Position numbers and translations under genes: made by a program
Notes under the pieces: generated by a model
What the model was told of the DNA's origin: nothing
Seen by the model: only the letters and a program-made list of their open reading frames with translations
Database searches by the model: none
Part shown: positions 1 through 64,000 of the stretch, piece after piece
Position numbering within the stretch: position 1 is the stretch's first letter
Layout: every line of letters begins with the position of its first letter
Origin: a virus
Length of the DNA stretch: 64,000 nt
Virus record (IMG/VR): IMGVR_UViG_3300031251_000001
Coordinates: 150,230 to 214,229 of that record
Reading direction: 5' to 3' (one strand)

Positions 1-415
1 TCGCTGGCAGCGGCGTGGTGTTGCTGATCTCGATGGTGATCTTGCCTTCCCACTCCGGCTCGAGCGGGGTGACATTGACGATCAGGCCGCAGCGAGCATA
101 GGTACTCTTGCCGACACAGATCGCCAGGATGTCGCGAGGAATCTTGAACACCTCGAACGTCTCCCCCAGCACGAAGCTGTTGGGCGGGATGACGCAGGTG
201 TCACCCTCCATGCTCACGAACGACTTGGGGCTGAAGTTCTTCGGATCTACGATCTCGCCGTGGACGTTGGTGAAGACCTTGAACTTGTTACCCAACCTGG
301 CGTCGTAGCCATAGCTGGTTACACCGTACGAGATGACACCTTTTGACATCTGCTCTTTGATGAACGGTGTAATGCTGATCTCTTTCTCAATTTGCCAATC
401 TGCTAAGACGCCGAT
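1..415 (-). CDS. dcd: dCTP deaminase, 3' end cut off by window edge
   Basis: Deaminates dCTP to dUTP, feeding dTMP synthesis or altering the dNTP pool during replication. The readable 138 codons include the family signature [20 protein letters not shown] and the preceding [16 protein letters not shown] block, closely matching bacterial Dcd; the C-terminus lies beyond position 1. The first codon that fits the family N-terminus is AUC, six nucleotides after a strong AAGGAGG; no ATG or GTG in this frame lies in that position, and the next in-frame ATG (residue 23) would remove family-conserved sequence. AUC is therefore the inferred start. Function is confident; the start codon is the uncertain part. 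Confidence 0.92.
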
Positions 416-451
416 GGGGCACCTCCTTGGTGTTAAATTGTGGTACTCAAA

Positions 452-571
452 CTACGGACCGTGAAAATCGTTCTGGGTCATGCTATGAAACCAGGAAGCC
501 AGCCAGATGCTGAACAGGTAAAAAGCAATCCCAATCACGGTGAAAAGAATATCCAGTTTGCGTGAGATCAT
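452..571 (-). CDS. Small single-span membrane protein (39 aa)
   Basis: A 39-residue protein made almost wholly of one hydrophobic segment (residues about 7-29) after a short basic N-terminus. The frame stays open upstream into the next gene, but the ATG at 571 sits in the gap after that gene's stop and is the natural start. It lies 11 nt after the zinc-ribbon gene and before dcd. No family is recognised; small membrane peptides of this type are common in phages (possible holin-like or host-membrane role, unproven). Confidence 0.55.
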   Translation of the reverse strand: MISRKLDILFTVIGIAFYLFSIWLASWFHSMTQNDFHGP

Positions 572-582
572 AAAGCCCTCTG

Positions 583-903
583 TTAGACATTGATTCCGCA
601 GCCCACGTCCTTCCGGCAGACAGCACACTTCTTCACGTGCTTGCGGACACACTTCTTACAGAACGATCCGCAGTAGGTGGACTGCACGTCCTTGGTGCTG
701 CTGCACTCTGAACAGGTCGGCTCCTCTTTCACGATATAGCACAGTGCTCCACACGCGGGGCACTCCCCCGCCGGTACCTCGCCGCCGACATCAACCCGTT
801 GTGACAAGTCCTGGATGTCTTTGAGCTTGGCACCGGTATGGATCTTGCCGCAGTTGTCGCACTGGTACTTCTTGCCTGGTTCGACATCTTTTGGTGTTGT
901 CAT
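583..903 (-). CDS. Cysteine-rich zinc-ribbon protein (106 aa)
   Basis: Contains at least six CxxC-type knuckles: CDNC near residue 15, CPAC near 48, CSEC near 64, then CGSFCKKC and CAVC towards the C-terminus, so it probably binds two or more zinc ions. The last third resembles a RING/zinc-ribbon pattern, but the Cys spacing is not diagnostic. There is no catalytic motif. It sits in a co-directional run with 8-11 nt gaps. Role unknown; nucleic-acid or protein binding is the usual role of such ribbons. Confidence 0.75.
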   Translation of the reverse strand: MTTPKDVEPGKKYQCDNCGKIHTGAKLKDIQDLSQRVDVGGEVPAGECPACGALCYIVKEEPTCSECSSTKDVQSTYCGSFCKKCVRKHVKKCAVCRKDVGCGINV

Positions 904-911
904 GATGCTCC

Positions 912-1397
912 CTAGATGTAGTGGTTACCACGCAGGTGGTCACAGAGTTTCTCGACCACAGCGTCATACCACTCCTCGCGGGTGTCGTAGTCGGCTTCGT
1001 CGGTGTTGAGACCGCTGAGGTCATCGCCATAGCGGTAGTAGAGGTGCTTGGCCTCCAGGATCTCCTGACGGGCGTCGACTGATCGCACGTGCTGGTAGAC
1101 CACTGAATCTGCATCCGTGGTTCCCTCGTACTCCTGGAAGAGCCTGTCCTGCTGCTCAGGGTCAAGGTCATGGCCCTGTTCAGTGAGGAAGAGCGTGGTG
1201 TAGAGGTAGTTGAGTTCGTACGAGGGAGTGACCTCAGCGCAGTTCACGTGGCGGTTGTAGTCATAGACATACACCGCCACGACCTTCTCGATGAAGGGCT
1301 TATCCACGCTGGGGAAACTGTAGTATTCGGTTTGATCCAGCCCGATCACGCGGAAGTCGGGACGGACTTCGACCGTTGGTCGCGTCGCGTCGTTCAT
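912..1397 (-). CDS. Hypothetical acidic protein (161 aa)
   Basis: Unrecognised soluble protein rich in Asp, Glu and Tyr, with no membrane segment or metal motif. The ATG at 1397 is preceded by GGAGAGAGG at good distance, supporting this start although the upstream gene's frame runs about 98 nt into it. It is part of the minus-strand run with the zinc-ribbon gene eight nucleotides downstream. Confidence 0.75.
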   Translation of the reverse strand: MNDATRPTVEVRPDFRVIGLDQTEYYSFPSVDKPFIEKVVAVYVYDYNRHVNCAEVTPSYELNYLYTTLFLTEQGHDLDPEQQDRLFQEYEGTTDADSVVYQHVRSVDARQEILEAKHLYYRYGDDLSGLNTDEADYDTREEWYDAVVEKLCDHLRGNHYI

Positions 1398-1728
1398 AGC
1401 CTCTCTCCGTGATGATGTGAGTTTTCGAGATGTGAGCGTAGTAAGAAGGCCAGTCGACGAAGATGCCGACGCTGGCCAGCTTGTCTGCCGGCATCATGAG
1501 CATGTCGCCGGTGTTGGTGTGATAGCCAGGGAAGATGTGCTCTCGGTGCAGCTCGCCGACTTGTTCCCATTCGGCCCGCTCACCGCGGATGCGGGTGATG
1601 CGGATCACCTGGAAGATGTGCGATTTGGCCGTGCTGGGTGTCGGGTCGTGGTTCATGCTGACGTTGTCAACAAAGAGGATCTGGCCGACGACCAGGTCAG
1701 GCTTCGTTGGTGTAGGAGGCAGCGTCAA
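1300..1728 (-). CDS. Hypothetical protein (about 142 aa), uncertain start
   Basis: A coherent protein segment (VVGQILFVDNV through FVDWPSYYAHIS) fills the space between two better-defined genes, so this stretch is coding. No ATG with a ribosome-binding site is in frame at the 5' end; TTG at 1728, after a GAGGAGG, is the likeliest start, and ATG at 1656 would remove the first 24 residues. The 3' end overlaps the next gene by 98 nt, and the last 30 residues look like low-quality tail sequence. Family unknown. Confidence 0.5.
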   Translation of the reverse strand: MTLPPTPTKPDLVVGQILFVDNVSMNHDPTPSTAKSHIFQVIRITRIRGERAEWEQVGELHREHIFPGYHTNTGDMLMMPADKLASVGIFVDWPSYYAHISKTHIITERGYERRDATNGRSPSRLPRDRAGSNRILQFPQRG

Positions 1729-2116
1729 TACGCTGCCCGTAGGCCTCCTCGAACTTTTCTCGTTGGTTGATATCGAAAAGTTTTTCATCGAAGTCCCAGT
1801 CCTCGCAAGGGGCGGAGAAGGTGTCAACGCTCAGGTTGTGTATGTCCGCTTTCCGTAGCAGCTCTCTAAAATCGTGACCGACCTGCATCCCGCATTCGGC
1901 TAAGTTGCCGAGGTCGCCGAGGTTGAATTGCTCATTGGATTCCATGTAGCAATCGTAGCCCTCTTCCGTGAGAAACCACTCGTTGAAGATCTCGATCAGC
2001 GTAACCTTGAGAACGTCACCTGCGGTGATCTTATCGGAATCCCAAGTGACGGTAGCGTACGCCATGTCACCAGCTTCCGAGTTCTTGCTGGTGACGTTGA
2101 TGGTGTGTCGTTTCAT
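1697..2116 (-). CDS. Hypothetical protein (139 aa)
   Basis: Acidic soluble protein with no recognised domain. Its ATG overlaps the TGA of the upstream gene (ATGA), a sign of translational coupling. The C-terminus overlaps the following gene's 5' end by about 30 nt. Confidence 0.72.
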   Translation of the reverse strand: MKRHTINVTSKNSEAGDMAYATVTWDSDKITAGDVLKVTLIEIFNEWFLTEEGYDCYMESNEQFNLGDLGNLAECGMQVGHDFRELLRKADIHNLSVDTFSAPCEDWDFDEKLFDINQREKFEEAYGQRIDAASYTNEA

Positions 2117-2562
2117 GGTTTAGCCTTTTGCTGGAGATAGCCACATTTACAGTGGCCATTGAACAGATCGATGCTAGGGCAAGTACACGTCGTCTTGGGT
2201 AGCGACTTGATTGTGATGCCCGGCAACGGTATTGGCTGCAGTGGGGTAGGTGTCAGATTGATAGACACGTTGAGTTGCGGTGCGGCGGGCGGGTTGGCCG
2301 GTGGTGCTTTTGTTGAGTTGGGGTTCTTCTTCACCAGGGTGCAATTCTTGACTGGTGCACAGCGAGAAATCACAACCGTTTTAGCTCCGCCCCCGAATGT
2401 GGATTGGCTGGTCGAAGCGTCGTACCAGATGACATCATCGCAGCTGATACTTCCTTGGTTGAGAAATCCCTTAAAATCCTTAGTCATCCCGGTGACGATG
2501 ATCGAGTGACCGACCGCAGGAGTAGCTACCTCATCACCAATCTCGACATCTTCTAAAAGCAT
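2113..2562 (-). CDS. Hypothetical protein with proline-rich linker and Cys cluster (149 aa)
   Basis: The N-terminal 70 residues look like a small beta-rich domain (MLLEDVEIGDEV start). A linker rich in Pro and Ala follows near residues 78-115, and then a C-terminal cluster CTCP...CKCG that could bind one zinc. The chosen ATG at 2562 follows AAGGAG by six nucleotides; the frame is open further upstream, but that part covers a terminator hairpin. It is the first gene after that terminator and is coupled to the next by an ATGA overlap. Confidence 0.72.
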   Translation of the reverse strand: MLLEDVEIGDEVATPAVGHSIIVTGMTKDFKGFLNQGSISCDDVIWYDASTSQSTFGGGAKTVVISRCAPVKNCTLVKKNPNSTKAPPANPPAAPQLNVSINLTPTPLQPIPLPGITIKSLPKTTCTCPSIDLFNGHCKCGYLQQKAKP

Positions 2563-2573
2563 TTCAGTCTCCT

Positions 2574-2608
2574 TAAACGAAAGCAGGGAGTGGTATATCC
2601 ACTCCCTG
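2574..2608 (-). terminator. Intrinsic terminator
   Basis: A perfect 10-bp stem (CAGGGAGTGG paired with CCACTCCCTG) around a five-base loop, followed on the minus strand by CTTTCGTTT. It lies just after the stop of the 2630-2941 gene and ends the virion-like block. Confidence 0.8.
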
Positions 2609-2629
2609 GGCAAGACACAAGAGTCGATG

Positions 2630-2941
2630 CTAGGCCATCAAGCTGGGCAAAATCTTCAGAGTGCGAATGAGGCCACGTCGCATGACTGCTCCACCGCCGT
2701 CCCGGATCTCCAGTTGGATCTTGTAGTCTCCCGGAGTCGGGAAGGGGTTGTAGATGGTGAGGAAGTCAGCGGAACTGACCGAACCGGACACCTGGAGGCC
2801 ATTGATCACCACGATATCGACGTTAACGTCCGGTGACACAACGACCAGCTTGGCTGAGTAACCAGGCGTCACCCAGTCCAGCTTGATCCTGACGAAGCGG
2901 ATTCGACGACCACGTTCACCAGCGTAAATCGGTTGTGCCAT
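2630..2941 (-). CDS. Small beta-rich, probably virion-associated protein (103 aa)
   Basis: Alternating hydrophobic strands and a segment reading PTPGDYKIQLEIRDGGG, like the edge of an Ig/PKD-type beta sandwich; no signal peptide. It is the last gene of a five- to six-gene unit of beta-rich proteins (2630-6607) with 8-17 nt gaps, followed directly by a terminator, so a role as a small structural or decoration protein is plausible. The family is not recognised. Confidence 0.65.
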   Translation of the reverse strand: MAQPIYAGERGRRIRFVRIKLDWVTPGYSAKLVVVSPDVNVDIVVINGLQVSGSVSSADFLTIYNPFPTPGDYKIQLEIRDGGGAVMRRGLIRTLKILPSLMA

Positions 2942-2951
2942 CGCTCACTCC

Positions 2952-4145
2952 TTACTCGTCCACCAGGGTGTAAAGCTCATCCATGCCGGCGTCGAGTATG
3001 GTGATCTCTTTGTCTTGATCGCTACCCATCCCGGCGTCCATTTCGTACATCTCGTCCATGTAATAATTACTGATGTAGTACCCCCATTCGATGGGTTCTT
3101 CTATCTCCACTGTATCATCGTCCACCCGCACGGTGACCCAGTTAACACTGGTGCCGGCAAGCTGAACGTGCGAAGTACCCAAGAAGAGCACCTTCGTGTG
3201 CAGGAGCCCGATGGCCTCTCCCTGCAGCTGTACCGCGCCGACGGCTGCTACCAGGTGACGATGGAACAGAAGGCTAGCCGGCTGTCCAGCAGCCAAAGTT
3301 GATGACACGCCGGCATAGAGTTGCCGTTGAAACAGTAACGTCGCCGCGTGTCCTGTGGCCGATACCGAGGACGCACTCAGTGAGAAGACGCGTACCTTAC
3401 CCAGCCACACTGGTAGGCCAGCAGCGATGACCTGAGAAGCACCCATGTGCAACTGGCGCGAGATGCGCATCCCCAGCGTGCCGCCGTGCAGCACAACGGA
3501 AGAGGCACCCAAACGTAGGACCTTGAGATCGACAAAGGCGAGGTCCTCACCTGCCAGAACCGTATTCTCTCCAGCCAGGTGGAAATAGCGGGTGTAGGGC
3601 ATGCGCAGCCCTTGCCCCTGAGCTGTCAGCGACGAGACACCACAATGCAGCACGCGACTATGGAAGAGGTTAGCACCCTGCCCGGTGAGTGACACAGCGC
3701 CAATACCGGCGTACAGTCGACGGCGATGGAAGAGGCCGGCACTGACGCCACTGACGGTCGCTTGACCGGTGGCCACCTTCAGTAATCGATTGTGCTTGAG
3801 GAATGCTCCTATGCCGGCCAGCGTAGTGGCGGAGACCCCCAGGGTGAGGCGTCGGTCATGGAAGAGTGAGACAGACTGGCCTGTCAGGCTGACGCTGCCA
3901 GCGGCCATCTGTAGCCGCCTGGTCAACGTGAGCGTGGTGCCGAGGCCTGCGAGCGTGACTGCGCCGGTACCGGCTAGGATCTTACGTGTGACGCTGGCGG
4001 TGACACCCTGTCCAGCGAGCTGGACGGCTCCTGTTCCGGCATAGAGATGTGACTGTTTGAGCAGATTCACGCCGTTGCCGGCAGTGACCACGCTGCCGCC
4101 TTGCAGCGGCGTGGTCTCACCAGCTAAAGCTAAAAGAAGGCCCAT
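2952..4145 (-). CDS. Tandem-repeat fibre-like protein (397 aa)
   Basis: About eleven degenerate repeats of some 28 residues fill residues 10-330, each with a core like GAVSLTGQGANLFH followed by a basic R/K-R/H-L turn and a small strand. This regular strand-turn pattern fits an extended beta solenoid or fibre shaft. The last 60 residues break the pattern and are very acidic (DDDTVEIEEPIEW, then MDEMYEMDAGM), perhaps a tip, chaperone-binding or calcium-binding region. The frame stays open upstream to 4610, but that part is the shadow of the neighbouring structural gene; ATG at 4145 lies right after that gene's stop. Probably an adhesin or tail/fibre component; no enzyme motif seen. Confidence 0.7.
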   Translation of the reverse strand: MGLLLALAGETTPLQGGSVVTAGNGVNLLKQSHLYAGTGAVQLAGQGVTASVTRKILAGTGAVTLAGLGTTLTLTRRLQMAAGSVSLTGQSVSLFHDRRLTLGVSATTLAGIGAFLKHNRLLKVATGQATVSGVSAGLFHRRRLYAGIGAVSLTGQGANLFHSRVLHCGVSSLTAQGQGLRMPYTRYFHLAGENTVLAGEDLAFVDLKVLRLGASSVVLHGGTLGMRISRQLHMGASQVIAAGLPVWLGKVRVFSLSASSVSATGHAATLLFQRQLYAGVSSTLAAGQPASLLFHRHLVAAVGAVQLQGEAIGLLHTKVLFLGTSHVQLAGTSVNWVTVRVDDDTVEIEEPIEWGYYISNYYMDEMYEMDAGMGSDQDKEITILDAGMDELYTLVDE

Positions 4146-4155
4146 GCCGGCTCCT

Positions 4156-5655
4156 TTACATGAAGAAGCCGCGAACCGCCACTGAACCTTGGATGACCTG
4201 TGAGGCAGTAGCGGTGCCAACCGGCATACGCAGGATGACCGCGAAGTTCTTACCGGCGAAGGTGGGTATGGGGGTCTCGAAGGAGACGTTGATGTCAGGA
4301 GCATTGGCACCGATAGCGGCACCGACAGGAAGCTGGTGCGTGCCGAATGCAGTACGCAGGTGAGCACCCGTCGACAAATTGGCCGAGGCACCGTTATGGC
4401 CCAGGCCCCAGAACAGAAGGCTGGGTGTGGTGGCCACGATGGCACCGGTATTCCAGCAGGTGGCATAAACGCCGGTACACATGAAGGTGTAGGGCGAGGG
4501 CACGGTGAAGCCAAAGAGCACGTAATCGGTGGCGGCACCGGCAACCGCAGCGAAGGAGTAGAGACCGTCCTTGGTGGTGTAACCGGCGACGGTGTTGGAC
4601 AGGGTCGCATTGGCGGGAGCGGCGGAATTGGCGAAGGTCGACGTCTGGGTGTAAGCGGTCGGGCTCATGTGCCCACCCTGACCCAGGAGCGGCATGTGGT
4701 AGGCCAACGGCATGTTGATGGCCCAGTCCTTGCAGCTGACGACCACGTCACCGATGACTGTCTGCTGTGCTGTCAGGGTTGCTGAGGCATTGCAGTTGCG
4801 GAAGAAGACCGGGATGTGGGTGACGGCGTTGAACTTGGCGGCAGTGTAAGGTACACGATAAGTAGCGTAGGCAATGATTGCCCCGGTGGTGGCATCCTGA
4901 ATCTGGAAGTCAGCCCGGTCGTCGCTCATGATGATGTCAAAGACATAGAAGCGACCGTTCACCAGCAAGTTGCCGGCGGCACCTGAGCTGTTATCCGCTG
5001 GACCATTGAGAGTAAGAGCGATTTCTGTTTCACCGACTGAATTGAAATTAACGACGGCGACCACTGTCTGATTGCTCTTCTCGCGGAAGTAAGCACCGTT
5101 GGGAATGGCACCCGTGCTGATGGCCGTCGCCGGGATACCAAAGCCAAAGTCGGTCTGACCGTTGGCGTAACTGGTGATCTGCAGACGAGCACGGAAATGC
5201 AGTGGCCCGAAAGCGATCTTGGAAAACATCTGCTGACTGACGATCATGGCACCCGTGGCGGTGGTCAGCGTCGAGTTGGCGTTCAGCGTGATGCCGGTAG
5301 CAGCCTGCGTGACAGTCTGCGTTGTAACCGTGTTGGTCCAGATCTGGGAGTTCTGGGTAGCGCCTTCGATGTTGTCACGGAAGACGATGTTCTCCAGGGC
5401 CTGCCTGGAATTACCCAGGCGATCGACGCGGAGCGAAGCCAACCATGACTCGTCGGCATAACCGCCGATGGGAATCGCGATCGGCCCGCTGGCTCCGACC
5501 GGGGAGCGACTGACACGGGGAATAGGCCGACCCAGGTGGTCTACCAGGATGGAGTCGAGCAGGCCGTACGTGCTGCTCTGCTGGAAGTCAGCCCCGGCGT
5601 TGTTGGGGCGTCCTGCCATCTGCAGATTACCGGCACCGACTTGTACTCCGAACAT
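4156..5655 (-). CDS. Large beta-rich probable virion or fibre protein (499 aa)
   Basis: A Gly/Ala/Thr/Asn-rich protein without Cys clusters or signal peptide, typical of phage structural proteins. Residues about 20-80 contain a segment (ILVDHLGRPIPRV, GGYADESWLASLRVDRLG) that looks like an attachment domain. The centre (150-280) reads like a lectin/jelly-roll sandwich, and the C-terminal 120 residues like a receptor-binding or decoration domain. It is followed nine nucleotides later by the tandem-repeat fibre protein and preceded by two smaller beta-rich proteins, so a tail-fibre or surface-decoration assembly is the best guess. Family not named. Confidence 0.7.
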   Translation of the reverse strand: MFGVQVGAGNLQMAGRPNNAGADFQQSSTYGLLDSILVDHLGRPIPRVSRSPVGASGPIAIPIGGYADESWLASLRVDRLGNSRQALENIVFRDNIEGATQNSQIWTNTVTTQTVTQAATGITLNANSTLTTATGAMIVSQQMFSKIAFGPLHFRARLQITSYANGQTDFGFGIPATAISTGAIPNGAYFREKSNQTVVAVVNFNSVGETEIALTLNGPADNSSGAAGNLLVNGRFYVFDIIMSDDRADFQIQDATTGAIIAYATYRVPYTAAKFNAVTHIPVFFRNCNASATLTAQQTVIGDVVVSCKDWAINMPLAYHMPLLGQGGHMSPTAYTQTSTFANSAAPANATLSNTVAGYTTKDGLYSFAAVAGAATDYVLFGFTVPSPYTFMCTGVYATCWNTGAIVATTPSLLFWGLGHNGASANLSTGAHLRTAFGTHQLPVGAAIGANAPDINVSFETPIPTFAGKNFAVILRMPVGTATASQVIQGSVAVRGFFM

Positions 5656-5664
5656 GCGTGACTC

Positions 5665-5955
5665 CTATGCCCAGGCCCAGGCGACGTTCCACACTCCCGT
5701 CAGAGGAATCGTCGAAATTGCTTGAATGGTGAAGCCGTTGTTGGCGATCACCGAGGATCGGGGTACCCAGACGGTCAGGGCACCTTCCGATTTGAGGACA
5801 GCATGCCCGTCCTCGGTATTGTTGCTTGTTGCCTTGGGGGCGATCCAGCAGTCCACACGGCTGTCAGCCGCGATGTTCTGACCGGTGATGGCCAGGCTCG
5901 CGGCCTGCGTGGGGGATGACCCAAAATCGATAAGTGCTTCACCGCTGGCGGCCAT
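5665..5955 (-). CDS. Small virion-type protein (96 aa)
   Basis: Ala/Ser/Thr-rich beta protein (for example DCWIAPKATSNNTEDGH, then IPLTGVWNVAWAWA at the C-terminus). Spacing is 9-10 nt to both neighbours, inside the structural block. Several similar short proteins precede fibre genes in phages; the exact role is unknown. Confidence 0.68.
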   Translation of the reverse strand: MAASGEALIDFGSSPTQAASLAITGQNIAADSRVDCWIAPKATSNNTEDGHAVLKSEGALTVWVPRSSVIANNGFTIQAISTIPLTGVWNVAWAWA

Positions 5956-5963
5956 AAGGTCCC

Positions 5964-6401
5964 TTAGCTGGCGGTGACAGTGAGAACGCCATTGGTATCG
6001 TCAAAATCGAGGGAGAGGTTTTCCCCGTCGTTGAGGGTCTGTGACGATCCATAATCCCAGAAGCCGCACAAGATCTTGTTGGTCGAGGTGTCGTCGTAGA
6101 GGACAGCGTACCGAAACGGTCCGATAGCTCCGCCCGACGCGGTCAGCAGGTAATCGGCCAGCTTGGTGGTCCAGACGTTGGACGCCAGAGCTGCAGCCGA
6201 AATGGTCATCGCCGGCCCACCAGCGGAGTAACCAAACCCGGCCGAGATGTCGGTGAGATCCGATTTCTGGGTATGCGTAGCAGGGTTGGGTGCTGAGTTC
6301 GTCAGCATTACCTTGAAGGTATCAGCGCTCAGATCGAGCTGCTTGGTTGCCAGAGCCTGGGCGTAGTAGTTGAACTTCTGGAACGACTTGGGGGTGGGCA
6401 T
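5964..6401 (-). CDS. Virion-associated protein (145 aa)
   Basis: Starts MPTPKSFQKFNYYAQ and contains the segment SDLTDISAGFGYSAGG, then GGAIGPFRYAVLYDD. From memory this pattern is common in a phage protein family found next to head or tail genes, usually annotated as hypothetical. It is part of the structural unit upstream of the fibre genes. Function is inferred from family context and neighbours only. Confidence 0.7.
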   Translation of the reverse strand: MPTPKSFQKFNYYAQALATKQLDLSADTFKVMLTNSAPNPATHTQKSDLTDISAGFGYSAGGPAMTISAAALASNVWTTKLADYLLTASGGAIGPFRYAVLYDDTSTNKILCGFWDYGSSQTLNDGENLSLDFDDTNGVLTVTAS

Positions 6402-6418
6402 GCTGGCTTCCTGCCGTA

Positions 6419-6607
6419 TTAGGTGGTCTTGTCAGCAGGGACAAACTCACCCGCGTACACAGCCTGGTGACCAGACCTGATGTAGCGGCTTCCTGGATGA
6501 TCCTTATCCAGGATTGCACCTTCGGGGGACACGATGATGTCAGCGGTATCCGCAGGCCATTCGACCTGAAGACCGCCATGTGTTCCACCTGACAGCACAA
6601 TAGTCAT
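6419..6607 (-). CDS. Hypothetical small protein (62 aa)
   Basis: Begins MTIVLSGGTHGGLQVEWP; the ATG at 6607 follows GGAGG, while the longer frame upstream overlaps a terminator hairpin. It is the first gene after that terminator and heads the structural unit. It may be a small head or tail completion protein; not recognised. Confidence 0.65.
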   Translation of the reverse strand: MTIVLSGGTHGGLQVEWPADTADIIVSPEGAILDKDHPGSRYIRSGHQAVYAGEFVPADKTT

Positions 6608-6625
6608 AACCTGCCTCCAGTTCTG

Positions 6626-6634
6626 ATAGTAACA
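6626..6634 (-). promoter_or_regulatory. Extended -10-like sequence
   Basis: TGTTACTAT on the minus strand, between the terminator hairpin and the 62-aa gene, fits an extended -10 (TGnTAnnnT). The predicted start would give a leader of about 12 nt. No good -35 is visible. Weak, but placed after a terminator like the similar sites at 14044, 20030, 27851 and 29125. Confidence 0.3.
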
Positions 6635-6664
6635 CAAACGGCAGGCTAGTTGTCTAGCCTGCCG
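6630..6664 (-). terminator. Intrinsic terminator
   Basis: A perfect 11-bp stem, CGGCAGGCTAG with CTAGCCTGCCG, around a four-base loop (6639-6664), followed on the minus strand by TTTGTGTTAC. It lies downstream of the 6685-6921 gene. Confidence 0.8.
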
Positions 6665-6684
6665 CACTTACCTGACCCTGCTCT

Positions 6685-6921
6685 TTATTTTGTGACGATC
6701 TGCTTATCGCCATCGAGCTTCTTTTTGATGGCGTCGGTGAGACTGGCCACCTTGCCGTTGGCCCACAACGCGATCGACTTGAGGGTGCTCTCAGCATCTT
6801 CCAGGGACATGCCGACAATGTGATTCTCGGTCGAGGTGACCACAGAATCAACGGCCCGATGCGATAACTCTTTGTTGGCTTCCGACACGTTCGCGAGCGG
6901 AGCCTTGTGCGATGGTTCCAT
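6685..6921 (-). CDS. Hypothetical helical protein (78 aa)
   Basis: Predominantly helical by composition, with a Lys-rich C-terminus (DAIKKKLDGDKQIVTK). It is followed directly by an 11-bp terminator. No family recognised. Confidence 0.65.
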   Translation of the reverse strand: MEPSHKAPLANVSEANKELSHRAVDSVVTSTENHIVGMSLEDAESTLKSIALWANGKVASLTDAIKKKLDGDKQIVTK

Positions 6922-6960
6922 TACTGGGACCTCCTTGGTTAGGTGATGGCGATTGTAGCG

Positions 6961-7290
6961 TTAGACGAGAGCGGAGTCGAGATGCTTGTCACGGTAACCG
7001 GCTGGGTCTTTGACGAACGCCATGGCCCAGTGATAAGTAAAGTTCACCAGCCAATCGCGGCCGGCGAACCTCGTAGTCTCGAACTTGATCCGCATCTCAG
7101 GTTGATTGGCGTGGACCCATCTGGCCCGCTTGTCACAGTGGGCCTGGAACCAACGGATGTCACGCATGCAGAGCGTAGCTTGGTCATTTGGCCCGAGCGC
7201 TTTTCTGACGCGAGCCAGGGCGCCGACGGCGATCACCTTGGGGAGGAGATTGGTCTTTTCCCGGAACTCCCGACTTGGTGTTGGTTTCAT
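6961..7290 (-). CDS. Hypothetical protein (109 aa)
   Basis: Basic protein with several Trp and His residues (DIRWFQAHCDKRARWVHANQ). It lies just downstream of a divergent junction with the HNH/AP2 gene. Not recognised. It precedes the 78-aa gene with a 39-nt gap. Confidence 0.65.
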   Translation of the reverse strand: MKPTPSREFREKTNLLPKVIAVGALARVRKALGPNDQATLCMRDIRWFQAHCDKRARWVHANQPEMRIKFETTRFAGRDWLVNFTYHWAMAFVKDPAGYRDKHLDSALV

Positions 7291-7317
7291 GAAGTTCCTC
7301 CAGTTCGTACAATGGCG

Positions 7318-7349
7318 AAAGCCAAGGCGGTTCTAGTCGCCCTGGCTTT
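7318..7349. terminator. Bidirectional-type hairpin
   Basis: Stem AAAGCCA-A-GGCG paired with CGCC-C-TGGCTTT (one mismatch), loop of eight; T-rich on both sides. It lies between the start of the plus-strand HNH gene and the start of the minus-strand 109-aa gene, where no terminator for either is needed. The simplest reading is that it ends the minus-strand transcript of the 7916-8230 gene and was separated from it when the HNH gene inserted. Confidence 0.6.
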
Positions 7350-7379
7350 CTAACTCAGCACCCTTTAGGAGAGGATGCC

Positions 7380-7910
7380 ATGTCTGCTAGACGTTATCCG
7401 TCTGCTCGTTATCTTCGTCAATGCTTCAAATACAAAAATGGAAAACTCTTCTGGCGGGAACGTCCGTTAGCCCACTTCACTAAGCAGAATCTGCACCGAA
7501 GATGGAACAGTAGATACGCTGGTAAAGAAGCCGGATCCTTGAGCACGATAGGCAGATACGTGATCGGCTTAGACGGTCGACGCTACTATCGTTACCGTTT
7601 GGTATGGGCTTTGTTTCGAGATGAATGGCCACCTAGACTTGATCACAAAAACAGAAACTCTTACAGCGACAGTCTCAGCAATTTAAGAGTAGCCACCCAC
7701 AAGCAAAACCTTTGCAACCGAGGAAAAAGTAAAAACAACACCTCCGGATACAAAGGCGTCTGCTGGGACAAAGAAAACGATAAGTGGATAGCTCAGATCA
7801 GAAGCGACGGTCGAAACTTCAATCTGGGAAGATTCTCCACGATCACTGCTGCGCGCGATGCCTACGTGAAAGCAGCAAAACACATGCACGGTAAGTTTGC
7901 GTGTGTCTAG
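7380..7910 (+). CDS. HNH homing-type endonuclease with AP2 DNA-binding domain (176 aa)
   Basis: Free-standing mobile nuclease. Residues about 60-115 form the HNH core: LDHKNRN near 88-93, then SNLRVATHKQN near 100-110. Residues 121-165 are an AP2-type DNA-binding module (TSGYKGVCWDKENDKWIAQI, then LGRFSTITAARDAY). The ATG follows AGGAGAGG. It is one of only two plus-strand genes, flanked by minus-strand genes on both sides, and its wording is visibly richer in A/T than its neighbours. Those are marks of recent entry as a selfish element. Expected activity is site-specific cleavage of uninvaded copies of the locus. Confidence 0.9.
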   Translation: MSARRYPSARYLRQCFKYKNGKLFWRERPLAHFTKQNLHRRWNSRYAGKEAGSLSTIGRYVIGLDGRRYYRYRLVWALFRDEWPPRLDHKNRNSYSDSLSNLRVATHKQNLCNRGKSKNNTSGYKGVCWDKENDKWIAQIRSDGRNFNLGRFSTITAARDAYVKAAKHMHGKFACV

Positions 7911-7915
7911 GTCGG

Positions 7916-8230
7916 CTACAGACTATAAAAGGCCATCCATCGCCTGGTGACGTCGGATGGTCGATCGCGGTGCATCTCCTGGACGTAGGTGGCACCGTGG
8001 GTGGTCAGCGGGTTCTCGAAGAACTTGCCGACCCACCAGGGCTTCTTGGTCTCACTCCAGTTCTCGCGGTCCTTGCAGCTGTCACCGCAACCGCAGTGGC
8101 TGGGACTATCAGATTCCTGGTCAGAGTAGGGGCCGGCTGGAGCGATCAGTTTGTTACGTTTGGCCATGGCGTTTGCACACTTGGTGCAGTAGACATCACC
8201 GTCGATGATCCACGTGTCCGGACTGTTCAT
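7916..8230 (-). CDS. Cys/His-rich protein (104 aa), possible zinc binding
   Basis: CTKC (YCTKCANAMAKRN) near residue 13 and HCGCGDSC near 45 could form a zinc site. The C-terminus reads like a small basic domain (SDVTRRWMAF). ATG at 8230 follows GGAGG; the upstream extension of the frame overlaps another gene and palindrome R1. The HNH gene ends six nucleotides from its stop, on the opposite strand. Confidence 0.7.
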   Translation of the reverse strand: MNSPDTWIIDGDVYCTKCANAMAKRNKLIAPAGPYSDQESDSPSHCGCGDSCKDRENWSETKKPWWVGKFFENPLTTHGATYVQEMHRDRPSDVTRRWMAFYSL

Positions 8231-8243
8231 GTTGCCTCCAACC

Positions 8244-8259
8244 CAAAATACGTATTTTG
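8244..8259. repeat. 16-bp palindrome, copy R1
   Basis: CAAAATACGTATTTTG, perfect, extended here to 18 bp. On the minus strand it starts two nucleotides after the stop of the 173-aa gene and ends just before GGAGG of the 104-aa gene. One of seven identical copies. Candidate operator, promoter or other protein-binding site. Confidence 0.85.
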
Positions 8260-8261
8260 GA

Positions 8262-8783
8262 TTACTTGGTTTTCTTGGGACGGCCCCGCTTGGGTGACTC
8301 GACGAGCGACTTACGGACACCGTTGAGATAATTGGTGTTGAGTAGCTCATAGAGATCATGAGCAAGGCGGTCACTGGCAGCCACGCAGATCTTCTGCAGG
8401 ACACGACCGCCGTCATAGACGACTTCACCGGTCAGGGTGAGTTTATTGTCATTACCGTCGATCTTGAAGTCGTGCAGGTCGGCAAGACCGGGATTGAGCT
8501 GGTTCTCTTTCTCTGCGGCGAGAAGTACCACTCTGGATGCCGTGGCACAGCCGTCATGCCGAAAAGATTCGACGATGATCGCGGCAGCGTGCTCCTGCAG
8601 AGAGTTGAAATTGAAGTAGCGGTTCTTCTCTCGCTGTACCTTCCACTGAGCGATCAGCTCGACAGCCACTTCATCGACCACCGCAGAGATCAGATCAATC
8701 TTGTCGATGACCTCGGAGAATGTGGGAGCATTGGCCACCAACATACCGAGGCGAGCCGCGAGAGCAGAATGGGTAACTCGCAT
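8262..8783 (-). CDS. Hypothetical protein with AT-hook-like tail (173 aa)
   Basis: A helical N-terminal half (residues 1-100) is followed by a beta-rich part (KLTLTGEVVYDGGRVLQ) and a basic end, KRGRPKKTK, which contains the RGRP core of an AT-hook. DNA contact is therefore possible. It starts eight nucleotides after the ligase gene; ATG at 8783 is chosen because the upstream extension lies inside the ligase gene. Confidence 0.65.
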   Translation of the reverse strand: MRVTHSALAARLGMLVANAPTFSEVIDKIDLISAVVDEVAVELIAQWKVQREKNRYFNFNSLQEHAAAIIVESFRHDGCATASRVVLLAAEKENQLNPGLADLHDFKIDGNDNKLTLTGEVVYDGGRVLQKICVAASDRLAHDLYELLNTNYLNGVRKSLVESPKRGRPKKTK

Positions 8784-8791
8784 AGTAGTCC

Positions 8792-9991
8792 TTATTCGTG
8801 AGCCAGGCGGAAGGCCTTGGCTTGGGGCATCTTGGGAACACCCTTGCGGGTGAGGCAGAAGTATTTCACGGTCAGCATCTGACCGATCCACTTCTTGCCT
8901 TCCTTGAGGTAGCGACGCTTGTCTTCGTTGTCACCAGGTGCAGTGACCGTGAAAGTTTTCTTTGGGTCGCCGGGCATCATGCACATGAAGATCGCTTTAT
9001 CAGCAAAGGTCGACTTACCGGGGCTGACGCCGATAACCTCGAACTCCTTCTCGATCCAGACCTTGCACTTGTAGAGACCTTTCGATCTCTTGCTGGGATG
9101 GTAAGGCAGATCGAGACGGAGCATACAGCCTTCCTGGTGGTCGGCGATACACTCGTCACGGAACTTGATCAGATCCTCGTGACTATTACACACGAAGGTC
9201 GGCGTGAACTTGATGGCTTCATTCGGGAACAGGTCCGTCAATCGGGCCAACTCGCTGAGACGCTTCTCAAGCGGCAGTTGCGGCAGACTGGGCGTATACA
9301 AGTCGTAGACGTGGTAGACCATTTTGGCCTGGAGGTCGGCCCGTTCCTGATTCTTGGCCTCGCCGCGAATGGTGCCCGAGAGTTCCTCGAAATCGGCATC
9401 GGGATCGAACAGCTCACCATCGACGAGGATGAGCTCCTCAAACCGCACGTTGCTCGACTTGCGGTAGGGCTGGAGGGCCTCGACGATGTGTGGCATGGTA
9501 GGAATAGGTTTACTACCGCGACTGAACAGCTTCACGCCATCCTTGGTGATGTGAGCCACACAGCGGTGACCGTCCCACTTGGGCTGCGTCCACTTCTTAC
9601 CGGGAGTGGCAAAGATCACCTCGGGTTTGAAGTCCTCATAGGTCTCAGCCAGCATGGGTTGCAGATCACGCTTCTCGGCGGACTCCTTCCCGGTAGCGTC
9701 CTGGCTGTAGCCCTTGCTGTCGAGCTTCTTCTGCCACTTGGACTGGGCCTCCGCCAGGGCCTGCTCGACTGCCGTCGTAGCGTTGGCCTTGCCCAGGTTC
9801 TTGCCTTCCTTGATGACGTTGCGCTCTTCACGCATCTTCCCGCCCTCACGCCCATACCGGGTCGTGATGACGCCGTAGTCACCCTCCTGGGTGACCGTCA
9901 GGGTCCAGATTACCGGGTCCCCCACCGAGGCCGCTTTGGTCAGCGGGGGCAGCTGGTGTGGGAGCTTGATCTTGGGAGCCGTCGTCGCCAT
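8792..9991 (-). CDS. ATP-dependent DNA ligase with N-terminal WGR domain (399 aa)
   Basis: Seals nicks in duplex DNA through a ligase-adenylate intermediate. Residues about 27-95 form a WGR-type nucleic-acid-binding domain (TTRYGREGGKM). The nucleotidyltransferase core has motif I KWDG with the adenylated Lys at 138, motif Ia FSRGSKP near 156, motif III DGEL near 191, IIIa YDLY near 229, motif IV EGCML near 287 and motif V LYKCK near 306. An OB-fold-like tail follows to residue 399. Motif order and spacing are intact, so it should be active in replication and repair. The first 113 nt overlap the end of the upstream gene's frame, so the N-terminal 20 residues are less certain. Confidence 0.93.
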   Translation of the reverse strand: MATTAPKIKLPHQLPPLTKAASVGDPVIWTLTVTQEGDYGVITTRYGREGGKMREERNVIKEGKNLGKANATTAVEQALAEAQSKWQKKLDSKGYSQDATGKESAEKRDLQPMLAETYEDFKPEVIFATPGKKWTQPKWDGHRCVAHITKDGVKLFSRGSKPIPTMPHIVEALQPYRKSSNVRFEELILVDGELFDPDADFEELSGTIRGEAKNQERADLQAKMVYHVYDLYTPSLPQLPLEKRLSELARLTDLFPNEAIKFTPTFVCNSHEDLIKFRDECIADHQEGCMLRLDLPYHPSKRSKGLYKCKVWIEKEFEVIGVSPGKSTFADKAIFMCMMPGDPKKTFTVTAPGDNEDKRRYLKEGKKWIGQMLTVKYFCLTRKGVPKMPQAKAFRLAHE

Positions 9992-10271
9992 GTGCCATGC
10001 CTCTGAAATCGAACAACTGGCCCAGGATAGGATGACTCATCATCATGGGGGCCAGCTTGCCCTTACGTGGTTTAACGTCCTGGAACCGGAGCTCGGCCAG
10101 GCGTGAGAGTTCGTTGACGACACTCAGGATGAGCGTCGACATCATGTCGGGATCACTCGCAATGGAGGGATCAATGGTTAAGTCGAGAAGGCTGAACGGG
10201 GCGACCGCCGCCTTACCACTGACAAGCCCGGTGGGGTGTTTGTATTCCACCGGGCCGATGACGGACGACAT
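9879..10271 (-). CDS. Hypothetical protein with Gly/Pro/Asp-rich tail (130 aa)
   Basis: A compact helical part (residues 20-85, with LTIDPSIASDPDMMSTLIL) is followed by a low-complexity tail rich in Asp, Gln, Gly and Pro. ATG at 10271 is chosen because it lies next to the upstream gene's stop. The tail overlaps the ligase gene by 113 nt, an unusually long overlap, so the true 3' end could be different if there is a sequence error. Confidence 0.6.
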   Translation of the reverse strand: MSSVIGPVEYKHPTGLVSGKAAVAPFSLLDLTIDPSIASDPDMMSTLILSVVNELSRLAELRFQDVKPRKGKLAPMMMSHPILGQLFDFRGMAHGDDGSQDQAPTPAAPADQSGLGGGPGNLDPDGHPGG

Positions 10272-10276
10272 AGGGT

Positions 10277-10858
10277 CTACTTTCCTTCGAGCGCTGCCGC
10301 CAGCTTGGCCAGCTCGGCGGGAACGTCCTCGAACTTTTCGGGGGCGGGGCAGAGAGCGAAACACTTAATGTTCTCGACGGAATAGAGACGGAAGTTGACA
10401 TCGGCCAGTTCACCCGTCTTCTTCTTGCTGCTGAGGATGAGCTCGGCCTCGGCGGTAGGGATCTCGGTTCCCTCGCTGTCGTAGTAGGTGGCCTTCTCCG
10501 GCCCCTTCATCTGATCGAGGCAGATGTAGAGCTTTTCGGGTGTCTTGATGTTCTGGTGGATGGGGGTAGGGCCACCGTCTGAAGCATTCTTGACCATCTG
10601 GTGGTAAGGAGCCCGCGCAGGCTTGAGGGGTGCTACCGTGTCGGCCGCGATGGCAGCGTTGACCTTTTCTTTAGCCTCACGCTCGCGGGCGATCGACTTA
10701 TCGAAGATGAGCTGACCCACGACGACGGATCGCTTGAACACCTCAGCAGCGGTAACCGTATCCTCGGGCTTGAGGACGACCATGGCGATCAGAGTTGGCT
10801 TGTTGGGCAGGTTGGTGCAGATGGCAGCAATTGGTTGATTCTCGACGAACAGATCCAT
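10277..10858 (-). CDS. Hypothetical protein (193 aa)
   Basis: Mixed alpha/beta protein starting MDLFVENQPIAAICTN; contains VAPLKPARAPYHQMVKNAS and a C-terminal helical stretch ending AALEGK. No cofactor motif. The ATG at 10858 follows AGGAATTG; the TTG six nucleotides upstream is less likely. It precedes the ligase-linked gene by five nucleotides, so a nucleic-acid role is possible but unproven. Confidence 0.65.
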   Translation of the reverse strand: MDLFVENQPIAAICTNLPNKPTLIAMVVLKPEDTVTAAEVFKRSVVVGQLIFDKSIAREREAKEKVNAAIAADTVAPLKPARAPYHQMVKNASDGGPTPIHQNIKTPEKLYICLDQMKGPEKATYYDSEGTEIPTAEAELILSSKKKTGELADVNFRLYSVENIKCFALCPAPEKFEDVPAELAKLAAALEGK

Positions 10859-10890
10859 AATCAATTCCTAGATAAAGAAGAGGGAAGCCA

Positions 10891-10906
10891 GGCCGCTTTC
10901 GCGGCC
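10891..10906 (-). terminator. GNRA-loop hairpin, weak terminator
   Basis: GGCCGC-GAAA-GCGGCC on the minus strand, after the stop of the 70-aa membrane gene, followed by TGGCTTCCCTCTTCTTT, only moderately T-rich. It may be a weak terminator or an RNA-stability hairpin. Confidence 0.4.
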
Positions 10907-10921
10907 CGCTCCGCCTTCGGG

Positions 10922-11134
10922 TTAGATGATGCCCAGGAGCTTCAGCCCCTGGACGATATAGGGTAGGGCCAGAGTGAGAGCAGCCGTGGTCAGGAAATAA
11001 CCACAGCAGTAGCCGGCTGTGTAGATCAGCAGGCGACGCCATTTGGCTTTGATCAGAGCAGCTTGTTGTTCCTTGCGGACAACGCTGACTTCGTGCAGGA
11101 TGCGGGTAACATTCAGAGTGAACTCAGCAGACAT
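10922..11134 (-). CDS. Small membrane protein (70 aa)
   Basis: A charged amphipathic N-terminus (residues 1-33) is followed by one or two hydrophobic spans (LLIYTAGYCCGYFLTTAALT, then LALPYIVQGLKLLGII). Size and layout would suit a holin or spanin-like protein, but no lysin is next to it. ATG at 11134 is chosen over a TTG six nucleotides upstream. Confidence 0.6.
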   Translation of the reverse strand: MSAEFTLNVTRILHEVSVVRKEQQAALIKAKWRRLLIYTAGYCCGYFLTTAALTLALPYIVQGLKLLGII

Positions 11135-11203
11135 GGTCAACCCCTTGTAGGTAAGTGTGCGTTAGGTGCCGTTCATCAGTTATGACGCATAACGCCTCCC
11201 AGT

Positions 11204-11575
11204 TTAGTTGGGGTTTTCGTCCTCCACCCGTTCCGATTCTCTGGCTCCCTCCAGGGTGAAGGCTCGTACGTTCTCGGCGTTGATGTCCATCGCCAAGCGG
11301 ATCCAGAGGCTACCCTCATAGAACTCAAAGTAGGCAGGGGAGCCGTAACCCTCAACCGCGGTCTTCTCACCGTAACCGTTGAAATAGAGTTCCAGGAATT
11401 GATCGTTGTTGAGAACGGCCTTACCGGTCACGTGCCCATCACAGTCGGGCGAGTGGTCGATGAGCTTGAAGAAGAAGGTCCGCTTCAGCCGGCGGAACTC
11501 GCGATCGCGGACGTAGATGTCCACGATGATGGCAATCAGGATGGCAAAGAGCAGGATGCCGATAACAATGACCAT
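11204..11575 (-). CDS. Membrane-anchored hypothetical protein (123 aa)
   Basis: An N-terminal span (MVIVIGILLFAILIAIIVDI) is followed by basic residues and a soluble domain of about 90 residues with an acidic C-terminus. This is the arrangement of a cytoplasm-facing anchored protein. Gene spacing is eight nucleotides to the upstream gene. Confidence 0.65.
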   Translation of the reverse strand: MVIVIGILLFAILIAIIVDIYVRDREFRRLKRTFFFKLIDHSPDCDGHVTGKAVLNNDQFLELYFNGYGEKTAVEGYGSPAYFEFYEGSLWIRLAMDINAENVRAFTLEGARESERVEDENPN

Positions 11576-11582
11576 GTGGGCC

Positions 11583-12053
11583 TCATGGAGTTAAGTGAAG
11601 TTTCAGAACAGGGGTACCAGGGATGCAGTAACCGGTGTCGGGGTCTTCGGTGATGTGCGAGACCACGGCCAGCGGCGTCTTGTCTTCGTACTCCTGGTTG
11701 TAGAGCTCCTGGGACATCCCAGGATGCCACTCGGCGATTTGGTAGTGCATCTCGCGCATCTTCTGGGCGAGCTGCATGGCGTTGACGACGGCACAGGTGT
11801 TGGTAGCGATGAAACCGCTGTGCAGCATCTTGTGCCAGTTCTGCTTGTTACGAACCTGGAAGTAGATGAAGTAGCGGGTGTGTGGCTTCCACACCCCGAC
11901 GAGGGGCTCGTAGACCCAGCGGGTTTCCCCTTCCAGGTGGATCGCCTTCTTGCGGTCCCATTCGATCTTGCCGCCGTAGAACTCCACCCGAACCGGGCAC
12001 TCCAGGGCGTGTTCCAGGGGAGGAACGATCCGCTGACAATTACATTGAGACAT
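11583..12053 (-). CDS. Hypothetical protein (156 aa)
   Basis: Begins MSQCNCQRIVPPLEHALEC, with Cys residues that may bind a metal, followed by an aromatic-rich alpha/beta body. A longer open frame in the +1 register covers the same region but has the composition of a shadow. Its ATG overlaps the upstream gene by 14 nt. Not recognised. Confidence 0.7.
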   Translation of the reverse strand: MSQCNCQRIVPPLEHALECPVRVEFYGGKIEWDRKKAIHLEGETRWVYEPLVGVWKPHTRYFIYFQVRNKQNWHKMLHSGFIATNTCAVVNAMQLAQKMREMHYQIAEWHPGMSQELYNQEYEDKTPLAVVSHITEDPDTGYCIPGTPVLKLHLTP

Positions 12054-12618
12054 GGTGTCCTTCGGTTCGTAGTTGATTGACGATTTCGATCAGCTCTCGA
12101 TTGGTGACCTCGGCTTCCGGATCCACCTCGACTCTCTGCCTGAGCGTGAGGATGAAGTCCGCCATCATCTCCAGCTCCCAACGATGGCTGTACTGGGGAC
12201 CGAGCTTCTTGAGCCTTTGGATCGCCCGCAAGTAAAGCAGGATGGACATGCGCGGCGTAACACCCTTGCGTCGACTGAGCAGGTACTCACGGGTCGAAGC
12301 CATGATCTCGCGGACCTTCTCGACTGGCACCGTAGTCACCAGTTCCAGTCGAACAGGGTGGACGATCCAGCGTTCGCCGGTGATGATGGCGTCCCAGGTG
12401 CCCTTGGGTTTGACAGCCCGGCACGGCTGGGCGGTACGGTAGCAGTAGGTGTGGTGCCAGAAGAACCTGGCGGCGAAGCAGGCAGCGACGGATGGGCCGA
12501 CGCACAGGCGGGGCGTGGTCGGCTCGATGTGGCCTTTGTTGGGTGGCGTGAGCAGCTTCGAGGTGAACGATGGTCCGTGGTTCACCTCGGTGCAGTGCCA
12601 CCAGTGTCTGGGTTTCAT
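12040..12618 (-). CDS. Hypothetical basic protein (192 aa)
   Basis: His/Trp/Cys-rich N-terminal half (MKPRHWWHCTEVNHGP, FFWHHTYCYRT) and a helical C-terminal half (EYLLSRRKGVTPRMSILLYL). The N-terminal residues could bind a metal. Coupled to the gene before it by an ATGA overlap. Confidence 0.68.
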   Translation of the reverse strand: MKPRHWWHCTEVNHGPSFTSKLLTPPNKGHIEPTTPRLCVGPSVAACFAARFFWHHTYCYRTAQPCRAVKPKGTWDAIITGERWIVHPVRLELVTTVPVEKVREIMASTREYLLSRRKGVTPRMSILLYLRAIQRLKKLGPQYSHRWELEMMADFILTLRQRVEVDPEAEVTNRELIEIVNQLRTEGHHVSM

Positions 12619-12950
12619 GGCTTGCCCATCTGATCCATCACGGTTTCGACTGTCTCACGCAAGGCGGAGATGATGAAGCTGGCGTTACCGTGAGCAAACA
12701 GCTTCCGCTTGTGGGCGGCACGAGCGAAGGCCAGGAGAGTGGCCTCGAAGATGTCCAGGCCGGCGTTGAACTGATCGACCTCCGCCTGGTTTTGCCGATG
12801 CTCATGAAGAGCGATCGGGTCAGCTGTCGTCCGCTGGAAGTTGGTCTGGATCTCCCCCGTGCTGTCCTCATTCAGGTTGAAGATCACCTTGTGCGTGCCC
12901 GTCTCCAGCACGATTGTCCTGATCAGTTGCTTCAGTTGTTCCGTCTTCAT
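12615..12950 (-). CDS. Hypothetical helical protein (111 aa)
   Basis: MKTEQLKQLIRTIVLETGTH start, then a beta hairpin and a long helix. ATG at 12950 is used because the open frame upstream lies in the neighbouring zinc-ribbon gene, whose 3' part overlaps this gene by 83 nt. Confidence 0.65.
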   Translation of the reverse strand: MKTEQLKQLIRTIVLETGTHKVIFNLNEDSTGEIQTNFQRTTADPIALHEHRQNQAEVDQFNAGLDIFEATLLAFARAAHKRKLFAHGNASFIISALRETVETVMDQMGKP

Positions 12951-13137
12951 CGGTGTCCTCGCAGGTACGGTAGTCCAGGGCGGTGATATTTTCCAGGCCA
13001 CACTCGCCACACTCAGAATCGCAAGCCGACTCGTAGATCTCCTGCCACTCGTACCCACAGCGTGGGCAGCAGTAGTCGATCTCGTAGAGCGGCTCGCGAC
13101 TGGCCTGGCGTGCCCGCATGACGCTAAGCTCCGCCAT
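12868..13137 (-). CDS. Zinc-ribbon protein (89 aa)
   Basis: CCPRCGYEW near residue 23 and CDSECGECG near 42 form a plausible four-Cys ribbon; the rest is an acidic, Asp/Glu/Thr-rich tail. ATG at 13137 lies inside the last codons of the poly-Glu gene. The tail overlaps the following gene by 83 nt. Confidence 0.68.
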   Translation of the reverse strand: MAELSVMRARQASREPLYEIDYCCPRCGYEWQEIYESACDSECGECGLENITALDYRTCEDTDEDGTTEATDQDNRAGDGHAQGDLQPE

Positions 13138-13408
13138 CTTCTTCCTCCTCCTCTTCTTCCTCTTCTTCCTCGATAGGTTCGTAATGATCGGGCTCATTGA
13201 GTGTCTCGACGGAGATGGTCTCGACCCACTGATCGTTCTCGGTCTCCTCCTTCTCGTCATAGGAGACCTCGCCGGCCCGGCACAGCCGTTCCGCTTCTTC
13301 AGCGGTCTCGGCCTGAACCGTGTAAGACGTCTTGTAACCGAAGAGCTCGTAAGCCTCGACGATGAACGTCTTCTTATTGTCGGGCTTCACCTTCACTTTG
13401 CTTGGCAT
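13124..13408 (-). CDS. Acidic protein with poly-glutamate tail (94 aa)
   Basis: A short basic start (MPSKVKVKPDNKK) and a small beta-alpha domain (FIVEAYELFGYKTSYTVQAE) resembling a DNA-mimic or ribosome-like module, ending in a run of about twelve Glu residues before DGGA. Proteins with such tails can mimic nucleic acid or bind basic proteins; unproven here. Starts inside the upstream gene by 35 nt. Confidence 0.68.
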   Translation of the reverse strand: MPSKVKVKPDNKKTFIVEAYELFGYKTSYTVQAETAEEAERLCRAGEVSYDEKEETENDQWVETISVETLNEPDHYEPIEEEEEEEEEEEDGGA

Positions 13409-13772
13409 GGTTGTTCTCCGGTAGTTTCTTTGGCTCGCGATTAGCGAGGATGGTTTCAAGGACTTCGAGACGTTGTTTGACAAGGACTAGCTCGGCGAGC
13501 AACAGCTTGATCGTTGCGGCTGATAATTCCTTATGCTCAAAAAGAGTTACCGGGTCTTTAAGCAGATTCTCCAGGTGCTCGTTGGGAAGGATGGCAGCAT
13601 AGTCAGGATCAGCTTTGAGCTTCTCTGCCGCCTCCTGTGCACCCTGGAGGATACTAGTGGCCAGCTGATCAGCGGTAGATGGCCGCTTATAAGGAGTGAA
13701 CCCAGCATTGATCTGATCGATATGACTTGAGTGTTCCTTGTACAGATCAAGAAAGCGTTGCAGCGTCATCAT
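13374..13772 (-). CDS. Helical, probably coiled-coil protein (132 aa)
   Basis: Long helices with heptad-like spacing in residues 85-118 (IKLLLAELVLVKQRLEVLET). Two adjacent ATGs at 13772 and 13769. It is the first gene after the 13.8-kb terminator. Not recognised. Confidence 0.65.
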   Translation of the reverse strand: MMTLQRFLDLYKEHSSHIDQINAGFTPYKRPSTADQLATSILQGAQEAAEKLKADPDYAAILPNEHLENLLKDPVTLFEHKELSAATIKLLLAELVLVKQRLEVLETILANREPKKLPENNHAKQSEGEARQ

Positions 13773-13781
13773 GGCTCCAAA

Positions 13782-13810
13782 ACGAAAACACCCCTCCACG
13801 AGGAGGGGTG
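13782..13810 (-). terminator. Intrinsic terminator
   Basis: Nine-bp stem CACCCCTCC with GGAGGGGTG, four-base loop, then TTTTCGTTTT on the minus strand. It ends the transcript of the 64-aa membrane protein gene. Confidence 0.85.
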
Positions 13811-13832
13811 AGGGACTCGGGGTGAGGGTAGA

Positions 13833-14027
13833 TTACTTGGCAGTCGTGGTGGCCGCAACGGTGGGTTTGCCGTGCACCGGGTCACCGACCGCCATCTTCT
13901 TGATCGCGATCACGCCGACCACGACCATCAGACAGATGAGACCGCCACCCACGAAGAACTTGTTCATTGAGCTCTTCGTCGCCGGATCCATCGGGATACT
14001 GTTATCCTGCTGCATGTCACTCTCCAC
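13833..14027 (-). CDS. Single-span membrane protein (64 aa)
   Basis: Hydrophilic N-terminus (residues 1-22), a span near 23-43 (FFVGGGLICLMVVVGVIAIK), and a short basic/Thr-rich tail. A monocistronic unit: an extended -10-like site lies upstream and a strong terminator downstream. Confidence 0.7.
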   Translation of the reverse strand: MESDMQQDNSIPMDPATKSSMNKFFVGGGLICLMVVVGVIAIKKMAVGDPVHGKPTVAATTTAK

Positions 14028-14043
14028 TGGGTTAGATAACTCC

Positions 14044-14052
14044 AGTGTAGCA
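14044..14052 (-). promoter_or_regulatory. Extended -10-like sequence
   Basis: TGCTACACT on the minus strand, eight nucleotides or so upstream of a short leader to the 64-aa membrane protein gene. No clear -35. Confidence 0.3.
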
Positions 14053-14054
14053 CT

Positions 14055-14933
14055 TCAGTCGAGCAAGTTGACCTGAGTCAGCATGGTACGCAGGACTTCT
14101 TCACTGAGGTCACCAAACCCGGTCATGCGACTTAATGCTCGCAGGCCAGCCGCCCTGGCCAGCAGCGTCTCAGCGTGTTTCTCGCAGCCCTCAGCTGCAG
14201 AAATGATCAACTGGCCCAACGGAATCCGTTTGGCTTCGGCCGGGAGGGAAGCGTTCATCTTCTCCTGGGCGTTCGCCTGCAGCTTACTGATCTCCTCGGC
14301 TTCCTCAGCCATTGACTGTTGCTGCTCTTCCCAGGTCATCGGCGTCGACGGCTCGCTCAGCACGACAGGTCGCGTACCACACCAGTCGACTTCCTTGCTG
14401 CTGCCGTCGGTTTCAGGACGAGGGTTGTTGCCGTAGATGTGTGCCAGCACTGGAGTGAGTTGGCAGTCACTGGCAATGTCGACAATATACCAGTGCTTGT
14501 CGGCCAGATCAAACTCCGTGAACTTGCCTTGAGTGATGGGCCGATTGGTAGTCCAACGAACCATCTGTACAGCGAGTGGTCGATGGATGTCGATCCTGTG
14601 GTAGGGCAGGTACTGAAGAGCCTTGTTCAGCATCTCGCGGGTGAGGATGATCTCCAACTCAGCTTTGGTGGGATCAGGTGCAATCTCGTGCAACGAATAC
14701 TTGGCCTTGGGGCAGTATTCGCAGTGCTCTGGAACATCAGTCACGTAGATCGACTTCTTGAGGAACTCAAACCGAGGCGGTGTGGCAGAGATATCGATTT
14801 CTCTACCGATCCACAGCATGTTGTAAAGCACCCTGGCTATGGGAGGACACACCATGACGGCGGGGCCAGAAAAACTATTGATGATGAGCTTGGCTTCTCT
14901 GGTCGTGATGGATGGTAGATCAGTGCCTGGCAT
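14055..14933 (-). CDS. Hypothetical protein (292 aa)
   Basis: Alpha/beta N-terminal 170 residues, with a CEYC pair in HCEYCPKAKYSL near residue 70 and LPYHRIDIHRPLAVQMVRW near 110, then a Gln/Glu/Ala-rich helical C-terminal third. ATG at 14933 is chosen because the longer frame overlaps the terminator at 14.97 kb. No family is recognised. Confidence 0.65.
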   Translation of the reverse strand: MPGTDLPSITTREAKLIINSFSGPAVMVCPPIARVLYNMLWIGREIDISATPPRFEFLKKSIYVTDVPEHCEYCPKAKYSLHEIAPDPTKAELEIILTREMLNKALQYLPYHRIDIHRPLAVQMVRWTTNRPITQGKFTEFDLADKHWYIVDIASDCQLTPVLAHIYGNNPRPETDGSSKEVDWCGTRPVVLSEPSTPMTWEEQQQSMAEEAEEISKLQANAQEKMNASLPAEAKRIPLGQLIISAAEGCEKHAETLLARAAGLRALSRMTGFGDLSEEVLRTMLTQVNLLD

Positions 14934-14956
14934 GTTGGATTCCTTGAAAGAGGGGA

Positions 14957-14990
14957 AAACGAAAGACCCCACGATGCAGGCCGTGGGGTC
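14957..14990 (-). terminator. Intrinsic terminator
   Basis: Nine-bp stem GACCCCACG with CGTGGGGTC around an eight-base loop, followed on the minus strand by TTTCGTTTTC. The outermost base of the stem is shared with palindrome R2. Confidence 0.85.
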
Positions 14991-15005
14991 AAAATACGTA
15001 TTTTG
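14990..15005. repeat. 16-bp palindrome, copy R2
   Basis: CAAAATACGTATTTTG, eleven nucleotides after the stop at 15017 and abutting the terminator stem on the other side. Of the seven copies this is the one tied directly to a terminator. Confidence 0.85.
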
Positions 15006-15016
15006 GATTCAGCGTG

Positions 15017-15292
15017 TCACTTAGGCTTGCCTGTTTGCGTACGAAAGAGGAAGCCGTCGTCCATTGAGACAGCGTCCGGGTATTCGTAGTCAAGGTTGGG
15101 CCAGTAGGTGACCGCCCAGCAGCGAAGCGACTTGTCACGGTAGATGCAATACTGCGGGAAGTCCTCATCGGCCATCTGGATAGAAAAGCCGATGTGGTCC
15201 GGACTGTCCTTGAACCATGTCAGGCGAAGCTGCGGTCGGGACAGCAAGAAGAGCAGCAAGGCAAAGACCAAGGCTTGGCGGATGATGATCAT
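15017..15292 (-). CDS. Secreted or membrane-anchored small protein (91 aa)
   Basis: N-terminal hydrophobic segment (residues 4-19) with a basic flank, then a soluble part with two Cys and several aromatic residues. It has no clear cleavage site, so signal anchor or signal peptide cannot be separated. Next to the CAP-like secreted protein gene, four nucleotides away. Confidence 0.65.
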   Translation of the reverse strand: MIIIRQALVFALLLFLLSRPQLRLTWFKDSPDHIGFSIQMADEDFPQYCIYRDKSLRCWAVTYWPNLDYEYPDAVSMDDGFLFRTQTGKPK

Positions 15293-15295
15293 TGG

Positions 15296-15784
15296 TTACC
15301 TGCAGAACAGGTGCATGTACCGGCGACCGTCCGATCCCATCACCCACGCAGCTCCGCAGTAGGTGTAGTTATCGTACGTGCAGCACGCACCCCAACCCCA
15401 ATCTGGTGTCCAGGCAGCACAACCACCGGTGGTGGCGTGAGCATCAGGAGGGAGATAAGCGAAGTCACCATGCTGACCGCCACAATGTCCAGCGTTGTGG
15501 GACTGTGCCCGTACTCGAGCGCACGCCAAGGCACCCTGGGCGAGAAGCGGATCGTTGATATATGGCTTCAGCCCACGCTGTGCTCGGGTGGCGTTCACCT
15601 CGGCCAGGGCATCGGCACATTCGGCTGCTGATCCGTTGTAGGGAACCGGGGCTGACGGGATACCGCCACCACTGCTTCCACCACTGACTGGCTGCCAACC
15701 ACCGGAGTTACGGACACGACGACCGCTGGCGTCCAGGCCACCAACCAGCACCAACGCGACCAACAGACTTAAAGCGATTCTCAT
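15296..15784 (-). CDS. Secreted CAP/SCP-like protein (162 aa)
   Basis: A signal peptide (MRIALSLLVALVLVGG) and a Gly/Ser-rich linker lead into a Cys-rich domain. The region ALAEVNATRAQRGLKPYIND, LACARVRAQSHNAGHCG, then Cys pairs and a C-terminal DGRRYMHLF, resembles small CAP-superfamily proteins I have seen in Planctomycetota. CAP proteins are extracellular and can bind lipids or act at the cell surface; no definite activity can be assigned. ATG at 15784 replaces an upstream TTG. It ends the unit before R2 and the terminator. Confidence 0.7.
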   Translation of the reverse strand: MRIALSLLVALVLVGGLDASGRRVRNSGGWQPVSGGSSGGGIPSAPVPYNGSAAECADALAEVNATRAQRGLKPYINDPLLAQGALACARVRAQSHNAGHCGGQHGDFAYLPPDAHATTGGCAAWTPDWGWGACCTYDNYTYCGAAWVMGSDGRRYMHLFCR

Positions 15785-15831
15785 CACTGACTCCAACAGG
15801 ACACGGGACGGGTTTTAAGCGAGGCGGGATG

Positions 15832-17157
15832 TTACTTGCCCTGATCTACGGCGTCAACCGAGATCGGGCTGTCCGGGGCCAAGGCGGCAGCCGCTTGGCC
15901 ATCCGCGATGCCTTTCTTTCTGACGTTATCGACCATGTGGGCGAAAGGGCTGCTACTTTCAGCTCTGGGCTTAATCTTAGCTTCATCAGCCCATTTTGAC
16001 ATTTCAGCCGCGAACGTACTTTTCATGCCCCACCCTGCATCAAACATCCGCATATCTTCCATCATCCGACAGAAGCTCCGACGCGAGTCGTAGGCAATGG
16101 CTTCCGGCATTTTGAGAAGAGACTTGCACTGGCAGCACTGATAGATCTCACAGAGGAACATCGTCGGTACGGCGACCAGGGTCTCGATCTTCTCGCACTT
16201 ACTGCAGGCGTAAGTGAAGAGCAACGTATAGGCTGGATGCGACTTCAGCTTTGACAGCTGGTAGGCAATGCTGATCGGCTTATGAAGCTCCCAGTCGAGC
16301 AGCTGAGCCAGCTTGCCATTCACCAGGAACTTCGCCCTGGGATCGAGCGATCCTTTTGTCATGGCAGCGTGCGCGGCTTCCCAGTCACGGTAGCCACTGT
16401 TGCCGTACCCAGCGTAACGTGCAGCGTCCTCTGCCCGATGAAAGACTTCCATGTTGGGTTTATGCTCTTTCTTGATCGCTGCCTCGGCGACACTTTCTGT
16501 ACCTTGCATTGCCCACGACCAGGTACCGAACGGGTCATGGAACTTGTACCTGGGGGATTCCAACTTCCGTGTCGCGAGACCATGAGCGACTGGATGGTAG
16601 CTCTTGAGCCTCTTCATCGCGTCGATACGTTCCGACACGCTGAGACAAAGAACGAGGTTGGTGATGGCGTCAACCCACCTATCGAACTCTGCGGGGTTGG
16701 AAGGGACAGCACCAAAGTAAGCGGCATCCGGGTCGACCGCTTTGAAGAACTCTGATTCACGGATCTTCGATCGGATGAGCTCCGTCTTGCCACACTGCCT
16801 GGCCTGGTGACGGATTGTTTGCTCGATGCACTTGTTAGCAGCGAACGGTACCGAGGGAGGTTCGAGGAACTCTTTCTCTATCTTCTTCGCGAGTTTGTCG
16901 CTTGCTTCGTCAATGACAGCACGCAACTCCTGAGAGTCCTTGATCTCTTCGTCGACGATCACCACGTCGGCTTTGAGCCCGCTCTCCGGCATCTTAATAG
17001 GCCAGAAGGCAATCTTCTTTGGCCTATCGAACATGATCATCGTCTGCACGCCAACGATCTTGTCGGGTGCGCTGGGCATGATGTCATCGTTGCTGGCGAG
17101 GATGACTGGCTCAGGCATATCATCCGCCTGGCTGATGATTGGGTCGTTGTTCGACAT
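15832..17157 (-). CDS. Large protein with central zinc ribbon (441 aa)
   Basis: No recognised catalytic domain. Residues about 315-360 carry CSKC and CCQCK about 20 residues apart, a zinc ribbon. The N-terminal 60 residues are acidic and Pro-rich, the middle is helical and ends GNSGYRDWEAAHAAM. It overlaps the upstream gene by 38 nt. It might be a virion-internal or DNA-binding protein; not classifiable from sequence alone. Confidence 0.7.
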   Translation of the reverse strand: MSNNDPIISQADDMPEPVILASNDDIMPSAPDKIVGVQTMIMFDRPKKIAFWPIKMPESGLKADVVIVDEEIKDSQELRAVIDEASDKLAKKIEKEFLEPPSVPFAANKCIEQTIRHQARQCGKTELIRSKIRESEFFKAVDPDAAYFGAVPSNPAEFDRWVDAITNLVLCLSVSERIDAMKRLKSYHPVAHGLATRKLESPRYKFHDPFGTWSWAMQGTESVAEAAIKKEHKPNMEVFHRAEDAARYAGYGNSGYRDWEAAHAAMTKGSLDPRAKFLVNGKLAQLLDWELHKPISIAYQLSKLKSHPAYTLLFTYACSKCEKIETLVAVPTMFLCEIYQCCQCKSLLKMPEAIAYDSRRSFCRMMEDMRMFDAGWGMKSTFAAEMSKWADEAKIKPRAESSSPFAHMVDNVRKKGIADGQAAAALAPDSPISVDAVDQGK

Positions 17158-17704
17158 CGTCTTCCTTTCTTACGCCGGCAACACAGCCGTGCGTGTCTTT
17201 GGTATAAAGCGCGGCCATGAAGCCAGAACCATCCACTGCGGCCATCGGGCCTTCAAAGCCCGATGCGATGCTGTATGTATTAGTCACGTGTCTTGCCTTC
17301 AGGCATCGACCCACGCTGAGATCGACAGGATCCCATGCGTCAGTGCCCGCTTGAGCGTTGCCGGCAGTCTCGGCGTACTCTTTCACCGGTGACTGGTCCC
17401 AGAACTTGCACTCAACACAGTGAACGATATCGAGTGGTGGCAACCGACCTGTGCGACCAGGTAGCCTGCCCTGAGTAATCTGCGTCTGCCAGCCCAACGA
17501 CTGTAACTTACTATGGACAAACGTCAGGATGTCGACGTTCGTGACCTCGATGGCCTTCTTCCACTCGTTGGCCACGTCCAGCATATCGCGGGTGAGCTGC
17601 CGATCGGAGTCAGCACGCTGGGCCTTGATGTGATAGTTGGGCGTACGATCCTGGATTTGTTCCAGCTTACTACCCAGGAAGAACTCTACGTGCTGAATAG
17701 TCAT
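17120..17704 (-). CDS. Hypothetical protein (194 aa)
   Basis: Helical N-terminal half (FFLGSKLEQIQDR, DRQLTRDMLDVAN) and a C-terminal half with Cys residues (HCVECKFWDQ) that may bind zinc. ATG at 17704 selected by position after the terminator; the frame is open six codons upstream. Overlaps the next gene by 38 nt. Confidence 0.65.
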   Translation of the reverse strand: MTIQHVEFFLGSKLEQIQDRTPNYHIKAQRADSDRQLTRDMLDVANEWKKAIEVTNVDILTFVHSKLQSLGWQTQITQGRLPGRTGRLPPLDIVHCVECKFWDQSPVKEYAETAGNAQAGTDAWDPVDLSVGRCLKARHVTNTYSIASGFEGPMAAVDGSGFMAALYTKDTHGCVAGVRKEDDVEQRPNHQPGG

Positions 17705-17740
17705 GCGTCTCTCCTGGGCTGAGGATAGCACCCCAGAATG

Positions 17741-17764
17741 AAAAAGGCCACCCCGAAGGATGGC
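17741..17764 (-). terminator. Intrinsic terminator with UUCG loop
   Basis: GCCATCC-UUCG-GGGUGGC on the minus strand (one G-U pair), followed by CTTTTTCATT. It ends the transcript of the 740-aa secreted protein gene. Confidence 0.85.
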
Positions 17765-17772
17765 TTGGTGAG

Positions 17773-19995
17773 TTAGGGTGTCGCCCCTGGCGGGTTACTC
17801 CACCAGTCGGGACGCAGGACGTTTTGCCTGCCCGTCATTGAATTGAAGATGATGTTCTTACCAGGCAGCTTCACCGACTGGCCCGGCACCGTAATCACCT
17901 GGGCCGGCACGGTCACTGTCACCGGCGTGGTGGGGAGGGTTGAAGACCCGGCCGGGATAGCAGTAGCGGTCGGCACGTTCACCACGATCGACTGAGCCGG
18001 GATCGTCACCTTGGTGTCGAGCACCGGGGCGTTATAGGTGGAGACGACCAGCTTGTAACCGGGAAAGGGCTGGTTCCAGAACGACGGGTCCATCGGCCAG
18101 TGGTACAAGGTAAGCCACTGCGTCTTGGACTGGGCCAGGGTCGGCTCATAGAGAGCGACCTGTTCCGAGAGCGGTGTATCATCGAAGCGAAGATCGACAC
18201 AGTTATACTGCGGACTGACGACCAGGATATTGCCAGCCGGCTGACCCTGGGTGTTAGTGCCGTGGAACTGCATCTTGTGCGTCAGCTGCGATTCCATGAT
18301 GCGGGCCAAGTTGGGAGCAGTGCCCCAGCAATTGAGCTTACCCTTGTAGAGTGCAACCTGCACCCGACTGTCCGAGGAAGCGTCAACGAAGTGCTTGAAG
18401 CCTTGATCACACCAGATCCCGGTGACGTCGATGTTCATGTCGCTGATCGTCCGGAAGATCACCCCGGAGACCGAGTCGACGTAGAAGCCATTGGACCAAG
18501 TCACGATGTTGCCGGTGTTGACGTAGACCGCTGAGCTGCGACGATCATTGGTGGCTGAGCCGAATGCCCAGCAGCGGTCGAACTGGATGTCAGCGGTCTG
18601 GTTACCTTCGAGCCAGATGCCGATGTCACCAAAGAAAGAGCAGTTGGTGTAGCGCTGCTCGGAAGCGGTGTGTCCGCCCGAGGAGGTGGAACACTTATCC
18701 CAGATCACCATACCAGCGGTACGGCCGACCGGAGTAGCCACACACGAGAAGCTGCAGTTGTTGAACTGGTTACTGAAGCCCTGCCCGCCGCTGAAGTCCG
18801 AGTAGGCTAGGCCGGCACTGGCGCCGTGGACACCCTGGACCTGGACACCCTCCCACAGTGACGCCTGGTTCTGCACCACGATCATCGGCCAGTAGGTCTC
18901 GCCGGACAGGCTCATCTGTTGAACGAGATACCAGTGACCGTTGTCGGCGGCGGCGATGCGACGACCACTCTTGCTGTTGCCGCCGCCGTACTCATCGATC
19001 ACCGGGCAGTAGCAATAGTAAGTAGAACCTGCCGGGACGATGATGCTGCCGTTAGCGTTCATGAGCTGCATCTGCAGATCATTCAACCGACTCGAAGGAG
19101 TAGCCACAGGATTCGGTTGAACCACCGTTGAAGCCAGGTGACTGAGCATCGGTTGTTCATCGTGCCACTGGAAGAGCCAATCATCAGCGATCTTCGGATC
19201 GCCAAGACAGTGCGGGGCCGGCACGCGTTGCCACGGATCAGTGGGTTGAAACCTAACATAGACGTGGTATCCGAGAGTTCCTTGGGGGTGTTGTTCGGCC
19301 ATACCAAGCAAGACGCGCATGACATCAACGGGCGTGCCGAAGTTAGGAGCAGTAAGACTGGTCGGCGGTGATAAAGCCGTCTCACCCGACTCAGTAACAC
19401 GACACCAGCATACATCGAAATTGGCACAGGGGAAGGCGTCAGGGGAGACCACAGGAGGTGGAGCAACAGCAGTATTGCGACCACCAAACCGGAGACCCTT
19501 CACGTCCAGCGACCAGAGAACGATGAGAGGTTGAATGGTTGCCGAGTCACCGGAGTACGGCGAGATCGACACCACTGGCTGATGGTTGGTCGAATAATAA
19601 TGCTCACTACCATTGGTGAAGTCGAGCGTCTCGGTGACGTTGATGCACTTCACCTTCCAGAGCAAACCACAATCATCGGTGGTGGTAGGCTGGTTGGAGC
19701 TGTCGACCCAGAACCTGCCGCCGAGCTTGGTGGTGACAGTGGCCGGCTGCGAGAACGTCCCGACTTTGCGGGAACGATCTACGATGGCATTGCTGATCTC
19801 GTAGGTGCCGGCGGGTTGACCCGATGCGGGGTTATTCCAGCCGGCGTAGCTGGAATAACTTTGGATGAAGAGAGCGTTGGTGGGAGCCGTCACCGGCGAC
19901 CAGGTAAACCCTGGGGTGACGGGGAGAACAATGGGGTCCTGACTGGGAGCCAGGAAACACAATAACCCCAGCAGCAGAATACCGGACGTGCGCAT
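17773..19995 (-). CDS. Large secreted beta-helix-like protein (740 aa)
   Basis: Begins with a clear signal peptide (MRTSGILLLGLLCFLAPSQ, about 20 residues) placed after GGAGG; an upstream in-frame ATG is less likely. Residues about 25-380 are Asn/Gly/Thr-rich and low in charge. Residues 380-590 repeat a pattern of short strands, such as GLRFGG, FNNCSFSC, RYTNCSFFGDIGIWLEG, FDRCWAFGSA and SGVIFRTISDMNIDVTG, typical of right-handed beta-helices of pectate-lyase or tailspike type. The C-terminus ends in Pro/Val-rich segments (VTVPAQVITVPGQSVKLPG). No catalytic residues can be named. Likely a secreted polysaccharide-binding or -degrading protein or a decoration protein, made as a single-gene unit between a -10-like site and a terminator. 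Confidence 0.75.
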   Translation of the reverse strand: MRTSGILLLGLLCFLAPSQDPIVLPVTPGFTWSPVTAPTNALFIQSYSSYAGWNNPASGQPAGTYEISNAIVDRSRKVGTFSQPATVTTKLGGRFWVDSSNQPTTTDDCGLLWKVKCINVTETLDFTNGSEHYYSTNHQPVVSISPYSGDSATIQPLIVLWSLDVKGLRFGGRNTAVAPPPVVSPDAFPCANFDVCWCRVTESGETALSPPTSLTAPNFGTPVDVMRVLLGMAEQHPQGTLGYHVYVRFQPTDPWQRVPAPHCLGDPKIADDWLFQWHDEQPMLSHLASTVVQPNPVATPSSRLNDLQMQLMNANGSIIVPAGSTYYCYCPVIDEYGGGNSKSGRRIAAADNGHWYLVQQMSLSGETYWPMIVVQNQASLWEGVQVQGVHGASAGLAYSDFSGGQGFSNQFNNCSFSCVATPVGRTAGMVIWDKCSTSSGGHTASEQRYTNCSFFGDIGIWLEGNQTADIQFDRCWAFGSATNDRRSSAVYVNTGNIVTWSNGFYVDSVSGVIFRTISDMNIDVTGIWCDQGFKHFVDASSDSRVQVALYKGKLNCWGTAPNLARIMESQLTHKMQFHGTNTQGQPAGNILVVSPQYNCVDLRFDDTPLSEQVALYEPTLAQSKTQWLTLYHWPMDPSFWNQPFPGYKLVVSTYNAPVLDTKVTIPAQSIVVNVPTATAIPAGSSTLPTTPVTVTVPAQVITVPGQSVKLPGKNIIFNSMTGRQNVLRPDWWSNPPGATP

Positions 19996-20029
19996 AAACA
20001 GACCTCCATGTTTTGGGAACACAGAGGTC

Positions 20030-20038
20030 ATTCTAGCA
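20030..20038 (-). promoter_or_regulatory. Extended -10-like sequence
   Basis: TGCTAGAAT on the minus strand, giving a leader of about 28 nt to the 740-aa secreted protein gene, which begins after GGAGG. No good -35. Confidence 0.35.
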
Positions 20039-20043
20039 TGGGA

Positions 20044-21099
20044 TTAGGTAGTGGGGTTGGAGTCGAGATACTTGAGCCAGATCCTCACCCCTTCAGCACA
20101 ATACTCTTCCAGGGCTTCGCGGCCCTCGATGCCGGCGTTGAAATCATTGAGGACGTAGCAGCCTTTGCGGGCCGCTTCCTCAGCGTCGTCAATCGGGCAC
20201 TGCCACGACTTCGGAGCCCAATCGATGCAATCGCCCACGACACAGGGGACCTGGGCCGCGGCGGCATCAGCCGTGGTGATGTTGAAGGTTTCGGTGGCGC
20301 TGAGCTGGATACAGAGATCCATCTCCTGCACCGTCTTGCGGAATGAGCCCCAGCGCTCCCAGGGGTTCTCGACCAGGGCGGCATACTTGGAGCCACGGAA
20401 CATGTTCCGCAGGCTGTGCAGCACTGCCTTGCCGTGTTCCTCGCGGTTGACTGAGACATAGAAGTTCACATGACAGCCCAGGTTGCGGGCGATGAGCATC
20501 GCTGCAGCTGCGGCTGTCGTGTGGTTCTTCAGGAGTCGCAGAGCACCGAAGGAGGCGATGTCGATGCAGTCCCGATGATTAGGATGCTTGAACTTCTTGT
20601 GGGTGGCCCGGCAAGCGTCATAGAGATTGGGCAGGTACTTGCAGTGGCCGTCGTAGGCTGTCTGCAAGAAGTCATTGGCCCGCCGGCTGTTGGCGGACAT
20701 CGTGAAGTTGAGTTCGTGATCCTGCATCTCCATGCCTTCGCGAATCAGGTTGATCGCTCCGGGTTCGACTTGGAGGAAGCCGATCTGCGAGTGGCAACGG
20801 ACGACGAAGTGAACGTCCGGGTAGGCACGCACGATCATTTCCAGATCGTGCGTCTTGACCCAGGGTGCTTCGATGATGCAGTGCGTGCAGCCGGGGTTCT
20901 GAGCCAGTACGACGTTGATGTCCTGGTGCTTACGGACGCCATGAGCTGAAGCCTTGACGCCATTCTTACGCAGCACCTTAACGGAGTGAAGGCTGTTGAC
21001 CCCCAGACCGATGTGGCAGTAGTTCGGCCCGATGGCCATGAAATTGCGGTAGATGAAAATGACGTCGGCTCGTCGGTGGTGCGGACGATGGTAGTGCAT
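20044..21099 (-). CDS. GT-B-type glycosyltransferase (351 aa)
   Basis: Probably transfers a sugar from an activated donor to an acceptor in the cell or on a virion component. The N-terminal half holds a Rossmann-like segment (VIFIYRNFMAIGPNY, LGVNSLHSVKVLRKNGVKAS). The C-terminal half has the donor-side motif region LSATETFNITTADAAA with E followed by E/D at the spacing seen in GT4-like enzymes. The short VEXPWERWG loop and CVVGDCIDWAP also fit. Substrate unknown. It precedes the 740-aa secreted protein and sits about 1 kb from a TylF methyltransferase, so the three may act in surface polysaccharide modification. Confidence 0.75.
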   Translation of the reverse strand: MHYHRPHHRRADVIFIYRNFMAIGPNYCHIGLGVNSLHSVKVLRKNGVKASAHGVRKHQDINVVLAQNPGCTHCIIEAPWVKTHDLEMIVRAYPDVHFVVRCHSQIGFLQVEPGAINLIREGMEMQDHELNFTMSANSRRANDFLQTAYDGHCKYLPNLYDACRATHKKFKHPNHRDCIDIASFGALRLLKNHTTAAAAAMLIARNLGCHVNFYVSVNREEHGKAVLHSLRNMFRGSKYAALVENPWERWGSFRKTVQEMDLCIQLSATETFNITTADAAAAQVPCVVGDCIDWAPKSWQCPIDDAEEAARKGCYVLNDFNAGIEGREALEEYCAEGVRIWLKYLDSNPTT

Positions 21100-21129
21100 G
21101 ACCCATCCTTGGGACTACGAGTGAGGCGG

Positions 21130-21411
21130 TTAGATGCTCTGTAGCATAGCGTCGGTCTCAGGTGTCGTACAGAGCAAGTGACGTGAAGGTTGGATGACAA
21201 GCTGCGTCACCGCTCGGGTGTGCTCCACCTGTAATTCTGGGCCGATCTGGGCATCCCGCCACTCATCGCCGATTCTCACAACTGGCACTAGATAAATGAA
21301 ACGATCATTAGCCTTGCGACAGCGGTAGGCGACGAGGCCCACCGCGTGGCTTTGATCATGGCCGAGCAGCACGATTTCATTCTGCCGCAAACGGCAGGCG
21401 ATAGAGTTCAC
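21130..21411 (-). CDS. Hypothetical protein (93 aa)
   Basis: Small soluble protein, ending TPETDAMLQSI; not recognised. Overlaps the previous gene's stop by four nucleotides (ATGA). Confidence 0.6.
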   Translation of the reverse strand: MNSIACRLRQNEIVLLGHDQSHAVGLVAYRCRKANDRFIYLVPVVRIGDEWRDAQIGPELQVEHTRAVTQLVIQPSRHLLCTTPETDAMLQSI

Positions 21412-21629
21412 GCTTTAAGTACCTCCATGACGACAACATCCCCTTTGCGGAGATACCCACGGTCAGGTAGGCCCTTGAGGTGCAGAATGCCGTTCAGCAT
21501 GTAAGTGCGGTTGATCACCGATTCAACGGACATCTCCCGGAGCGACGGAGAGAACATGAACGACCGCATCAAGAAGGTATGCCGCTCCTGGTTATAGTCG
21601 AGGATCTCGGCCGAGATGTAGTAGCTCAT
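21408..21629 (-). CDS. Hypothetical protein (73 aa)
   Basis: Small beta-rich protein (SYYISAEILDYNQERH). ATG at 21629 overlaps the TGA of the upstream gene; the open frame three codons upstream is inside it. Confidence 0.6.
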   Translation of the reverse strand: MSYYISAEILDYNQERHTFLMRSFMFSPSLREMSVESVINRTYMLNGILHLKGLPDRGYLRKGDVVVMEVLKA

Positions 21630-21919
21630 GAGTTCCACTGGTCTCCGTTTTCGGCCGCTGCCTTCAGCAAGCGGTCAACCGCATCGGGATAATCCTCGCA
21701 ATGCTGGCTGAAACCGACACCGTTCTCGCAGGTAGAATAGTGCCAGCGCTTGTCACCCTCATAGGAGATGGCCCGGTACTCCTTGACGCTAATGTTAACT
21801 TGAGCCTTGGTGAACTCTATCTGAACGAGTCTGGTTTTCATGGCGATCAAGCACGCTCTTCTGTCTGCCTCGACCACTCTGACTTCCAGACCACCAACAT
21901 CAATCGTCAGCGTTCGCAT
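21626..21919 (-). CDS. Hypothetical protein (97 aa)
   Basis: Alpha/beta protein beginning MRTLTIDVGGLEVRVVEAD. Preceded by AGGAG and palindrome R3 just upstream, so it may be the first gene of its unit. Not recognised. Confidence 0.65.
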   Translation of the reverse strand: MRTLTIDVGGLEVRVVEADRRACLIAMKTRLVQIEFTKAQVNISVKEYRAISYEGDKRWHYSTCENGVGFSQHCEDYPDAVDRLLKAAAENGDQWNS

Positions 21920-21935
21920 GTGTTCTCCTGGTGTG

Positions 21936-21951
21936 CAAAATACGTATTTTG
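21936..21951. repeat. 16-bp palindrome, copy R3
   Basis: CAAAATACGTATTTTG between the stop at 21955 and AGGAG of the 97-aa gene. On the minus strand it is three nucleotides after the stop. Confidence 0.85.
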
Positions 21952-21954
21952 GAA

Positions 21955-22170
21955 TCAGACAGCGACAGGCTTGGCGTCAACGAGCTTGCCGTCGATCCAG
22001 GCGTAGTTGACAGGGTCAGCACTCTCAGTGACGCGACGATCAGTGACCAGCACCCAACGGCACTCCAGGTCCTTGCCGTAGGCCTCAGCCTCCTCACGAG
22101 TGGCTAACCGCACAGCGTTGCTGTTCCACTCTTTACTGCGATCAGCGATGACTTCGACTTTGAAACTCAT
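21955..22170 (-). CDS. Small conserved-type hypothetical protein (71 aa)
   Basis: Pattern MSFKVEVIADRSKEWNSNAVRL, then a region with TREEAEAYGKDLECRW and ESADPVNYAWIDGKL, which from memory is a common small protein of unknown function in bacterial and phage genomes. No function can be assigned. Confidence 0.65.
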   Translation of the reverse strand: MSFKVEVIADRSKEWNSNAVRLATREEAEAYGKDLECRWVLVTDRRVTESADPVNYAWIDGKLVDAKPVAV

Positions 22171-22179
22171 GGGTGTTCC

Positions 22180-22908
22180 TTAAACTTGCCACCAGATACC
22201 GGTCCAGTCGATCTGGTGGATGGGGTTGCGGATGTTGCGGACCTCACGGAAGTTATCAACGGCTTGTCGGCAACCCGGCACGCAGCCGTAGTCATCGACG
22301 ATCACGTAGCCGCCGGGGCTGACCTTCTCGTAGAGGGCCTTGAGGCACTGCCAGGTCGACTCGTAGAGATCACCATCGAGACGAAGCACGGCCAGCTTCT
22401 CGATCGGACCTGGTAGCGTGTCCTTAAACCAGCCTGGCAGGAACTTGACGTTAGGATGCAGGAGGCCATAACGGTTGAAGTTGGACATGACCTCTTCCCG
22501 CGAGACGGCCAGGAACTGCAGACTATGGTGGTTGTCGTTGAGATCGGCAGGGTAGAGCTCAGGGTTAGGCTTAGGGCAGCCCTGGAATGAGTCGACGACC
22601 CAGACATTGCGGACAGGCTGATACGGATGATCGCCGCTGTCCATTCGCTCCTCGACAACCGCTGCCATCATGATGGCACAGCCGCCTTTCCAGACGCCGC
22701 ATTCAGCAAAATCACCAGGAATGCTGCGAGCGTAGACATCCTGGCACAGACGAGTCAGGCTGCAAAGCCGTTCCGTGCCGACCATGGTCTCGGCATCCAT
22801 CGGCCAGTCCCTACCGTGCCTGCGGTCCTGTAGCTTCCTGGGGTCGGTCAGGAACAACTCCCGCGTCAACACTTTCTGCAGGAGATTCAAATAGCGGTTG
22901 TTGACCAT
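22180..22908 (-). CDS. TylF/macrocin-type O-methyltransferase (242 aa)
   Basis: A metal-dependent methyltransferase family that methylates sugar hydroxyls. Residues 65-76 contain the SAM-binding GDFAECGVWKGG, 103-110 have VVDSFQG, 178-180 DGD (LRLDGDLYEST), and 205-206 DD in VDDYG. These match the order in TylF-type enzymes. A sugar substrate is likely by family, but which one is unknown. It lies between the zinc-ribbon gene and a small gene, and near the glycosyltransferase. Confidence 0.85.
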   Translation of the reverse strand: MVNNRYLNLLQKVLTRELFLTDPRKLQDRRHGRDWPMDAETMVGTERLCSLTRLCQDVYARSIPGDFAECGVWKGGCAIMMAAVVEERMDSGDHPYQPVRNVWVVDSFQGCPKPNPELYPADLNDNHHSLQFLAVSREEVMSNFNRYGLLHPNVKFLPGWFKDTLPGPIEKLAVLRLDGDLYESTWQCLKALYEKVSPGGYVIVDDYGCVPGCRQAVDNFREVRNIRNPIHQIDWTGIWWQV

Positions 22909-22909
22909 A

Positions 22910-23329
22910 TCACTCTCCAGCGTAGTGGCTATCGTTGCGTTTCACGACTTCCTGGGCCGCATCGAACAACTTGCCCTTGATGGACTCGAAGTAGCGACAG
23001 GCTGCCATGACCAAGTCGATGTTGTCGGCGGAGAAGTCAGTCATCTTGTCGTGGGCCTGCAGCGGTCCCCAGGTCAGGTTCTTCTCGTAGAGCGACATCG
23101 ACCAACCCTTGTTGGTGTAGTCATAGCGGGCGGTGATACTGCGCTTGCATGCCCCGGTGCCATCACGGTCGATGAAGCGGACGATGCGTGATTGCACCGT
23201 CTCTTCAAAGACCATTTCCGGCCCAGGTTCGACAATTGCAGCAGGTGCGTGACCACACCTGCCACAGGTGGTGCGCTTGGTGTTGGGTGAGCCGCACGAC
23301 GGGCACTTCCACTTGTAGGCTGCTGTCAC
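22910..23329 (-). CDS. Zinc-ribbon protein (139 aa)
   Basis: CPSCGSPNTKRTTCGRCG near residues 9-26 is a classical four-Cys ribbon. The rest is an alpha/beta domain (IVRFIDRDGTGACKRSITAR). Coupled to the upstream gene by an ATGA overlap. Function unknown. Confidence 0.7.
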   Translation of the reverse strand: MTAAYKWKCPSCGSPNTKRTTCGRCGHAPAAIVEPGPEMVFEETVQSRIVRFIDRDGTGACKRSITARYDYTNKGWSMSLYEKNLTWGPLQAHDKMTDFSADNIDLVMAACRYFESIKGKLFDAAQEVVKRNDSHYAGE

Positions 23330-23967
23330 AGGGTCTCCTTGTTAAGCTCAGTCACCAGCAACTGGACGAGATCGTTACGATCGGTGACTGCTTTGTAGGC
23401 CTCGTCAAGGCGTGCGTTAGCGGTGGCCAGCTCCTGGCCGGCGTCAGCGAGCTCCTGGTTCCAGAACTCCTCAGCGGTCACGGGCTGCCAATCGTTGGGA
23501 TCGGTCTTCAGGGCTTGATCGATACCCTGGCAATCCCAGGCGATAGCCACGTTGATCTCGTTGAGCAGGCGACCACGGAAGTTCCGGAACGCCTCGCTGT
23601 CGATTGCGGGCTTCCAGTTGTTAATCTTGTCGATCATGCCGTCGTAGCGGGCTCGCAGCTCCTTCTTGTATTGAAGCCGCTTCTCTGGTTCTTTCCGCCA
23701 CTCCAAGAGCTTCTTATTGTGGGCCTCCGCTGCCGCTTCCTTGTCAGCCTGGGTCATGGTCGAGATCTTCGTGAACTTGGCCTTAGCCAACTCCACGTTG
23801 ACCCCGTAGTGCCCCGGCTCCCAACCGGTGAACTCGCCGGCGATCACACCGCGAGGGACAGCCAGGTCGGTGCGAAGCATGTTCTCGCTCTTAGCGACCC
23901 TGACCGCGAACTCCTTGAGGGTGAGTTCTCGACCTGCCATAAGTTCATTAGTGAGACCGTTAGCCAT
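23326..23967 (-). CDS. Hypothetical helical protein (213 aa)
   Basis: A helical protein with a Gln/Ala/Glu-rich central stretch (TQADKEAAAEAHNKKLLEWR) and a C-terminal coiled-coil-like run (LADAGQELATANARLDEAYK). It begins with MANGLTNELMAGRELTLKEF. No family is recognised; it may be structural. Confidence 0.65.
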   Translation of the reverse strand: MANGLTNELMAGRELTLKEFAVRVAKSENMLRTDLAVPRGVIAGEFTGWEPGHYGVNVELAKAKFTKISTMTQADKEAAAEAHNKKLLEWRKEPEKRLQYKKELRARYDGMIDKINNWKPAIDSEAFRNFRGRLLNEINVAIAWDCQGIDQALKTDPNDWQPVTAEEFWNQELADAGQELATANARLDEAYKAVTDRNDLVQLLVTELNKETL

Positions 23968-24184
23968 GTGAGTCTTTCGTTAATTGCCAGTCTGCGATCA
24001 GCAGCCAGGCGGGCCAGATGAGCAAGATAAGCAACGGGAGGATGGTGAACACCATCCACCAGGGGTAACACATGTGGTGACGACTGAGCTTGTGTCGTTT
24101 CTCCATCGTCATGATGGCGACGGAATAGACGACAACGTAAGAACCGAGGTGCAAGTACCACCACCAAAAGTCATGATCGCTCAT
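23960..24184 (-). CDS. Membrane protein (74 aa)
   Basis: Trp-rich, two predicted spans (WWWYLHLGSYVVVYSVAIM, then WWMVFTILPLLILLIWPAWL) separated by a short basic loop with His residues. Overlaps the neighbour by eight nucleotides. Confidence 0.65.
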   Translation of the reverse strand: MSDHDFWWWYLHLGSYVVVYSVAIMTMEKRHKLSRHHMCYPWWMVFTILPLLILLIWPAWLLIADWQLTKDSHG

Positions 24185-24414
24185 GCTTGATTTCCTCTCA
24201 GAAACGCCTGGGCGATCTGCACGGCCGCTTGGTGCGTATAGCCATCCGGGTTGTCGTCAGGCTGAGGCTGCAGTTCTTTGTTGACATAACAGAACACCTG
24301 CCACTGAGCGTGACAGGTATCATAGCGGAGGATCTCCACCTTCTTGTCGCCCAGCTTGGCAACCGTCCCGTGCATGTAGCCACGGGACGTCGGTTTGAAC
24401 TCGGCCGCGATCAT
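24181..24414 (-). CDS. Hypothetical protein (77 aa)
   Basis: Small soluble protein (AEFKPTSRGYMHGTVAKLG). ATGA overlap with the membrane protein gene. Two nucleotides downstream of the methyltransferase stop. Confidence 0.6.
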   Translation of the reverse strand: MIAAEFKPTSRGYMHGTVAKLGDKKVEILRYDTCHAQWQVFCYVNKELQPQPDDNPDGYTHQAAVQIAQAFLRGNQA

Positions 24415-24416
24415 GG

Positions 24417-25607
24417 TTACTTCCCTTTGTTGAGGATGACCATCACCGTCTTAATCGTCGTCCCCGACTCTTTGAACGCCGCGACAGGGAGTTCCTTAAT
24501 CTTGCCGTTCTTCTTGATCAGTTCGACCAGCTCGTTGTGCAGCGCTGTGCCACGGAACTGAACAGAGCCAGAGGCGATCGACACCAGCCTGCCGCCCGGT
24601 TTAAGCATCTTCCAGGCGTGCAGGATGTGCTTGATGTCCTGCATCTTAGTGAACGGCGGATTCATGACGATACGGTCGTACTGGGTGACCAGCGAGGGAC
24701 TGTTGAAGGTGAGGAAGTCTTGCTGCCAGACCGCGTAACTCTTCTCCACCAGGGCGTCGGCATCGTGCTTATCCAGCTCCACACAATGCACATCGCAACC
24801 CAGGTCTTTCAGCCTCTTGGCGATGCGACCATCGCCGGCTGACGGTTCCAGGCACAAGTGATACTTGCGTACCTGGGCCTCCTTCATCATCAAGTCGACG
24901 ATCTCGGGCGGTGTGTAGAACGATTGCTTGGTCTGCTGGATATTGATCGCCTTGCCGGTCTTAATCCCTTCCCGGAGCAAGTCGATGGCTTGGCGGTTGG
25001 GGAAGACGTGGGTGCCGAGGTTGGACTTCCATTTACCGTCATAACCCAGCAGGACCTTCTTGAAAGCAGCGTAGACCTTGGGGGCGAGTTGACCTTCCGG
25101 AAGCGTGACGGTCAGAGCGTCATCGTCGATAGTGCAATTGTTCAAGATCTCTTTGATCTCGTCGGGAATCGTGCCGCGTGCTGCTATGGCCATTGCTTCC
25201 TTTCTCTTTTGTTCTTTGACCTTGTCTATTGCTTCTGGAAGATACTCCTCCAACCGACAGCCCTCGTTGTGCTTGGTGCGGTAGTGCCGAAGGATGTCTA
25301 TCCAGTAGAGGTAAGACTTGTAATAACGAGTCTTGGTGTCGAGCAGTTTCTGCAACCTCGACTTCATGTACATCTCGGTGTTGTCGTCACCATATCGCTT
25401 GGCGGCAAACGTCGGACCCCGGTAGTCGCTGTAGATGTGTGAACGCAGCCTGACTGCGGCTTCCTTCTCGAACAGCTCCAACGTCCCGCGTACGTGCTGC
25501 AGGACGTTAGCCAGGCTGTGTGGGTTGTTGTCGATATAAAGCAACAACATATCAGTGTCGTGGCTCGGTCGCCACTCAGTGTTAATATCCAGTAGCTCAG
25601 GAAGCAT
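24417..25607 (-). CDS. N6-adenine-type DNA methyltransferase (396 aa)
   Basis: Transfers a methyl group from SAM to the exocyclic amine of adenine. Residues 254-260 form the SAM-binding motif EPSAGDG, and 316-319 are the catalytic NPPF motif. LCLEPSAGDG and TQYDRIVMNPPF fit the (D/N/S)PP(Y/F/W) class. The N-terminal 220 residues carry a domain of the type found in plasmid and phage methylases (CTIDDDALTVTLPEGQLAPK, TKQSFYTPPEIVDLM). No restriction partner is adjacent, so protection of phage DNA or regulation is more likely than a restriction-modification system. ATG at 25607 fits; the upstream frame is shadow. Confidence 0.88.
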   Translation of the reverse strand: MLPELLDINTEWRPSHDTDMLLLYIDNNPHSLANVLQHVRGTLELFEKEAAVRLRSHIYSDYRGPTFAAKRYGDDNTEMYMKSRLQKLLDTKTRYYKSYLYWIDILRHYRTKHNEGCRLEEYLPEAIDKVKEQKRKEAMAIAARGTIPDEIKEILNNCTIDDDALTVTLPEGQLAPKVYAAFKKVLLGYDGKWKSNLGTHVFPNRQAIDLLREGIKTGKAINIQQTKQSFYTPPEIVDLMMKEAQVRKYHLCLEPSAGDGRIAKRLKDLGCDVHCVELDKHDADALVEKSYAVWQQDFLTFNSPSLVTQYDRIVMNPPFTKMQDIKHILHAWKMLKPGGRLVSIASGSVQFRGTALHNELVELIKKNGKIKELPVAAFKESGTTIKTVMVILNKGK

Positions 25608-25614
25608 GTGTCTC

Positions 25615-25872
25615 CTATCGGCGGTTGCTGTTGCGGCCGCTATAGCCGTTGGTTGGTACGGGGTGACCCTCCAGTGCACGAATCCTCGCTCTGCAATGAG
25701 TGATACTCCACATGAACTTATCCATGCGACGGCGGGCGCTGGCGGTGTAAATCTGAAACGTGCCGGGAGGGTTACGGTTCTTGGGGTCGTCCTCAATCTT
25801 CTTGACCTTGATCAGCAGCTGTCGCATCTCCTCACGCAACTGCGGTATGGTCTCTTCCGTGTCGGCGCTCAT
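25615..25872 (-). CDS. Small basic helical protein (85 aa)
   Basis: Begins MSADTEETIPQLREEMRQLL and ends in a basic RNSNRR. Coupled by ATGA to the upstream gene, seven nucleotides before the methyltransferase. Not recognised. Confidence 0.6.
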   Translation of the reverse strand: MSADTEETIPQLREEMRQLLIKVKKIEDDPKNRNPPGTFQIYTASARRRMDKFMWSITHCRARIRALEGHPVPTNGYSGRNSNRR

Positions 25873-26213
25873 AGCTCGTCCTCGGTTAACACACCCTGGA
25901 ACATGAAGTAGATAACGCCCTTGCAGGTAGTCGAAGCAATGAACGTGGCGTCGGCTGGCAGGCAATCTGTCTCACCCGCCACGATGATGATCTTGAATCG
26001 CTTCTCGTTCAGGGCTTCCTTGGTGGGTTGAGCGTAGCGCCAGAAGAGAGTAGGGACATAACGATAGTGCTTGGTGCCACTGTCGTAGTATTTCTCCTTT
26101 CGCATCGTGAACCCCAGCAGCTGAGAGTCAGGAGGAATGCGAATGAAGCTCGTAGTGACCCATTGCCGTTCGATGGAGTGCAGCTCCGCAGAGCCGATTC
26201 GATGCGTGTCCAT
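25869..26213 (-). CDS. Hypothetical protein (114 aa)
   Basis: Alpha/beta protein (PDSQLLGFTMRKEKYYDSG). ATG at 26213 is two nucleotides after the upstream stop. Not recognised. Confidence 0.62.
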   Translation of the reverse strand: MDTHRIGSAELHSIERQWVTTSFIRIPPDSQLLGFTMRKEKYYDSGTKHYRYVPTLFWRYAQPTKEALNEKRFKIIIVAGETDCLPADATFIASTTCKGVIYFMFQGVLTEDEL

Positions 26214-26215
26214 GG

Positions 26216-26638
26216 TCACTTGCCTTTCCGTTTCTTTTTGTTCTCGCTGAGGATGTCGTTCAACATGCACACCAGATCCATGTTGTCGGGGAATCGCTGA
26301 GTCATCTTGGTGTACTCGACGATTCGCCCACCCATCGTCGTCTCGATGAAGTCGTAATAGTAGGCCCCGTCCGTGACGTCAGGCTCCACGAACTTGTTGG
26401 TACGCATCCAGTTGTCGATCACCAGGGCCATGTCATGGATTTTCTCCACGATGTCGGCGTGCGACTGATTCCGGTAGACCTCGTTCCATACCTTCAATCG
26501 AGACAGAGGGTGAATAACACCCTCGGTCAGATAGTAGGTAGTGAGAGCGACGTCGCGCAGCTTGTTGGCGTCGTACAGCCGAGGTATGCCGTTTGGGTGC
26601 GTAGGTGGGCGGGAGGGGACGTTTGAGTTTGCGGACAT
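26216..26638 (-). CDS. Hypothetical protein (140 aa)
   Basis: Begins MSANSNVPSRPPTHPNGIP, then a helical body and a Lys-rich end (SENKKKRKGK). The start at 26638 lies within the upstream 281-aa gene, giving a 206-nt overlap, the largest in the window. Coding potential is clearer in this frame across 26216-26600. Confidence 0.62.
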   Translation of the reverse strand: MSANSNVPSRPPTHPNGIPRLYDANKLRDVALTTYYLTEGVIHPLSRLKVWNEVYRNQSHADIVEKIHDMALVIDNWMRTNKFVEPDVTDGAYYYDFIETTMGGRIVEYTKMTQRFPDNMDLVCMLNDILSENKKKRKGK

Positions 26639-27278
26639 ATTTGGGCTTCTCTCGGTTACAGAGGATGGAAATGGCGAGCTTGAGAGTATGGTACTCCTCA
26701 CGATCAATGTAGAGCGTGAGCAGGTGTTGATTGCCGAAACCGATGTCATGCGTGCGTTCGTGCTTGATGACTCGCACCAGCTTGAGACCGGGTTCCTTGT
26801 TAAGCACATCCATCGTGTCGTCCAGGAACTTGTCGGGTACGGTGAGTCTCACCTCGACCAGGCCCTCACGCTGCAGGCCTATCAGGATGTTTGGTTGGCG
26901 TGCCTTGATCAGGCCGAGACGAAACTTGAACTGCTGAAAGGCAGCGCCGGCTGTATTGGCCTGATGGGCGGCCTCCATGTGCATGTTCCACTTGCCGCTG
27001 TGCGGATTGACGTCTGGAAGTTGAGCAGTGACAGCCCGCTCGGGTTCCTCGAACTTGAAGAACACTGTGTAGATAGTGTCTTCGGAGAACCACAAGCCAC
27101 CTGAGACATTGACCAGGCCGCAGTCGGAATACAGGGTGACCTGGAACCGATCGAGCCAGGGTTCCTTCGTGTTGTTGCCGTCCAACGCCACCATGCCCAG
27201 CGTGAGCAGGTGCTCGTAGACCAGCTTGTCGAAGCGTTTGATGCGTTCTTGAATCTCTTTGGGGACGCGACGTGCCAT
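26433..27278 (-). CDS. Hypothetical protein (281 aa), tail overlaps next gene
   Basis: Residues 1-215 form a coherent alpha/beta protein (FQVTLYSDCGLVNVSGGLWF, LYIDREEYHTLKLAISIL). After residue about 215 the reading frame runs for another 66 codons over the 140-aa gene and becomes basic and low in structure. Either the overlap is real or a frameshift or sequence error removed a stop near 26640. The N-terminal part is well supported; the tail is doubtful. Confidence 0.65.
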   Translation of the reverse strand: MARRVPKEIQERIKRFDKLVYEHLLTLGMVALDGNNTKEPWLDRFQVTLYSDCGLVNVSGGLWFSEDTIYTVFFKFEEPERAVTAQLPDVNPHSGKWNMHMEAAHQANTAGAAFQQFKFRLGLIKARQPNILIGLQREGLVEVRLTVPDKFLDDTMDVLNKEPGLKLVRVIKHERTHDIGFGNQHLLTLYIDREEYHTLKLAISILCNREKPKYVRKLKRPLPPTYAPKRHTSAVRRQQAARRRSHYLLSDRGCYSPSVSIEGMERGLPESVARRHRGENP

Positions 27279-27281
27279 GAG

Positions 27282-27476
27282 TTATCCAATCTGAAGTTGA
27301 CCACGCTTGTTGGTGGTGATGCCTTTGGAGCAAGGGAAAGAGCGACGACCATCTGGCCATGTCACAGATACACGTACTCCGTTACAACCCTCCAGGCTGC
27401 AAGGACGTATATTTCCAGAACACACGCCCTTCTGCTTGCCGTCGCGATCCAAGATGATGGTGCCTTTCTTGAACAT
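27282..27476 (-). CDS. Hypothetical Cys-rich small protein (64 aa)
   Basis: Basic, with four Cys (GVCSGNIRPCSLEGCNG and FPCSKG) that could bind one metal. Starts after the 27.5-kb terminator. Not recognised. Confidence 0.62.
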   Translation of the reverse strand: MFKKGTIILDRDGKQKGVCSGNIRPCSLEGCNGVRVSVTWPDGRRSFPCSKGITTNKRGQLQIG

Positions 27477-27490
27477 AGTGTCTCCTGATT

Positions 27491-27523
27491 AAACGAAAAC
27501 ACCCAGGCGGGATGCCTGGGTGT
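27491..27523 (-). terminator. Intrinsic terminator
   Basis: Perfect ten-bp stem ACACCCAGGC with GCCTGGGTGT, five-base loop, then TTTTCGTTTAA on the minus strand. Ends the transcript of the 78-aa secreted protein gene. Confidence 0.85.
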
Positions 27524-27549
27524 CGTGGTATTTCTCAGCTGTCTGTCCG

Positions 27550-27786
27550 TTATGGGAAAATCGGGCTGGTCAAGACGATCCAAAGCCGCAGTAATACATC
27601 CCAAGCTACGGTTCCTCCGCCTGGTGGCATGGTAGGAGGAGGTGTGGGATCGCCCGGAAAGGCAGGATCCCAGACCATCACCACATAACCATCGCTGTTG
27701 ACATAATATACCCAGTCGGCTTTGACTGTCTGCGTTGTGCAGAGCAGCACCAAGCAGGCCACCAGGGCCAAAACAGATCGCTTCAT
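27550..27786 (-). CDS. Small secreted protein (78 aa)
   Basis: A classical signal peptide (MKRSVLALVACLVLLCTTQT, then VKADW, likely cleavage after Ala) followed by an acidic, Pro/Gly-rich peptide. The Cys before the cleavage region lacks a true lipobox. Made as a separate unit between a -10-like site and a terminator. Function unknown. Confidence 0.7.
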   Translation of the reverse strand: MKRSVLALVACLVLLCTTQTVKADWVYYVNSDGYVVMVWDPAFPGDPTPPPTMPPGGGTVAWDVLLRLWIVLTSPIFP

Positions 27787-27850
27787 TGCGGACTCCTAAC
27801 GCACGTCCATCGTAGGCGTCATGCCGGTGACTGGCGTGCGATATAGTCCA

Positions 27851-27859
27851 ATTATAACA
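27851..27859 (-). promoter_or_regulatory. Extended -10-like sequence
   Basis: TGTTATAAT on the minus strand, a perfect TATAAT with an extended TG, about 65 nt upstream of the 78-aa secreted protein gene. No recognisable -35. The best promoter candidate in the window. Confidence 0.45.
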
Positions 27860-27871
27860 CGACTGGAAGGA

Positions 27872-27925
27872 GGCCCGACGTGGTAGAGGCTTGGCTAGTA
27901 CTCCTCGACTCACCCACGTCAGGCC
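27872..27925 (-). other. Long imperfect hairpin in a gene gap
   Basis: Twelve-bp stem (GGCCTGACGTGG with CCACGTCGGGCC, one G-U on the minus strand) with a thirty-base loop, between the 52-aa gene and the -10-like site. It may be a terminator, although the following sequence is not very T-rich. Confidence 0.4.
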
Positions 27926-27931
27926 ATGGAT

Positions 27932-28090
27932 CTATTTAGCGGTGGCATCCGCCAGGGCTTGGAGGACTTGATTGACGAAGTCAGGGGAGCTGGTATTGAA
28001 GTCGAGAGCCAAGAGCTGACAGCGTGGATCACGCAGCAGCGAGGCCAGGGCAACGAGGTCAGACAGGTCTATAGTGACGTTGGCTTTCAT
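27932..28090 (-). CDS. Very small hypothetical protein (52 aa)
   Basis: MKANVTIDLSDLVALASLLR and a helical tail ending DATAK. Overlaps the upstream gene by four nucleotides (ATGA). Not recognised. Confidence 0.55.
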   Translation of the reverse strand: MKANVTIDLSDLVALASLLRDPRCQLLALDFNTSSPDFVNQVLQALADATAK

Positions 28091-28410
28091 GGGATAACAA
28101 CGTCCTCGGGGCAACTGCCGGCACCGCAGCTATCCTCACCACTTGCCGGGTTGGGAACCACGGCGGCGTGAACGTAAGGCTCGGAGAACGACTGCGTCTC
28201 CAGAGCCTTGGTGAGCATGTCACGAATGGCTACAAGACCCTCACGGGTGGTAGCCAAGCGGAACCTGTGCTGAAGGTTGCCGAAAGAGCTGGTCTCGATC
28301 TCTAGCGTTGGGCCGTAGGCATCGAAGACGCGAATGGTGGCACCACTATTACCCACGTGCAGGTAGATCTCGGTGGCGGGCGTTTCGACTTTTTTACTGT
28401 CTTGGGACAT
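28087..28410 (-). CDS. Hypothetical protein (107 aa)
   Basis: A beta-rich N-terminal half (TEIYLHVGNSGATIRVFDAY) and a Cys/Asp-rich end (SGEDSCGAGSCPEDVVIP). First gene downstream of the tRNA, 13 nt away. Not recognised. Confidence 0.62.
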   Translation of the reverse strand: MSQDSKKVETPATEIYLHVGNSGATIRVFDAYGPTLEIETSSFGNLQHRFRLATTREGLVAIRDMLTKALETQSFSEPYVHAAVVPNPASGEDSCGAGSCPEDVVIP

Positions 28411-28423
28411 GGTGACCTCTAAG

Positions 28424-28495
28424 AGCCGGGGGCAAGATTTGAACTTACGACCTCGTGGTTATGAGCCACGCGAGCTACCACTGCTCCACCCCGGT
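28424..28495 (-). tRNA. tRNA-Met (CAU), initiator-like
   Basis: A full cloverleaf is visible: D stem GAGC/GCUC with a seven-base loop, anticodon stem CGUGG/CCACG with loop CUCAUAA and anticodon CAU, T stem GUAAG/CUUGC with loop UUCAAAU. The acceptor has six pairs with an unpaired first position (A1 opposite C72) and A11:U24, both features of bacterial initiator tRNA, but only two of the three G-C pairs typical of the initiator anticodon stem are present. No CCA is encoded. Probably initiator-like. Confidence 0.88.
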
Positions 28496-28587
28496 ATGGC
28501 GGGAAGACGCCAGACAGACGGGTACCAGACCGACCTGCCTAACGCCCTCCCATGTCTGCATGTTGTACATGACCCACCGTGCCGTGT

Positions 28588-29118
28588 CTAGTTCACCTTG
28601 GCCCTCGTTCCAAATAGCCAGTCACACCCCAGGAAGATGATGTTGTAGTTGGTGCCCGGCTGCACGTGATGCAGCTCATGGTGATCGTGCAGGGCCTTCC
28701 AGAATGGCAGGTAGGGTACCCACCAGTGGGAACCGGGGATGTGCATCTCACTGTGGATGTAACCCCAGAGGGCGTGGTGGACGTACACCAACACGAAGAA
28801 GGCGATGGATCCGGCAGGGCTCACTAACCACATCAACCCGCAGACGAGGATCATGGGGATCCACTGCAAGTCGAGGGTCAGGTTGAAGAGGTTGCACGGG
28901 AGCTTGTCATCGTGATGGAAGTCCTCACGGAAGCACTGACCGTGGTGGAAGTGCCGGTGGGCTTCCAGGGTGTAGTTGAGCGTGGGGAACCAGCGATACA
29001 TGAACGCTGGAAAGGATTTGCGGTGCATGAGGTAGCGGTGAATCGTCCACTCGAACACGCTCATGAACGGGTAGAACAGAGCCAGGACGGCGATCAAGAC
29101 TGCGATGTTGGTCGTCAT
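28588..29118 (-). CDS. Fatty acid hydroxylase / sterol desaturase-like membrane protein (176 aa)
   Basis: Family members use a di-iron centre held by His boxes to hydroxylate or desaturate lipid chains. Visible boxes: HRYLMH at 27-32, HRHFHH at 54-59, HH near 114 with H122, and HDHHELHH at 144-151. Four hydrophobic segments (about 5-22, 85-100, 104-116 and 156-168) place it in the membrane. All His boxes are intact, so it should be active. The substrate is unknown; host membrane lipid or a carotenoid-type compound is possible. A -10-like element overlaps its start region. Confidence 0.85.
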   Translation of the reverse strand: MTTNIAVLIAVLALFYPFMSVFEWTIHRYLMHRKSFPAFMYRWFPTLNYTLEAHRHFHHGQCFREDFHHDDKLPCNLFNLTLDLQWIPMILVCGLMWLVSPAGSIAFFVLVYVHHALWGYIHSEMHIPGSHWWVPYLPFWKALHDHHELHHVQPGTNYNIIFLGCDWLFGTRAKVN

Positions 29119-29124
29119 GTCCTG

Positions 29125-29133
29125 ATTGTAACA
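29125..29133 (-). promoter_or_regulatory. Extended -10-like sequence
   Basis: TGTTACAAT on the minus strand, placed so that transcription would start at about the ATG of the fatty-acid-hydroxylase-like gene, implying a leaderless message. May be fortuitous. Confidence 0.25.
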
Positions 29134-29135
29134 TG

Positions 29136-29474
29136 CTAGGGTGTGCGACCGATAATCACGACGTAGAGGCGACCAGGCGAGTTCTCGTGGACCACCTGGA
29201 CCTTATCCCCGACGTGCAGGTTGGTGTAGAACTCATCACCGACGCCGACAGCCAGCCAGACATAGCCCAGATCGTCTTCGACCTCCAGGTTGTACTCAGT
29301 TGGGCCACTGGGATCCTCGCTATCACCTGTGGTGCGGATGAGGGGTTGCTGACTGATGCTCAGCACGGTGCAGGGGTAACCAGGCATCGGCTGGGGCTGA
29401 GGCTGGTTTTCGTTGATGGCGATGATGGCGGCACAGAGGACCAGGAGTACAGAGTAGAACGAGAGACGACGCAT
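29136..29474 (-). CDS. Secreted or anchored small protein with SH3-like end (112 aa)
   Basis: N-terminal hydrophobic segment (MRRLSFYSVLLVLCAAIIAI) then a Gln/Pro linker and a beta barrel-like region (GDEFYTNLHVGDKVQVVHEN). ATG at 29474 is chosen because the frame upstream is a shadow of the 227-aa gene. Followed by the fatty-acid-hydroxylase-like gene. Confidence 0.6.
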   Translation of the reverse strand: MRRLSFYSVLLVLCAAIIAINENQPQPQPMPGYPCTVLSISQQPLIRTTGDSEDPSGPTEYNLEVEDDLGYVWLAVGVGDEFYTNLHVGDKVQVVHENSPGRLYVVIIGRTP

Positions 29475-29490
29475 GGTGTACCTCAAGTGA

Positions 29491-29514
29491 AAAACCCAGG
29501 CGGTAGGCCTGGGT
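29491..29514 (-). terminator. Intrinsic terminator
   Basis: Eight-bp stem ACCCAGGC with GCCTGGGT, five-base loop, then TTTTTCACTT on the minus strand. Ends the transcript of the 227-aa gene. Confidence 0.8.
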
Positions 29515-29520
29515 ATTGGT

Positions 29521-30204
29521 TTAGAGATCGTCCTGCTGAGGGTCAGCATCGTTGACGTGGCGGATGAAGCCACGATGCAGCCAACCGTGAAAGCCGGGAC
29601 GAGACGGAGCAATGAAGATAGAGGGTTTGACGGTAACTCGTGGCACGGTGCCCTTGCGTGACCAGGCCGGGTTGCTGCCTGAGCTGATCGATGGCCCGTC
29701 GATAAACCAGTCTGAAATGTCGGGGCCTTCGCCACTGGGGTCAGACGGGCAGCGAACATAGAGACAGATGCCATCAGCACCCGTGAACTTATCCTTCTTA
29801 CCGTCCGAGCCGCGCCACCAGGAAGCATCCCACATGGCTCCTGCTGGTGCTCTGACCGGCCCACCAGGCAGCTCGCTCAGGTGCAAGTGATACTCACCGC
29901 CCTTATCGTCCTGGTAGATCACCTCCCAGAACAGCTCACGATCCTTCTTCTCGAACGCCAAACCACAGCTGCACTGAGCCGGCCAGCGTGTGTCTTCGGC
30001 AAAGGGCGTCATGTCGCCATGCCCGCCCAGGATGCCGCGTGCCTTATCCTCGGCACTGATGACACCATCCTCGACTCGATTCAAAGCAGAGTGATAACTG
30101 TAGTCACCGCCCATCGAAGGACACGGCCCGCTACGGCTGCACCGCAGCCACTGATAGCTGCGGTCACTCGGTTTGATGAAGAAGCAAAGGATAGGTTTCA
30201 TCAT
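29521..30204 (-). CDS. Hypothetical protein (227 aa), phage family of unknown function
   Basis: Contains RWPAQCSCGLAFEKKD near 80, PAGAMWDASWWRG near 125 and GFHGWLHRGFIRH near the C-terminus. From memory this arrangement (MWDA..W, then G..L.V..P, then HGFL) is a family of unknown function (DUF6527-like) found in phages and prophages. CSCG and several His suggest a metal site. Two adjacent ATGs at the start. Confident coding; function unknown. Confidence 0.7.
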   Translation of the reverse strand: MMKPILCFFIKPSDRSYQWLRCSRSGPCPSMGGDYSYHSALNRVEDGVISAEDKARGILGGHGDMTPFAEDTRWPAQCSCGLAFEKKDRELFWEVIYQDDKGGEYHLHLSELPGGPVRAPAGAMWDASWWRGSDGKKDKFTGADGICLYVRCPSDPSGEGPDISDWFIDGPSISSGSNPAWSRKGTVPRVTVKPSIFIAPSRPGFHGWLHRGFIRHVNDADPQQDDL

Positions 30205-30437
30205 GGGTGATTCACCTTCAGGTTGTTGAACCAGGTCACGATGAGGACGAGCAGCCCCCACACGCCGATGACAAACAAGGTGATCCAGAGTGGACTCATG
30301 ACCCAGAGCCAAGACCAGTCGATGGCCTTGAACAGCTTGAGAGCGATGAACACCAGCTGTACGATGCCGATGATGATGGCAATGACCATGATCACGAGCG
30401 ATTCAAAGATTGCTTCACCGAAGGAGTTGAAGTCCAT
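30201..30437 (-). CDS. Small membrane protein (78 aa)
   Basis: Two spans (FESLVIMVIAIIIGIVQLVF, then WLWVMSPLWITLFVIGVWGL) with a short charged loop. ATG at 30437 follows GGAGG that itself abuts palindrome R4. First gene of its unit. Confidence 0.68.
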   Translation of the reverse strand: MDFNSFGEAIFESLVIMVIAIIIGIVQLVFIALKLFKAIDWSWLWVMSPLWITLFVIGVWGLLVLIVTWFNNLKVNHP

Positions 30438-30446
30438 TCCATCCTC

Positions 30447-30462
30447 CAAAATACGTATTTTG
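30447..30462. repeat. 16-bp palindrome, copy R4
   Basis: CAAAATACGTATTTTG four nucleotides after the stop at 30467. On the minus strand its terminal G begins the GGAGG of the 78-aa membrane gene, so binding here would overlap the ribosome-binding region of the DNA. Confidence 0.85.
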
Positions 30463-30466
30463 AAAC

Positions 30467-30661
30467 CTACTTGGCCATCACCAGCAGCATGAACGGCCAG
30501 GAGACCATCCACAGAGTGAACCAGTAGGGCAACGTGAACCCAGGAGCACCTTTAGCGACCAGGATGATCAAGGCCAGGACGAATCCGATAGTCAGATAGC
30601 CCAGCACGATGCCGGCCAGCAACCTGCCGGCGCCTTTACAGATCTTCCAAAGTGTTCGCAT
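30467..30661 (-). CDS. Small membrane protein (64 aa)
   Basis: Two hydrophobic segments (AGIVLGYLTIGFVLALIILV and WFTLWMVSWPFMLLVMAK) with a basic N-terminus. Not recognised. Confidence 0.62.
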   Translation of the reverse strand: MRTLWKICKGAGRLLAGIVLGYLTIGFVLALIILVAKGAPGFTLPYWFTLWMVSWPFMLLVMAK

Positions 30662-30679
30662 GCGGTACTCCGGAGTTCC

Positions 30680-30886
30680 TTACTCCAGTGTACCCTGTCG
30701 GCGTCTCCGCACACTGCGGAGCGAACCCCGTGGCGGGAAGTACCCGATGTCCTTGACTTGACCGTTATGGAACACCACGCGGATGTTCTCAGGGCTGATG
30801 TGAGTGATGATCCCTTCGCGGCCGAGGAGTGACTTACCGCCGGCCAGGGTCTCACCAGTGACTTTAACTTTGGTTTGAGGTCGCAT
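30680..30886 (-). CDS. Small basic protein, KOW-like fold possible (68 aa)
   Basis: Short beta strands (TKVKVTGETLAGGKSLLGRE, EGIITHISPENIRVVF) and a basic Arg-rich end. KOW/SH3-like barrels have this outline. Overlaps the upstream gene by 23 nt. Confidence 0.55.
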   Translation of the reverse strand: MRPQTKVKVTGETLAGGKSLLGREGIITHISPENIRVVFHNGQVKDIGYFPPRGSLRSVRRRRQGTLE

Positions 30887-31136
30887 CGTGCTCTCGCTGT
30901 TTGTCCAATACTGTTGAGATATCGAGCAGGTACAGGCCGAACCAGATGGGCAGGCACACCGCCACTGCTATCGACAGGACAACAATAACACCTGCGAGAA
31001 CGGACATCAACCATTTACCGGCTGCTGACCAGGCAACGAGCCCAGCAGGGCTGCACAGCCAGAAGATCAAGATGGCGACCGGGGCGATGATGAAGCCGTA
31101 AGCGGTTGCCCGCGTAAGGTGAACGAGGAAGCGCAT
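30864..31136 (-). CDS. Membrane protein (90 aa)
   Basis: Two or three spans (AYGFIIAPVAILIFWLCSPA and SVLAGVIVVLSIAVAVCLPI) with a hydrophilic end (QREHDATSNQS). Its ATG is joined to the upstream gene's stop (ATGA). Confidence 0.62.
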   Translation of the reverse strand: MRFLVHLTRATAYGFIIAPVAILIFWLCSPAGLVAWSAAGKWLMSVLAGVIVVLSIAVAVCLPIWFGLYLLDISTVLDKQREHDATSNQS

Positions 31137-31345
31137 CACGAGGCCATCCTTTCCCGGAGAGCAGCCTCCTTGGAGCGAGGCCGCGGCCAACCATGACGGT
31201 AGAAATAATTGCAACACTTCCGGCAGTAGTAGCCCTGATGCTTACCTTTGTCATTGACGACAACCAGGACCCTGCTGTAGGGAGTCTCGCAGTCCTTATT
31301 TTGACACTTTTGCTTTGGTACTCGGCGGTGACGAGGCATTGACAT
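31136..31345 (-). CDS. Zinc-binding small basic protein (69 aa)
   Basis: CQNKDC and CRKCC near residues 13 and 39 could bind a zinc ion, surrounded by Arg and Lys (RHRRVPKQK, PRPRSKEAALRERM). Overlaps the end of the PAP2 gene by 50 nt. Nucleic-acid binding is plausible. Confidence 0.6.
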   Translation of the reverse strand: MSMPRHRRVPKQKCQNKDCETPYSRVLVVVNDKGKHQGYYCRKCCNYFYRHGWPRPRSKEAALRERMAS

Positions 31346-32003
31346 CTCCAATGACGAGCCAGTTGATGGACAGGGCGGAGCAGAAGAAGCCCAGGAGCCA
31401 ACCACCGATGCAGTCGGTCGGGTAGTGGACGCCGAGCATGACGCGACTGGTGCAGACCAAGGCGATACCAAAGAAGGTAAGGCTGACGATGGTCCTGAAC
31501 ACGGCGTAGTTGATGTCGTACTCACTCCGACCTCGGGCCTTGAGCACCCTGTCGGCACGGATGTAGGCGACACGCAGAACGGTCCACCAGAAGGCAACAG
31601 CAGCGGAAGCATGGCTACTGGGGAAGGAGTAACCGCCCTCCTCGGTCAGGTGTGAGACGATGCTAGGTCGATCGCGTTGAACGATGAGCTTCCAGGCCAA
31701 GTCGAAGATGAACGCCAGTGCGACAGCGATGAAGGCAGGTCTGGGGTCAGGCCGATCGTTGCTATTGGTGGGATCGACTGCGCAATAGAGCATGTAGATC
31801 AGCATGGCAAAACAGACCGTGGCGGCCGAGGCCCAGGAGGTGATATCCCGAGCCACGCTGGCCAGCGTGCTGTTGGTAATAGGGTGCAGCCAGGTGAGGA
31901 TGGCGTCATCGAATCCCTGCGTCCAGCCACTCTTGACAGCGATGGCCAAGAAACCGAAGAGGAAGGCAAGTACCCAGAGCTGCGTCGTGTGTTTGTTGTT
32001 CAT
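31296..32003 (-). CDS. PAP2-type membrane phosphatase (235 aa)
   Basis: Removes phosphate from lipids or other phosphorylated membrane substrates (phosphatidate, undecaprenyl-PP and similar). The three catalytic motifs are visible: KLIVQRDRP near 105-113, PSSH at 128-131, and SRVMLGVHYPTD at 186-197. Five or six hydrophobic segments fit the family. Residue identities at all three motifs are intact, so it should be active. It lies between two structured RNA copies (S1 upstream). With the fatty-acid-hydroxylase-like gene 2.2 kb away it hints at host-membrane remodelling, an inference. Confidence 0.88.
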   Translation of the reverse strand: MNNKHTTQLWVLAFLFGFLAIAVKSGWTQGFDDAILTWLHPITNSTLASVARDITSWASAATVCFAMLIYMLYCAVDPTNSNDRPDPRPAFIAVALAFIFDLAWKLIVQRDRPSIVSHLTEEGGYSFPSSHASAAVAFWWTVLRVAYIRADRVLKARGRSEYDINYAVFRTIVSLTFFGIALVCTSRVMLGVHYPTDCIGGWLLGFFCSALSINWLVIGDVNASSPPSTKAKVSK

Positions 32004-32084
32004 GTTTGTCCTTGGGATGATCCCGTTTGACTTGGCCAGGAGTAACCCCGGCCGTCGACCACATACCAGTACCCGGTCGTGGTG

Positions 32085-32150
32085 CGTTGTGCCGCCGAGT
32101 ACCCACCAGGAGCACCCTAAGCAGCGGTAGGCCTACCGGTGGCCCCGTGA
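32085..32150 (-). ncRNA. 66-nt structured element, copy S1
   Basis: Conserved element starting six nucleotides after the stop of the 89-aa membrane gene and ending 82 nt before the PAP2 start. Stem A (GGGCC...GGCCU, with G-U) and stem B (six pairs, two of them G-U, loop CUGGU) form on the minus strand. Conserved termini TCACGGGG and GCACAACG. One of seven copies of equal length. Confidence 0.75.
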
Positions 32151-32155
32151 ACTGA

Positions 32156-32425
32156 CTACTTGCTCTGGATGTTACAGCGGGCATCCCAGAACAGCAAGAT
32201 GACGATGGTGACGACCAGGCCAATGATGCCGGCCGTGCCCCAGTAATAGTCGAAGCTGGAGTCAAACCAGATCGCTGTCATGCAGAGCATGCAGGCTAGC
32301 ATGGAGAGCGTGAACGCTGCGTATTTGGCTGGTGGATCTGAAGGAATTGGCTTGTTAAAAGCATCGCCCAGCAACCTGCGTAGCTGGGCGTCCTTGTCGA
32401 AGTGAGGCATCGATAGCTCCGTCAT
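32156..32425 (-). CDS. Membrane protein (89 aa)
   Basis: A soluble N-terminus then two spans (AAFTLSMLACMLCMTAIWF and TAGIIGLVVTIVILLFW) with a short end. Coupled by ATGA to the upstream gene. Not recognised. Confidence 0.65.
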   Translation of the reverse strand: MTELSMPHFDKDAQLRRLLGDAFNKPIPSDPPAKYAAFTLSMLACMLCMTAIWFDSSFDYYWGTAGIIGLVVTIVILLFWDARCNIQSK

Positions 32426-32874
32426 GCGGTATTATTTTCGGGTGCGAGCCCCAGCGGAACGAAAGAGTGATCGTCAGGCGGCGGTGCAGCAACAGGGGCT
32501 GGTGCCGGCGGCTTGACGGGGGCTGCGGGTTGATTACTGAGTTTGAGTGGTGGGGTAGTCGATTGGCCTGATCGTCGGCTACCCAGGATGCCGATGCCGA
32601 CAGCTCCACCCATCGCTGCGGCCGGGCCAAAGAGCTTGAGCCCCCGCGAGAGAAGACCAGCCGTCTTGCCCAGTCCCATGCCGGTGTTGAGCAAGGCCCT
32701 GCGAAGCTGCCAGCCGGTGTAGAGTTGCTCCACGACGTCGGTGGCTTCCTTCTTCTCTTCGCCTACCTTGTCGGGCAGGGTGATGTCCTTGGGTGTGTGT
32801 TCCTGCCATCGCTTAGCCATCTCGGGCTTCTGAGAATACATCCATCTGCGCTGGGCCTTCGACTTAAACGGCAT
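32422..32874 (-). CDS. Phage-type small protein with KSKAQRRWM start (150 aa)
   Basis: Starts MPFKSKAQRRWMYSQKPEMA, a pattern seen at the N-terminus of many small phage proteins near head or tail genes. A hydrophobic Gly-rich stretch (residues 75-100, AAAMGGAVGIGILGSR) and a Pro/Ala-rich end follow. The Gly-rich stretch is like the one in the 938-aa protein at 54.3-57.2 kb. Probably virion-associated. Confidence 0.68.
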   Translation of the reverse strand: MPFKSKAQRRWMYSQKPEMAKRWQEHTPKDITLPDKVGEEKKEATDVVEQLYTGWQLRRALLNTGMGLGKTAGLLSRGLKLFGPAAAMGGAVGIGILGSRRSGQSTTPPLKLSNQPAAPVKPPAPAPVAAPPPDDHSFVPLGLAPENNTA

Positions 32875-32996
32875 GACATATCTCCATTTGACCCGGTACG
32901 CTTATCCTAACCCCGGCTCGTGTTGCTTAGCCATATCTAGGTCCCCCGGTGCGGCAATTCCTTCCTTCCGGATCCAATGCAAGCCCGGCGGCGATG

Positions 32997-33062
32997 CGTT
33001 GTGCCGGCGAGCGTCCACCAGGGACGCCCTAACCAGCTGTGGGCCTACCGGTGGCCCCGTGA
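32997..33062 (-). ncRNA. 66-nt structured element, copy S2
   Basis: Best-formed copy: stem A GGGCC/GGCCC and stem B GGCGUC-type, six pairs, loop CUGGU. Starts seven nucleotides after the stop of the 161-aa gene; ends 123 nt before the 150-aa gene. Confidence 0.75.
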
Positions 33063-33069
33063 CTTCAGT

Positions 33070-33555
33070 CTAACAAACGGGCGGCTGCCCATGCGGTGCT
33101 GAATGAAGAATCATGTCCTCCAGTCGGAGGTTGACGTCGTCGAGGTAGACCGGGCTAAAGCGGATGCGAGCTTCCTCTTTGGTGCCGTAGCTCGACTGGA
33201 CAGGCGGGTGCTGAGAGAGTTGCTGCTCCTGAACTCGCACCCAAGGCAAACCTCGCAGCTCATCGGGGAGCTTCTCGTAGTAAAGCCGGGAAGACCACTT
33301 CACCGGCGTCAACCACACTAGCTTGCCGTTCTCCTTCGACTCAAAGGTGGCGCCCTCGTAGACCATAAAGGTGCCACTTCGGAAGGCCATGATGGCGGTC
33401 ACCGGTCCCACGCCACATCTGATCTCGGTGGCCAACCGCATGGTGGCCACCGTACGACGGTGCGGGTTAAGCGAGATCGCCTTGGTCCTGGTCGGAAGGA
33501 ACAGGCCCGTGATCATTGCTACCAGGCTCCCCAGCAGGCTTCGGCGGTTCGACAT
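33070..33555 (-). CDS. Secreted protein with twin-arginine-like signal (161 aa)
   Basis: MSNRRSLLGSLVAMITGLFL carries an RRSLL motif followed by a hydrophobic core, so Tat export is possible though the motif lacks the full SRRxFLK. The body is a mixed alpha/beta domain (VGPVTAIMAFRSGTFMVYEG). The upstream gene overlaps its start by 89 nt. Function unknown. Confidence 0.62.
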   Translation of the reverse strand: MSNRRSLLGSLVAMITGLFLPTRTKAISLNPHRRTVATMRLATEIRCGVGPVTAIMAFRSGTFMVYEGATFESKENGKLVWLTPVKWSSRLYYEKLPDELRGLPWVRVQEQQLSQHPPVQSSYGTKEEARIRFSPVYLDDVNLRLEDMILHSAPHGQPPVC

Positions 33556-34270
33556 GAGTTGCTCTCTTTTCCAAGTCAGCCAGCACGGGAGTGGCGACAG
33601 GGTTATGGGTCTTGTTCAATCTTAACTTAGACAAGGCAGCGCTGAGGTTGGAGGTGCCCTTCTCCTGGAGGCGACGAGCCATCACCTCTTCGCTGCCGGC
33701 ATTGGGGGTGACGGTGGTTTTCTCCTGGCGAATGACTTTCACCCGTGCTCGACTCTGATCATTATCGGCTTCTTTCAGGATCTCGCCAAACGCTTCATGC
33801 GTTGCTTGCTCCTCAAAGACACTCTGTTCCTTGGCGTCCTTACGACGCTGCACACTGACAGGTCCATTCAGGGTGTAGTCGAGAAGCTCGTGACTGTGGC
33901 ATCCCTGGGTGTACTCCCCTTTAGGGAGTGGGTGATCTTTACCTGTGATCTTCAGGGTGCGGAACTGGTTCTCCATCCGCGTCATCGCTGCCCTGACGTG
34001 CTCCTTAAACTCGGCAAAGGTGCCGACAAAGGCGTTGATGTGCACATCCGTCTCATTGGTCACGATGGCCACCGGTTCCTCGCCGGCAGGCACTGCAGGA
34101 AGATCAGCGACCGGTGTGATAGACGGCACCTTCACGGTAGGCAGATAAAGCGGAATGCCGGGACCGTCACCCACCCCGCAGGTAATCCCGAAGTAGAAGA
34201 TGTGCTTGATTGGACCCTTGGGTGGCTTCACCTCGCTGAATATCTCTGGATGCTCGAAGTGATTGCTCAT
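33467..34270 (-). CDS. Hypothetical protein (267 aa)
   Basis: Pro-rich N-terminal third (YLPTVKVPSITPVADLPAVP), a helical middle (ETDVHINAFVGTFAEFKEHV) and a basic-then-acidic tail that overlaps the next gene by 89 nt. There is no recognised catalytic motif. It starts 14 nt downstream of the 159-aa gene. Confidence 0.65.
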   Translation of the reverse strand: MSNHFEHPEIFSEVKPPKGPIKHIFYFGITCGVGDGPGIPLYLPTVKVPSITPVADLPAVPAGEEPVAIVTNETDVHINAFVGTFAEFKEHVRAAMTRMENQFRTLKITGKDHPLPKGEYTQGCHSHELLDYTLNGPVSVQRRKDAKEQSVFEEQATHEAFGEILKEADNDQSRARVKVIRQEKTTVTPNAGSEEVMARRLQEKGTSNLSAALSKLRLNKTHNPVATPVLADLEKRATHVEPPKPAGEPGSNDHGPVPSDQDQGDLA

Positions 34271-34284
34271 ACTTACTCCCCTGG

Positions 34285-34764
34285 TTACTGGTATCTCTCG
34301 GCCCGCTCCCGACTCATCACGTAAAGCGACTCGCTCTGCTCGGTGGCACTGACTACCACCGTAAAGCTGCAGTCCTTGACGAAGCCCGAGCTGTTGAGCA
34401 GCCCTGGCCCTTTTGTATCCACTGCGTCATGGTCTGTATAGTCGATTATCTCGACGCCGTTACAGACCATGTGCGGAGAGCAGGGGGCAGCTGAGCCGTG
34501 GTGATTCCAGGTGCTGGCGTTCTGGAAGCGGATCAGGGTGCGGTTATGATCCGACAGCACCAGCATTTCTTTAGCTACGATGCTGTACGACTGACGATTG
34601 GGCAGGTTGAGCCAGGCGCGTGGGTTCGACATCGTGAGAGCGATGTTGAGATAGTTATGCCTCTTGCCGTCCTTGCTCACGTTAGCCTTGAAGGCCCCGA
34701 TGATGACCAAGAAGATCGCTACGAAGCACATGGCGAAGAACCAGAGGATGCTGACAGCGTCCAT
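34285..34764 (-). CDS. Membrane-anchored hypothetical protein (159 aa)
   Basis: An N-terminal span (MDAVSILWFFAMCFVAIFLV) and a soluble domain with two Cys (PCSPHMVCNG) and an Arg-rich end. ATG at 34764 is chosen because the longer frame is a shadow of the Cys-rich neighbour. Three nucleotides from the upstream stop. Confidence 0.65.
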   Translation of the reverse strand: MDAVSILWFFAMCFVAIFLVIIGAFKANVSKDGKRHNYLNIALTMSNPRAWLNLPNRQSYSIVAKEMLVLSDHNRTLIRFQNASTWNHHGSAAPCSPHMVCNGVEIIDYTDHDAVDTKGPGLLNSSGFVKDCSFTVVVSATEQSESLYVMSRERAERYQ

Positions 34765-34766
34765 GC

Positions 34767-35531
34767 TTACCCCTTGAGATGGAAGACCTTGATCAACTCC
34801 TGTCGCAGTTCTGGGTTGGCCTCCAGCACCTGGAGAGTAGTCTCCTGATCGGCAACAAGCAACTCCAACAAGGTGGTAGCCCACTTGACGACATACTCCT
34901 GCTTTGACATCAGCAGGTTGTCGAACTCGGTCGCACAGATGCCACACTGGCTGCGGTGGTCGCAGGTGGCCTTTCCACCCCCGACGAACTTGAGACCGAC
35001 GTCGGAGGGGGCCGGAGTTGACCAACTGACCGGTTGCTTAAACTGTTCAACCACCTGAACCGCCTCATTCTTGCGAGCACGACAAGGCGACTTCATCTCC
35101 GCCGGGACAATGAAATCACCACAGCGCTTGCACCTGACGCACTGACCCTGGCCTGGCGGGTGCGACACAGTACACCGCTCCATGCCCGGTTCGTGCGGTA
35201 AATTGAAAGGATGTGGTTCGCTGACGCCGAGTTCAGATTTGATTTCTTTACACTCCCATGTTTTCTTGTTCGAGTTGTAGTTGTACCAGTGCTCATGCAC
35301 CGATGCCGGCTCGTCGAAGGTGAAGAGGAGCGACACCTCTTTGGGATCCTCGATGTCGAGGTGGAAAGTAGCGGAATGAGCATGGATGCCGTGGGAGACG
35401 GCAGCGTCCACGTTAATAAATGATGACGTGGAGGAATGGTCCGTAACCCTAGACAGGGTACGCACGGTGACTCGTACCTTCTTGGTGTCGGGCCAGATCG
35501 GAAAATGGAAGAAGTAACGGCTGAGTGGCAT
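34767..35531 (-). CDS. Cys-rich protein with two zinc sites (254 aa)
   Basis: CVRCKRCG near residue 125 and CDHRSQCGIC near 185 are likely zinc sites. The N-terminal half has a beta-rich segment (VRVTVRTLSRVTDHSSTSSF) and a WYNYNSNKKTWECK segment. The C-terminus is helical. ATG at 35531 is used. Not recognised. Confidence 0.68.
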   Translation of the reverse strand: MPLSRYFFHFPIWPDTKKVRVTVRTLSRVTDHSSTSSFINVDAAVSHGIHAHSATFHLDIEDPKEVSLLFTFDEPASVHEHWYNYNSNKKTWECKEIKSELGVSEPHPFNLPHEPGMERCTVSHPPGQGQCVRCKRCGDFIVPAEMKSPCRARKNEAVQVVEQFKQPVSWSTPAPSDVGLKFVGGGKATCDHRSQCGICATEFDNLLMSKQEYVVKWATTLLELLVADQETTLQVLEANPELRQELIKVFHLKG

Positions 35532-35550
35532 GGTGGCTCCTGTGGAGGTG

Positions 35551-35889
35551 TTACTTATGATCTTTGACCAGCTGTTCACACTGCTGGGCATAGGTCTTGC
35601 CAATGAACTGCTGCTGGCGTAGAAATCCGAGCTTGGCTCTCGATGTCATCTTCTCCCAGAGCCGGGCTATCATGGGCCTGATCTTATCCAGGCCGACGCC
35701 AGATCGGAAGCGGAAACGACCCTCGGACAGGTCCCCCGTCTCCTCCATGACTCCACCAAGCTCTTCGGGCAGCTGATCACCACCGTCACAATCGATGTCA
35801 GAGTACATATTGACGATGCGTTCAGCGGTGAACTTGCTAGGTACGTTATTAACCCCTTGTGAGGGGTAAGGCGAGGCGTAGATAGGCAT
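35551..35889 (-). CDS. Hypothetical protein (112 aa)
   Basis: Begins MPIYASPYPSQGVNNVPSKF with a Pro/Ser-rich head; the rest is helical and basic. ATG at 35889 follows AGGAG next to palindrome R5; the longer frame covers R5 and S3 and is not used. Possibly virion-associated. Confidence 0.62.
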   Translation of the reverse strand: MPIYASPYPSQGVNNVPSKFTAERIVNMYSDIDCDGGDQLPEELGGVMEETGDLSEGRFRFRSGVGLDKIRPMIARLWEKMTSRAKLGFLRQQQFIGKTYAQQCEQLVKDHK

Positions 35890-35903
35890 GCTTGCTCCTG
35901 GTT

Positions 35904-35919
35904 CAAAATACGTATTTTG
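35904..35919. repeat. 16-bp palindrome, copy R5
   Basis: CAAAATACGTATTTTG, 15 nt upstream of the ATG at 35889 on the minus strand and 161 nt from S3. The only copy not directly after a coding stop. Confidence 0.85.
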
Positions 35920-36079
35920 GGTTCGTGTCTCCGCCCCTGCTTCGTGCTGGTGGACTCCACCTGCTGTGACAAGCCCGACTTGACTCCCTGCTACGAGGTA
36001 GCCAGATCGGCTCACCTGTTGCGAGCATTGGCATCTCCGCCCCTGCCCGTGCGGGAAGAGCATCAACACCCTGCTCGCT

Positions 36080-36145
36080 CGTTGTGCCAGCGACCCGCCA
36101 CCAGGGCGAACCTAACCAGCTGTAGGCCTAGCAGAGGCCCCGTGA
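36080..36145 (-). ncRNA. 66-nt structured element, copy S3
   Basis: Starts six nucleotides after the Nudix gene stop. Stem A pairs GGCC/GGCC; stem B has four pairs with a loop CUGGU. A seven-bp long-range hairpin (GCGAGCA with TGCTCGC) begins one nucleotide after it. Distance to the next gene is 190 nt, including R5. Confidence 0.72.
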
Positions 36146-36150
36146 ATCGA

Positions 36151-36627
36151 TCAATGACTCGGTGTACGATGCTTCAGCTCAGCCCAGACGTTAGCCGGGG
36201 TCCAGTGGCTCTGTTCCCCTGTCTGATCGAGCGTAGCAATCAACTCGTCCAAGTCGTACCAGGCCCAGCCGTCGCACTTGTCCGGCTCCTTGTTGACCGG
36301 CTCTCCGCCGATGTACTCGGCATACACCCAGTAGGTGATGTGGTTGACTCGCGGTCGATGATCGCTGACGCCCAGGATAGCAGGACAAAACTCAATGTCC
36401 AGATCAGTGCAGACCTGGAGGCCTGTCTCTTCGAGGACCTCACGGTGAACAGCATCCATGATGGTCTCACCATTCTCGACATGCCCACCCGGCAGAGCGA
36501 TGCAGCCTGGTCCGCGTTTGCACGTCATGGAGCGACGGCCGGCCAGGAACTTGCCCTCTTTGTGAATCAAGATGCCCACCCCGGAAGTGGGTGGGCGACC
36601 AAGCAGAACGGTCTTCTCGTCGGTCAT
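36151..36627 (-). CDS. Nudix hydrolase (158 aa)
   Basis: Hydrolyses nucleoside diphosphates linked to another group. The Nudix box is complete: G48 then E54, R62-E63, E66-E67 and G69, fitting Gx5Ex7REUxEExGU. Its N-terminal segment VGILIHKEGKFLAGRRS fits the beta strands before the box. Substrate not predictable. ATG at 36627 is four nucleotides into the upstream gene's stop. Its stop is followed by S3 after six nucleotides. Confidence 0.92.
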   Translation of the reverse strand: MTDEKTVLLGRPPTSGVGILIHKEGKFLAGRRSMTCKRGPGCIALPGGHVENGETIMDAVHREVLEETGLQVCTDLDIEFCPAILGVSDHRPRVNHITYWVYAEYIGGEPVNKEPDKCDGWAWYDLDELIATLDQTGEQSHWTPANVWAELKHRTPSH

Positions 36628-36941
36628 TTTGGCTCCGGTCGGTGTAGCAGCGTGCCTTTCGGCAGCTTGGCTTTGGCGTACCACCAGCAGTTAGCGCAGG
36701 TGTTGCTGGCACGCTGAGGTTCTTTGGTAATGGGTTCGTCGATTCGCTTGGCCCCGCAGTAGGCTTTGGTGGTGTTGCCAGCGGGGAGCACATGGTAGAG
36801 GTGAGTGCGGAAGAAGCTGATGTCGGGGTTGTCGTATTCGACGGTGAAGCGACTGCGACGCTTGCACCGGCTGCATCGCCGGGGCTCACCACGAGGGCGG
36901 TTCATCGTGGCACCGCAGCTCTGACACTTCCATCGGGTCAT
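36624..36941 (-). CDS. Zinc-ribbon protein (105 aa)
   Basis: CQSCG and CSRCK near residues 6-25 form one ribbon, CGAKR and CANCW near 62-83 a second. Basic, with many Arg. ATGA overlap with the Nudix gene. Nucleic-acid binding plausible. Confidence 0.7.
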   Translation of the reverse strand: MTRWKCQSCGATMNRPRGEPRRCSRCKRRSRFTVEYDNPDISFFRTHLYHVLPAGNTTKAYCGAKRIDEPITKEPQRASNTCANCWWYAKAKLPKGTLLHRPEPK

Positions 36942-37381
36942 GCTACCGCCCTCAAGTGTTTCTCGATTTGAGGCTGGAACACCTTGAAGTCGGTGTACTT
37001 GCCATCTGCGGTGAGTTGGCTGGCGGTCTCCCAGGCAGCCACCATGTCCACCTCACCGATGGTCGGGTATCGTGGCAGGCGATCACGGCCATGCCACGGC
37101 GTCCACGAACCAGAGAGCCGATGATGAACGATCTCCGGGATCGTGTAGATGAACAAGGCGGCGGGGTTACCAGTGCATTCGAGTTGATGGTTGAATGCAC
37201 CCGGTGCACCGCGATCTCGACCGCAAGCAGGATAGTAACCCTGCCAGAAGCCCTTGATCAGCAAGTAGAACGGCAGGTCACCCTTGGGTACGTCCAGCTG
37301 GGCGATGCGGAACTTCCTGGCTCGTATCTGCTTGTCGATCTCGGCACGCAGGCTTTCTGACGCCTGATAGAGCTGAAGCAT
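36938..37381 (-). CDS. Hypothetical protein (147 aa)
   Basis: Alpha/beta, with a single Cys pair (PACGRDRGAPGAFNHQLEC). ATG at 37381 is preferred over an upstream GTG. ATGA overlap. Not recognised. Confidence 0.62.
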   Translation of the reverse strand: MLQLYQASESLRAEIDKQIRARKFRIAQLDVPKGDLPFYLLIKGFWQGYYPACGRDRGAPGAFNHQLECTGNPAALFIYTIPEIVHHRLSGSWTPWHGRDRLPRYPTIGEVDMVAAWETASQLTADGKYTDFKVFQPQIEKHLRAVA

Positions 37382-37390
37382 GACCACTCC

Positions 37391-37933
37391 TTAGTCGCAG
37401 TTATTGTAAGTCAGCACGGCATCCCGATTCTTCCCGTTGACCTTCACATTGAGTTTGATCCAGGCCTCAGAATGATAGCCATCAGTGACCTTGATAGGCA
37501 GCTTATTGCGATCGAACACCTCTTGCATCGCTTCTTTGTCCAGTCGCGTGTCACACAGGCAAGGAGTCAAAGTATCCTGGTCGCGGGAGGAAAGGAAGTC
37601 CAGGCTGAAGGCGTAACCCTTCATGTACTCCTGGCTGCAGCTGATGCCGTTGGTCTGGTTGTGGTGCTCTGGGCCGTCGTCGTCTTCAATGATCACCGTA
37701 GGTCCCTTGGCGAAGTTGACCTTCCAGCTGGGTGTGGCACTGAAGTCGATGGGTGAGTCGTCTTTGACCTGACCGGTGGCGTGATTCACCAGCTCCCGGT
37801 CGATGATCGTCATCCACCGGTCGACGATCTCGTCTTTGGTGTCATCATCGACGCTTTCCCAGACGCCTCTACGGTCATCCAGGTCTTCCCTGATCTTGGC
37901 TGCGATTGACTGAGCTACATCGGAATAGGACAC
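37391..37933 (-). CDS. Hypothetical protein (180 aa)
   Basis: Acidic N-terminal half (DRRGVWESVDDDTKDEIVDR), then CLCDTRL near 125. No recognised domain. Overlaps the upstream gene by 19 nt. Confidence 0.62.
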   Translation of the reverse strand: MSYSDVAQSIAAKIREDLDDRRGVWESVDDDTKDEIVDRWMTIIDRELVNHATGQVKDDSPIDFSATPSWKVNFAKGPTVIIEDDDGPEHHNQTNGISCSQEYMKGYAFSLDFLSSRDQDTLTPCLCDTRLDKEAMQEVFDRNKLPIKVTDGYHSEAWIKLNVKVNGKNRDAVLTYNNCD

Positions 37934-38115
37934 GGTGTCTCCTCAAAGCTATTAGCGAGGCGTTCGATCTCGTCGGCAATGCGGGTAAACTCGTAACCCC
38001 AGCTCGGTGGAGTTCGCTGCTCAAAGATCGCGCGAGCGTTCTCTGCCTTCAGATCCTCAGCTCGAATTAGCTGAGCCTGGATCAGCCCCCAGATGCGCAG
38101 GTTGTGTGGACTCAT
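37915..38115 (-). CDS. Hypothetical protein (66 aa)
   Basis: MSPHNLRIWGLIQAQLIRAE, mostly helical. ATG at 38115 chosen; overlaps both neighbours. Confidence 0.55.
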   Translation of the reverse strand: MSPHNLRIWGLIQAQLIRAEDLKAENARAIFEQRTPPSWGYEFTRIADEIERLANSFEETPCPIPM

Positions 38116-38338
38116 CGTCTTGCTCCAGGTAGGCAGTATGGTCGGCGTCGGCGTCGAAGTCAACTTCGTCGCCATTGAGGTGGAGAGCCACGCCGTTGTC
38201 GAGGATCATCATGGGTTTACCGCACTGCACGCAGTCACCGGAAGCGATGACATCGTGCTTTTGGATGGGCGCAAAGTTAGGCACGACCAACCCAATGGTC
38301 TCCCAGATCTCCAGGTGAATTAGTTTGTCAGATGACAT
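38057..38338 (-). CDS. Small Cys/Asp-rich protein (93 aa)
   Basis: CVQCGKPMMILDNG in the middle and a Asp-rich run (DEVDFDADADHTAYLEQDDE) that overlaps the next gene by 59 nt. A single CxxC only, so zinc binding would need a partner. Overlaps the upstream gene by 11 nt. Confidence 0.55.
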   Translation of the reverse strand: MSSDKLIHLEIWETIGLVVPNFAPIQKHDVIASGDCVQCGKPMMILDNGVALHLNGDEVDFDADADHTAYLEQDDESTQPAHLGADPGSANSS

Positions 38339-38570
38339 AGTCCCCTCCACCGGAGAGCCGGCACTTGAGCTCATTCATCACCATGAGAGCAGTGACACCT
38401 GGTAGCTTCTGGCTCCACGCGGCCTGGAGACGGGCGAACTCCTCCTGGGTAAACATAGTGAAGTGATGAGCCCACCAGGTGCGGTTGTCCCAGCACCGAC
38501 CGCACACATCTTGCCGTCGCAACGACTGGCCCAGTGGGGCAAGCGGGCCGTAGCAGTCTTTGCAGATCAT
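38328..38570 (-). CDS. Zinc-ribbon protein (80 aa)
   Basis: MICKDCYGPL and CGRCWDNRTWW give a four-Cys ribbon. The C-terminal half is helical. Starts at CATGGTTACTCC-type junction; coupled to the next gene by two nucleotides. Confidence 0.65.
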   Translation of the reverse strand: MICKDCYGPLAPLGQSLRRQDVCGRCWDNRTWWAHHFTMFTQEEFARLQAAWSQKLPGVTALMVMNELKCRLSGGGDYVI

Positions 38571-38572
38571 GG

Positions 38573-38800
38573 TTACTCCGGTCTAAGTGTTTTCCAGCCG
38601 TGGCCCATCGCCCACTTGGCGTCACGCTGAGCGTTCTCCCAGGTGTGCCAACAATCTGGGTAACTGTTGTTGGCAAAGAAGTTGAGGCCCTTTTCGGCTG
38701 CGGCCAGGAGCTTCTTAGGGTCGTTGCTGTTCCTGGCTCGCGTGAGGGCTGCCTTGAGCTTGGGGAACTCCCTCTTCATCTTCTCGTAGTCGATCGACAT
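38573..38800 (-). CDS. Hypothetical helical protein (75 aa)
   Basis: Lys/Ala-rich (KLKAALTRARNSNDPKKLLA). ATG at 38800 is inside the 139-aa gene, which overlaps it by 86 nt. Not recognised. Confidence 0.55.
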   Translation of the reverse strand: MSIDYEKMKREFPKLKAALTRARNSNDPKKLLAAAEKGLNFFANNSYPDCWHTWENAQRDAKWAMGHGWKTLRPE

Positions 38801-39134
38801 TAGAGCCCTCCGGATCATTCAGATCCAAGTCGAGTAAGGTGGCAATATCGGTGACGAGGTTGGCCATGCTGTCGAATCCCTCTTTGCCCTCATCTGTGCT
38901 GCAATCCCAAGAGCCGTCACGACCCTCTCGGCAGCACTTCAGCAGGGTGTTCAGACGCGACTGGATACGCTGCACGTGGTTACGGTAGAGCTCGTTAATG
39001 GTATTACGGAAGCCAGTGACGACACCATCGCCGACTTTGGCCTTAGCCGCCTGCATGACTCCCGTCTGCCCGCTCAGGGTCAGATCCCGCTTGAGGTGGA
39101 TGAGTGTCATCAGGTACTGCAGGTTGTTTCTCAT
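38715..39134 (-). CDS. Hypothetical protein (139 aa)
   Basis: Helical, with CCREGRDGSWDCST in the middle. The C-terminus overlaps the next gene by 86 nt and turns Gln/Ser-rich, so the last 28 residues are doubtful. Starts after an SD of the GTAACC-ATG type. Confidence 0.6.
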   Translation of the reverse strand: MRNNLQYLMTLIHLKRDLTLSGQTGVMQAAKAKVGDGVVTGFRNTINELYRNHVQRIQSRLNTLLKCCREGRDGSWDCSTDEGKEGFDSMANLVTDIATLLDLDLNDPEGSNVDRLREDEEGVPQAQGSPHASQEQQRP

Positions 39135-39143
39135 GGTTACTCC

Positions 39144-39617
39144 TTACCACGGGCAAGCATCTAATCGCGTGGCGTTGTTTGAGTCGAGCAGCTCGGTTTC
39201 GAGGTCGTTGAGGTGCTCTAAGATGTAATACTGCTTGGGGTGTGTCTCGTCGTATTCGCCGCCTGGCTCAGGTTTGTGGATGACACGTGATCCACCGCCC
39301 GTCGTGTACATGAACACGGAGCACAAAACAGAGTCAACCTCCCCACGCCGGTTGTAGTTGTCCTTGCCAGCTGGTGCAACAACATACTGGCTCACCCGCG
39401 GCAGTCTTTTTAACTGTGACTGCAAGATGTCGCCATAGGGAGTGTGGAGGAGAAGATCAACGGGCTCAGGCAGCGGGACGACCACGGGCCGAGGCTTCGG
39501 GACCGGCTCCGGCTCCTCCACCTTGGGTTTCTTAGGCTTCTTGGGTTTAGGTGGAGGTCGCTTCACCTCCGGAAGGGGCAGCGGGCGGTACGTGATAGCC
39601 TTCTGCTGCGGGATCAT
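39144..39617 (-). CDS. Pro/Lys-rich protein (157 aa)
   Basis: Residues 13-50 are a Pro-Lys-rich stretch (RPPPKPKKPKKPKVEEPEPV) like a TonB-type linker or cell-wall-spanning segment, without signal peptide or membrane anchor visible. The remaining domain includes GDILQSQLKRLPRVSQYVVA and an acidic helical tail. Function unknown. Confidence 0.62.
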   Translation of the reverse strand: MIPQQKAITYRPLPLPEVKRPPPKPKKPKKPKVEEPEPVPKPRPVVVPLPEPVDLLLHTPYGDILQSQLKRLPRVSQYVVAPAGKDNYNRRGEVDSVLCSVFMYTTGGGSRVIHKPEPGGEYDETHPKQYYILEHLNDLETELLDSNNATRLDACPW

Positions 39618-39632
39618 CCGATCAGGCGGCCT

Positions 39633-39890
39633 TCAGTGCGGCGTCTGCGTCACCTTGGTGTGTACGATCTCAGCACCGCCGGCCTGCTTGAACTTCTGGG
39701 ACAGCAGGCGGAGGTACTTCACCAGGTCGAGCTCCTCCTCGTTGAGCCCCCTGATCTTGTTGGCTTGCCCGTACCGCATAGCGTCACGCGCTGAACGGTC
39801 TGACCTACCTGTCTCCATGACGTTGGCTTTACCATTCAGTGCGTCAGCGATCAGACGGCAACCCAGACTATTCAGCTTCGTGAGTGGCAT
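39633..39890 (-). CDS. Hypothetical helical protein (85 aa)
   Basis: Basic helical protein (LIADALNGKANVMETGRSDR, LDLVKYLRLLSQKFKQAGGA). Precedes the fused ATPase gene's 3' end by 17 nt. Not recognised. Confidence 0.6.
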   Translation of the reverse strand: MPLTKLNSLGCRLIADALNGKANVMETGRSDRSARDAMRYGQANKIRGLNEEELDLVKYLRLLSQKFKQAGGAEIVHTKVTQTPH

Positions 39891-39907
39891 GGTATCTCCT
39901 GTTGCTG

Positions 39908-41641
39908 TTATTCCTCGGGTTGATCAGCTGCGTCCCTCTTCTCCTTGAGGATCTTCACCATCGCCTCCAGCTGCGACAGTGTATCGGCGTCACGGTCGGC
40001 CGTCCGCAGCATGCGCTTAGTGAGAGCACGTTTAGCGTAAAGCACCGTCACCGGCAGACGAGCCATAGCCTGGCCCACCGCTGCTGGACCACGAGAACGG
40101 AAGATGTCGTGGAACTTCTCGTAGAACTCCATGCTGTGCACATGCGTCCCGGTGTCAGCGTTGTCGTGACAGTGCTCATGGGCCAGCAGATGGACCAGGC
40201 TGCTGACGCCATCGACGTCGAACTGGAGCCTTCTCAGGTAGTCCCGGCCGATAGCAATGTAGCTCTCGCCGTCCGTCCAGCCCTCGGCCACCGGGGAGCG
40301 ACCGATGCAGAGCTTACGTCGCTTCTCCCAGCTGTTGCGTTCGCGTTTGATGATCAACCAGTAGGCAACATGAGCCAGCTTGAGCCAGATCCCCTCCAGG
40401 GCGGTGAGGTTCTTCTCGGCGATCAAGTCATAGCTCTCGCTGATCGACTTGATCAGCGACTGGAGACTACAGATCTTGTAGCTGGAACCCAGGTTCATCC
40501 TGTACGATTCCTTCCCTGTCCTGATCTTCCACATGACATCAAGGAACTTACTCAACGACATGTTGAACTTGCGCAGGGTCTCCTCGGCCACCACGAACGC
40601 CAGCTTCTGCTGAAACAGCTTATCAGCCCTGCGGTCACCCAGCGGAGCACTGGTGAGGCGTTCTTTGTACTGGTAGGAACATTGAAAGAACTGCTTGATG
40701 GAATAGTGACGACCTGAGCAAGCGGTGATGATCTTGAGATCAACAGCACCCGCCGGCACCTCATCCTGAGCGATCAAGTCGATGAGGCGTTGGCGTTCGT
40801 CATCGTTCATCGACTCCCTCTTGAGGAGTTCCTTCTGGGCGATCTGGTCGACGAACGGTTTGATCTTCCGCCACACCTTGCAGGACGATTGGACGTCGTT
40901 CCTGGCGAAGTTCACCTCCAGCTGCTGACGGCTGACGATGACGCCGCCTACGCCGAAGTGAGAGCCGGCCATGTCCAGTGTGTGCACGCCCAGGTTGTAA
41001 AGAGCCAGGGTGCCGGCACCACGGGTCAGGCGGATGTAGGCCTCATCGGTGACGAAGTCCCACTTTTCTTTAGCGGGGTCGACGTTGATCTTGGTGCCGT
41101 TGTAGACAACAACACACTGGGCGTACTTGGCCCAGCTGCGGATCAACCGCTCAGTCTCGGCAAAGTCCGAGGGCTTCATCCGCTCGTAGAGCTTGATCTC
41201 GATGCGGCAGCCATCCTTCTCAGGCAGGCCACTCTTGAGGTCGTAGTCCAGACCATCGTCGGCGATGTTGACGTTCATCTCGAATGGGCCGGTACGCCAG
41301 CGGTTGCGACCATAGGAGAACATCTGCCCACGGCCCATGCGGAAGGTGCCGTAGATCTTCTTCTCTTTCTCGGTGTGGGGCTGACCGAAGGTCTCAAAGA
41401 AGTCCTCGATCTGCTTGCGTTCGGCGATGCCGATACCGTTGTCGTCGATGAGGACGCTCTCAGGGGTGACGGTGATGGAGCACTTGGTGGCTTTGGCGTC
41501 CACCGAGTTCATGACCCCTTCGAGCACGGCCTTGGCCAGAGTGCCGGCCTGCCGCTTGATAACGTCCAGGAGGAGCTTCGGGTGCATCCCGAAGCGACGG
41601 CGCTCGATGTTGTCGGTACGTGCGAGTGCGGAAACGGACAT
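39908..41641 (-). CDS. GHKL-type ATPase joined to an HExxH putative metalloprotease (577 aa)
   Basis: The N-terminal region has the Bergerat ATP-binding fold of GHKL proteins: N-box with E41 and N45 (EGVMNSVDA), G1 with D66-D67 (IDDNGIGI), and a glycine loop FRMGRGQMFSYG near 100-111. GHKL proteins include Hsp90, MutL, topoisomerase VI and MORC. Residues about 115-270 continue a beta-rich transducer-like region. The C-terminal part holds LLAHEHCHDNADTG, with HExxH at 488-492 and possible further His ligands (TGTHVHSMEF), a zincin pattern. The fusion would give an ATP-gated peptidase; whether it is active is untested. Strongly coding and intact. Confidence 0.8.
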   Translation of the reverse strand: MSVSALARTDNIERRRFGMHPKLLLDVIKRQAGTLAKAVLEGVMNSVDAKATKCSITVTPESVLIDDNGIGIAERKQIEDFFETFGQPHTEKEKKIYGTFRMGRGQMFSYGRNRWRTGPFEMNVNIADDGLDYDLKSGLPEKDGCRIEIKLYERMKPSDFAETERLIRSWAKYAQCVVVYNGTKINVDPAKEKWDFVTDEAYIRLTRGAGTLALYNLGVHTLDMAGSHFGVGGVIVSRQQLEVNFARNDVQSSCKVWRKIKPFVDQIAQKELLKRESMNDDERQRLIDLIAQDEVPAGAVDLKIITACSGRHYSIKQFFQCSYQYKERLTSAPLGDRRADKLFQQKLAFVVAEETLRKFNMSLSKFLDVMWKIRTGKESYRMNLGSSYKICSLQSLIKSISESYDLIAEKNLTALEGIWLKLAHVAYWLIIKRERNSWEKRRKLCIGRSPVAEGWTDGESYIAIGRDYLRRLQFDVDGVSSLVHLLAHEHCHDNADTGTHVHSMEFYEKFHDIFRSRGPAAVGQAMARLPVTVLYAKRALTKRMLRTADRDADTLSQLEAMVKILKEKRDAADQPEE

Positions 41642-41674
41642 GCGTTTGAATCCTTGTCTGGTTACCAGGGTGAG

Positions 41675-41992
41675 TTAGAAGGTGAGGTCGTTGAGGTGGC
41701 GGAGAGCGATCTTGGCCCAGGCGTCAGTCAACCTTTGCCGGTCAAGTTCCGAAACGTGCATGGTGTCGACATGAGGGCCATCCACCAAGTCTTGCACGAT
41801 GTCTCGCCCGATCTGCTGGGCTGCCAGCTGCAGGTCGGTGTTGATGACCGCTGCCACCTTAGCGGTGAGTGGGGTAGATTTGGGTGGATCGAGCTTCTGG
41901 ATGATGTTCTTGGACAATTGCTCAACGATAGAGGCATCATCGTGTTTGACCTCGACATCGTAATCCCTGACTTTGAATCTGACCGTGATCAT
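41675..41992 (-). CDS. Hypothetical protein (105 aa)
   Basis: Alpha/beta (MITVRFKVRDYDVEVKHDDA). Eight nucleotides from the upstream gene. Not recognised. Precedes the GHKL fusion gene, possibly as an accessory. Confidence 0.62.
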   Translation of the reverse strand: MITVRFKVRDYDVEVKHDDASIVEQLSKNIIQKLDPPKSTPLTAKVAAVINTDLQLAAQQIGRDIVQDLVDGPHVDTMHVSELDRQRLTDAWAKIALRHLNDLTF

Positions 41993-42000
41993 GGTGGCTC

Positions 42001-42627
42001 CTAGTGTTTCTTGTACCAGGCAAGTTGCTCACCGATGCCCAGGCCCTTCAGCGGGAAGATCATGGGGAGGTGAGTAACCAGCCGTTCGGTGTAGAGCTGT
42101 CCCGCGTGGGCATAGAACATGGTGTTACAGAACCGCAACTTAGATAGCTCCAGCTCCACGTTGACGGCCCACAGGCGGTTATACGAAGCGGTGAGCTTCT
42201 GGTCATAAGGTTCGATCACCTGATTCAGCTTCACCACCCCGTGCTTGGCTGACAGGATGACGTTACGACGATAGTGCCGCCTGCAGTAAGCCAGGGCCTT
42301 CTTGAACAAGTCGGACTGGTAGAGCTGGTCGGCTCGGGCAGGGTGATCGAGCTTCTCCCCGCAGCAGGCGATGAGGCCGATGCGGTGCTGGAAATGTGGG
42401 TGTTCCAGGTAGTAGGCAGCTTCCTGGGCCTGGCCTTCGTTCTGGAAGCCCAGGATGGCATGCTTCTCCTGACTGTCCCAGAGACGGTAGCAGGAGTAGG
42501 GCTGCTTCATGCGGCCGGCCCACTGGATGGCAAACCGGCCCTCATGGTCACGCCACACCCGCTCATCTTTGACGGTGGTGAGCTCCCACTGCTTGCGTGA
42601 GGGATCGGGCTGCGAGAGTGGGATCAT
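42001..42627 (-). CDS. DUF6884-like protein (208 aa)
   Basis: Middle segment IGLIACCGEKLDHPARADQL, then SDLFKKALAYCRRHYR and NVILSAKHGVV, resembles a protein family of unknown function related to YaaA/DUF6884 (from memory) found in phages and defence-linked loci. The Cys pair and Lys are conserved there. Function unknown. Coupled to the small gene upstream (ATGA). Confidence 0.7.
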   Translation of the reverse strand: MIPLSQPDPSRKQWELTTVKDERVWRDHEGRFAIQWAGRMKQPYSCYRLWDSQEKHAILGFQNEGQAQEAAYYLEHPHFQHRIGLIACCGEKLDHPARADQLYQSDLFKKALAYCRRHYRRNVILSAKHGVVKLNQVIEPYDQKLTASYNRLWAVNVELELSKLRFCNTMFYAHAGQLYTERLVTHLPMIFPLKGLGIGEQLAWYKKH

Positions 42628-42899
42628 GAAGCCACCCAGGGCATGTCCTGCAGATTGATGATCTCCAGCTCCCAGCCTCGCTCGCGTAAGCAGTCATACA
42701 CGTCACTGTCACTCCAGCCGTCGTCCTGCTTTTTGATCTTCCGGAGGGCGGTGTTGAAAGCGGTGGTGAAGTACATGTCGGGCCGGGGAGTAACCATGAT
42801 CAGGGTGTGTGAGTGATGACTGCGATCACCATCGTCATCGTGGCGGTAGAGCAGAATCTTCTTGGAGTCGATGAGTTTGCGTAGCTCGGCGGGTTTCAT
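42624..42899 (-). CDS. Hypothetical protein (91 aa)
   Basis: Basic, His/Asp-rich segment (RHDDDGDRSHHSHTLIMV). ATG at 42899 lies within the upstream gene (65-nt overlap). Not recognised. Confidence 0.58.
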   Translation of the reverse strand: MKPAELRKLIDSKKILLYRHDDDGDRSHHSHTLIMVTPRPDMYFTTAFNTALRKIKKQDDGWSDSDVYDCLRERGWELEIINLQDMPWVAS

Positions 42900-43227
42900 G
42901 TTTCTTAGTCCTTTGCTGATGGAGGAAGGTGACGGCCTCATGTTCGTGCTCGGCCAGCAGTTTGAGCCCACGGTAGATGTCTTTCCAGCCGAAGACCACC
43001 TTGCCGTTGGGACAGTGATAGAGGTGGCCACGGCCCGAGGCGAGCAGCAGGGCAGCGGTCAGGGCCTTCAGCTGCGTCTGGAAGCCCAGGCCGTTGGGAG
43101 CGATCACCATCGTTCCTTGAGGGTCGTTGAGGTAGTAGGGCCAGAGAGCGGTCGGGTGCATGCAATGCCTCACCCGCCACGTTCCGCCCTTACGGTCGGG
43201 GATCTGAATCTCGGCGGGGAAGGCCAC
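42835..43227 (-). CDS. Hypothetical protein (130 aa), GTG start
   Basis: Begins VAFPAEIQIPDRKGGTWRVR after GTG at 43227, with GAGGAG of the upstream gene's end as Shine-Dalgarno. HCMHPTALWPYYLNDP follows. The tail overlaps the next gene by 65 nt. Confidence 0.58.
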   Translation of the reverse strand: MAFPAEIQIPDRKGGTWRVRHCMHPTALWPYYLNDPQGTMVIAPNGLGFQTQLKALTAALLLASGRGHLYHCPNGKVVFGWKDIYRGLKLLAEHEHEAVTFLHQQRTKKHETRRATQTHRLQEDSALPPR

Positions 43228-43229
43228 GA

Positions 43230-43508
43230 CTACTCCTCTTGTTCGGCTTCGTAGTGCATGACACCACGCTGCAGAATCTTCTTGAAGTCCATGCCCTCCC
43301 GATCGCACAGGTGCATCAGGTAACTGAGCAGATCACCGACCACGGTTTCTTTGTCGTGTTCCAGGTCGCCGCTGGTGTCCTGGTGTGTAAGGTGAGCGAG
43401 TGCGATCAACGCTTCATTGGCGTAGTCAGCCCGCAAATCGTTGTCCATCTCGACCGTGAGCAGCGGCAGGCGCTTGGGGCGAGGTCTCTTCTTGGCTTTA
43501 ACGGGCAT
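43230..43508 (-). CDS. Small MazG-related-type protein (92 aa)
   Basis: DKETVVGDLLSYLMHLCDRE with a helical build recalls the MazG-like or dUTPase-like all-alpha family in phages, in which Glu/Asp side chains bind a metal. Only one helix pair is visible, so the assignment is tentative. N-terminus is very basic (KAKKRPRPKRLP). It ends EAEQEE, whose GAGGAG is the ribosome-binding site of the next gene. Confidence 0.5.
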   Translation of the reverse strand: MPVKAKKRPRPKRLPLLTVEMDNDLRADYANEALIALAHLTHQDTSGDLEHDKETVVGDLLSYLMHLCDREGMDFKKILQRGVMHYEAEQEE

Positions 43509-43516
43509 AGACTCTC

Positions 43517-43714
43517 CTAGGCGCTAGTGACTTTAAGAACGACGTCAGGCCGGACATTATCAGCCGGTACGTTCCAGATAACGCGATAAACCGACCACCG
43601 CGCATCAGCGACGAGGATGATGTCACCCTCGCGAGGTACTTGGGGCCACTCCGCATTACACAGTAGGCACTCCTGCTCACCGCCGACGATGAAGATGGAG
43701 ACACGGATGGGCAT
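43517..43714 (-). CDS. Small hypothetical protein (65 aa)
   Basis: Beta-rich (MPIRVSIFIVGGEQECLLCN) with a CLLC pair. Not recognised. Confidence 0.55.
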   Translation of the reverse strand: MPIRVSIFIVGGEQECLLCNAEWPQVPREGDIILVADARWSVYRVIWNVPADNVRPDVVLKVTSA

Positions 43715-43716
43715 GG

Positions 43717-44106
43717 TTACCTCGATTGTTTGATGGCGACAATGGTAGCGAACAGCTCAGCGAAGGCGTCGAACCACACCTGCTCTTCAGCATGAGCAGT
43801 GGGTTGTTTGTGGTAGGTGCGACGTCGTCGCCTACTCTCGTATTCCTTCCACTCTTTCTTGCCGACCAGACGCAAGGCAACACGACGCAACAGGTCCTCG
43901 CGCACCATCCTGGACTCCCTGATCTCATAGAAGACCGGATCCAGGATGGTGCGACTGAAACCACGAACAGGACGACCAGTGAACTTGTAGGTGCCATAGT
44001 CACCCCTGATCTGTGCTCGTGTCCAAGCCGTGATCCCGTCCCTGGCCGTTTTGGTAAGTGGGTCTGAGATAGGTTTTAACAGCTTGTCGAGAAAGTCCTG
44101 GGTCAT
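43717..44106 (-). CDS. Basic hypothetical protein (129 aa)
   Basis: A basic helical protein (KEWKEYESRRRRRTYHKQPT). ATG at 44106 is chosen; the frame upstream is a shadow. The Arg run may bind nucleic acid. Confidence 0.58.
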   Translation of the reverse strand: MTQDFLDKLLKPISDPLTKTARDGITAWTRAQIRGDYGTYKFTGRPVRGFSRTILDPVFYEIRESRMVREDLLRRVALRLVGKKEWKEYESRRRRRTYHKQPTAHAEEQVWFDAFAELFATIVAIKQSR

Positions 44107-44108
44107 GA

Positions 44109-44585
44109 TTACTCCGGGGAATAGCCGATCAGCTCGGCCAGGGACATTTGCTCTATGCCTTTTTGTTGGCAGTCGTTGCAGATGATGTAGCCCTTCATCC
44201 GTGGCTTGCCGCACTCCGGCATAACACACTTGATTGGATTGATGCTGTCGAGCAGAGCGGTGAACTCGGTGGACAAGGTGCCATCATCATTGAATACGCT
44301 CCCCACGTCATCGAACAGCAGCGGGTAGGGTTCCTTGCTGTTGTAGGCCGAGGAGAGCTTGATCACCCTCCCATGCAGCGAGCAGCGCAGGTTGCGAACG
44401 AAGAGGCAGCCATCACCCTTGTCCTGGTCGACGCGGAAGCCGGCCGAGACAGCACTGGTGAGTTGCAGCTTGAGCGGCCACTTCATGCCGGGACCGCTGT
44501 GGATGAGGAGTGCTAGTTGGCCTAAGCATTTGAGCAGCTTGGCCTCGTTGAACAAGTCGCGAGGCAGGACGCGGTCGTAGGGCAT
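44109..44585 (-). CDS. Zinc-binding hypothetical protein (158 aa)
   Basis: CVMPECGKPRMKGYIICNDC near 125-146 is a four-Cys cluster. The N-terminal part is helical. Overlaps the upstream gene by one nucleotide; ATG at 44585. Confidence 0.65.
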   Translation of the reverse strand: MPYDRVLPRDLFNEAKLLKCLGQLALLIHSGPGMKWPLKLQLTSAVSAGFRVDQDKGDGCLFVRNLRCSLHGRVIKLSSAYNSKEPYPLLFDDVGSVFNDDGTLSTEFTALLDSINPIKCVMPECGKPRMKGYIICNDCQQKGIEQMSLAELIGYSPE

Positions 44586-44911
44586 CAATTTCGCTCCCAG
44601 TAAAGCACACCTGATTGACGGAGATCTTCGTAATCGGCGTCAGACAGTTCGTCATTTCTAGCTTCTCGCAGTGCTTCACGTCTGGCGTTTGCGATGGCAG
44701 CCGCCAATCCGGTTTTAAGTTGATAGGTTCTCTTGCTAGCACCGCAGATGATGATTGGGTTCGCGGCAGTCTTCCTATCGGTGTCGCAGGATGCGACAGC
44801 TAGACGTGTGTTACCAATGACGGCGGAGAAATAGGTCTTGCCTCCTCGATTCTGTCTCTGAAAATCCACGCCATGTTTCTTGAGCAGGGTAATAGCGTTA
44901 CTCAGTTTCAT
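44585..44911 (-). CDS. Hypothetical protein (108 aa)
   Basis: Helical C-terminal half with an Arg/Glu-rich stretch (LAAAIANARREALREARND) and an N-terminal MKLSNAITLLKKHGVDFQRQ. Not recognised. Confidence 0.6.
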   Translation of the reverse strand: MKLSNAITLLKKHGVDFQRQNRGGKTYFSAVIGNTRLAVASCDTDRKTAANPIIICGASKRTYQLKTGLAAAIANARREALREARNDELSDADYEDLRQSGVLYWERN

Positions 44912-45273
44912 GGTGCTTTCACAGTGACGACAACGGGATTGTTGCGATAGTGATTGGTCCGCACGGCCCGCGGTCCCTCATTGCCGCGTGGGCCGATCTC
45001 CAGGGAGAACAGCTCCTTGAAGCGATCGAGGATCGCCTTCTTCAGTTCTGGCTGTTCCTTATCAAAGATCTCCTGGCAACTGGAGGCTGGTCGAGAGTCG
45101 GAGCGAACGATCACTTCGACCCTGTCGCCGTCGTTGTAGAAGAAATCGATTGTCTCGCGGTTGTAACTACCCGTTGGTGGGTAGAGTGGTTCACCTTCTC
45201 GGGCCAGGGTGATCAAGGCTGGTAGTCCTTGATGAAGAATGTAATTACCAGGTGGAAGTGGTAGCGTGAGCAT
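44908..45273 (-). CDS. Hypothetical protein (121 aa)
   Basis: Begins MLTLPLPPGNYILHQGLPAL; alpha/beta. ATG at 45273, ATGA overlap downstream. Not recognised. Confidence 0.6.
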   Translation of the reverse strand: MLTLPLPPGNYILHQGLPALITLAREGEPLYPPTGSYNRETIDFFYNDGDRVEVIVRSDSRPASSCQEIFDKEQPELKKAILDRFKELFSLEIGPRGNEGPRAVRTNHYRNNPVVVTVKAP

Positions 45274-45275
45274 GG

Positions 45276-45614
45276 TCACTCCTTTGGGGTGAGCTCTTTG
45301 AGTTGATCAGCAGCGTAGGTCTGCAACCGCAGCCGTTCTTGTAAGTAGAGCCTGGCCTTGTGCAGTTGCTCCTCAGCGAGGGTGATATGCCTCTCTGCCT
45401 CTTTGACGGCTGCATCTGCGGTCGATTGATACCGCTGCCAGGCTTCTAGCGGAGTAAATGAGTGCATGCCGGCCAGATAGGGTCTGGATTGCATGAACCC
45501 TCCCAGAGTGGCTTCCCAGTAGGTGGTACCGTTCTCCACTCTGACGCGCTGAAAGGTGTAGGCCTTGAGCTTGTCGTCGACCACCATGTACAGTTTGTCG
45601 CCTTTGTTAGGCAT
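45276..45614 (-). CDS. Hypothetical protein (112 aa), ends KE-stop
   Basis: A beta start (MPNKGDKLYMVVDDKLKAYT) followed by a helical coil (EERHITLAEEQLHK region). The last codons read LTPKE-stop, and AAGGAG there serves as Shine-Dalgarno for the next gene. Confidence 0.6.
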   Translation of the reverse strand: MPNKGDKLYMVVDDKLKAYTFQRVRVENGTTYWEATLGGFMQSRPYLAGMHSFTPLEAWQRYQSTADAAVKEAERHITLAEEQLHKARLYLQERLRLQTYAADQLKELTPKE

Positions 45615-45616
45615 GG

Positions 45617-45859
45617 TCATCCTTTCGGGAGTATGGTGATGGGCTGCGTGCCGACGTTTTCCCTGGCACGGGACCGCTCGATGACCTTGGTTAACTCATC
45701 AAGAGTGTCGTCACCGATGAGGATGTCCTTCTCGGTGCTGTGTTCATGACGAACGATGATGGTCACCCTGGTGTTGGATTGATCTTTGAAGCAGGGCAGG
45801 ATGCGTCTCACGATGATGGAGGCGAGTTCGACTCGCAGAGCCTGAAGGACAGGGTCCAT
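45617..45859 (-). CDS. Hypothetical protein (80 aa)
   Basis: MDPVLQALRVELASIIVRRI, alpha/beta, one Cys. Three nucleotides before the next gene. Not recognised. Confidence 0.58.
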   Translation of the reverse strand: MDPVLQALRVELASIIVRRILPCFKDQSNTRVTIIVRHEHSTEKDILIGDDTLDELTKVIERSRARENVGTQPITILPKG

Positions 45860-45861
45860 GG

Positions 45862-46245
45862 TTACCTCTTCTTGTTACCACTGAGGATGAGTTCAGCTTC
45901 CAGTCGACGTGAGTTGGCATAGACCTGCTCACGGTTCTCCGGATTGAGCTTCCACATGCCGTGGAGAACTTGATTGAAAGGGCCATCTTTGTACTTCAGT
46001 TCGTCGCAGACAACGAACAGGATGGCCTCGTCGATGATGTGTTCCAGGCGTGAGGTACTGCCATACTCCAAGGGAGTGTCTGTCCTGACCATGATGACGT
46101 AGTCACCAACGCCGCGTTCGCTCTCGCTCTTGGAAACCGGTCGGCGATCGATCTTAAAGTCGGCAGCTGAGAGCTTAGTAGCGATGTTGACAACGTCGCG
46201 GGCCATGATGGGGCTGTTGAATCGATACAGTTCACGCTCGTGCAT
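45862..46245 (-). CDS. Hypothetical protein (127 aa)
   Basis: Begins MHERELYRFNSPIMARDVVN; alpha/beta. ATG at 46245 chosen over a frame open upstream. Ends in SGNKKR. Not recognised. Confidence 0.58.
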   Translation of the reverse strand: MHERELYRFNSPIMARDVVNIATKLSAADFKIDRRPVSKSESERGVGDYVIMVRTDTPLEYGSTSRLEHIIDEAILFVVCDELKYKDGPFNQVLHGMWKLNPENREQVYANSRRLEAELILSGNKKR

Positions 46246-46247
46246 AG

Positions 46248-46448
46248 TTATCTTCCTTGTCGCCAACGCCGCCGGCACTCCATCTCGAAAGCCCAGGAGA
46301 GCTCAAAAGGAATAGGCGGGCCGTTGGCGTATCTTGGATTGTTTGACTTGCAGAGCTTGGCATACCTTGCACGTGCAGGCACCCGCAACCGTTCCAGCTC
46401 TGCTTCTTCGGCCGCGGTGAGACGGTAGCTGTCGGGCATAATGGCCAT
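46248..46448 (-). CDS. Small basic protein (66 aa)
   Basis: MAIMPDSYRLTAAEEAELER then CKSNNPRYANG; Arg-rich end. Overlapped for 146 nt by the tail of the ADP-ribosyltransferase-like gene. Not recognised. Confidence 0.5.
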   Translation of the reverse strand: MAIMPDSYRLTAAEEAELERLRVPARARYAKLCKSNNPRYANGPPIPFELSWAFEMECRRRWRQGR

Positions 46449-46791
46449 GCTGAATAAGCTCCTTATCAAGGACACAGTACACGGTGGAGACCCGGTCACC
46501 ATCCTGGTAGTCAGGGATCACGCAGCAATCGTGCTCGTTGATGAAGGCGTCGACGGCCAGGCGGCAAGTGCCGTGCGGGTAGTTAGCGACGATCTCGTCC
46601 CAGGTGTAGACCTTGGGTTCGCTGACGATAAGGGTGAACGGGCGGACATGCTCACCGAAGTAAGCTGCAGCATCAGCACAGTTGCTAAACCAAAACCCGA
46701 TGCCGCGTCCGCCCGTTAACCCTGTTCCGATCTTCCTGTCGTCGAAGTGCTCGAAGAGCGTGTCATCCCCACGATAGACGTGGTAGGTCAT
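46303..46791 (-). CDS. Small ADP-ribosyltransferase-like protein (162 aa)
   Basis: Residues 4-7 HVYRG, 30-47 (GIGFWFSNCADAAAYFGEHV) and 61-67 (VYTWDEI) resemble the order R/H, then a G-F/W-F-S/T strand with AAxYxG, seen in ADP-ribosyltransferases, including short ones in polyvalent phage proteins. No second domain. The C-terminus after about residue 115 becomes Arg/Cys-rich and overlaps the next gene by 146 nt, so it may be shorter in reality. Activity would be NAD-dependent modification of a host target; not proven. Confidence 0.5.
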   Translation of the reverse strand: MTYHVYRGDDTLFEHFDDRKIGTGLTGGRGIGFWFSNCADAAAYFGEHVRPFTLIVSEPKVYTWDEIVANYPHGTCRLAVDAFINEHDCCVIPDYQDGDRVSTVYCVLDKELIQHGHYARQLPSHRGRRSRAGTVAGACTCKVCQALQVKQSKIRQRPAYSF

Positions 46792-47027
46792 GCCTGCTCC
46801 TTGACTTCGACGTATTCATTACCATGGATAGGTGTCCAGTCGACCATGACCATCGGTTCGCCGACGAGTTGAAAGCCCTGGCCGGCTACATACCGCCTCA
46901 GCTTCACCACGATGGGAACGATGATGTTGTCATGCCCGCTCTCGTCCAGCCCCGGAGTGACAACATCCAGATCACCGTGCTTAGCCATGATCTTAGTCAG
47001 CTCGGTGATGGTTTCAGAGATCTTCAT
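46788..47027 (-). CDS. Hypothetical protein (79 aa)
   Basis: MKISETITELTKIMAKHGDL; alpha/beta with acidic end. ATG at 47027, ATGA overlap downstream. Not recognised. Confidence 0.6.
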   Translation of the reverse strand: MKISETITELTKIMAKHGDLDVVTPGLDESGHDNIIVPIVVKLRRYVAGQGFQLVGEPMVMVDWTPIHGNEYVEVKEQA

Positions 47028-47028
47028 G

Positions 47029-47481
47029 TTACTCCTTGGGTGCGATCTGCCATGTAACGCTGACGACACACTCCTCGGGCTTGAAGCCAAAGGTCACCTT
47101 GAAATCACCGTTACGCTTGTTAGCGACGATCTCTTCGCGGATGATATCGACAGCCTCTTTGTGGAACTTAGCCATGTACTCTTTGTGCCGAACGGCCAGG
47201 TTCAAGTCGGAGGCGAAGCGGATGTCGTGGGCGCAGATGGTGTGAATCCATGTCGTCAGGACGGGCGACTCCACCATGGTCAAGCGGCCCTCGACATCAG
47301 TCCGCATCACCTGCAGCCGCATCTTCGGGTTTTGGTGGTTGAACATCAGCTCACGACCGGCACTGAAGACGTCTTCCCGGCTGGGGAAGGGTGGTGGGTT
47401 GAGACAGGCACTGCCGTCCTCACCCATCAAGTAAACCCTGCTGGGCTCGATGACCAGCAGGTAGTAGCGATCCTGTGCCAT
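47029..47481 (-). CDS. Hypothetical protein (150 aa), ends KE-stop
   Basis: Alpha/beta (MAQDRYYLLVIEPSRVYLMG). It ends APKE-stop, and its GAGTAA is the ribosome-binding element of the next gene. Not recognised. Confidence 0.62.
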   Translation of the reverse strand: MAQDRYYLLVIEPSRVYLMGEDGSACLNPPPFPSREDVFSAGRELMFNHQNPKMRLQVMRTDVEGRLTMVESPVLTTWIHTICAHDIRFASDLNLAVRHKEYMAKFHKEAVDIIREEIVANKRNGDFKVTFGFKPEECVVSVTWQIAPKE

Positions 47482-47483
47482 GG

Positions 47484-48032
47484 TTACTCCTTGGGGATGC
47501 GGTGGATCCGGCAGTAGCTGGCCAGTTCAGCCAGGGGAATACGGTCGTGGATGATGCAGCTGTACCACTTATACTTGTCAGCCCGCATCTCGTTAATCCA
47601 CTCTTCGATCTCCTGCTCGGCCTGCTCCTTGGTGTAATGCAGCGCCTCAGAGATGGGTAATAAGTCAGGCCCAAGGACCTGGAGATCACCTGGTGCTGGC
47701 ATGGGCGCTGACTCACGTTCCGGTGCCACCACAAAGGCCGACGCCGTTTTCGCGTGCGTCATAGGTACCCGTTGGTCTTCTTCCTCTTCGTAGAACCCGG
47801 GCGTGTAGGGGTGCTTCATCCAGGAGCACGGGATACCTGGCACTGGTGTCCAGGTAGTGAAGTTGTTCTGGTAGTACCAGCCCGCTCTGCGGGGGTCATT
47901 GGGAAACAGGCCCGAGAGTGAGCCAGGAACAAGGTACCGGGCGGAGAAGACCAGCTTTAGACCGAGGTCAGCGGTGCATAGCAGCACCCGCTTGTTGAGA
48001 GGGGCGTTGTCTATGCGATTCCACGACGCCAT
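47484..48032 (-). CDS. Hypothetical protein (182 aa), ends KE-stop
   Basis: Trp-rich N-terminal half (MASWNRIDNAPLNKRVLLC, RAGWYYQNNFTTWTPV) and an acidic helical C-terminal half (AEQEIEEWINEMRADKYKWY). It reads IPKE-stop at its end. Not recognised. Confidence 0.62.
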   Translation of the reverse strand: MASWNRIDNAPLNKRVLLCTADLGLKLVFSARYLVPGSLSGLFPNDPRRAGWYYQNNFTTWTPVPGIPCSWMKHPYTPGFYEEEEDQRVPMTHAKTASAFVVAPERESAPMPAPGDLQVLGPDLLPISEALHYTKEQAEQEIEEWINEMRADKYKWYSCIIHDRIPLAELASYCRIHRIPKE

Positions 48033-48034
48033 GG

Positions 48035-48958
48035 TCACTCCTTGGGTGGTTCATCAGTAGCTGTTTCATAGTCAGCGTGAGGCATCTTGCCGGGCTGCAC
48101 CTGACTGTGCTCACTCGCTGGAATGGGACAAGCCTTCTCACCGAAGTCCACCTTAGCGGCGGTCTTAGCACTGAGCGGGTGAGCGGTGCCCATCACCAGG
48201 TGCGTCGGCATGTTGGGGTGAGTGAAGACCGGCAGCTTGGGTTGCTCTGTCCAGGCCATCGGTCGACCCGGCACCAATTCATAGACGCCTGTTTGCCTGC
48301 CGGCATAGTACCAGCCATCCTGGTGGGCCGGCCACTCAGCGTCAGGACTGGCGGTGCCATCCGAGTAGTGAGCATCGTAGATGTGGCGGTTGCCGTGCTT
48401 ATCGATGGTGAGCAGGAGGATGGCACCACCTTTCTCCTTGAACTTCTTCAGACGGATATCCTCCATCGTCTTCCAGGGCCACAGCTCACCACCGTACGGG
48501 TAGTCCTTGACCTCGTTGCCGGCGTTCTTGCCGCAGTTGCTGCACACCGACTCGAACTTGCCGTTCTTGAAGGCTCTATCCTTCTCCATGAAGAACACGC
48601 CCAAACTGCGTTCACCGTCGCACGCCTTGCAGACAACATGGCGATAGAAATTGGGTTTGAGTCTGACGTAACCAGCGGCCACGGCCTCATCCTCGTCATG
48701 ACAGGCGGACAGCATGGCCTCCAAGTCGAGGGCCAGCTCGGCGAGGTGAGGGATGTGGCGGGCCGCTGCAGCGTAGGTGAATGCTGCCTTACGACAAGCG
48801 TGGATGTGCTCTGGATCACTGCCGCCACCATCCAGGCGGAGCACAAAGTAGACGGCATTACGGTCCGTGGGTGTGCCGTCAGCTTTCTGTACCACGTAGC
48901 GCTGGTGCAGGCCGGTGGGGTTCTCTTCCTGGGTCGGAATCGGGGAGTGGGAAGGCAT
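48035..48958 (-). CDS. Zinc-binding hypothetical protein (307 aa)
   Basis: N-terminal 60 residues read like a phage motif, GLHQRYVVQKADGTPTDRN and AVYFVLRLDGGG. Residues 115-165 hold CKACDGERSLGVFF and CSNCGKNAGN, a four-Cys ribbon. The C-terminal half is beta-rich. It ends PPKE-stop. The start at 48958 is chosen because the frame upstream is a shadow; the neighbour's tail overlaps by 80 nt. Confidence 0.68.
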   Translation of the reverse strand: MPSHSPIPTQEENPTGLHQRYVVQKADGTPTDRNAVYFVLRLDGGGSDPEHIHACRKAAFTYAAAARHIPHLAELALDLEAMLSACHDEDEAVAAGYVRLKPNFYRHVVCKACDGERSLGVFFMEKDRAFKNGKFESVCSNCGKNAGNEVKDYPYGGELWPWKTMEDIRLKKFKEKGGAILLLTIDKHGNRHIYDAHYSDGTASPDAEWPAHQDGWYYAGRQTGVYELVPGRPMAWTEQPKLPVFTHPNMPTHLVMGTAHPLSAKTAAKVDFGEKACPIPASEHSQVQPGKMPHADYETATDEPPKE

Positions 48959-49250
48959 GGTATCTCCAATCAAATTGAGGGATTTCGTCACAGTGCTCGC
49001 AGAACAGCGAGGCATCAAAGTCACTATCCAAGTGCCACCGCTGCTCGGCGTGGCTCCAGACCACCGCATTCGTGCTGATCCAGACCTCAGCACTACCACA
49101 CTTACAGCAAACGGGATGAAGAGGAACAGAGTGACGAGCGGCGTAGCGGGTCGGGCTGGAGAACAGGTAGTAGAGGTAATCAATGATACGTTCAGGCCAG
49201 GTCAAGATCAGGAATCGGGGTGTGTTAGGTTTGAAGACGTTCCGTGGCAT
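48879..49250 (-). CDS. Zinc-ribbon protein (123 aa)
   Basis: CCKCG near 49 and CEHC near 84 (VCCKCGSAEVWIS, FCEHCDEIPQFD) form a ribbon. The N-terminus is aromatic-rich (PERIIDYLYYLF). Overlaps the next gene by 80 nt, so the last 25 residues are unsure. Confidence 0.62.
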   Translation of the reverse strand: MPRNVFKPNTPRFLILTWPERIIDYLYYLFSSPTRYAARHSVPLHPVCCKCGSAEVWISTNAVVWSHAEQRWHLDSDFDASLFCEHCDEIPQFDWRYHAFPLPDSDPGREPHRPAPALRGTES

Positions 49251-49518
49251 CGGTAGCCCTCAAGCGTTGGGAGTTGTATTGATCGATGGTTAATAGCTCA
49301 ACGAGCACACCGCAGCGGTGGCGGGCGTTGACGTTGCCGGCGACTCGGTCATACGAGTGCCCTGACCCGACGACGACCTGGAGATGATCACCGCTGCTGA
49401 TCTTCGTACCTTTGGGCAGCAACAGAGCCTTGTCATCCCACTGGAAGACCGGGGACGAAACACGATGCGAATCGGCGGGTCGGTGCGTACTGATGAGCTT
49501 AGCTTTCGGCGTGGCCAT
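49225..49518 (-). CDS. Hypothetical protein (97 aa)
   Basis: MATPKAKLISTHRPADSHRV then a beta barrel-like LLPKGTKISSGDHLQVVVGS. ATG at 49518 overlaps the upstream gene by 20 nt; 3' end overlaps the next by 26. Not recognised. Confidence 0.58.
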   Translation of the reverse strand: MATPKAKLISTHRPADSHRVSSPVFQWDDKALLLPKGTKISSGDHLQVVVGSGHSYDRVAGNVNARHRCGVLVELLTIDQYNSQRLRATDATERLQT

Positions 49519-49705
49519 GCGGTCTCTCCGGTGCCGTGGGGACTGAGTCGATATAGCTGTTGACGAAGGTGGCCAGGTCGCCGTACTCGGCCGCGATCCG
49601 AATGCCATCGCTGGTCTGGTCACTGGTGAGGGCGTCACCCATGAGGATGAACTTGTCCGCCAGGGCACGCAGACGGGTCTTTTCTTTAGCGGTCAGTGGC
49701 GACAT
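49499..49705 (-). CDS. Small helical protein (68 aa)
   Basis: MSPLTAKEKTRLRALADKFI, mostly helical. Three nucleotides from the next membrane gene. Not recognised. Confidence 0.58.
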   Translation of the reverse strand: MSPLTAKEKTRLRALADKFILMGDALTSDQTSDGIRIAAEYGDLATFVNSYIDSVPTAPERPHGHAES

Positions 49706-49708
49706 GGA

Positions 49709-49951
49709 TCACCTGAAATAGTAGTAGGACAGGACGACGAACGCTGACAGCAGGGTCAGGCAAGAGAAGATGTAGCAGACGATCCCTGGCGTGGGACGTC
49801 GCTCGTTGCGCAGCACCCATCTCAGCTTGGTGTAGCTGAGTGAGTAGTAACGGGCAATGCGGTCGATGCAGTAGGACATCACGAGGATGAGGAAGACAAC
49901 GACGCCGCACACGATGACGATGTAGCCGGCGGCGAGGGCGAGTTGATCCAT
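49709..49951 (-). CDS. Membrane protein (80 aa)
   Basis: Two spans (AAGYIVIVCGVVVFLILVMS and IVCYIFSCLTLLSAFVVLSY) with a basic loop between. Not recognised. Confidence 0.65.
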   Translation of the reverse strand: MDQLALAAGYIVIVCGVVVFLILVMSYCIDRIARYYSLSYTKLRWVLRNERRPTPGIVCYIFSCLTLLSAFVVLSYYYFR

Positions 49952-49962
49952 GGTTGGGCTCC

Positions 49963-50334
49963 TTAGCCCCGACCATCACGCCGGAGCCTGGTGGGTTTGC
50001 GTTTGGGTTTGGCAGGGCATGACGGTGGTATGAAACCACCGAGCTTGGCGGACAGGCCGGCTTGATATTCACCGCAAGCCTGTCGTAGTTGGTACTCGTA
50101 GTAGTCACCACGATAAGCGTTGTGTTTGCTCTCATCGTCGCCTTCGTAGCCAATCAAGCCCTCGGCGAGCAGGGTGGCGTTAATCACGGCAACGTGGTGC
50201 TTCTCGTCAAAGACGATGCCGACCATGAGGCCACGGCAGCTGGGTGTCTTGAACAGCACGACGTGGTAGGGAGCACCGTCGATGCCGTTGCGGATGTAGG
50301 TCACCTTCTTAACGGAGATCTTGATGTTTCTCAT
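49963..50334 (-). CDS. Hypothetical protein (123 aa)
   Basis: MRNIKISVKKVTYIRNGIDG, beta-rich, with a basic tail (CPAKPKRKPTRLRRDGRG). The tail could contact nucleic acid. Not recognised. Confidence 0.6.
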   Translation of the reverse strand: MRNIKISVKKVTYIRNGIDGAPYHVVLFKTPSCRGLMVGIVFDEKHHVAVINATLLAEGLIGYEGDDESKHNAYRGDYYEYQLRQACGEYQAGLSAKLGGFIPPSCPAKPKRKPTRLRRDGRG

Positions 50335-50349
50335 ATCCCGTGTTGCTCC

Positions 50350-50667
50350 TTAAAGGCGGTTTTTGAAGGCGTCCACAGCGATGCTGCTTCTTGAGTAGCC
50401 ATACATACCCTGGTACAGATCGGCAGGCACGGCTATCTGTTTAAGCATCTCTTGGCGGAAGAACTCTTCCCCGCTGATGCTGTAGTCCATGGCGATCTGC
50501 TCATTGAACTGGCGGAGTTGATTGAGCATCCACAACGTGCGGAACTGCCCGGTCATCCAGGGTCTGGCGAAGTAGAACTCCATGTTGCCTTCGCACTCAA
50601 CGCGATGCTTCCAGTCCTCAATGCGGTACTTGCAGCCCAGCAGCCAGCAGTAGATGCGGTGAAACAT
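50350..50667 (-). CDS. Hypothetical protein (105 aa)
   Basis: MFHRIYCWLLGCKYRIEDWK, aromatic-rich and helical. ATG at 50667; upstream frame is a shadow. Not recognised. Confidence 0.58.
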   Translation of the reverse strand: MFHRIYCWLLGCKYRIEDWKHRVECEGNMEFYFARPWMTGQFRTLWMLNQLRQFNEQIAMDYSISGEEFFRQEMLKQIAVPADLYQGMYGYSRSSIAVDAFKNRL

Positions 50668-50675
50668 GGTTATCC

Positions 50676-51203
50676 TTAGATCGGTGTTATCGCCAACAAG
50701 CGAAGAATGACACCAGCTGCTAGCTTGCCGTATTGCCGAACAGTGGTGTAGTAGGGCGATTTGCCCTCTTCTGGTCTGATGAACTCGGTGTCGAACTTGT
50801 AGATATCGAAACCGAGCTTGGTCCAGAATTGATTGATGTCGAGGTTGAAAGTGTCCTGGAACTCTTTGCGGGCCTTCACCATCTCGCGGTATCGCATCTT
50901 CTTGGTTAACGACCCAGGCAGGCGAAAGTTGCTCAACCCTGCCCACATGCGACGGTGCAGTCGGTGTAGCGCGGTGGTCTCACAGCCTTGTTTGGTTCTG
51001 GTCGCGATATAGACAGCGATGAGATCCATGTTGTTCAGGAGTCGCATGGCTGCGGCGTATCGGGCCACCTCGCACCGACCGGGAGGTTCTTTGCAAAGCA
51101 GCTTGATGGCAGCCTCGATAGACTTGCTTTGGATGGCCTTGAGCACAACCTTGACAGCGTGCTCATTGATCGAATTATCCACTTTACGCTTAGTTGCGGG
51201 CAT
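50676..51203 (-). CDS. Hypothetical protein (175 aa)
   Basis: Basic helical protein (MPATKRKVDNSINEHAVKVV). ATG at 51203. The gene lies nine nucleotides from the next. Not recognised. Confidence 0.62.
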   Translation of the reverse strand: MPATKRKVDNSINEHAVKVVLKAIQSKSIEAAIKLLCKEPPGRCEVARYAAAMRLLNNMDLIAVYIATRTKQGCETTALHRLHRRMWAGLSNFRLPGSLTKKMRYREMVKARKEFQDTFNLDINQFWTKLGFDIYKFDTEFIRPEEGKSPYYTTVRQYGKLAAGVILRLLAITPI

Positions 51204-51205
51204 GA

Positions 51206-51658
51206 TTATCCTTTGTCGATGACGGCCTGCAGCTCTGCGGCTTTCGCCGTGGCCCACGCGTGTCTCTGGTTGTGGTAGGTGCAGTCATAGCCCATGGGCT
51301 CACCCATCGTGGCCTGGATGTCGTGGTAGCCGGCGATGAGCGTCCAGAACTCAGGACGCTGCACCAGGGCGGCAAGTTCCTGTTCGGAGGGCATGGGATC
51401 ACGGACCCGACTGCTGGGCGAGTCGAGATCATCGGTAGAGTTAGCCCACTCCAGTTCGTACTTATGCAGGGCGGTAGATGCCTCTTCACGGGTAACTATG
51501 CCCTGTTCGACAGCTACAGCTACGGCTTCGGAGAGCTGCTTAGGCGTACCATGCTTGGCACGCAGTTCGGATCGCTTCACACGGGGCTTGGCTGACGCCA
51601 ATGCGTCCTCACAGTAGCGCATCGCATCCTCAGAGAGGATAGGCTCGGTTGATGTCAT
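51206..51658 (-). CDS. Hypothetical protein (150 aa)
   Basis: Helical with an N-terminal CEDA and HGTPKQLSEAVAVAVEQG segment. ATGA overlap with the upstream gene. Not recognised. Confidence 0.62.
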   Translation of the reverse strand: MTSTEPILSEDAMRYCEDALASAKPRVKRSELRAKHGTPKQLSEAVAVAVEQGIVTREEASTALHKYELEWANSTDDLDSPSSRVRDPMPSEQELAALVQRPEFWTLIAGYHDIQATMGEPMGYDCTYHNQRHAWATAKAAELQAVIDKG

Positions 51659-51930
51659 GGCTTCTCCTCGGTGCTATAGACAGCGGACAAAGGGATGGAG
51701 GCACCGTTGTGGTCGGTCTCCTGCAGCTTGAGGAACAGGTTGGCGTACGACCGAAACCGTGGCCCGACCTGTTCCTCGTTGGGTTTGTTGAAGCTCTCAC
51801 GCAAGAGGATCTGTCGCATCTTACGATTGCCTTCCAGACGCCAGCTGGTGAACGGGTCTTTGTAGTCGGCGAGCCAGTCACGCACGAAGGCCTCGACCCA
51901 GAGGTTCCCCATCGCTTGTTGCAGCTGCAT
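51655..51930 (-). CDS. Hypothetical protein (91 aa)
   Basis: MQLQQAMGNLWVEAFVRDWL, helical. ATG ten nucleotides from the upstream stop (one-nucleotide gap to the 51932 stop). Not recognised. Confidence 0.6.
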   Translation of the reverse strand: MQLQQAMGNLWVEAFVRDWLADYKDPFTSWRLEGNRKMRQILLRESFNKPNEEQVGPRFRSYANLFLKLQETDHNGASIPLSAVYSTEEKP

Positions 51931-51931
51931 G

Positions 51932-52435
51932 TCACTCCCCTAGTTGTTCCAGTGAGTAGCCCAGGCCGCAGTAGAGCACCACGTCACCGCAGCGCTCGAG
52001 GACGCCCTCGGGGCCATGGATCTTGCCCGTCTTCTCCGACTCGCGGAGGAAGTCGATGTGCTTGTAGGCGTAGAGGCGGCAGAGCAGGATCGGGCACTCG
52101 CCGAAGTCCCGCCCGATACGGAGGAAATTGCCCAGGAACATGTGTTCCGAGGAGTAGCCCTGGCCCTTGCCGAACATGCACAGCTCAACGTAGTTGTAGA
52201 GCTCGGTGGGTTTGATGCCCTTGCGGATGGCGTACTCAGCAGCGTTGGCAGCCACCGACCACCAATGCCACGGGCCTTGCGGGCGAGTGAGTGGGTTACA
52301 ATCCCGCAGTAGCTGGAGATCAGTTCGTTCATCTCGCAAACTGTTGTGGATAAGCTCACTAGCCACATTGCCGACGAGCCGTCCGTGTACCTCGTACCTG
52401 ATGAGCTCCATCAGGGCTTTTCTGTCCTTGACCAT
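51932..52435 (-). CDS. Hypothetical protein (167 aa)
   Basis: Helical, starts MVKDRKALMELIRYEVHGRL and ends GYSLEQLGE; three Cys. The frame upstream crosses element S4 and is not used. First gene downstream of S4 (96 nt). Not recognised. Confidence 0.65.
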   Translation of the reverse strand: MVKDRKALMELIRYEVHGRLVGNVASELIHNSLRDERTDLQLLRDCNPLTRPQGPWHWWSVAANAAEYAIRKGIKPTELYNYVELCMFGKGQGYSSEHMFLGNFLRIGRDFGECPILLCRLYAYKHIDFLRESEKTGKIHGPEGVLERCGDVVLYCGLGYSLEQLGE

Positions 52436-52530
52436 GTGTGTTTCCTTCGGGGCTACGGTGTCCTGACTCGTTGATGTGCGACGAGCCTTACCTGACTCGC
52501 CGCTATTGGGAACGAACTCCCTGACAGATG

Positions 52531-52596
52531 CGTTGTGCCGGCGACCACCCACCAGGAGTGCCCTGACCGGCTGTAGGCGTGTCAGACGCCCCGTGA
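52531..52596 (-). ncRNA. 66-nt structured element, copy S4
   Basis: Begins six nucleotides after the HNH gene's stop. Stem A GGGC-G/CGCCU-type with the changed inner pair GGCG/CGCC, stem B five pairs with a G-U, loop CUGGU. Followed 96 nt later by the 167-aa gene. Confidence 0.75.
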
Positions 52597-52601
52597 ACGG
52601 A

Positions 52602-52913
52602 TTACTTGCCGTGGATCTTAGCTTCATTCATGCGAATGATCTCGTCGACGGTCATGGCACTGCGCTTGACGTTGCATTCAGCACAGGCCCAGACGAGGTT
52701 CTCACGTTCGTTGGTGCCGCCCAGGCTCAGTGGAAGGATATGTTCCACGGTTCGGCAATCGGGCGGCTGGGGGTTGGTGTTGGGCGGGTAGACCACCATG
52801 ACTTTGTCACACCAGAAGCAGAGGTCGGACTGAGGTCCTTGCTCCAGCATTTTCCGGCGTGCCTTCTGGCGTCTACCCGACTCGTTGCGCTTCCGTCTCC
52901 TCGGTGCGATCAT
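52602..52913 (-). CDS. HNH endonuclease (103 aa)
   Basis: Cleaves DNA with a bound metal. CxxC at 32-35, VEH at 56-58, N72 and CAECN at 77-81 fit the HNH core flanked by a zinc-binding Cys pair. N-terminus is basic (RRRKRNESGRRQKARRKM). Such compact HNH proteins occur near terminase in many phages or act as free-standing nucleases; terminase is not in this window. Starts after palindrome R6. Confidence 0.88.
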   Translation of the reverse strand: MIAPRRRKRNESGRRQKARRKMLEQGPQSDLCFWCDKVMVVYPPNTNPQPPDCRTVEHILPLSLGGTNERENLVWACAECNVKRSAMTVDEIIRMNEAKIHGK

Positions 52914-52938
52914 GCTTGCTTTCCGGGCGGGAGGGTTC

Positions 52939-52954
52939 CAAAATACGTATTTTG
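52939..52954. repeat. 16-bp palindrome, copy R6
   Basis: CAAAATACGTATTTTG about 26 nt upstream of the HNH start and 60 nt after the stop of the 148-aa gene. Longest distance from an upstream stop of the copies with one. Confidence 0.85.
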
Positions 52955-53014
52955 CCGGGTGGCAGGGGACAAACTCCTGCCGTGACTATGACGTCACACC
53001 TTCGCACCAGGCAA

Positions 53015-53461
53015 TTACCAGCCGCTGATTGAGGGTTGCATGACGAGCTTGTCGCCGATGCTGACCCTGCCTGGGCCAAACAGCTCCGGCTTGGGCTTGT
53101 CATTGATTGTGATGATGTGAGGCCAGATCTCCTCCAGGGAGACAGCCCTTTCCAGGGAATTGCGGTAGACCACATAAGCGATGTGGTTATCGCGGAGGTC
53201 ATTACGAGTGATGTAGATAGTGTTGTTCTTGGTAGCGGTGCACTCAGGTGGGGCTTCAGGTGCGATGAGGAAACCAGGTGAGCTGTTCTCAATTGATATC
53301 AGACGCAGTACGTTACTGTTGTTATCAAAGGTGTACGACTGCCCACCCGTTTTTACGATGAGCTTCCGGTCAAAACTATTCTGCTCAGTAAGTGCTTCCA
53401 GCTCCACCACAGCGTCTTGCCTCGCAATGAGGCTACCGAACGTCTCGATCCAGATCTTCAT
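53015..53461 (-). CDS. Hypothetical protein (148 aa)
   Basis: MKIWIETFGSLIARQDAVVE, beta-rich with QSYTFDNNSNVLRLIS. Not recognised. Its stop is 60 nt from palindrome R6. Confidence 0.62.
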   Translation of the reverse strand: MKIWIETFGSLIARQDAVVELEALTEQNSFDRKLIVKTGGQSYTFDNNSNVLRLISIENSSPGFLIAPEAPPECTATKNNTIYITRNDLRDNHIAYVVYRNSLERAVSLEEIWPHIITINDKPKPELFGPGRVSIGDKLVMQPSISGW

Positions 53462-53476
53462 AGCTGTCTCCTTGGG

Positions 53477-53722
53477 TTAACCAACGCCGCCCAGCAACAC
53501 CTCGACCTCGAACAAGAACCGATCCATATCCATCTTGGGGAACATGGCCGAATCGGTGTAGGGTCCGGATCGTTTGATGCTTACACGGGGATCCTTGTTG
53601 AGTCCAGCCATGACGAACCTGGACTGGGACATCGGCCCCACCACAGTGTACCGAACGATTACCTCAGTACCAGAGGTCTTGCAGTTATCGAACTTGGGTG
53701 GGTCGTAAGCGGGGATGCGCAT
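53477..53722 (-). CDS. Hypothetical protein (81 aa)
   Basis: MRIPAYDPPKFDNCKTSGTE, beta-rich. Not recognised. Confidence 0.58.
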   Translation of the reverse strand: MRIPAYDPPKFDNCKTSGTEVIVRYTVVGPMSQSRFVMAGLNKDPRVSIKRSGPYTDSAMFPKMDMDRFLFEVEVLLGGVG

Positions 53723-53754
53723 GTTAGTCTCCTAGTCGGGGATGTGGTGATCCG

Positions 53755-54270
53755 TTAATTCTGGGATGCAGTGAGGATCTCGCTACAGATCTGATCGATC
53801 ACCGACACCAGGGGACTGGGAGCGATGATGTCAACTTCCACGAAGATCCCATCACCAGCATCGCCTTCCTTGAGCATGCTGAGGCCGATCGTATCCAATC
53901 GCTTCGTGAACGTCCTCCAGTGTTCTCTGGGTATCTTCACTTCAACCCTGGCTAGGTCATATTCGGCCTTGACGTGCTTGAGCGGCTTCGATGCTGCCGA
54001 CTTGGATTCGATGATCGTACCAGGCGCGATTGTCAGTTTGTTACCTGTGGCCTCCGTTGCTTTGGCGAATCTGGCCATGAGATCCTTGTCGTCCATACCG
54101 GCAATGATGGTGATGGTGTGGAGTTCCCCTTGGATGCCTTGACCCCTTGCGTCAGCGTGGGGACTGAACATCTTGAAATTGCCACGTTGCATAGTGTCAC
54201 AGTCTTCACGGGTTAGACCGATGAACACCATGTAACCTTTGGCCCCGTCATCAGCGTACGCTTTAAGCAT
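53755..54270 (-). CDS. Hypothetical protein (171 aa)
   Basis: Alpha/beta with GIQGELHTITIIAGMDDKDL and VEVKIPREHWRTFTKRLDTI. Starts just after the 54.3-kb terminator. Not recognised. Confidence 0.62.
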   Translation of the reverse strand: MLKAYADDGAKGYMVFIGLTREDCDTMQRGNFKMFSPHADARGQGIQGELHTITIIAGMDDKDLMARFAKATEATGNKLTIAPGTIIESKSAASKPLKHVKAEYDLARVEVKIPREHWRTFTKRLDTIGLSMLKEGDAGDGIFVEVDIIAPSPLVSVIDQICSEILTASQN

Positions 54271-54290
54271 GTCTTTCTCCTTGGTGAAAA

Positions 54291-54323
54291 CGAAAAGGCC
54301 CGCACCAGTGAGGATGCGGGCCT
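54291..54323 (-). terminator. Intrinsic terminator
   Basis: Nine-bp stem AGGCCCGCA with TGCGGGCCT, ten-base loop, then TTTTCGTTTTC on the minus strand. Ends the transcript of the 938-aa gene. Confidence 0.85.
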
Positions 54324-54344
54324 GTTAGCTCTCTTCTTTAACTA

Positions 54345-57161
54345 CTAGCGGACGGGTGCTGTCGGCTGCTGACCGGTCAGGGCCTGGTTGATCTTGGCCG
54401 GAGCTTGAGCAGCACCAGCGTTCCCGAGGAAGTTGCGGGCAGCGGTCAGGAGCCCCATGCCTGCCATGCCGGCGATGCCACCGACCATCCCGCGACCCAG
54501 GCCACGCCCGAACGAGAAGTTGGGAGCTGCGGGCCGAGTCATCGACATGTTGGTGTTGAGGTAGGAGCGGGGCCGGGGAGCGGTGGGTTGACCATCCATG
54601 AGGCCGGCACGCTTGGGGACGCCTGCAGCAGGAGCAGCAGCCTGTTGATCAGATCCACCCAGGTACGACTTCATGGCCATGCCGCCACCCAGGAGACCAG
54701 CACTGGCAGTGCCGAGGCCTGCGACATTATCCCCCACAGTCGGAGCAGTGGGCGTGGGCTGGGAACCGAAGGCACGCTGAGCCGGAGCGGGAGCACGTGG
54801 GGCACTGGGCACCGAAGCACCGACCGGCACGTGTGACATGGAGGTGGGTAGTGCCTGGGCCATCGGTGCTGCGGGTCGAGGCACGATGGTCTGCTTGCTC
54901 ATGTTCTTCATGCCACGCATCATCTGCCCTGGGGCTTTGAGGATGCCACTGAGGATGCCAGCGTGTTTGGTGACGGGCTTATCGTCTTCCTCTTCCTTCT
55001 CGTGCTTGGGCTTGCTGCTGTCGGTCAGGCGATGCAGGCCGTAACCAGCCAAACCGCCAACCAGGCCACCACCGAGCATACCTAAGCCACGGTGGTCAGA
55101 CGGCGAGGCCATCAGGCCACCCATTTCACCCAAGGTACCACCAATGCCAGTAAAGATAGCTCCGCGTGAGCCACTGTTGACCTGGCGTGAATGTTCTTTC
55201 TTGTCGCCACCTGAGTCGGTAGCACCGACCACGCCTGGATTGATGACGCCAGCTGGCCCCATCATCAAGCGACGGATGATACGTGAGCTCTTGTCTCCCT
55301 GATCAACTTCCTTCTTGTTTCGCTGCCACGAGGGCTTACCACCGACCATGTACTGGCCGAACTTGTCGCCACCACGCATACCCAGTAGCCCACCAGTGAT
55401 ACCACCGACCGAAGCACCAATGCCGGCACCGGCTTCCTCGTGACCCAGTGCACGACCAATACCAGCGCCAGTTGCAGCTCCCAACCCGAGTCCGGTGGCA
55501 CCGCCCAAGCCGGCACCGAGGAGACCGTATCCAGTACGCTGCGTACCACGCACGGCGCCTTCGTAACGGTGACCCTTGGGTGAAGTGGCAGCACCAATGA
55601 TCGCAGGTAGACTAGCGAGGCTTAACCCACCCACCCCACCAGCGATACCGCCCGCTATGGCGGGATCGATAGCCCGCTTACTCCAGCGCACCTGTCCATC
55701 CACGGCCCCCTTCTTGCCTACAGGCGGTGCGGATTCCCACGGTGCCGGCGCAATGTTAGGCTTGGGCTGAACAGGAGCAATAGGGTAGTCAGCGCCACCG
55801 CCAACCCCAGAGGGTGGCGCGAATTGCATGAGATCATTAGGGTCTTTCGGCTTGCTGAACTGTCTCTGCAGGAAGTCACCCACAGACTTCTTGGGCTGGT
55901 CCCGCACAGTGTCCTTCAGTGATTTGAAGCCACTGGGTTGTGCGGCATAGTTACCCTTGATGGTTTCAGCCGCATGATGCACACCCTCATTCACCTCAGC
56001 GTCGTTCTGTTGTTGCTTACTCGTCAAATACCTGTGCAGCAAGTAGGTAGAACCAATACCAGCAACAGCACTAAGCACAGGGAGTGAACGACGAAGCAGA
56101 CCCGGCTTCTTGGGTTGTACGTCGACGGCCAACTTGCTCCAACGCACCTGTCCATCCACGGCTACTTTGTGTGTCAACGGATTACTCCCAATGGACGAGT
56201 CGTCAGCTTCGACTTCCTCGTGGTCTTCTGGATCAGTCTTGTCTTCACTCTGATTGGCGTCATCCAGCAGCTTGTTGAGTGGATGCGTCTTGGTGTCGGG
56301 CGTCATGGTATCGAGATGTTCACCGTGCCGCAGAGGCGAAGGCGGCGGTGGTGGAGGAGGCGGCACAGGTGGTGAACCAGGAGGCGGCGGATTGCCGTCA
56401 CCAGCGAAAGGCTGAGGAGGAGGCGGGCCGGCGGGTGCTCCACCCTGCTGCGAAGGATCGGTCTGTTGCCCAGGAGGGGGCGGTTGTCCACCGGGTGCGT
56501 TCGGTGCTCCTGGGGGGCCGGCGGGGGCACCGGGGGATGGAGGAGCACCGAACGCAGGTCCAGTGGGAAGTCCAGCTGCAGCGGCCTGCTGTCCTGGGGG
56601 CAGGTCACCTGACTGCGGTGGCTGCTGAATGGGGCCGGTCGGTGAGGCAGGTTGAGCTCCGACGTCACCAGCCGGCAGCGCTGCCCTCTTGCGTCGCGAG
56701 CGTGCTTGATGTGCCTCCACCCCGATCCGCGTGATGGGAATGCCGTTCAACTGGATCGGCGTGTACCGTAAGTCTCGGGCCGTGACAACCTTTTGCACCA
56801 AGTCGGCAGCACTGTGCACCGCCTCCTGGGACGAGGCGTCAACGTCTCCTATGGAGATGGCTTGTCCCGGCTGCTCCCCGGATGTCGTGCTGTCAGGGTC
56901 AGACCCGAGCAACAGGTTGCTGGTAACCCCCGCTCGCTTGTCCCGTCTGTGGGACCAAGTCGTGCGCAGAGTGTCAATGGCTCCCGTGAGCTCGGGAGTT
57001 AACCGTGGATTAGCCATAAATGATGCTGCCTTGCTCTGGGACCGTGCGAAGCGGTTCAGCTGTTCCTTCGTGGTACGAGCGGGTTTCGCAATGGACGACA
57101 ACTGTTTGTCGGCCTCAGAGCGTACCAGGTTTGGTGCGATTTGAGCGTCTGTGGATTGCAT
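54345..57161 (-). CDS. Large, probably virion, protein with Gly- and Pro-rich segments (938 aa)
   Basis: An N-terminal charged helical part (residues 1-150). A Pro/Gln/Gly-rich linker (about 170-310). Two nearly identical tags VDGQVRWSK, near 330 and 485, each followed by a Gly/Leu-rich hydrophobic segment (LLRRSLPVLSAVAGIGS; AGGIAGGVGGLSLASLPAII). Further Gly-zipper segments near 500-590 and 650-720. It resembles a tape-measure or internal virion protein. The repeated tag might be a processing or binding site. No lysozyme or peptidase motif was seen. Strong intrinsic terminator follows. Confidence 0.72.
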   Translation of the reverse strand: MQSTDAQIAPNLVRSEADKQLSSIAKPARTTKEQLNRFARSQSKAASFMANPRLTPELTGAIDTLRTTWSHRRDKRAGVTSNLLLGSDPDSTTSGEQPGQAISIGDVDASSQEAVHSAADLVQKVVTARDLRYTPIQLNGIPITRIGVEAHQARSRRKRAALPAGDVGAQPASPTGPIQQPPQSGDLPPGQQAAAAGLPTGPAFGAPPSPGAPAGPPGAPNAPGGQPPPPGQQTDPSQQGGAPAGPPPPQPFAGDGNPPPPGSPPVPPPPPPPPSPLRHGEHLDTMTPDTKTHPLNKLLDDANQSEDKTDPEDHEEVEADDSSIGSNPLTHKVAVDGQVRWSKLAVDVQPKKPGLLRRSLPVLSAVAGIGSTYLLHRYLTSKQQQNDAEVNEGVHHAAETIKGNYAAQPSGFKSLKDTVRDQPKKSVGDFLQRQFSKPKDPNDLMQFAPPSGVGGGADYPIAPVQPKPNIAPAPWESAPPVGKKGAVDGQVRWSKRAIDPAIAGGIAGGVGGLSLASLPAIIGAATSPKGHRYEGAVRGTQRTGYGLLGAGLGGATGLGLGAATGAGIGRALGHEEAGAGIGASVGGITGGLLGMRGGDKFGQYMVGGKPSWQRNKKEVDQGDKSSRIIRRLMMGPAGVINPGVVGATDSGGDKKEHSRQVNSGSRGAIFTGIGGTLGEMGGLMASPSDHRGLGMLGGGLVGGLAGYGLHRLTDSSKPKHEKEEEDDKPVTKHAGILSGILKAPGQMMRGMKNMSKQTIVPRPAAPMAQALPTSMSHVPVGASVPSAPRAPAPAQRAFGSQPTPTAPTVGDNVAGLGTASAGLLGGGMAMKSYLGGSDQQAAAPAAGVPKRAGLMDGQPTAPRPRSYLNTNMSMTRPAAPNFSFGRGLGRGMVGGIAGMAGMGLLTAARNFLGNAGAAQAPAKINQALTGQQPTAPVR

Positions 57162-57200
57162 AGTGGTAATGTACCACAGACGCTGGGGTTGGTGGTGGGA

Positions 57201-57512
57201 TCAAAGCGAAGGCAGGCAAGCGTGGGCGACGTCGGAGGTGAAGAGCTCTCCTGGGCCGTTGCCTTCGGTGTCACGAGAAGCGTAGAGATGGACGTCGTTG
57301 TCGAGGATGATGACCAGAGGACGATTATCCCAGCGCATGTCGGTTGCCTCCTTCTTGGTCATGTACCTGACGTGCTTGATGGTGCGATCACGCAGGAGAT
57401 CAGTAGCAACAGCGGTCCAGTAGGTTTCACGCTGCTTAGCGTTGGAGAGGTCGTATTGCTTTCTGTGGTGAGTAACGATGGATGGCATGAGGTTGTTCCT
57501 GAGAGTTGACAT
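57201..57512 (-). CDS. Small conserved-type hypothetical protein (103 aa)
   Basis: LLRDRTIKHVRYMTKKEATD, then RWDNRPLVIILDNDVHLYAS and ELFTS match, from memory, a small family common in Planctomycetota and other bacteria with an RYMT..EA..M.W..RPLV..LD pattern. Function unknown. First minus-strand gene downstream of S5. Confidence 0.68.
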   Translation of the reverse strand: MSTLRNNLMPSIVTHHRKQYDLSNAKQRETYWTAVATDLLRDRTIKHVRYMTKKEATDMRWDNRPLVIILDNDVHLYASRDTEGNGPGELFTSDVAHACLPSL

Positions 57513-57642
57513 ACTGGTATTGCGTGCCCGTCACGACAGATCTGGCAAGGTGCCCGTCCGGAGGACGATACGGTACATGCCCGCCCTTGAAAGGTCGGGG
57601 CATGGACCCGTCCTCGGAGTGACGGCCAATACCGTCCCTGTT

Positions 57643-57708
57643 CGTTGTGCCGACGCGTGCCCACCAGGAGCACGCTAATCAGCTGTAGGCCTGACGGAGG
57701 CCCCGTGT
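57643..57708 (-). ncRNA. 66-nt structured element, copy S5
   Basis: Starts nine nucleotides after the stop of the 67-aa gene. Stem A GGCC/GGCC; stem B seven pairs (GCGTGC-type against GCACGC) with loop CUGGU and one G-U, the strongest of the copies. Confidence 0.75.
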
Positions 57709-57717
57709 GCTTGATTG

Positions 57718-57921
57718 TTAGAACCTTGGTCTAGGCAGTTCCTTTGATTCTTCCACAGTCGGCTCAGGTGTGGGTTGGTGCCGGGCCTCCAGGGCGGAAA
57801 TGCGACTTGATAGCGACTCATTCACGATCGCTTGCTCGGAGATCTTGTTCTCGATGCGGATGTGTTGAATGGTGTGAATGACCAGGTAACCCATGGCGAA
57901 CCAGAAGATGAAATCAAACAT
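57718..57921 (-). CDS. Membrane protein with coiled-coil tail (67 aa)
   Basis: An N-terminal span (MFDFIFWFAMGYLVIHTIQH) and a hydrophilic coil (SLSSRISALEARHQ) followed by a Pro/Glu-rich end. ATG at 57921. Not recognised. Confidence 0.62.
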   Translation of the reverse strand: MFDFIFWFAMGYLVIHTIQHIRIENKISEQAIVNESLSSRISALEARHQPTPEPTVEESKELPRPRF

Positions 57922-57928
57922 GTGTTCC

Positions 57929-58258
57929 TTAGTTGATACTGGGTTTACCTGCCACACGGCGTAACACCGTGGTCAGGGCCTCATTGGTGATGTCGGCTCG
58001 GTCGGGGTCAGTCACCTCGCGGCAACCATCCTCGACGATAACGATGTCATGCTCGCAATGGTCAGCGAGGAAGCGAAAGATCGGGGCAGTCTCGCCGCCA
58101 TCGCCCATGACCGAGAACTCGGCCCCGCTGATGTGCAGCAAGTAGGCCAGAGAATCCGACTCAGCCAGTACCCGACGCAGGAACTCTTCGCTCACGCGAC
58201 TGGACTGGGGCGAGTCGAGATTGCAGGTCTTGCAGCGGTAACTCATGTCGACAGACAT
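57929..58258 (-). CDS. Hypothetical protein with CxxC start (109 aa)
   Basis: CKTCNLDSPQ near residue 9 and single Cys at 75 and 86. Acidic helical body. Not recognised. Confidence 0.6.
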   Translation of the reverse strand: MSVDMSYRCKTCNLDSPQSSRVSEEFLRRVLAESDSLAYLLHISGAEFSVMGDGGETAPIFRFLADHCEHDIVIVEDGCREVTDPDRADITNEALTTVLRRVAGKPSIN

Positions 58259-58267
58259 AGTGACTCC

Positions 58268-58519
58268 TCACAGTTCGCCACGTGATTGCAACAGTTTGAT
58301 CATGGCGGGATGAATCCAGAACACCTTGTTGCATTGGCAGGTGATGGCGATCCGTGTACCTACGGGCAAATGGGCCAACTCGTCGTTGCCGCCACGATCA
58401 GTCTCCGCCTTGTCGATGGTAGTCATGCGGTGATCTGCCGTGCTGAGCGTACGACATAGGGAGTGCCACTGACTGCGGACATAGCCCATGAACTTGGTGT
58501 TCGATAGTGTTTCTTTCAT
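58268..58519 (-). CDS. Hypothetical protein (83 aa)
   Basis: MKETLSNTKFMGYVRSQWHS and CQCNKVFWIHPAMIKLL. Last minus-strand gene before the plus-strand S53 gene. Not recognised. Confidence 0.6.
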   Translation of the reverse strand: MKETLSNTKFMGYVRSQWHSLCRTLSTADHRMTTIDKAETDRGGNDELAHLPVGTRIAITCQCNKVFWIHPAMIKLLQSRGEL

Positions 58520-58612
58520 CGAGTCTCCTTAATTAGCCTGTTCGCCATTTCCCATCCAGCAATCCGGTCAACTGGTCCCATCCGGATTCAGGTTATGCCA
58601 CTCCCACCCGAT

Positions 58613-58678
58613 CGTTGTGTCAACGCCAATCCACCAGGGATGAGCTCATTGACGGTAGGCGTGATGGACGCCCCGTAG
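58613..58678 (-). ncRNA. 66-nt structured element, copy S6
   Basis: Stem A has the changed pair GGCG/CGCC; stem B has four well-formed pairs. Uniquely, there is no upstream minus-strand coding stop next to it: the S53 gene runs the other way from 58739. The leader to the 83-aa gene is 94 nt. Confidence 0.7.
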
Positions 58679-58738
58679 CCGTGAGGCCTCATGCGGTGTA
58701 AGCTGATCGCAGGCAATAATGCCACCAGAGGACCTCGC

Positions 58739-60325
58739 ATGCTAGATCAGAAACGAGTTGTGCTACCAGGTAGCGACCGCAAACCCTTAGAGGGTGCCAC
58801 GGTTGCAGCCGGCCACCGTCATAGTGAAAGGTTTGAGGTCACCGTGCGTCTGCGACGCAAGGCACCAATCAAACCCGAAGGAGCCCAACACGAGGATGTC
58901 CTTCCCGCTGATCGCAAGTATATGACCTGTGATCAGTATCTTGCACAGCATGGTGCCAAGCAGGAAGATGTTGATTTGGTGACAGCGTTTGCCAAGTTGT
59001 ACGGTCTGACGGTAGTCGATGTCAGCCTGGCACGCCGTAGTGTGTTCTTGTCGGGTTGTACCGAGCAGTTTGAGAAGGCCTTCAGTACCACGATCGCTGA
59101 CATGGAGCACCCTGGTGGCGGTTATCGCGGCCGAACTGGTCCACTCACAATCCCCGAGAGCCTGTCAGGCATCGTGGAAGCTGTGTTGGGCATCGACAAC
59201 CGCAAGATCGCCAAGCCCCACTTCCAGATGGCTAAGAGGCTGCAGGGTGCGACACCACACGCCAGCCACTCTTCCTACAATCCCAACGATGTCGCCAAGG
59301 CGTACAACTTCCCCACCGGGGTAGATGGTACGGGACAGTGCATTGCCTTGATCGAGCTCGGTGGCGGTTATCGTCTGCCTGACATCACCGCCTACTTCAC
59401 CAAGCTGGGACTGAAGGTGCCCACCGTGAAGACCGTGCGCGTTGATGGCGGCACCAACTCACCGACCACCGCCGATGGCGCTGACGGTGAAGTGATGCTG
59501 GATATCGAAGTAGCGGCAGCAGTGGCACCAGGTGCCACCATTGTCGTCTACTTTGCTCCCAACACCGATAAGGGCTTCCTTGACGCGATCACCATGGCCG
59601 CTCACGACACGGTCAACAAGCCTTCGGTCATCTCCATCAGCTGGGGTGGACCGGAAGCACAGTGGACCGTGCAGGCTCGCGTCGCCATGGATCAGGCGTT
59701 CATCTCAGCCTCCGTGCTGGGTCTGACCATCTGTGTGGCTGGCGGCGACAATGGTTCGACCGATGGCATGACTGACGGCAAGAACCACGTGGACTTCCCC
59801 GGCTCGAGCCCACACGCTCTTTGCTGCGGCGGAACACGACTGGGAATCGGCAGCTCCGGGCAAATCAGCTCGGAATCTGTGTGGAACGATAATCCCACAC
59901 AGAGCGCCACCGGTGGCGGTATCAGTGATGCCTTCAACGTGCCGGTCTATCAGAAGTCCGCTAACATCCCTCCCTCGGCTAATCCCAACAAGAAGTCGGG
60001 ACGCGGATGTCCGGATGTGGCCGGCAATGCTGATCCTTCCTCGGGTTACAACGTCCGCGTGGACGGTGGAAACTATGTGATTGGCGGCACCAGTGCGGTT
60101 GCTCCGCTCTATGCCGGACTGGTAGCACTCTTAAACCAGAAGCTGGGACACCGTTGCGGCTACCTCCACCCGCTGCTGTATGGCAGCGTGCAGGGCAAGG
60201 GAGCCTTCAACGACATCACGTCTGGTAACAACGGTGCTTACCACGCCCAAAAGGGCTGGGATTGCTGCACAGGGCTGGGCACACCCAACGGGCAGGCCCT
60301 CTATATTGCCCTGGGCGGCAAATAG
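58739..60325 (+). CDS. Sedolisin-family (S53) serine-carboxyl protease, pro-kumamolisin type (528 aa)
   Basis: Endopeptidase with an N-terminal activation domain (residues about 1-170, MLDQKRVVLPGSDRKPLEGA, then KYMTCDQYLAQHGA and FLSGCTEQFEKAFSTTI) and a catalytic domain. The catalytic tetrad is complete: E251 and D255 (EVMLDIEV), D337 (GGDNGS), S452 (GGTSAVAP). The C-terminal TGLGTPNG region near the end fits the calcium site. It is one of two plus-strand genes, between S6 and R7, with an AGAGGA before the ATG. No signal peptide is evident. Function could be in secretion by host lysis or virion processing. Confidence 0.92.
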   Translation: MLDQKRVVLPGSDRKPLEGATVAAGHRHSERFEVTVRLRRKAPIKPEGAQHEDVLPADRKYMTCDQYLAQHGAKQEDVDLVTAFAKLYGLTVVDVSLARRSVFLSGCTEQFEKAFSTTIADMEHPGGGYRGRTGPLTIPESLSGIVEAVLGIDNRKIAKPHFQMAKRLQGATPHASHSSYNPNDVAKAYNFPTGVDGTGQCIALIELGGGYRLPDITAYFTKLGLKVPTVKTVRVDGGTNSPTTADGADGEVMLDIEVAAAVAPGATIVVYFAPNTDKGFLDAITMAAHDTVNKPSVISISWGGPEAQWTVQARVAMDQAFISASVLGLTICVAGGDNGSTDGMTDGKNHVDFPGSSPHALCCGGTRLGIGSSGQISSESVWNDNPTQSATGGGISDAFNVPVYQKSANIPPSANPNKKSGRGCPDVAGNADPSSGYNVRVDGGNYVIGGTSAVAPLYAGLVALLNQKLGHRCGYLHPLLYGSVQGKGAFNDITSGNNGAYHAQKGWDCCTGLGTPNGQALYIALGGK

Positions 60326-60327
60326 TC

Positions 60328-60343
60328 CAAAATACGTATTTTG
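60328..60343. repeat. 16-bp palindrome, copy R7
   Basis: TCCAAAATACGTATTTTGGA (20 bp with flanks) between the convergent 3' ends of the S53 gene (stop at 60325) and the GHKL gene (stop at 60350). Unlike the others, it is not upstream of a gene on either strand. Confidence 0.85.
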
Positions 60344-60349
60344 GATGGA

Positions 60350-62200
60350 TTAACTGGAAGCCAAGGCCTTCTCGGGGGCCTTGGCTTTCTTGATGCCTAA
60401 CAGCTTATCTTCCTGATCCTGTAGCTTGGCAAGCTGCTCATTACTTATCTTGAGCAGATTCCTCATCTGTTGATGGATGAGAGTGAAATGACGAGCACCA
60501 CCCGCGACAGGGCAGTCGATGTAGACGTCCTTACCCTTCTTGCCGTCGTAGCGTCTGAGCTTCTCGTGGGCGGCGTGCAGCTTCTTATTGAACTTCTGTG
60601 CCTTAACGACCAAGTTGCGGATCTTGATCACGTTATGCAGATCGTAGAGGGTGGCTGTCTCTTCGCTCAGATCGGTGTAGGCCTTGCCAGTTAAAACACA
60701 GTCATCCTCAAACCAAGAATGCCTGTCGCCTTGATCGATGAGATCGTACCAGATCAGGTAGTGGAAGACCGGGCCTTCCTCTTTGAGGTGGACGATCAGA
60801 TCCATGGGCGTGCCGTTGATGAAAGCAGCCGAATCAGGTTCCTCCTCCCTGGCCCCCAGGTAGAACGGCAAGCGATGCCCATTCCATGTGATGCTGGAAG
60901 CAGCGAGCAGGTAGACGCTGTTACCTGGTGCTGGTTTCCCTGACGGTTCGGTCACTTGGATATCCACCAGCTCTTGAGCCTTCTTGGTGTCAAGAAAGTT
61001 TCTCATGATGGGGTGCTGCGGGCCGGCGTAGAACTCCTCGGTGGTGTCAAGGAACTCCTCCCAGTTAAGCAGCGTGTTGATGAGACCATCATCTACCACT
61101 GACTGGCCACCCTGAACGTAGAGATCCATCTCCTCTTCCCTGGATTTGATACCCTCGTCCTGGACATAGTCAAAGCTGCAGTTCTCGTAGTCCTGGGAAC
61201 TGTAATGCCTCCAACCCAGGCTGCGTACCAGGGCCACGCGATGACGATTGAGCCACTGATCCAACTCCGTCATATCTTTACGTTCGTTATGAGTGAACAG
61301 CTCCGGTAGTGTCGTCATCACGGGTCGCAACCTGGCCACGTAAGCAGACCATCGCGACTTGAAGTAGTGCAATACGTAGTCACGCAGCGCTGTGAGGATC
61401 TGCTGCATGGCTGATTTGAGTTGGGGTGAGTCGATGAGGATGGAACGATCGGGGAGCTTGGGCCGGACACCCGATTCGGGATCGACAAACCAGATGAAGT
61501 TTTTCAGTTCCTCATCGATGGGCAGAGTTTTTGCCTCTTTAAGGTACTCATCTGCCTTACCGCTGCGAAGGTAACGATAGTCCCATACCGGCTCTGGATG
61601 GTTAATGAAGTAAGGACTTGACCTTAAACCCAGCAGCACACGCCCCACCGGCGTCATGAGATCTACCAGGAGATCACCATCCATGCGTTGTGTGATCAGG
61701 TTGCCGTTAAGGGTGAGGGTGAAAGGGTACAGGGCGCGAGCAGTGCTGATGGCGTGGTCCAGCTCCTTCTTCTTGCTGGTGGACAGTATCAGCTTGAGGT
61801 AGAAACCAGGAACGCCTTCTTCCTCAATAGGTTGAATGTCTTTGTCGATCCAGTTCTTGGTGTCAAACTTGACCTTCCAGTTCTTGGAGCGGACAGTCAC
61901 CTCGGTGAACAGATCAGGGTTGAGGAGGCTGAAGAAGCCCATGCCGGCAGGAGAGGTGACCTTGGTGCGATCCCAGCCGGTCTCACCGCCCTCCACGAGT
62001 AGCTGAGGATCTTCACAGCCACGACCGTCGTCCAGGATGGTCAAGACGGTACATTCGGGATCGGTGATGACCGTGACGTTCTTGGCGCCGGCACGGTAGC
62101 AGTTCTGCAGGATCTCAGCCAGGGTGGCATCGAAGCCACCAAAGAAACGAGTCAGCTCAGGCAGGATCGCCTGGCTGACGTGAGCACGAATCGTCTTCAT
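60350..62200 (-). CDS. GHKL-type ATPase (616 aa)
   Basis: Residues 29-33 (EILQN) form the N-box, 57-61 (DDGRG) the G1 motif, 86-89 (GMGF) the G2 region. These are the Hsp90/MutL/topoisomerase VI type ATP-binding motifs. The rest of the protein (residues 110-616) shows alpha/beta and helical segments with no further recognised domain. The N-terminal order of motifs matches the Hsp90/MORC family. Possibly a chaperone-like or DNA-remodelling protein. The C-terminus ends AKAPEKALASS. Confidence 0.8.
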   Translation of the reverse strand: MKTIRAHVSQAILPELTRFFGGFDATLAEILQNCYRAGAKNVTVITDPECTVLTILDDGRGCEDPQLLVEGGETGWDRTKVTSPAGMGFFSLLNPDLFTEVTVRSKNWKVKFDTKNWIDKDIQPIEEEGVPGFYLKLILSTSKKKELDHAISTARALYPFTLTLNGNLITQRMDGDLLVDLMTPVGRVLLGLRSSPYFINHPEPVWDYRYLRSGKADEYLKEAKTLPIDEELKNFIWFVDPESGVRPKLPDRSILIDSPQLKSAMQQILTALRDYVLHYFKSRWSAYVARLRPVMTTLPELFTHNERKDMTELDQWLNRHRVALVRSLGWRHYSSQDYENCSFDYVQDEGIKSREEEMDLYVQGGQSVVDDGLINTLLNWEEFLDTTEEFYAGPQHPIMRNFLDTKKAQELVDIQVTEPSGKPAPGNSVYLLAASSITWNGHRLPFYLGAREEEPDSAAFINGTPMDLIVHLKEEGPVFHYLIWYDLIDQGDRHSWFEDDCVLTGKAYTDLSEETATLYDLHNVIKIRNLVVKAQKFNKKLHAAHEKLRRYDGKKGKDVYIDCPVAGGARHFTLIHQQMRNLLKISNEQLAKLQDQEDKLLGIKKAKAPEKALASS

Positions 62201-62233
62201 TCAGTTACTCCCTAGTTCGGTGTACAAGTAGTG

Positions 62234-63529
62234 TTATTCGCCTGCAATTACAGGCTCTTCGACGGCCTTGCCCATGTACAGGAACTCGACCCCGGCCTCA
62301 GTGCAATGGCGCTCAAGTTCCCCCTTGAGCTGGAACCACGGGAAGCGGGGCACGAAGTTCTGGATCGAGTCGTCGTACTTAATGGAAGAGACATCGTTCC
62401 GCAGGGCGAACTGCACGACCTGGCAGCAGGTCTGCAGGATAAAGGTTTTGATACGGTTGTTGTGCTTCCTGGCCCAAAGATCGGCGTCACGCAGGAGACG
62501 CTCCTTCTTGGCCTTGGGGATGCGCATCTCGTGTTTGAGGTCCTGGGACTGGCGGTGCTGCCGGCGTCCGTACTGATAGCACCAGTCACGCACACGGTCA
62601 GCATTAACGACCCAGGGCTCCTCACGGTCCTGGAGGATGCCATAGAGGAGCGACTCCTCAGTAGTGCTGATGTTGAAGAAGCGCTCCTTCTCCAGCTTCT
62701 CCCTGGTCTTGCGTGGGGCATTGACCACGAGCTTGCACATCAGTCGATTGACGGGTCGGGAGGGCTTATTGCCTTGCGGTATATTACTCCTGTGATCACC
62801 CTCGTTGGCTCGCATCTGGTAGAGAGCGATCTCATTGCACTCAGCCTCTCCGTCGAGCACCTGCTGCAGCACTCCGAGCTGACGCCAGTATTGCGACTTA
62901 GAACCTGACAACCGCAGCGTGGTGTGCTCCTTCTGCCCCATCAGACGCATCTTGACACCGAAGGCTTCAGGGAGCTTTTCTTTAGCGGGTAACTTCACCA
63001 GCTTGCTGTCATTGGTGGAGTAAGGCTGCGGGTAGCGGAACGACGGCAGTGATTGCTTGCCGGTCCAGATCACCTCATAGCGGGCAGCGGCATAGATCTT
63101 CTGCACCAGGTTCTCGGCGATGGCCCGCATGGCAGGGTGGATCCGGAAACTAGCCGTCTCCTGGTAGAGATAAGGCCTATCCCAGGTGGGCATTTTCGCC
63201 ATCGTGCCATCACGAACGATGTCACGGAGGAACATCTGGCGGATGAGGAAGTTCTTGAGCCTGGTCGCTTCGGCGAACGAGTCGCGAAGCAAGGGCCGCA
63301 GGTCTTCCCAAGTGATGCCGTCAGGTGCAGTGACCGGGATGGTTATCGCAAAAGTGCGATAATCCCTCTTGTAGCACTTGTTGCAGATGAGCTTATCACC
63401 CTTGAGCTTCCAACCCTTGGGTATTTTAGCAGTGCCGTCTTTGCCCGGCTTGGACTTGCCCTTGTTGACGCAGCCCTCATTGGCGCAATACGTCTCCATC
63501 AGATTCGGTTTGGTTTCGACGATTGACAT
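62234..63529 (-). CDS. TnpB/Cas12-like protein, apparently nuclease-dead (431 aa)
   Basis: N-terminal zinc ribbon (C15, C20, C49, C52). Residues about 60-260 read like the recognition/wedge part of compact TnpB/Cas12 proteins (ASFRIHPAMRAIAENLVQKI; SLPSFRYPQP near 160-169). Residues 280-330 cover the RuvC-I position: RFFNISTTEESLLYGILQ, where the expected GxDxG Asp is replaced by Ser/Thr. Residues 316-385 carry RRQHRQSQDLKHE, RKHNNRIKTF and the RuvC-II position SIKYDDS, Asp instead of Glu. PRFPWFQLKGEL near 394-405 matches the region after RuvC-II. The C-terminal zinc finger and RuvC-III are missing. It resembles known nuclease-dead TnpB-derived repressors (TldR). The match is by eye, not by search. 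Confidence 0.6.
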   Translation of the reverse strand: MSIVETKPNLMETYCANEGCVNKGKSKPGKDGTAKIPKGWKLKGDKLICNKCYKRDYRTFAITIPVTAPDGITWEDLRPLLRDSFAEATRLKNFLIRQMFLRDIVRDGTMAKMPTWDRPYLYQETASFRIHPAMRAIAENLVQKIYAAARYEVIWTGKQSLPSFRYPQPYSTNDSKLVKLPAKEKLPEAFGVKMRLMGQKEHTTLRLSGSKSQYWRQLGVLQQVLDGEAECNEIALYQMRANEGDHRSNIPQGNKPSRPVNRLMCKLVVNAPRKTREKLEKERFFNISTTEESLLYGILQDREEPWVVNADRVRDWCYQYGRRQHRQSQDLKHEMRIPKAKKERLLRDADLWARKHNNRIKTFILQTCCQVVQFALRNDVSSIKYDDSIQNFVPRFPWFQLKGELERHCTEAGVEFLYMGKAVEEPVIAGE

Positions 63530-63569
63530 AAAAACTCCTTATTGGGAAGCGAAGACTCACCCCATCACG

Positions 63570-63596
63570 AAGAAAGCCACTGCACTATGCAGCGGC
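63570..63596 (-). terminator. Intrinsic terminator next to S7
   Basis: Nine-bp stem GCCGCUGCA-UAG-UGCAGUGGC on the minus strand (one G-U), followed by UUUCUUCG. Ends one nucleotide after element S7, so S7 may be carried at the 3' end of a transcript. Confidence 0.75.
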
Positions 63597-63597
63597 T

Positions 63598-63663
63598 CGT
63601 TGTACCGGCGAGTGTCCACCAGGGACACCCTAACCAGTGGTAGGCGGGATGGACGCCCCTTAG
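63598..63663 (-). ncRNA. 66-nt structured element, copy S7
   Basis: Overlaps the stop codon of the partial gene at 63660 by three nucleotides and is followed, one nucleotide on, by a terminator hairpin. Stem A GGCG/CGCC and stem B six pairs (GTGTCC with GGACAC) are present. 69 nt upstream of the TnpB-like gene. Confidence 0.75.
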
Positions 63664-64000
63664 TTGATTGGCTGACCTGTGGGACCGAGGATGCTGCCTG
63701 GTTTGCGGACTTCCAGTTCAGCGGGATCAGGTGGCAGCTCAGGGACATTATCGAACAGACACAGATAGCTGGTGGGATGCTTGCCATTGATCAAGGGCAG
63801 CTTGTCCAGGTCGGTTTGCAGCTGGGCTTCAGGGTTAGGTATCCGTGCGACGGTGATTTTCTGCGGGATGACGTAGCCACCCATGGTGCAGGCCTGCCAG
63901 ATGCGATCATCGTGGTCAAAGACTTGCTCCACGGAGGAGTATTCATCGAGATCCTTCTGTCGTGCGTCGCAGAAGTAGTAAGCAACGACATCCCAGTAGA
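63660..64000 (-). CDS. Hypothetical protein, 5' end beyond window (113 codons visible)
   Basis: The frame is open to the window edge, reading YWDVVAYYFCDARQKDLDEY before the first in-window GTG, so the true start is outside. The visible part contains CTMGGYVIPQKITVARIPNP and an acidic C-terminal half. Not recognised. Confidence 0.6.
   Translation of the reverse strand, partial: YWDVVAYYFCDARQKDLDEYSSVEQVFDHDDRIWQACTMGGYVIPQKITVARIPNPEAQLQTDLDKLPLINGKHPTSYLCLFDNVPELPPDPAELEVRKPGSILGPTGQPIN

What the first reader, a model, noticed from the sequence alone, without database searches (positions are those of the whole stretch)
62234..63529. Phage-encoded TnpB/Cas12-like protein that has lost its nuclease centre
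Residues where RuvC-I Asp and RuvC-II Glu are expected read S/T (FNISTTEE) and D (IKYDDS), and the protein ends before RuvC-III and the C-terminal zinc finger. TnpB-derived nuclease-dead repressors (TldR) with such losses are known to act as RNA-guided transcription factors. A phage copy with an extra N-terminal zinc ribbon would be unusual.
Basis: partly seen in the sequence, partly recalled or inferred. Interest (0 to 1): 0.82.

Follow-up and report, generated by a model that had tools for sequence, protein, structure and literature searches.

The report
Nuclease-dead Cas12f relative in jumbo phage
A large bacterial virus carries a shortened cousin of the gene-editing enzyme Cas12f that has lost its DNA-cutting centre but kept most of the rest of the protein; it probably grips nucleic acids rather than cutting them, which adds a strongly altered example to a known theme.

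Summary
Window 62234-63529 (-) is one intact 431-aa gene near the end of a complete-looking circular ~214 kb phage genome. It is a very divergent member of the Cas12f (V-U3) branch of the TnpB/Cas12 superfamily. Profile hits: PADLOC Cas12f E=2.7e-7, Cas12u3 E=1e-6, NCBIfam TnpB E=3.6e-4. A collinear whole-length alignment to Cas12f scores z=9.8 over shuffles. It aligns with Ser288 at the RuvC-I Asp and Asp386 at the RuvC-II Glu. It stops just before the TNB zinc finger and RuvC-III, and another gene starts 33 nt later. So it should not cleave DNA by the RuvC mechanism. TldR is not the best label: it is nearer Cas12f than IS605 TnpB. I found no adjacent guide-RNA gene, CRISPR array, transposase or partner gene. 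Its codon usage is that of a resident gene. No close relative turned up in the collections searched. The nearest protein found is a Cas12f-like protein of phage Rctr197k, also altered at RuvC-I (Asp to His) and next to a small CRISPR array. Most likely role: RNA-bound (guide in trans) DNA-binding regulator or decoy; untested. A new, strongly reduced variant of a known kind (natural dead Cas12/TnpB), not a new category.

The parts
62234..63529 (-). 431-aa Cas12f-like (V-U3-like) protein lacking a complete RuvC catalytic centre
   Evidence: PADLOC Cas12f E=2.7e-7 and Cas12u3 E=1e-6; NCBIfam guided_TnpB E=3.6e-4; glocal z=9.8; HMM E=6.8e-7 with Rctr197k relative included
63374..63487 (-). N-terminal zinc-ribbon-like motif C15-X4-C20 ... 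C49-X2-C52, ahead of the first WED strand
   Evidence: cysteine positions; modelled at pLDDT about 70-79; absent from the aligned phage Cas12f rows
63029..63052 (-). SLPSFRYP (160-167), matching the Cas12f WED motif (R/K)G-x-SIPSFK-x-D-x-P
62654..62677 (-). RuvC-I region FNISTTEE (285-292); Ser288 at the catalytic Asp position
   Evidence: Asp in 30 of 31 relatives aligned
62366..62383 (-). RuvC-II region IKYDDS (383-388); Asp386 at the catalytic Glu position
   Evidence: register test and HMM alignment; Glu in 30 of 31 relatives
62270..62341 (-). PWFQLKGELERHCTEAGVEFLYMG (397-420), counterpart of Cas12f W-x-Y-x-x-L...GI-x-V; the protein ends shortly after, before TNB and RuvC-III
63530..63659 (-). 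130-nt upstream gap with strong predicted RNA structure, including a terminator-like hairpin (63576-63593); unproven as a guide RNA
   Evidence: z=-3.0 but 7th of 31 gaps in this genome; terminator-like site; no Rfam match
60350..62200 (-). Next gene in the same direction, 33 nt downstream: 616-aa GHKL/HATPase-like protein; leaves little room for a 3' guide-RNA cassette
   Evidence: PF13589 E=6.7e-5, below cut-off

Best explanation
A Cas12f (V-U3)-derived protein that a jumbo phage has kept as a resident gene after loss of the nuclease centre: RuvC-I Asp to Ser288, RuvC-II Glu to Asp386, RuvC-III and TNB zinc finger gone. Shown: homology, substitutions, truncation, intact reading frame, resident codon usage, no CRISPR array or IS200-type TnpA in the genome. 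Inferred: it still binds a structured RNA through WED/REC, and either uses an RNA guide supplied in trans to bind DNA and block transcription, as Cas12m and TldR do, or works as a nucleic-acid-binding regulator without cleavage. I put 'Cas12f-derived, RuvC-inactive, retained' at about 0.93 and 'RNA-guided DNA binding that controls transcription' at about 0.4; the confidence below is for the combined statement.
For: Homology; the structure model built with Cas12f homologues finds Cas12f first in the PDB (best E=3.3e-14; partly circular). Inactivation. Retention: intact ORF, good RBS, typical codon usage (rank 49 of 79 genes, GC3 0.75 against mean 0.70). Basic protein, pI 9.5. Precedents: Cas12m2 with an HDD centre silences by binding (PMC10442227); RuvC inactivation recurs in type V (PMC12669027); phage TldR represses host fliC (PMC13418256). 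The nearest relative found, in phage Rctr197k, is also altered at RuvC-I and has a CRISPR array next to it.
Against: No guide RNA, CRISPR array or repeat was found, and the usual 3' position is occupied by the next gene. The structured upstream gap is not unusual for this genome and contains a terminator-like hairpin. Loss of TNB and the last RuvC segment may weaken DNA binding as well. No relatives close enough to show purifying selection.
Confidence: 0.42

Rival explanations
1. Anti-CRISPR-like decoy: the inactive Cas12f relative captures guide RNAs (crRNA/tracrRNA) of a host type V-F system, or occupies its dimer partner (Cas12f works as a dimer), and so protects the phage.
For: Precedent of phage Cas9 with inactivated RuvC proposed to sequester crRNA (PMC11656645, PMC12669027). 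No own guide source found in the phage. Cas12f effectors act as dimers (PMC10442227).
Against: Only about 15% identity to known Cas12f, so binding a host's Cas12f guide is doubtful. Host unknown.
Confidence: 0.15
2. Non-guided role: the Cas12f scaffold has become an ordinary RNA- or DNA-binding protein (for example a regulator using the N-terminal zinc ribbon), with no programmable targeting left.
For: Added N-terminal zinc ribbon, lost TNB, no guide RNA found, extreme divergence.
Against: The WED motif SLPSFR and whole-length collinearity with Cas12f are kept, as if the RNA-binding architecture is still under constraint.
Confidence: 0.22
3. Relic: a captured tnpB/cas12f gene on its way out, without function.
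For: Loss of active site and C-terminus; no relatives found to demonstrate selection.
Against: 431 codons without a stop, good RBS, typical phage codon usage despite great divergence: a decaying gene this old should carry stops or frameshifts.
Confidence: 0.14
4. Still a nuclease with a rearranged catalytic site.
For: TnpB-like proteins with altered RuvC-II exist (Bacillus phage G gp662 has Gly at the Glu position).
Against: Two of the three catalytic positions are lost outright here (Asp to Ser288, RuvC-III missing), with no replacement visible.
Confidence: 0.04

Closest known systems
Cas12f / V-U3 (Cas12u3) effectors, including those in IMG/VR phages L011-L041 and AsCas12f/OsCas12f in the PDB
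   Same: Collinear WED-REC-RuvC layout; best profile and fold matches; similar size
   Different: RuvC-I Asp to Ser, RuvC-II Glu to Asp, no RuvC-III, no TNB zinc finger, extra N-terminal zinc ribbon, no CRISPR array, about 15% identity
Virus Rctr197k Rctr197k_117 (APU88923.1, P0002)
   Same: Cas12u3-like protein of a phage of about 200 kb with an altered RuvC-I residue; adding it to the profile lifts the window protein from 18.8 to 25.8 bits
   Different: Only RuvC-I is changed (Asp to His); TNB and RuvC-III kept; a 4-repeat CRISPR array lies about 240 nt downstream
TldR (TnpB-like nuclease-dead repressors)
   Same: Naturally inactivated RuvC in the TnpB superfamily, phage-encoded in the fliC group (PMC13418256)
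   Different: No gRNA cassette or fliC/csrA neighbour found; sequence nearer Cas12f than TnpB; the C-terminus is missing here
Cas12m (V-M)
   Same: Non-canonical RuvC with Asp at the RuvC-II position (HDD); binds without cleaving (PMC10442227)
   Different: Cas12m2 keeps TNB and RuvC-III and works with a crRNA
Natural dCas12f (PDB 9n9c, 9n9m)
   Same: By its PDB title a dCas12f bound to gRNA; among the Foldseek matches (E=2.6e-10)
   Different: The sigma-factor partnership I recall for natural dCas12f was not tested here; the only sigma-70 gene found in this phage is about 29 kb away

Membership tests
TnpB/Cas12 superfamily (Cas12f branch) | Significant profile similarity over WED/REC and RuvC | tested here: met
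TnpB/Cas12 superfamily (Cas12f branch) | RuvC (RNase H-like) fold with Cas12f arrangement | tested here: inconclusive
   Model pLDDT 64, pTM 0.48, built with a Cas12f alignment; Foldseek finds Cas12f first but this is partly circular
Active Cas12f / type V-F CRISPR effector | DED catalytic triad | tested here: not met
   S288, D386, RuvC-III absent
Active Cas12f / type V-F CRISPR effector | CRISPR array nearby | tested here: not met
   No repeat array in the 214-kb contig
Active Cas12f / type V-F CRISPR effector | C-terminal TNB zinc finger | tested here: not met
TldR | TnpB-superfamily protein with inactivated RuvC | tested here: met
TldR | Derived from a TnpB clade rather than from Cas12f | tested here: inconclusive
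   TnpB-only profile misses it; Cas12f/Cas12u3 profiles hit; too divergent for a tree
TldR | Adjacent gRNA cassette with a guide matching a promoter | tested here: inconclusive
   No Rfam hit, no 14-nt match of the upstream gap elsewhere in the phage; 33 nt of 3' space; host unknown
TldR | RNA-guided DNA binding and repression | not testable with these tools
   needs RIP-seq, ChIP-seq or a reporter assay
IS200/IS605 transposon | TnpA (Y1 transposase) nearby | tested here: not met
   No PF01797 match in the genome

The most novel reading that the evidence does not exclude
A minimal, nuclease-less Cas12f derivative that has lost RuvC-III and TNB and gained an N-terminal zinc ribbon, and works in a jumbo phage as an RNA-guided regulator using guide RNAs supplied in trans (own dispersed small RNA or hijacked host crRNA), forming a lineage apart from TldR, Cas12m, Cas12k and dCas12f.
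Probability: 0.2. Interest if true: 0.75.

Novelty: new variant of a known kind. Interest (0 to 1): 0.52.

Why it matters
Natural inactivation of Cas12/TnpB has produced RNA-guided repressors and transposition-targeting factors. This is a further, apparently independent case in a jumbo phage, on the Cas12f branch, with the C-terminal end of the nuclease lobe removed altogether. If it still binds RNA and DNA, it would show how little of Cas12f is needed for guided binding and would be a natural small dCas12f scaffold; if it binds host guides, it would be a new anti-CRISPR route.

Tried and rejected
Close relatives: protein and degenerate-pattern scans of IMG/VR and GTDB genomes, tblastn of GenBank phages and plasmids: none. 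The pattern scans miss relatives below about 60% identity (my estimate), so 'orphan' is not proven. Artificial motif alignments led nowhere. Single-sequence AlphaFold failed (pLDDT 35). hhalign of the lone sequence against six Cas12f was weak. Frameshift as cause of the missing C-terminus: rejected, the next gene starts 33 nt later and no TNB match lies nearby. Upstream structured RNA as guide RNA: not supported. CRISPR array or Rctr197k-like repeat near the gene: none. RuvC-II register with Asn378/Asp379 (MAFFT) rejected in favour of Asp386; the AlphaFold alignment used the rejected register, so the model is unreliable around residues 369-395.

Full report
What is there. The window is contig positions 150230-214229 of a 214,229-base virus record. 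The record's ends overlap by 126 identical bases, so the genome is most likely circular, about 214.1 kb, 57.6% GC. The gene at 62234-63529 (-) is one uninterrupted 431-codon ORF with a good ribosome-binding site (63535-63540). Its codon usage is ordinary for this phage: rank 49 of 79 long genes, GC3 0.75 against a mean of 0.70. It is neither a recent insertion by composition nor a visibly decaying gene.

Is it TnpB/Cas12? Yes, but far from canonical members. Pfam and PHROGs find nothing. NCBIfam guided_TnpB matches at E=3.6e-4, PADLOC Cas12f at E=2.7e-7 over residues 261-418 and Cas12u3 at E=1e-6 over residues 140-418; the best PDB sequence is OsCas12f (9nzq, E=0.025) with two collinear segments (named). 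I collected phage Cas12f proteins and built a position-specific profile from them. Aligned over its length, the protein scores 56.5 half-bits; 1,893 shuffles give a mean of 8.5, s.d. 4.9 and maximum 32.6 (z=9.8), and the best of 47 other ORFs of this phage scores 16.8. An HMM of Cas12f plus phage TnpB finds it at 18.8 bits, with the best decoy at 6.7 bits, whereas a TnpB-only HMM does not find it. It is therefore on the Cas12f (V-U3) side. An AlphaFold model with the Cas12f alignment rises from pLDDT 35 to 64, and its best PDB matches are Cas12f structures. That test is partly circular because the alignment assumed the homology.

The active site. The RuvC-I strand aligns as (F)FNISTTEE against (M)GIDLG, putting Ser288 at the Asp. 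For RuvC-II two registers are possible. MAFFT puts Asn378/Asp379 opposite the Glu. The ungapped register with Asp386 is the best for 12 of the 16 relatives whose motif the script recognised, and the combined HMM also chooses it, so I take Glu to Asp386. Either way there is no Glu. In 31 aligned relatives RuvC-I is Asp in 30, RuvC-II is Glu in 30, and RuvC-III is Asp in all. The protein stops before TSQxCxxC, so the TNB zinc finger and RuvC-III are missing, and the next gene (60350-62200, GHKL-like) starts 33 nt later. No TNB match lies near the gene. A DNA-cutting RuvC is therefore very unlikely. The N-terminus carries C15-X4-C20...C49-X2-C52, which the aligned relatives lack.

The nearest relative found. 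Foldseek's best viral match was A0A1P8DIN8, 467 aa. A tblastn with a Cas12f led to phage Rctr197k (KX853510.1), whose 'transposase-like protein' is also 467 aa; I take them to be the same protein from the equal length, and did not confirm the accession link. It is a Cas12u3-like protein (E=3e-34) with RuvC-I Asp changed to His, Glu and RuvC-III Asp kept, and a 4-repeat CRISPR array about 240 nt downstream. Adding it to the profile raises the window protein to 25.8 bits, E=6.8e-7. Phages of this size class thus carry more than one altered-RuvC Cas12f relative.

Guide RNA and partners. There is no CRISPR-like array in the genome, no TnpA, and no Rfam match around the gene. The 3' side has 33 nt before the next gene. 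The 130-nt 5' gap folds well (z=-3.0), but six other gaps of this genome score more extremely and it contains a terminator-like hairpin. A single sigma-70-like gene was found about 29 kb away on the circle; nothing ties it to this gene.

How it most likely works. By established knowledge of Cas12m2 (HDD centre, silencing by tight binding; PMC10442227), of type V inactivation in general (PMC12669027) and of phage TldR (PMC13418256), a dead Cas12/TnpB that a genome keeps usually acts by guided binding. Here the guide would have to come in trans. Rivals are a guide-sequestering decoy (precedent: phage dead Cas9; PMC11656645), a non-guided nucleic-acid-binding protein, or a relic. The data fix the anatomy and not the mechanism.

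Limits. No close relatives were found in IMG/VR, GTDB genomes, GenBank phages or PLSDB, but the pattern-based scans reach close relatives only. Selection could not be measured, and the host is unknown.

Noticed in passing
22 places in the contig; in the window at about 8246, 14992, 21938, 30449, 35906, 52941, 60330: Near-identical palindrome CAAAATACGTATTTTG (core AAATACGTATTT) occurs 22 times in 214 kb, mostly between genes or just before starts; about 0.003 expected by base composition (my estimate). Possibly an operator or promoter element.
   Followed up: partly
L057:4004-5899 (KX853510.1 119281-121176): Virus Rctr197k encodes a Cas12f-like protein with RuvC-I Asp changed to His, beside a 4-repeat, 36-nt-repeat CRISPR array with spacers of roughly 36-39 nt.
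   Followed up: partly
contig ends (window 63874-63999 and contig 1-126): 126-base identical end overlap: the record is probably a complete circular or circularly permuted genome.
   Followed up: yes
58691-60325 (+): 544-aa sedolisin/kumamolisin-like protease with pro-domain (PF09286 E=2.9e-13), unusual for a phage.
   Followed up: no
60350-62200 (-) and 39908-41641 (-): Two large GHKL/HATPase-like proteins.
   Followed up: no
contig 26732-27358 (L004:6732-7358, -): Phage-encoded sigma-70-like factor, regions 2 and 4.
   Followed up: partly
22180-22908 (-): TylF-like O-methyltransferase (E=1.6e-86), a candidate auxiliary metabolic gene.
   Followed up: no
L053:363-1562 (Bacillus phage G gp662): TnpB-like protein with Gly at the RuvC-II Glu position and no TNB cysteine motif at the usual place.
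   Followed up: no
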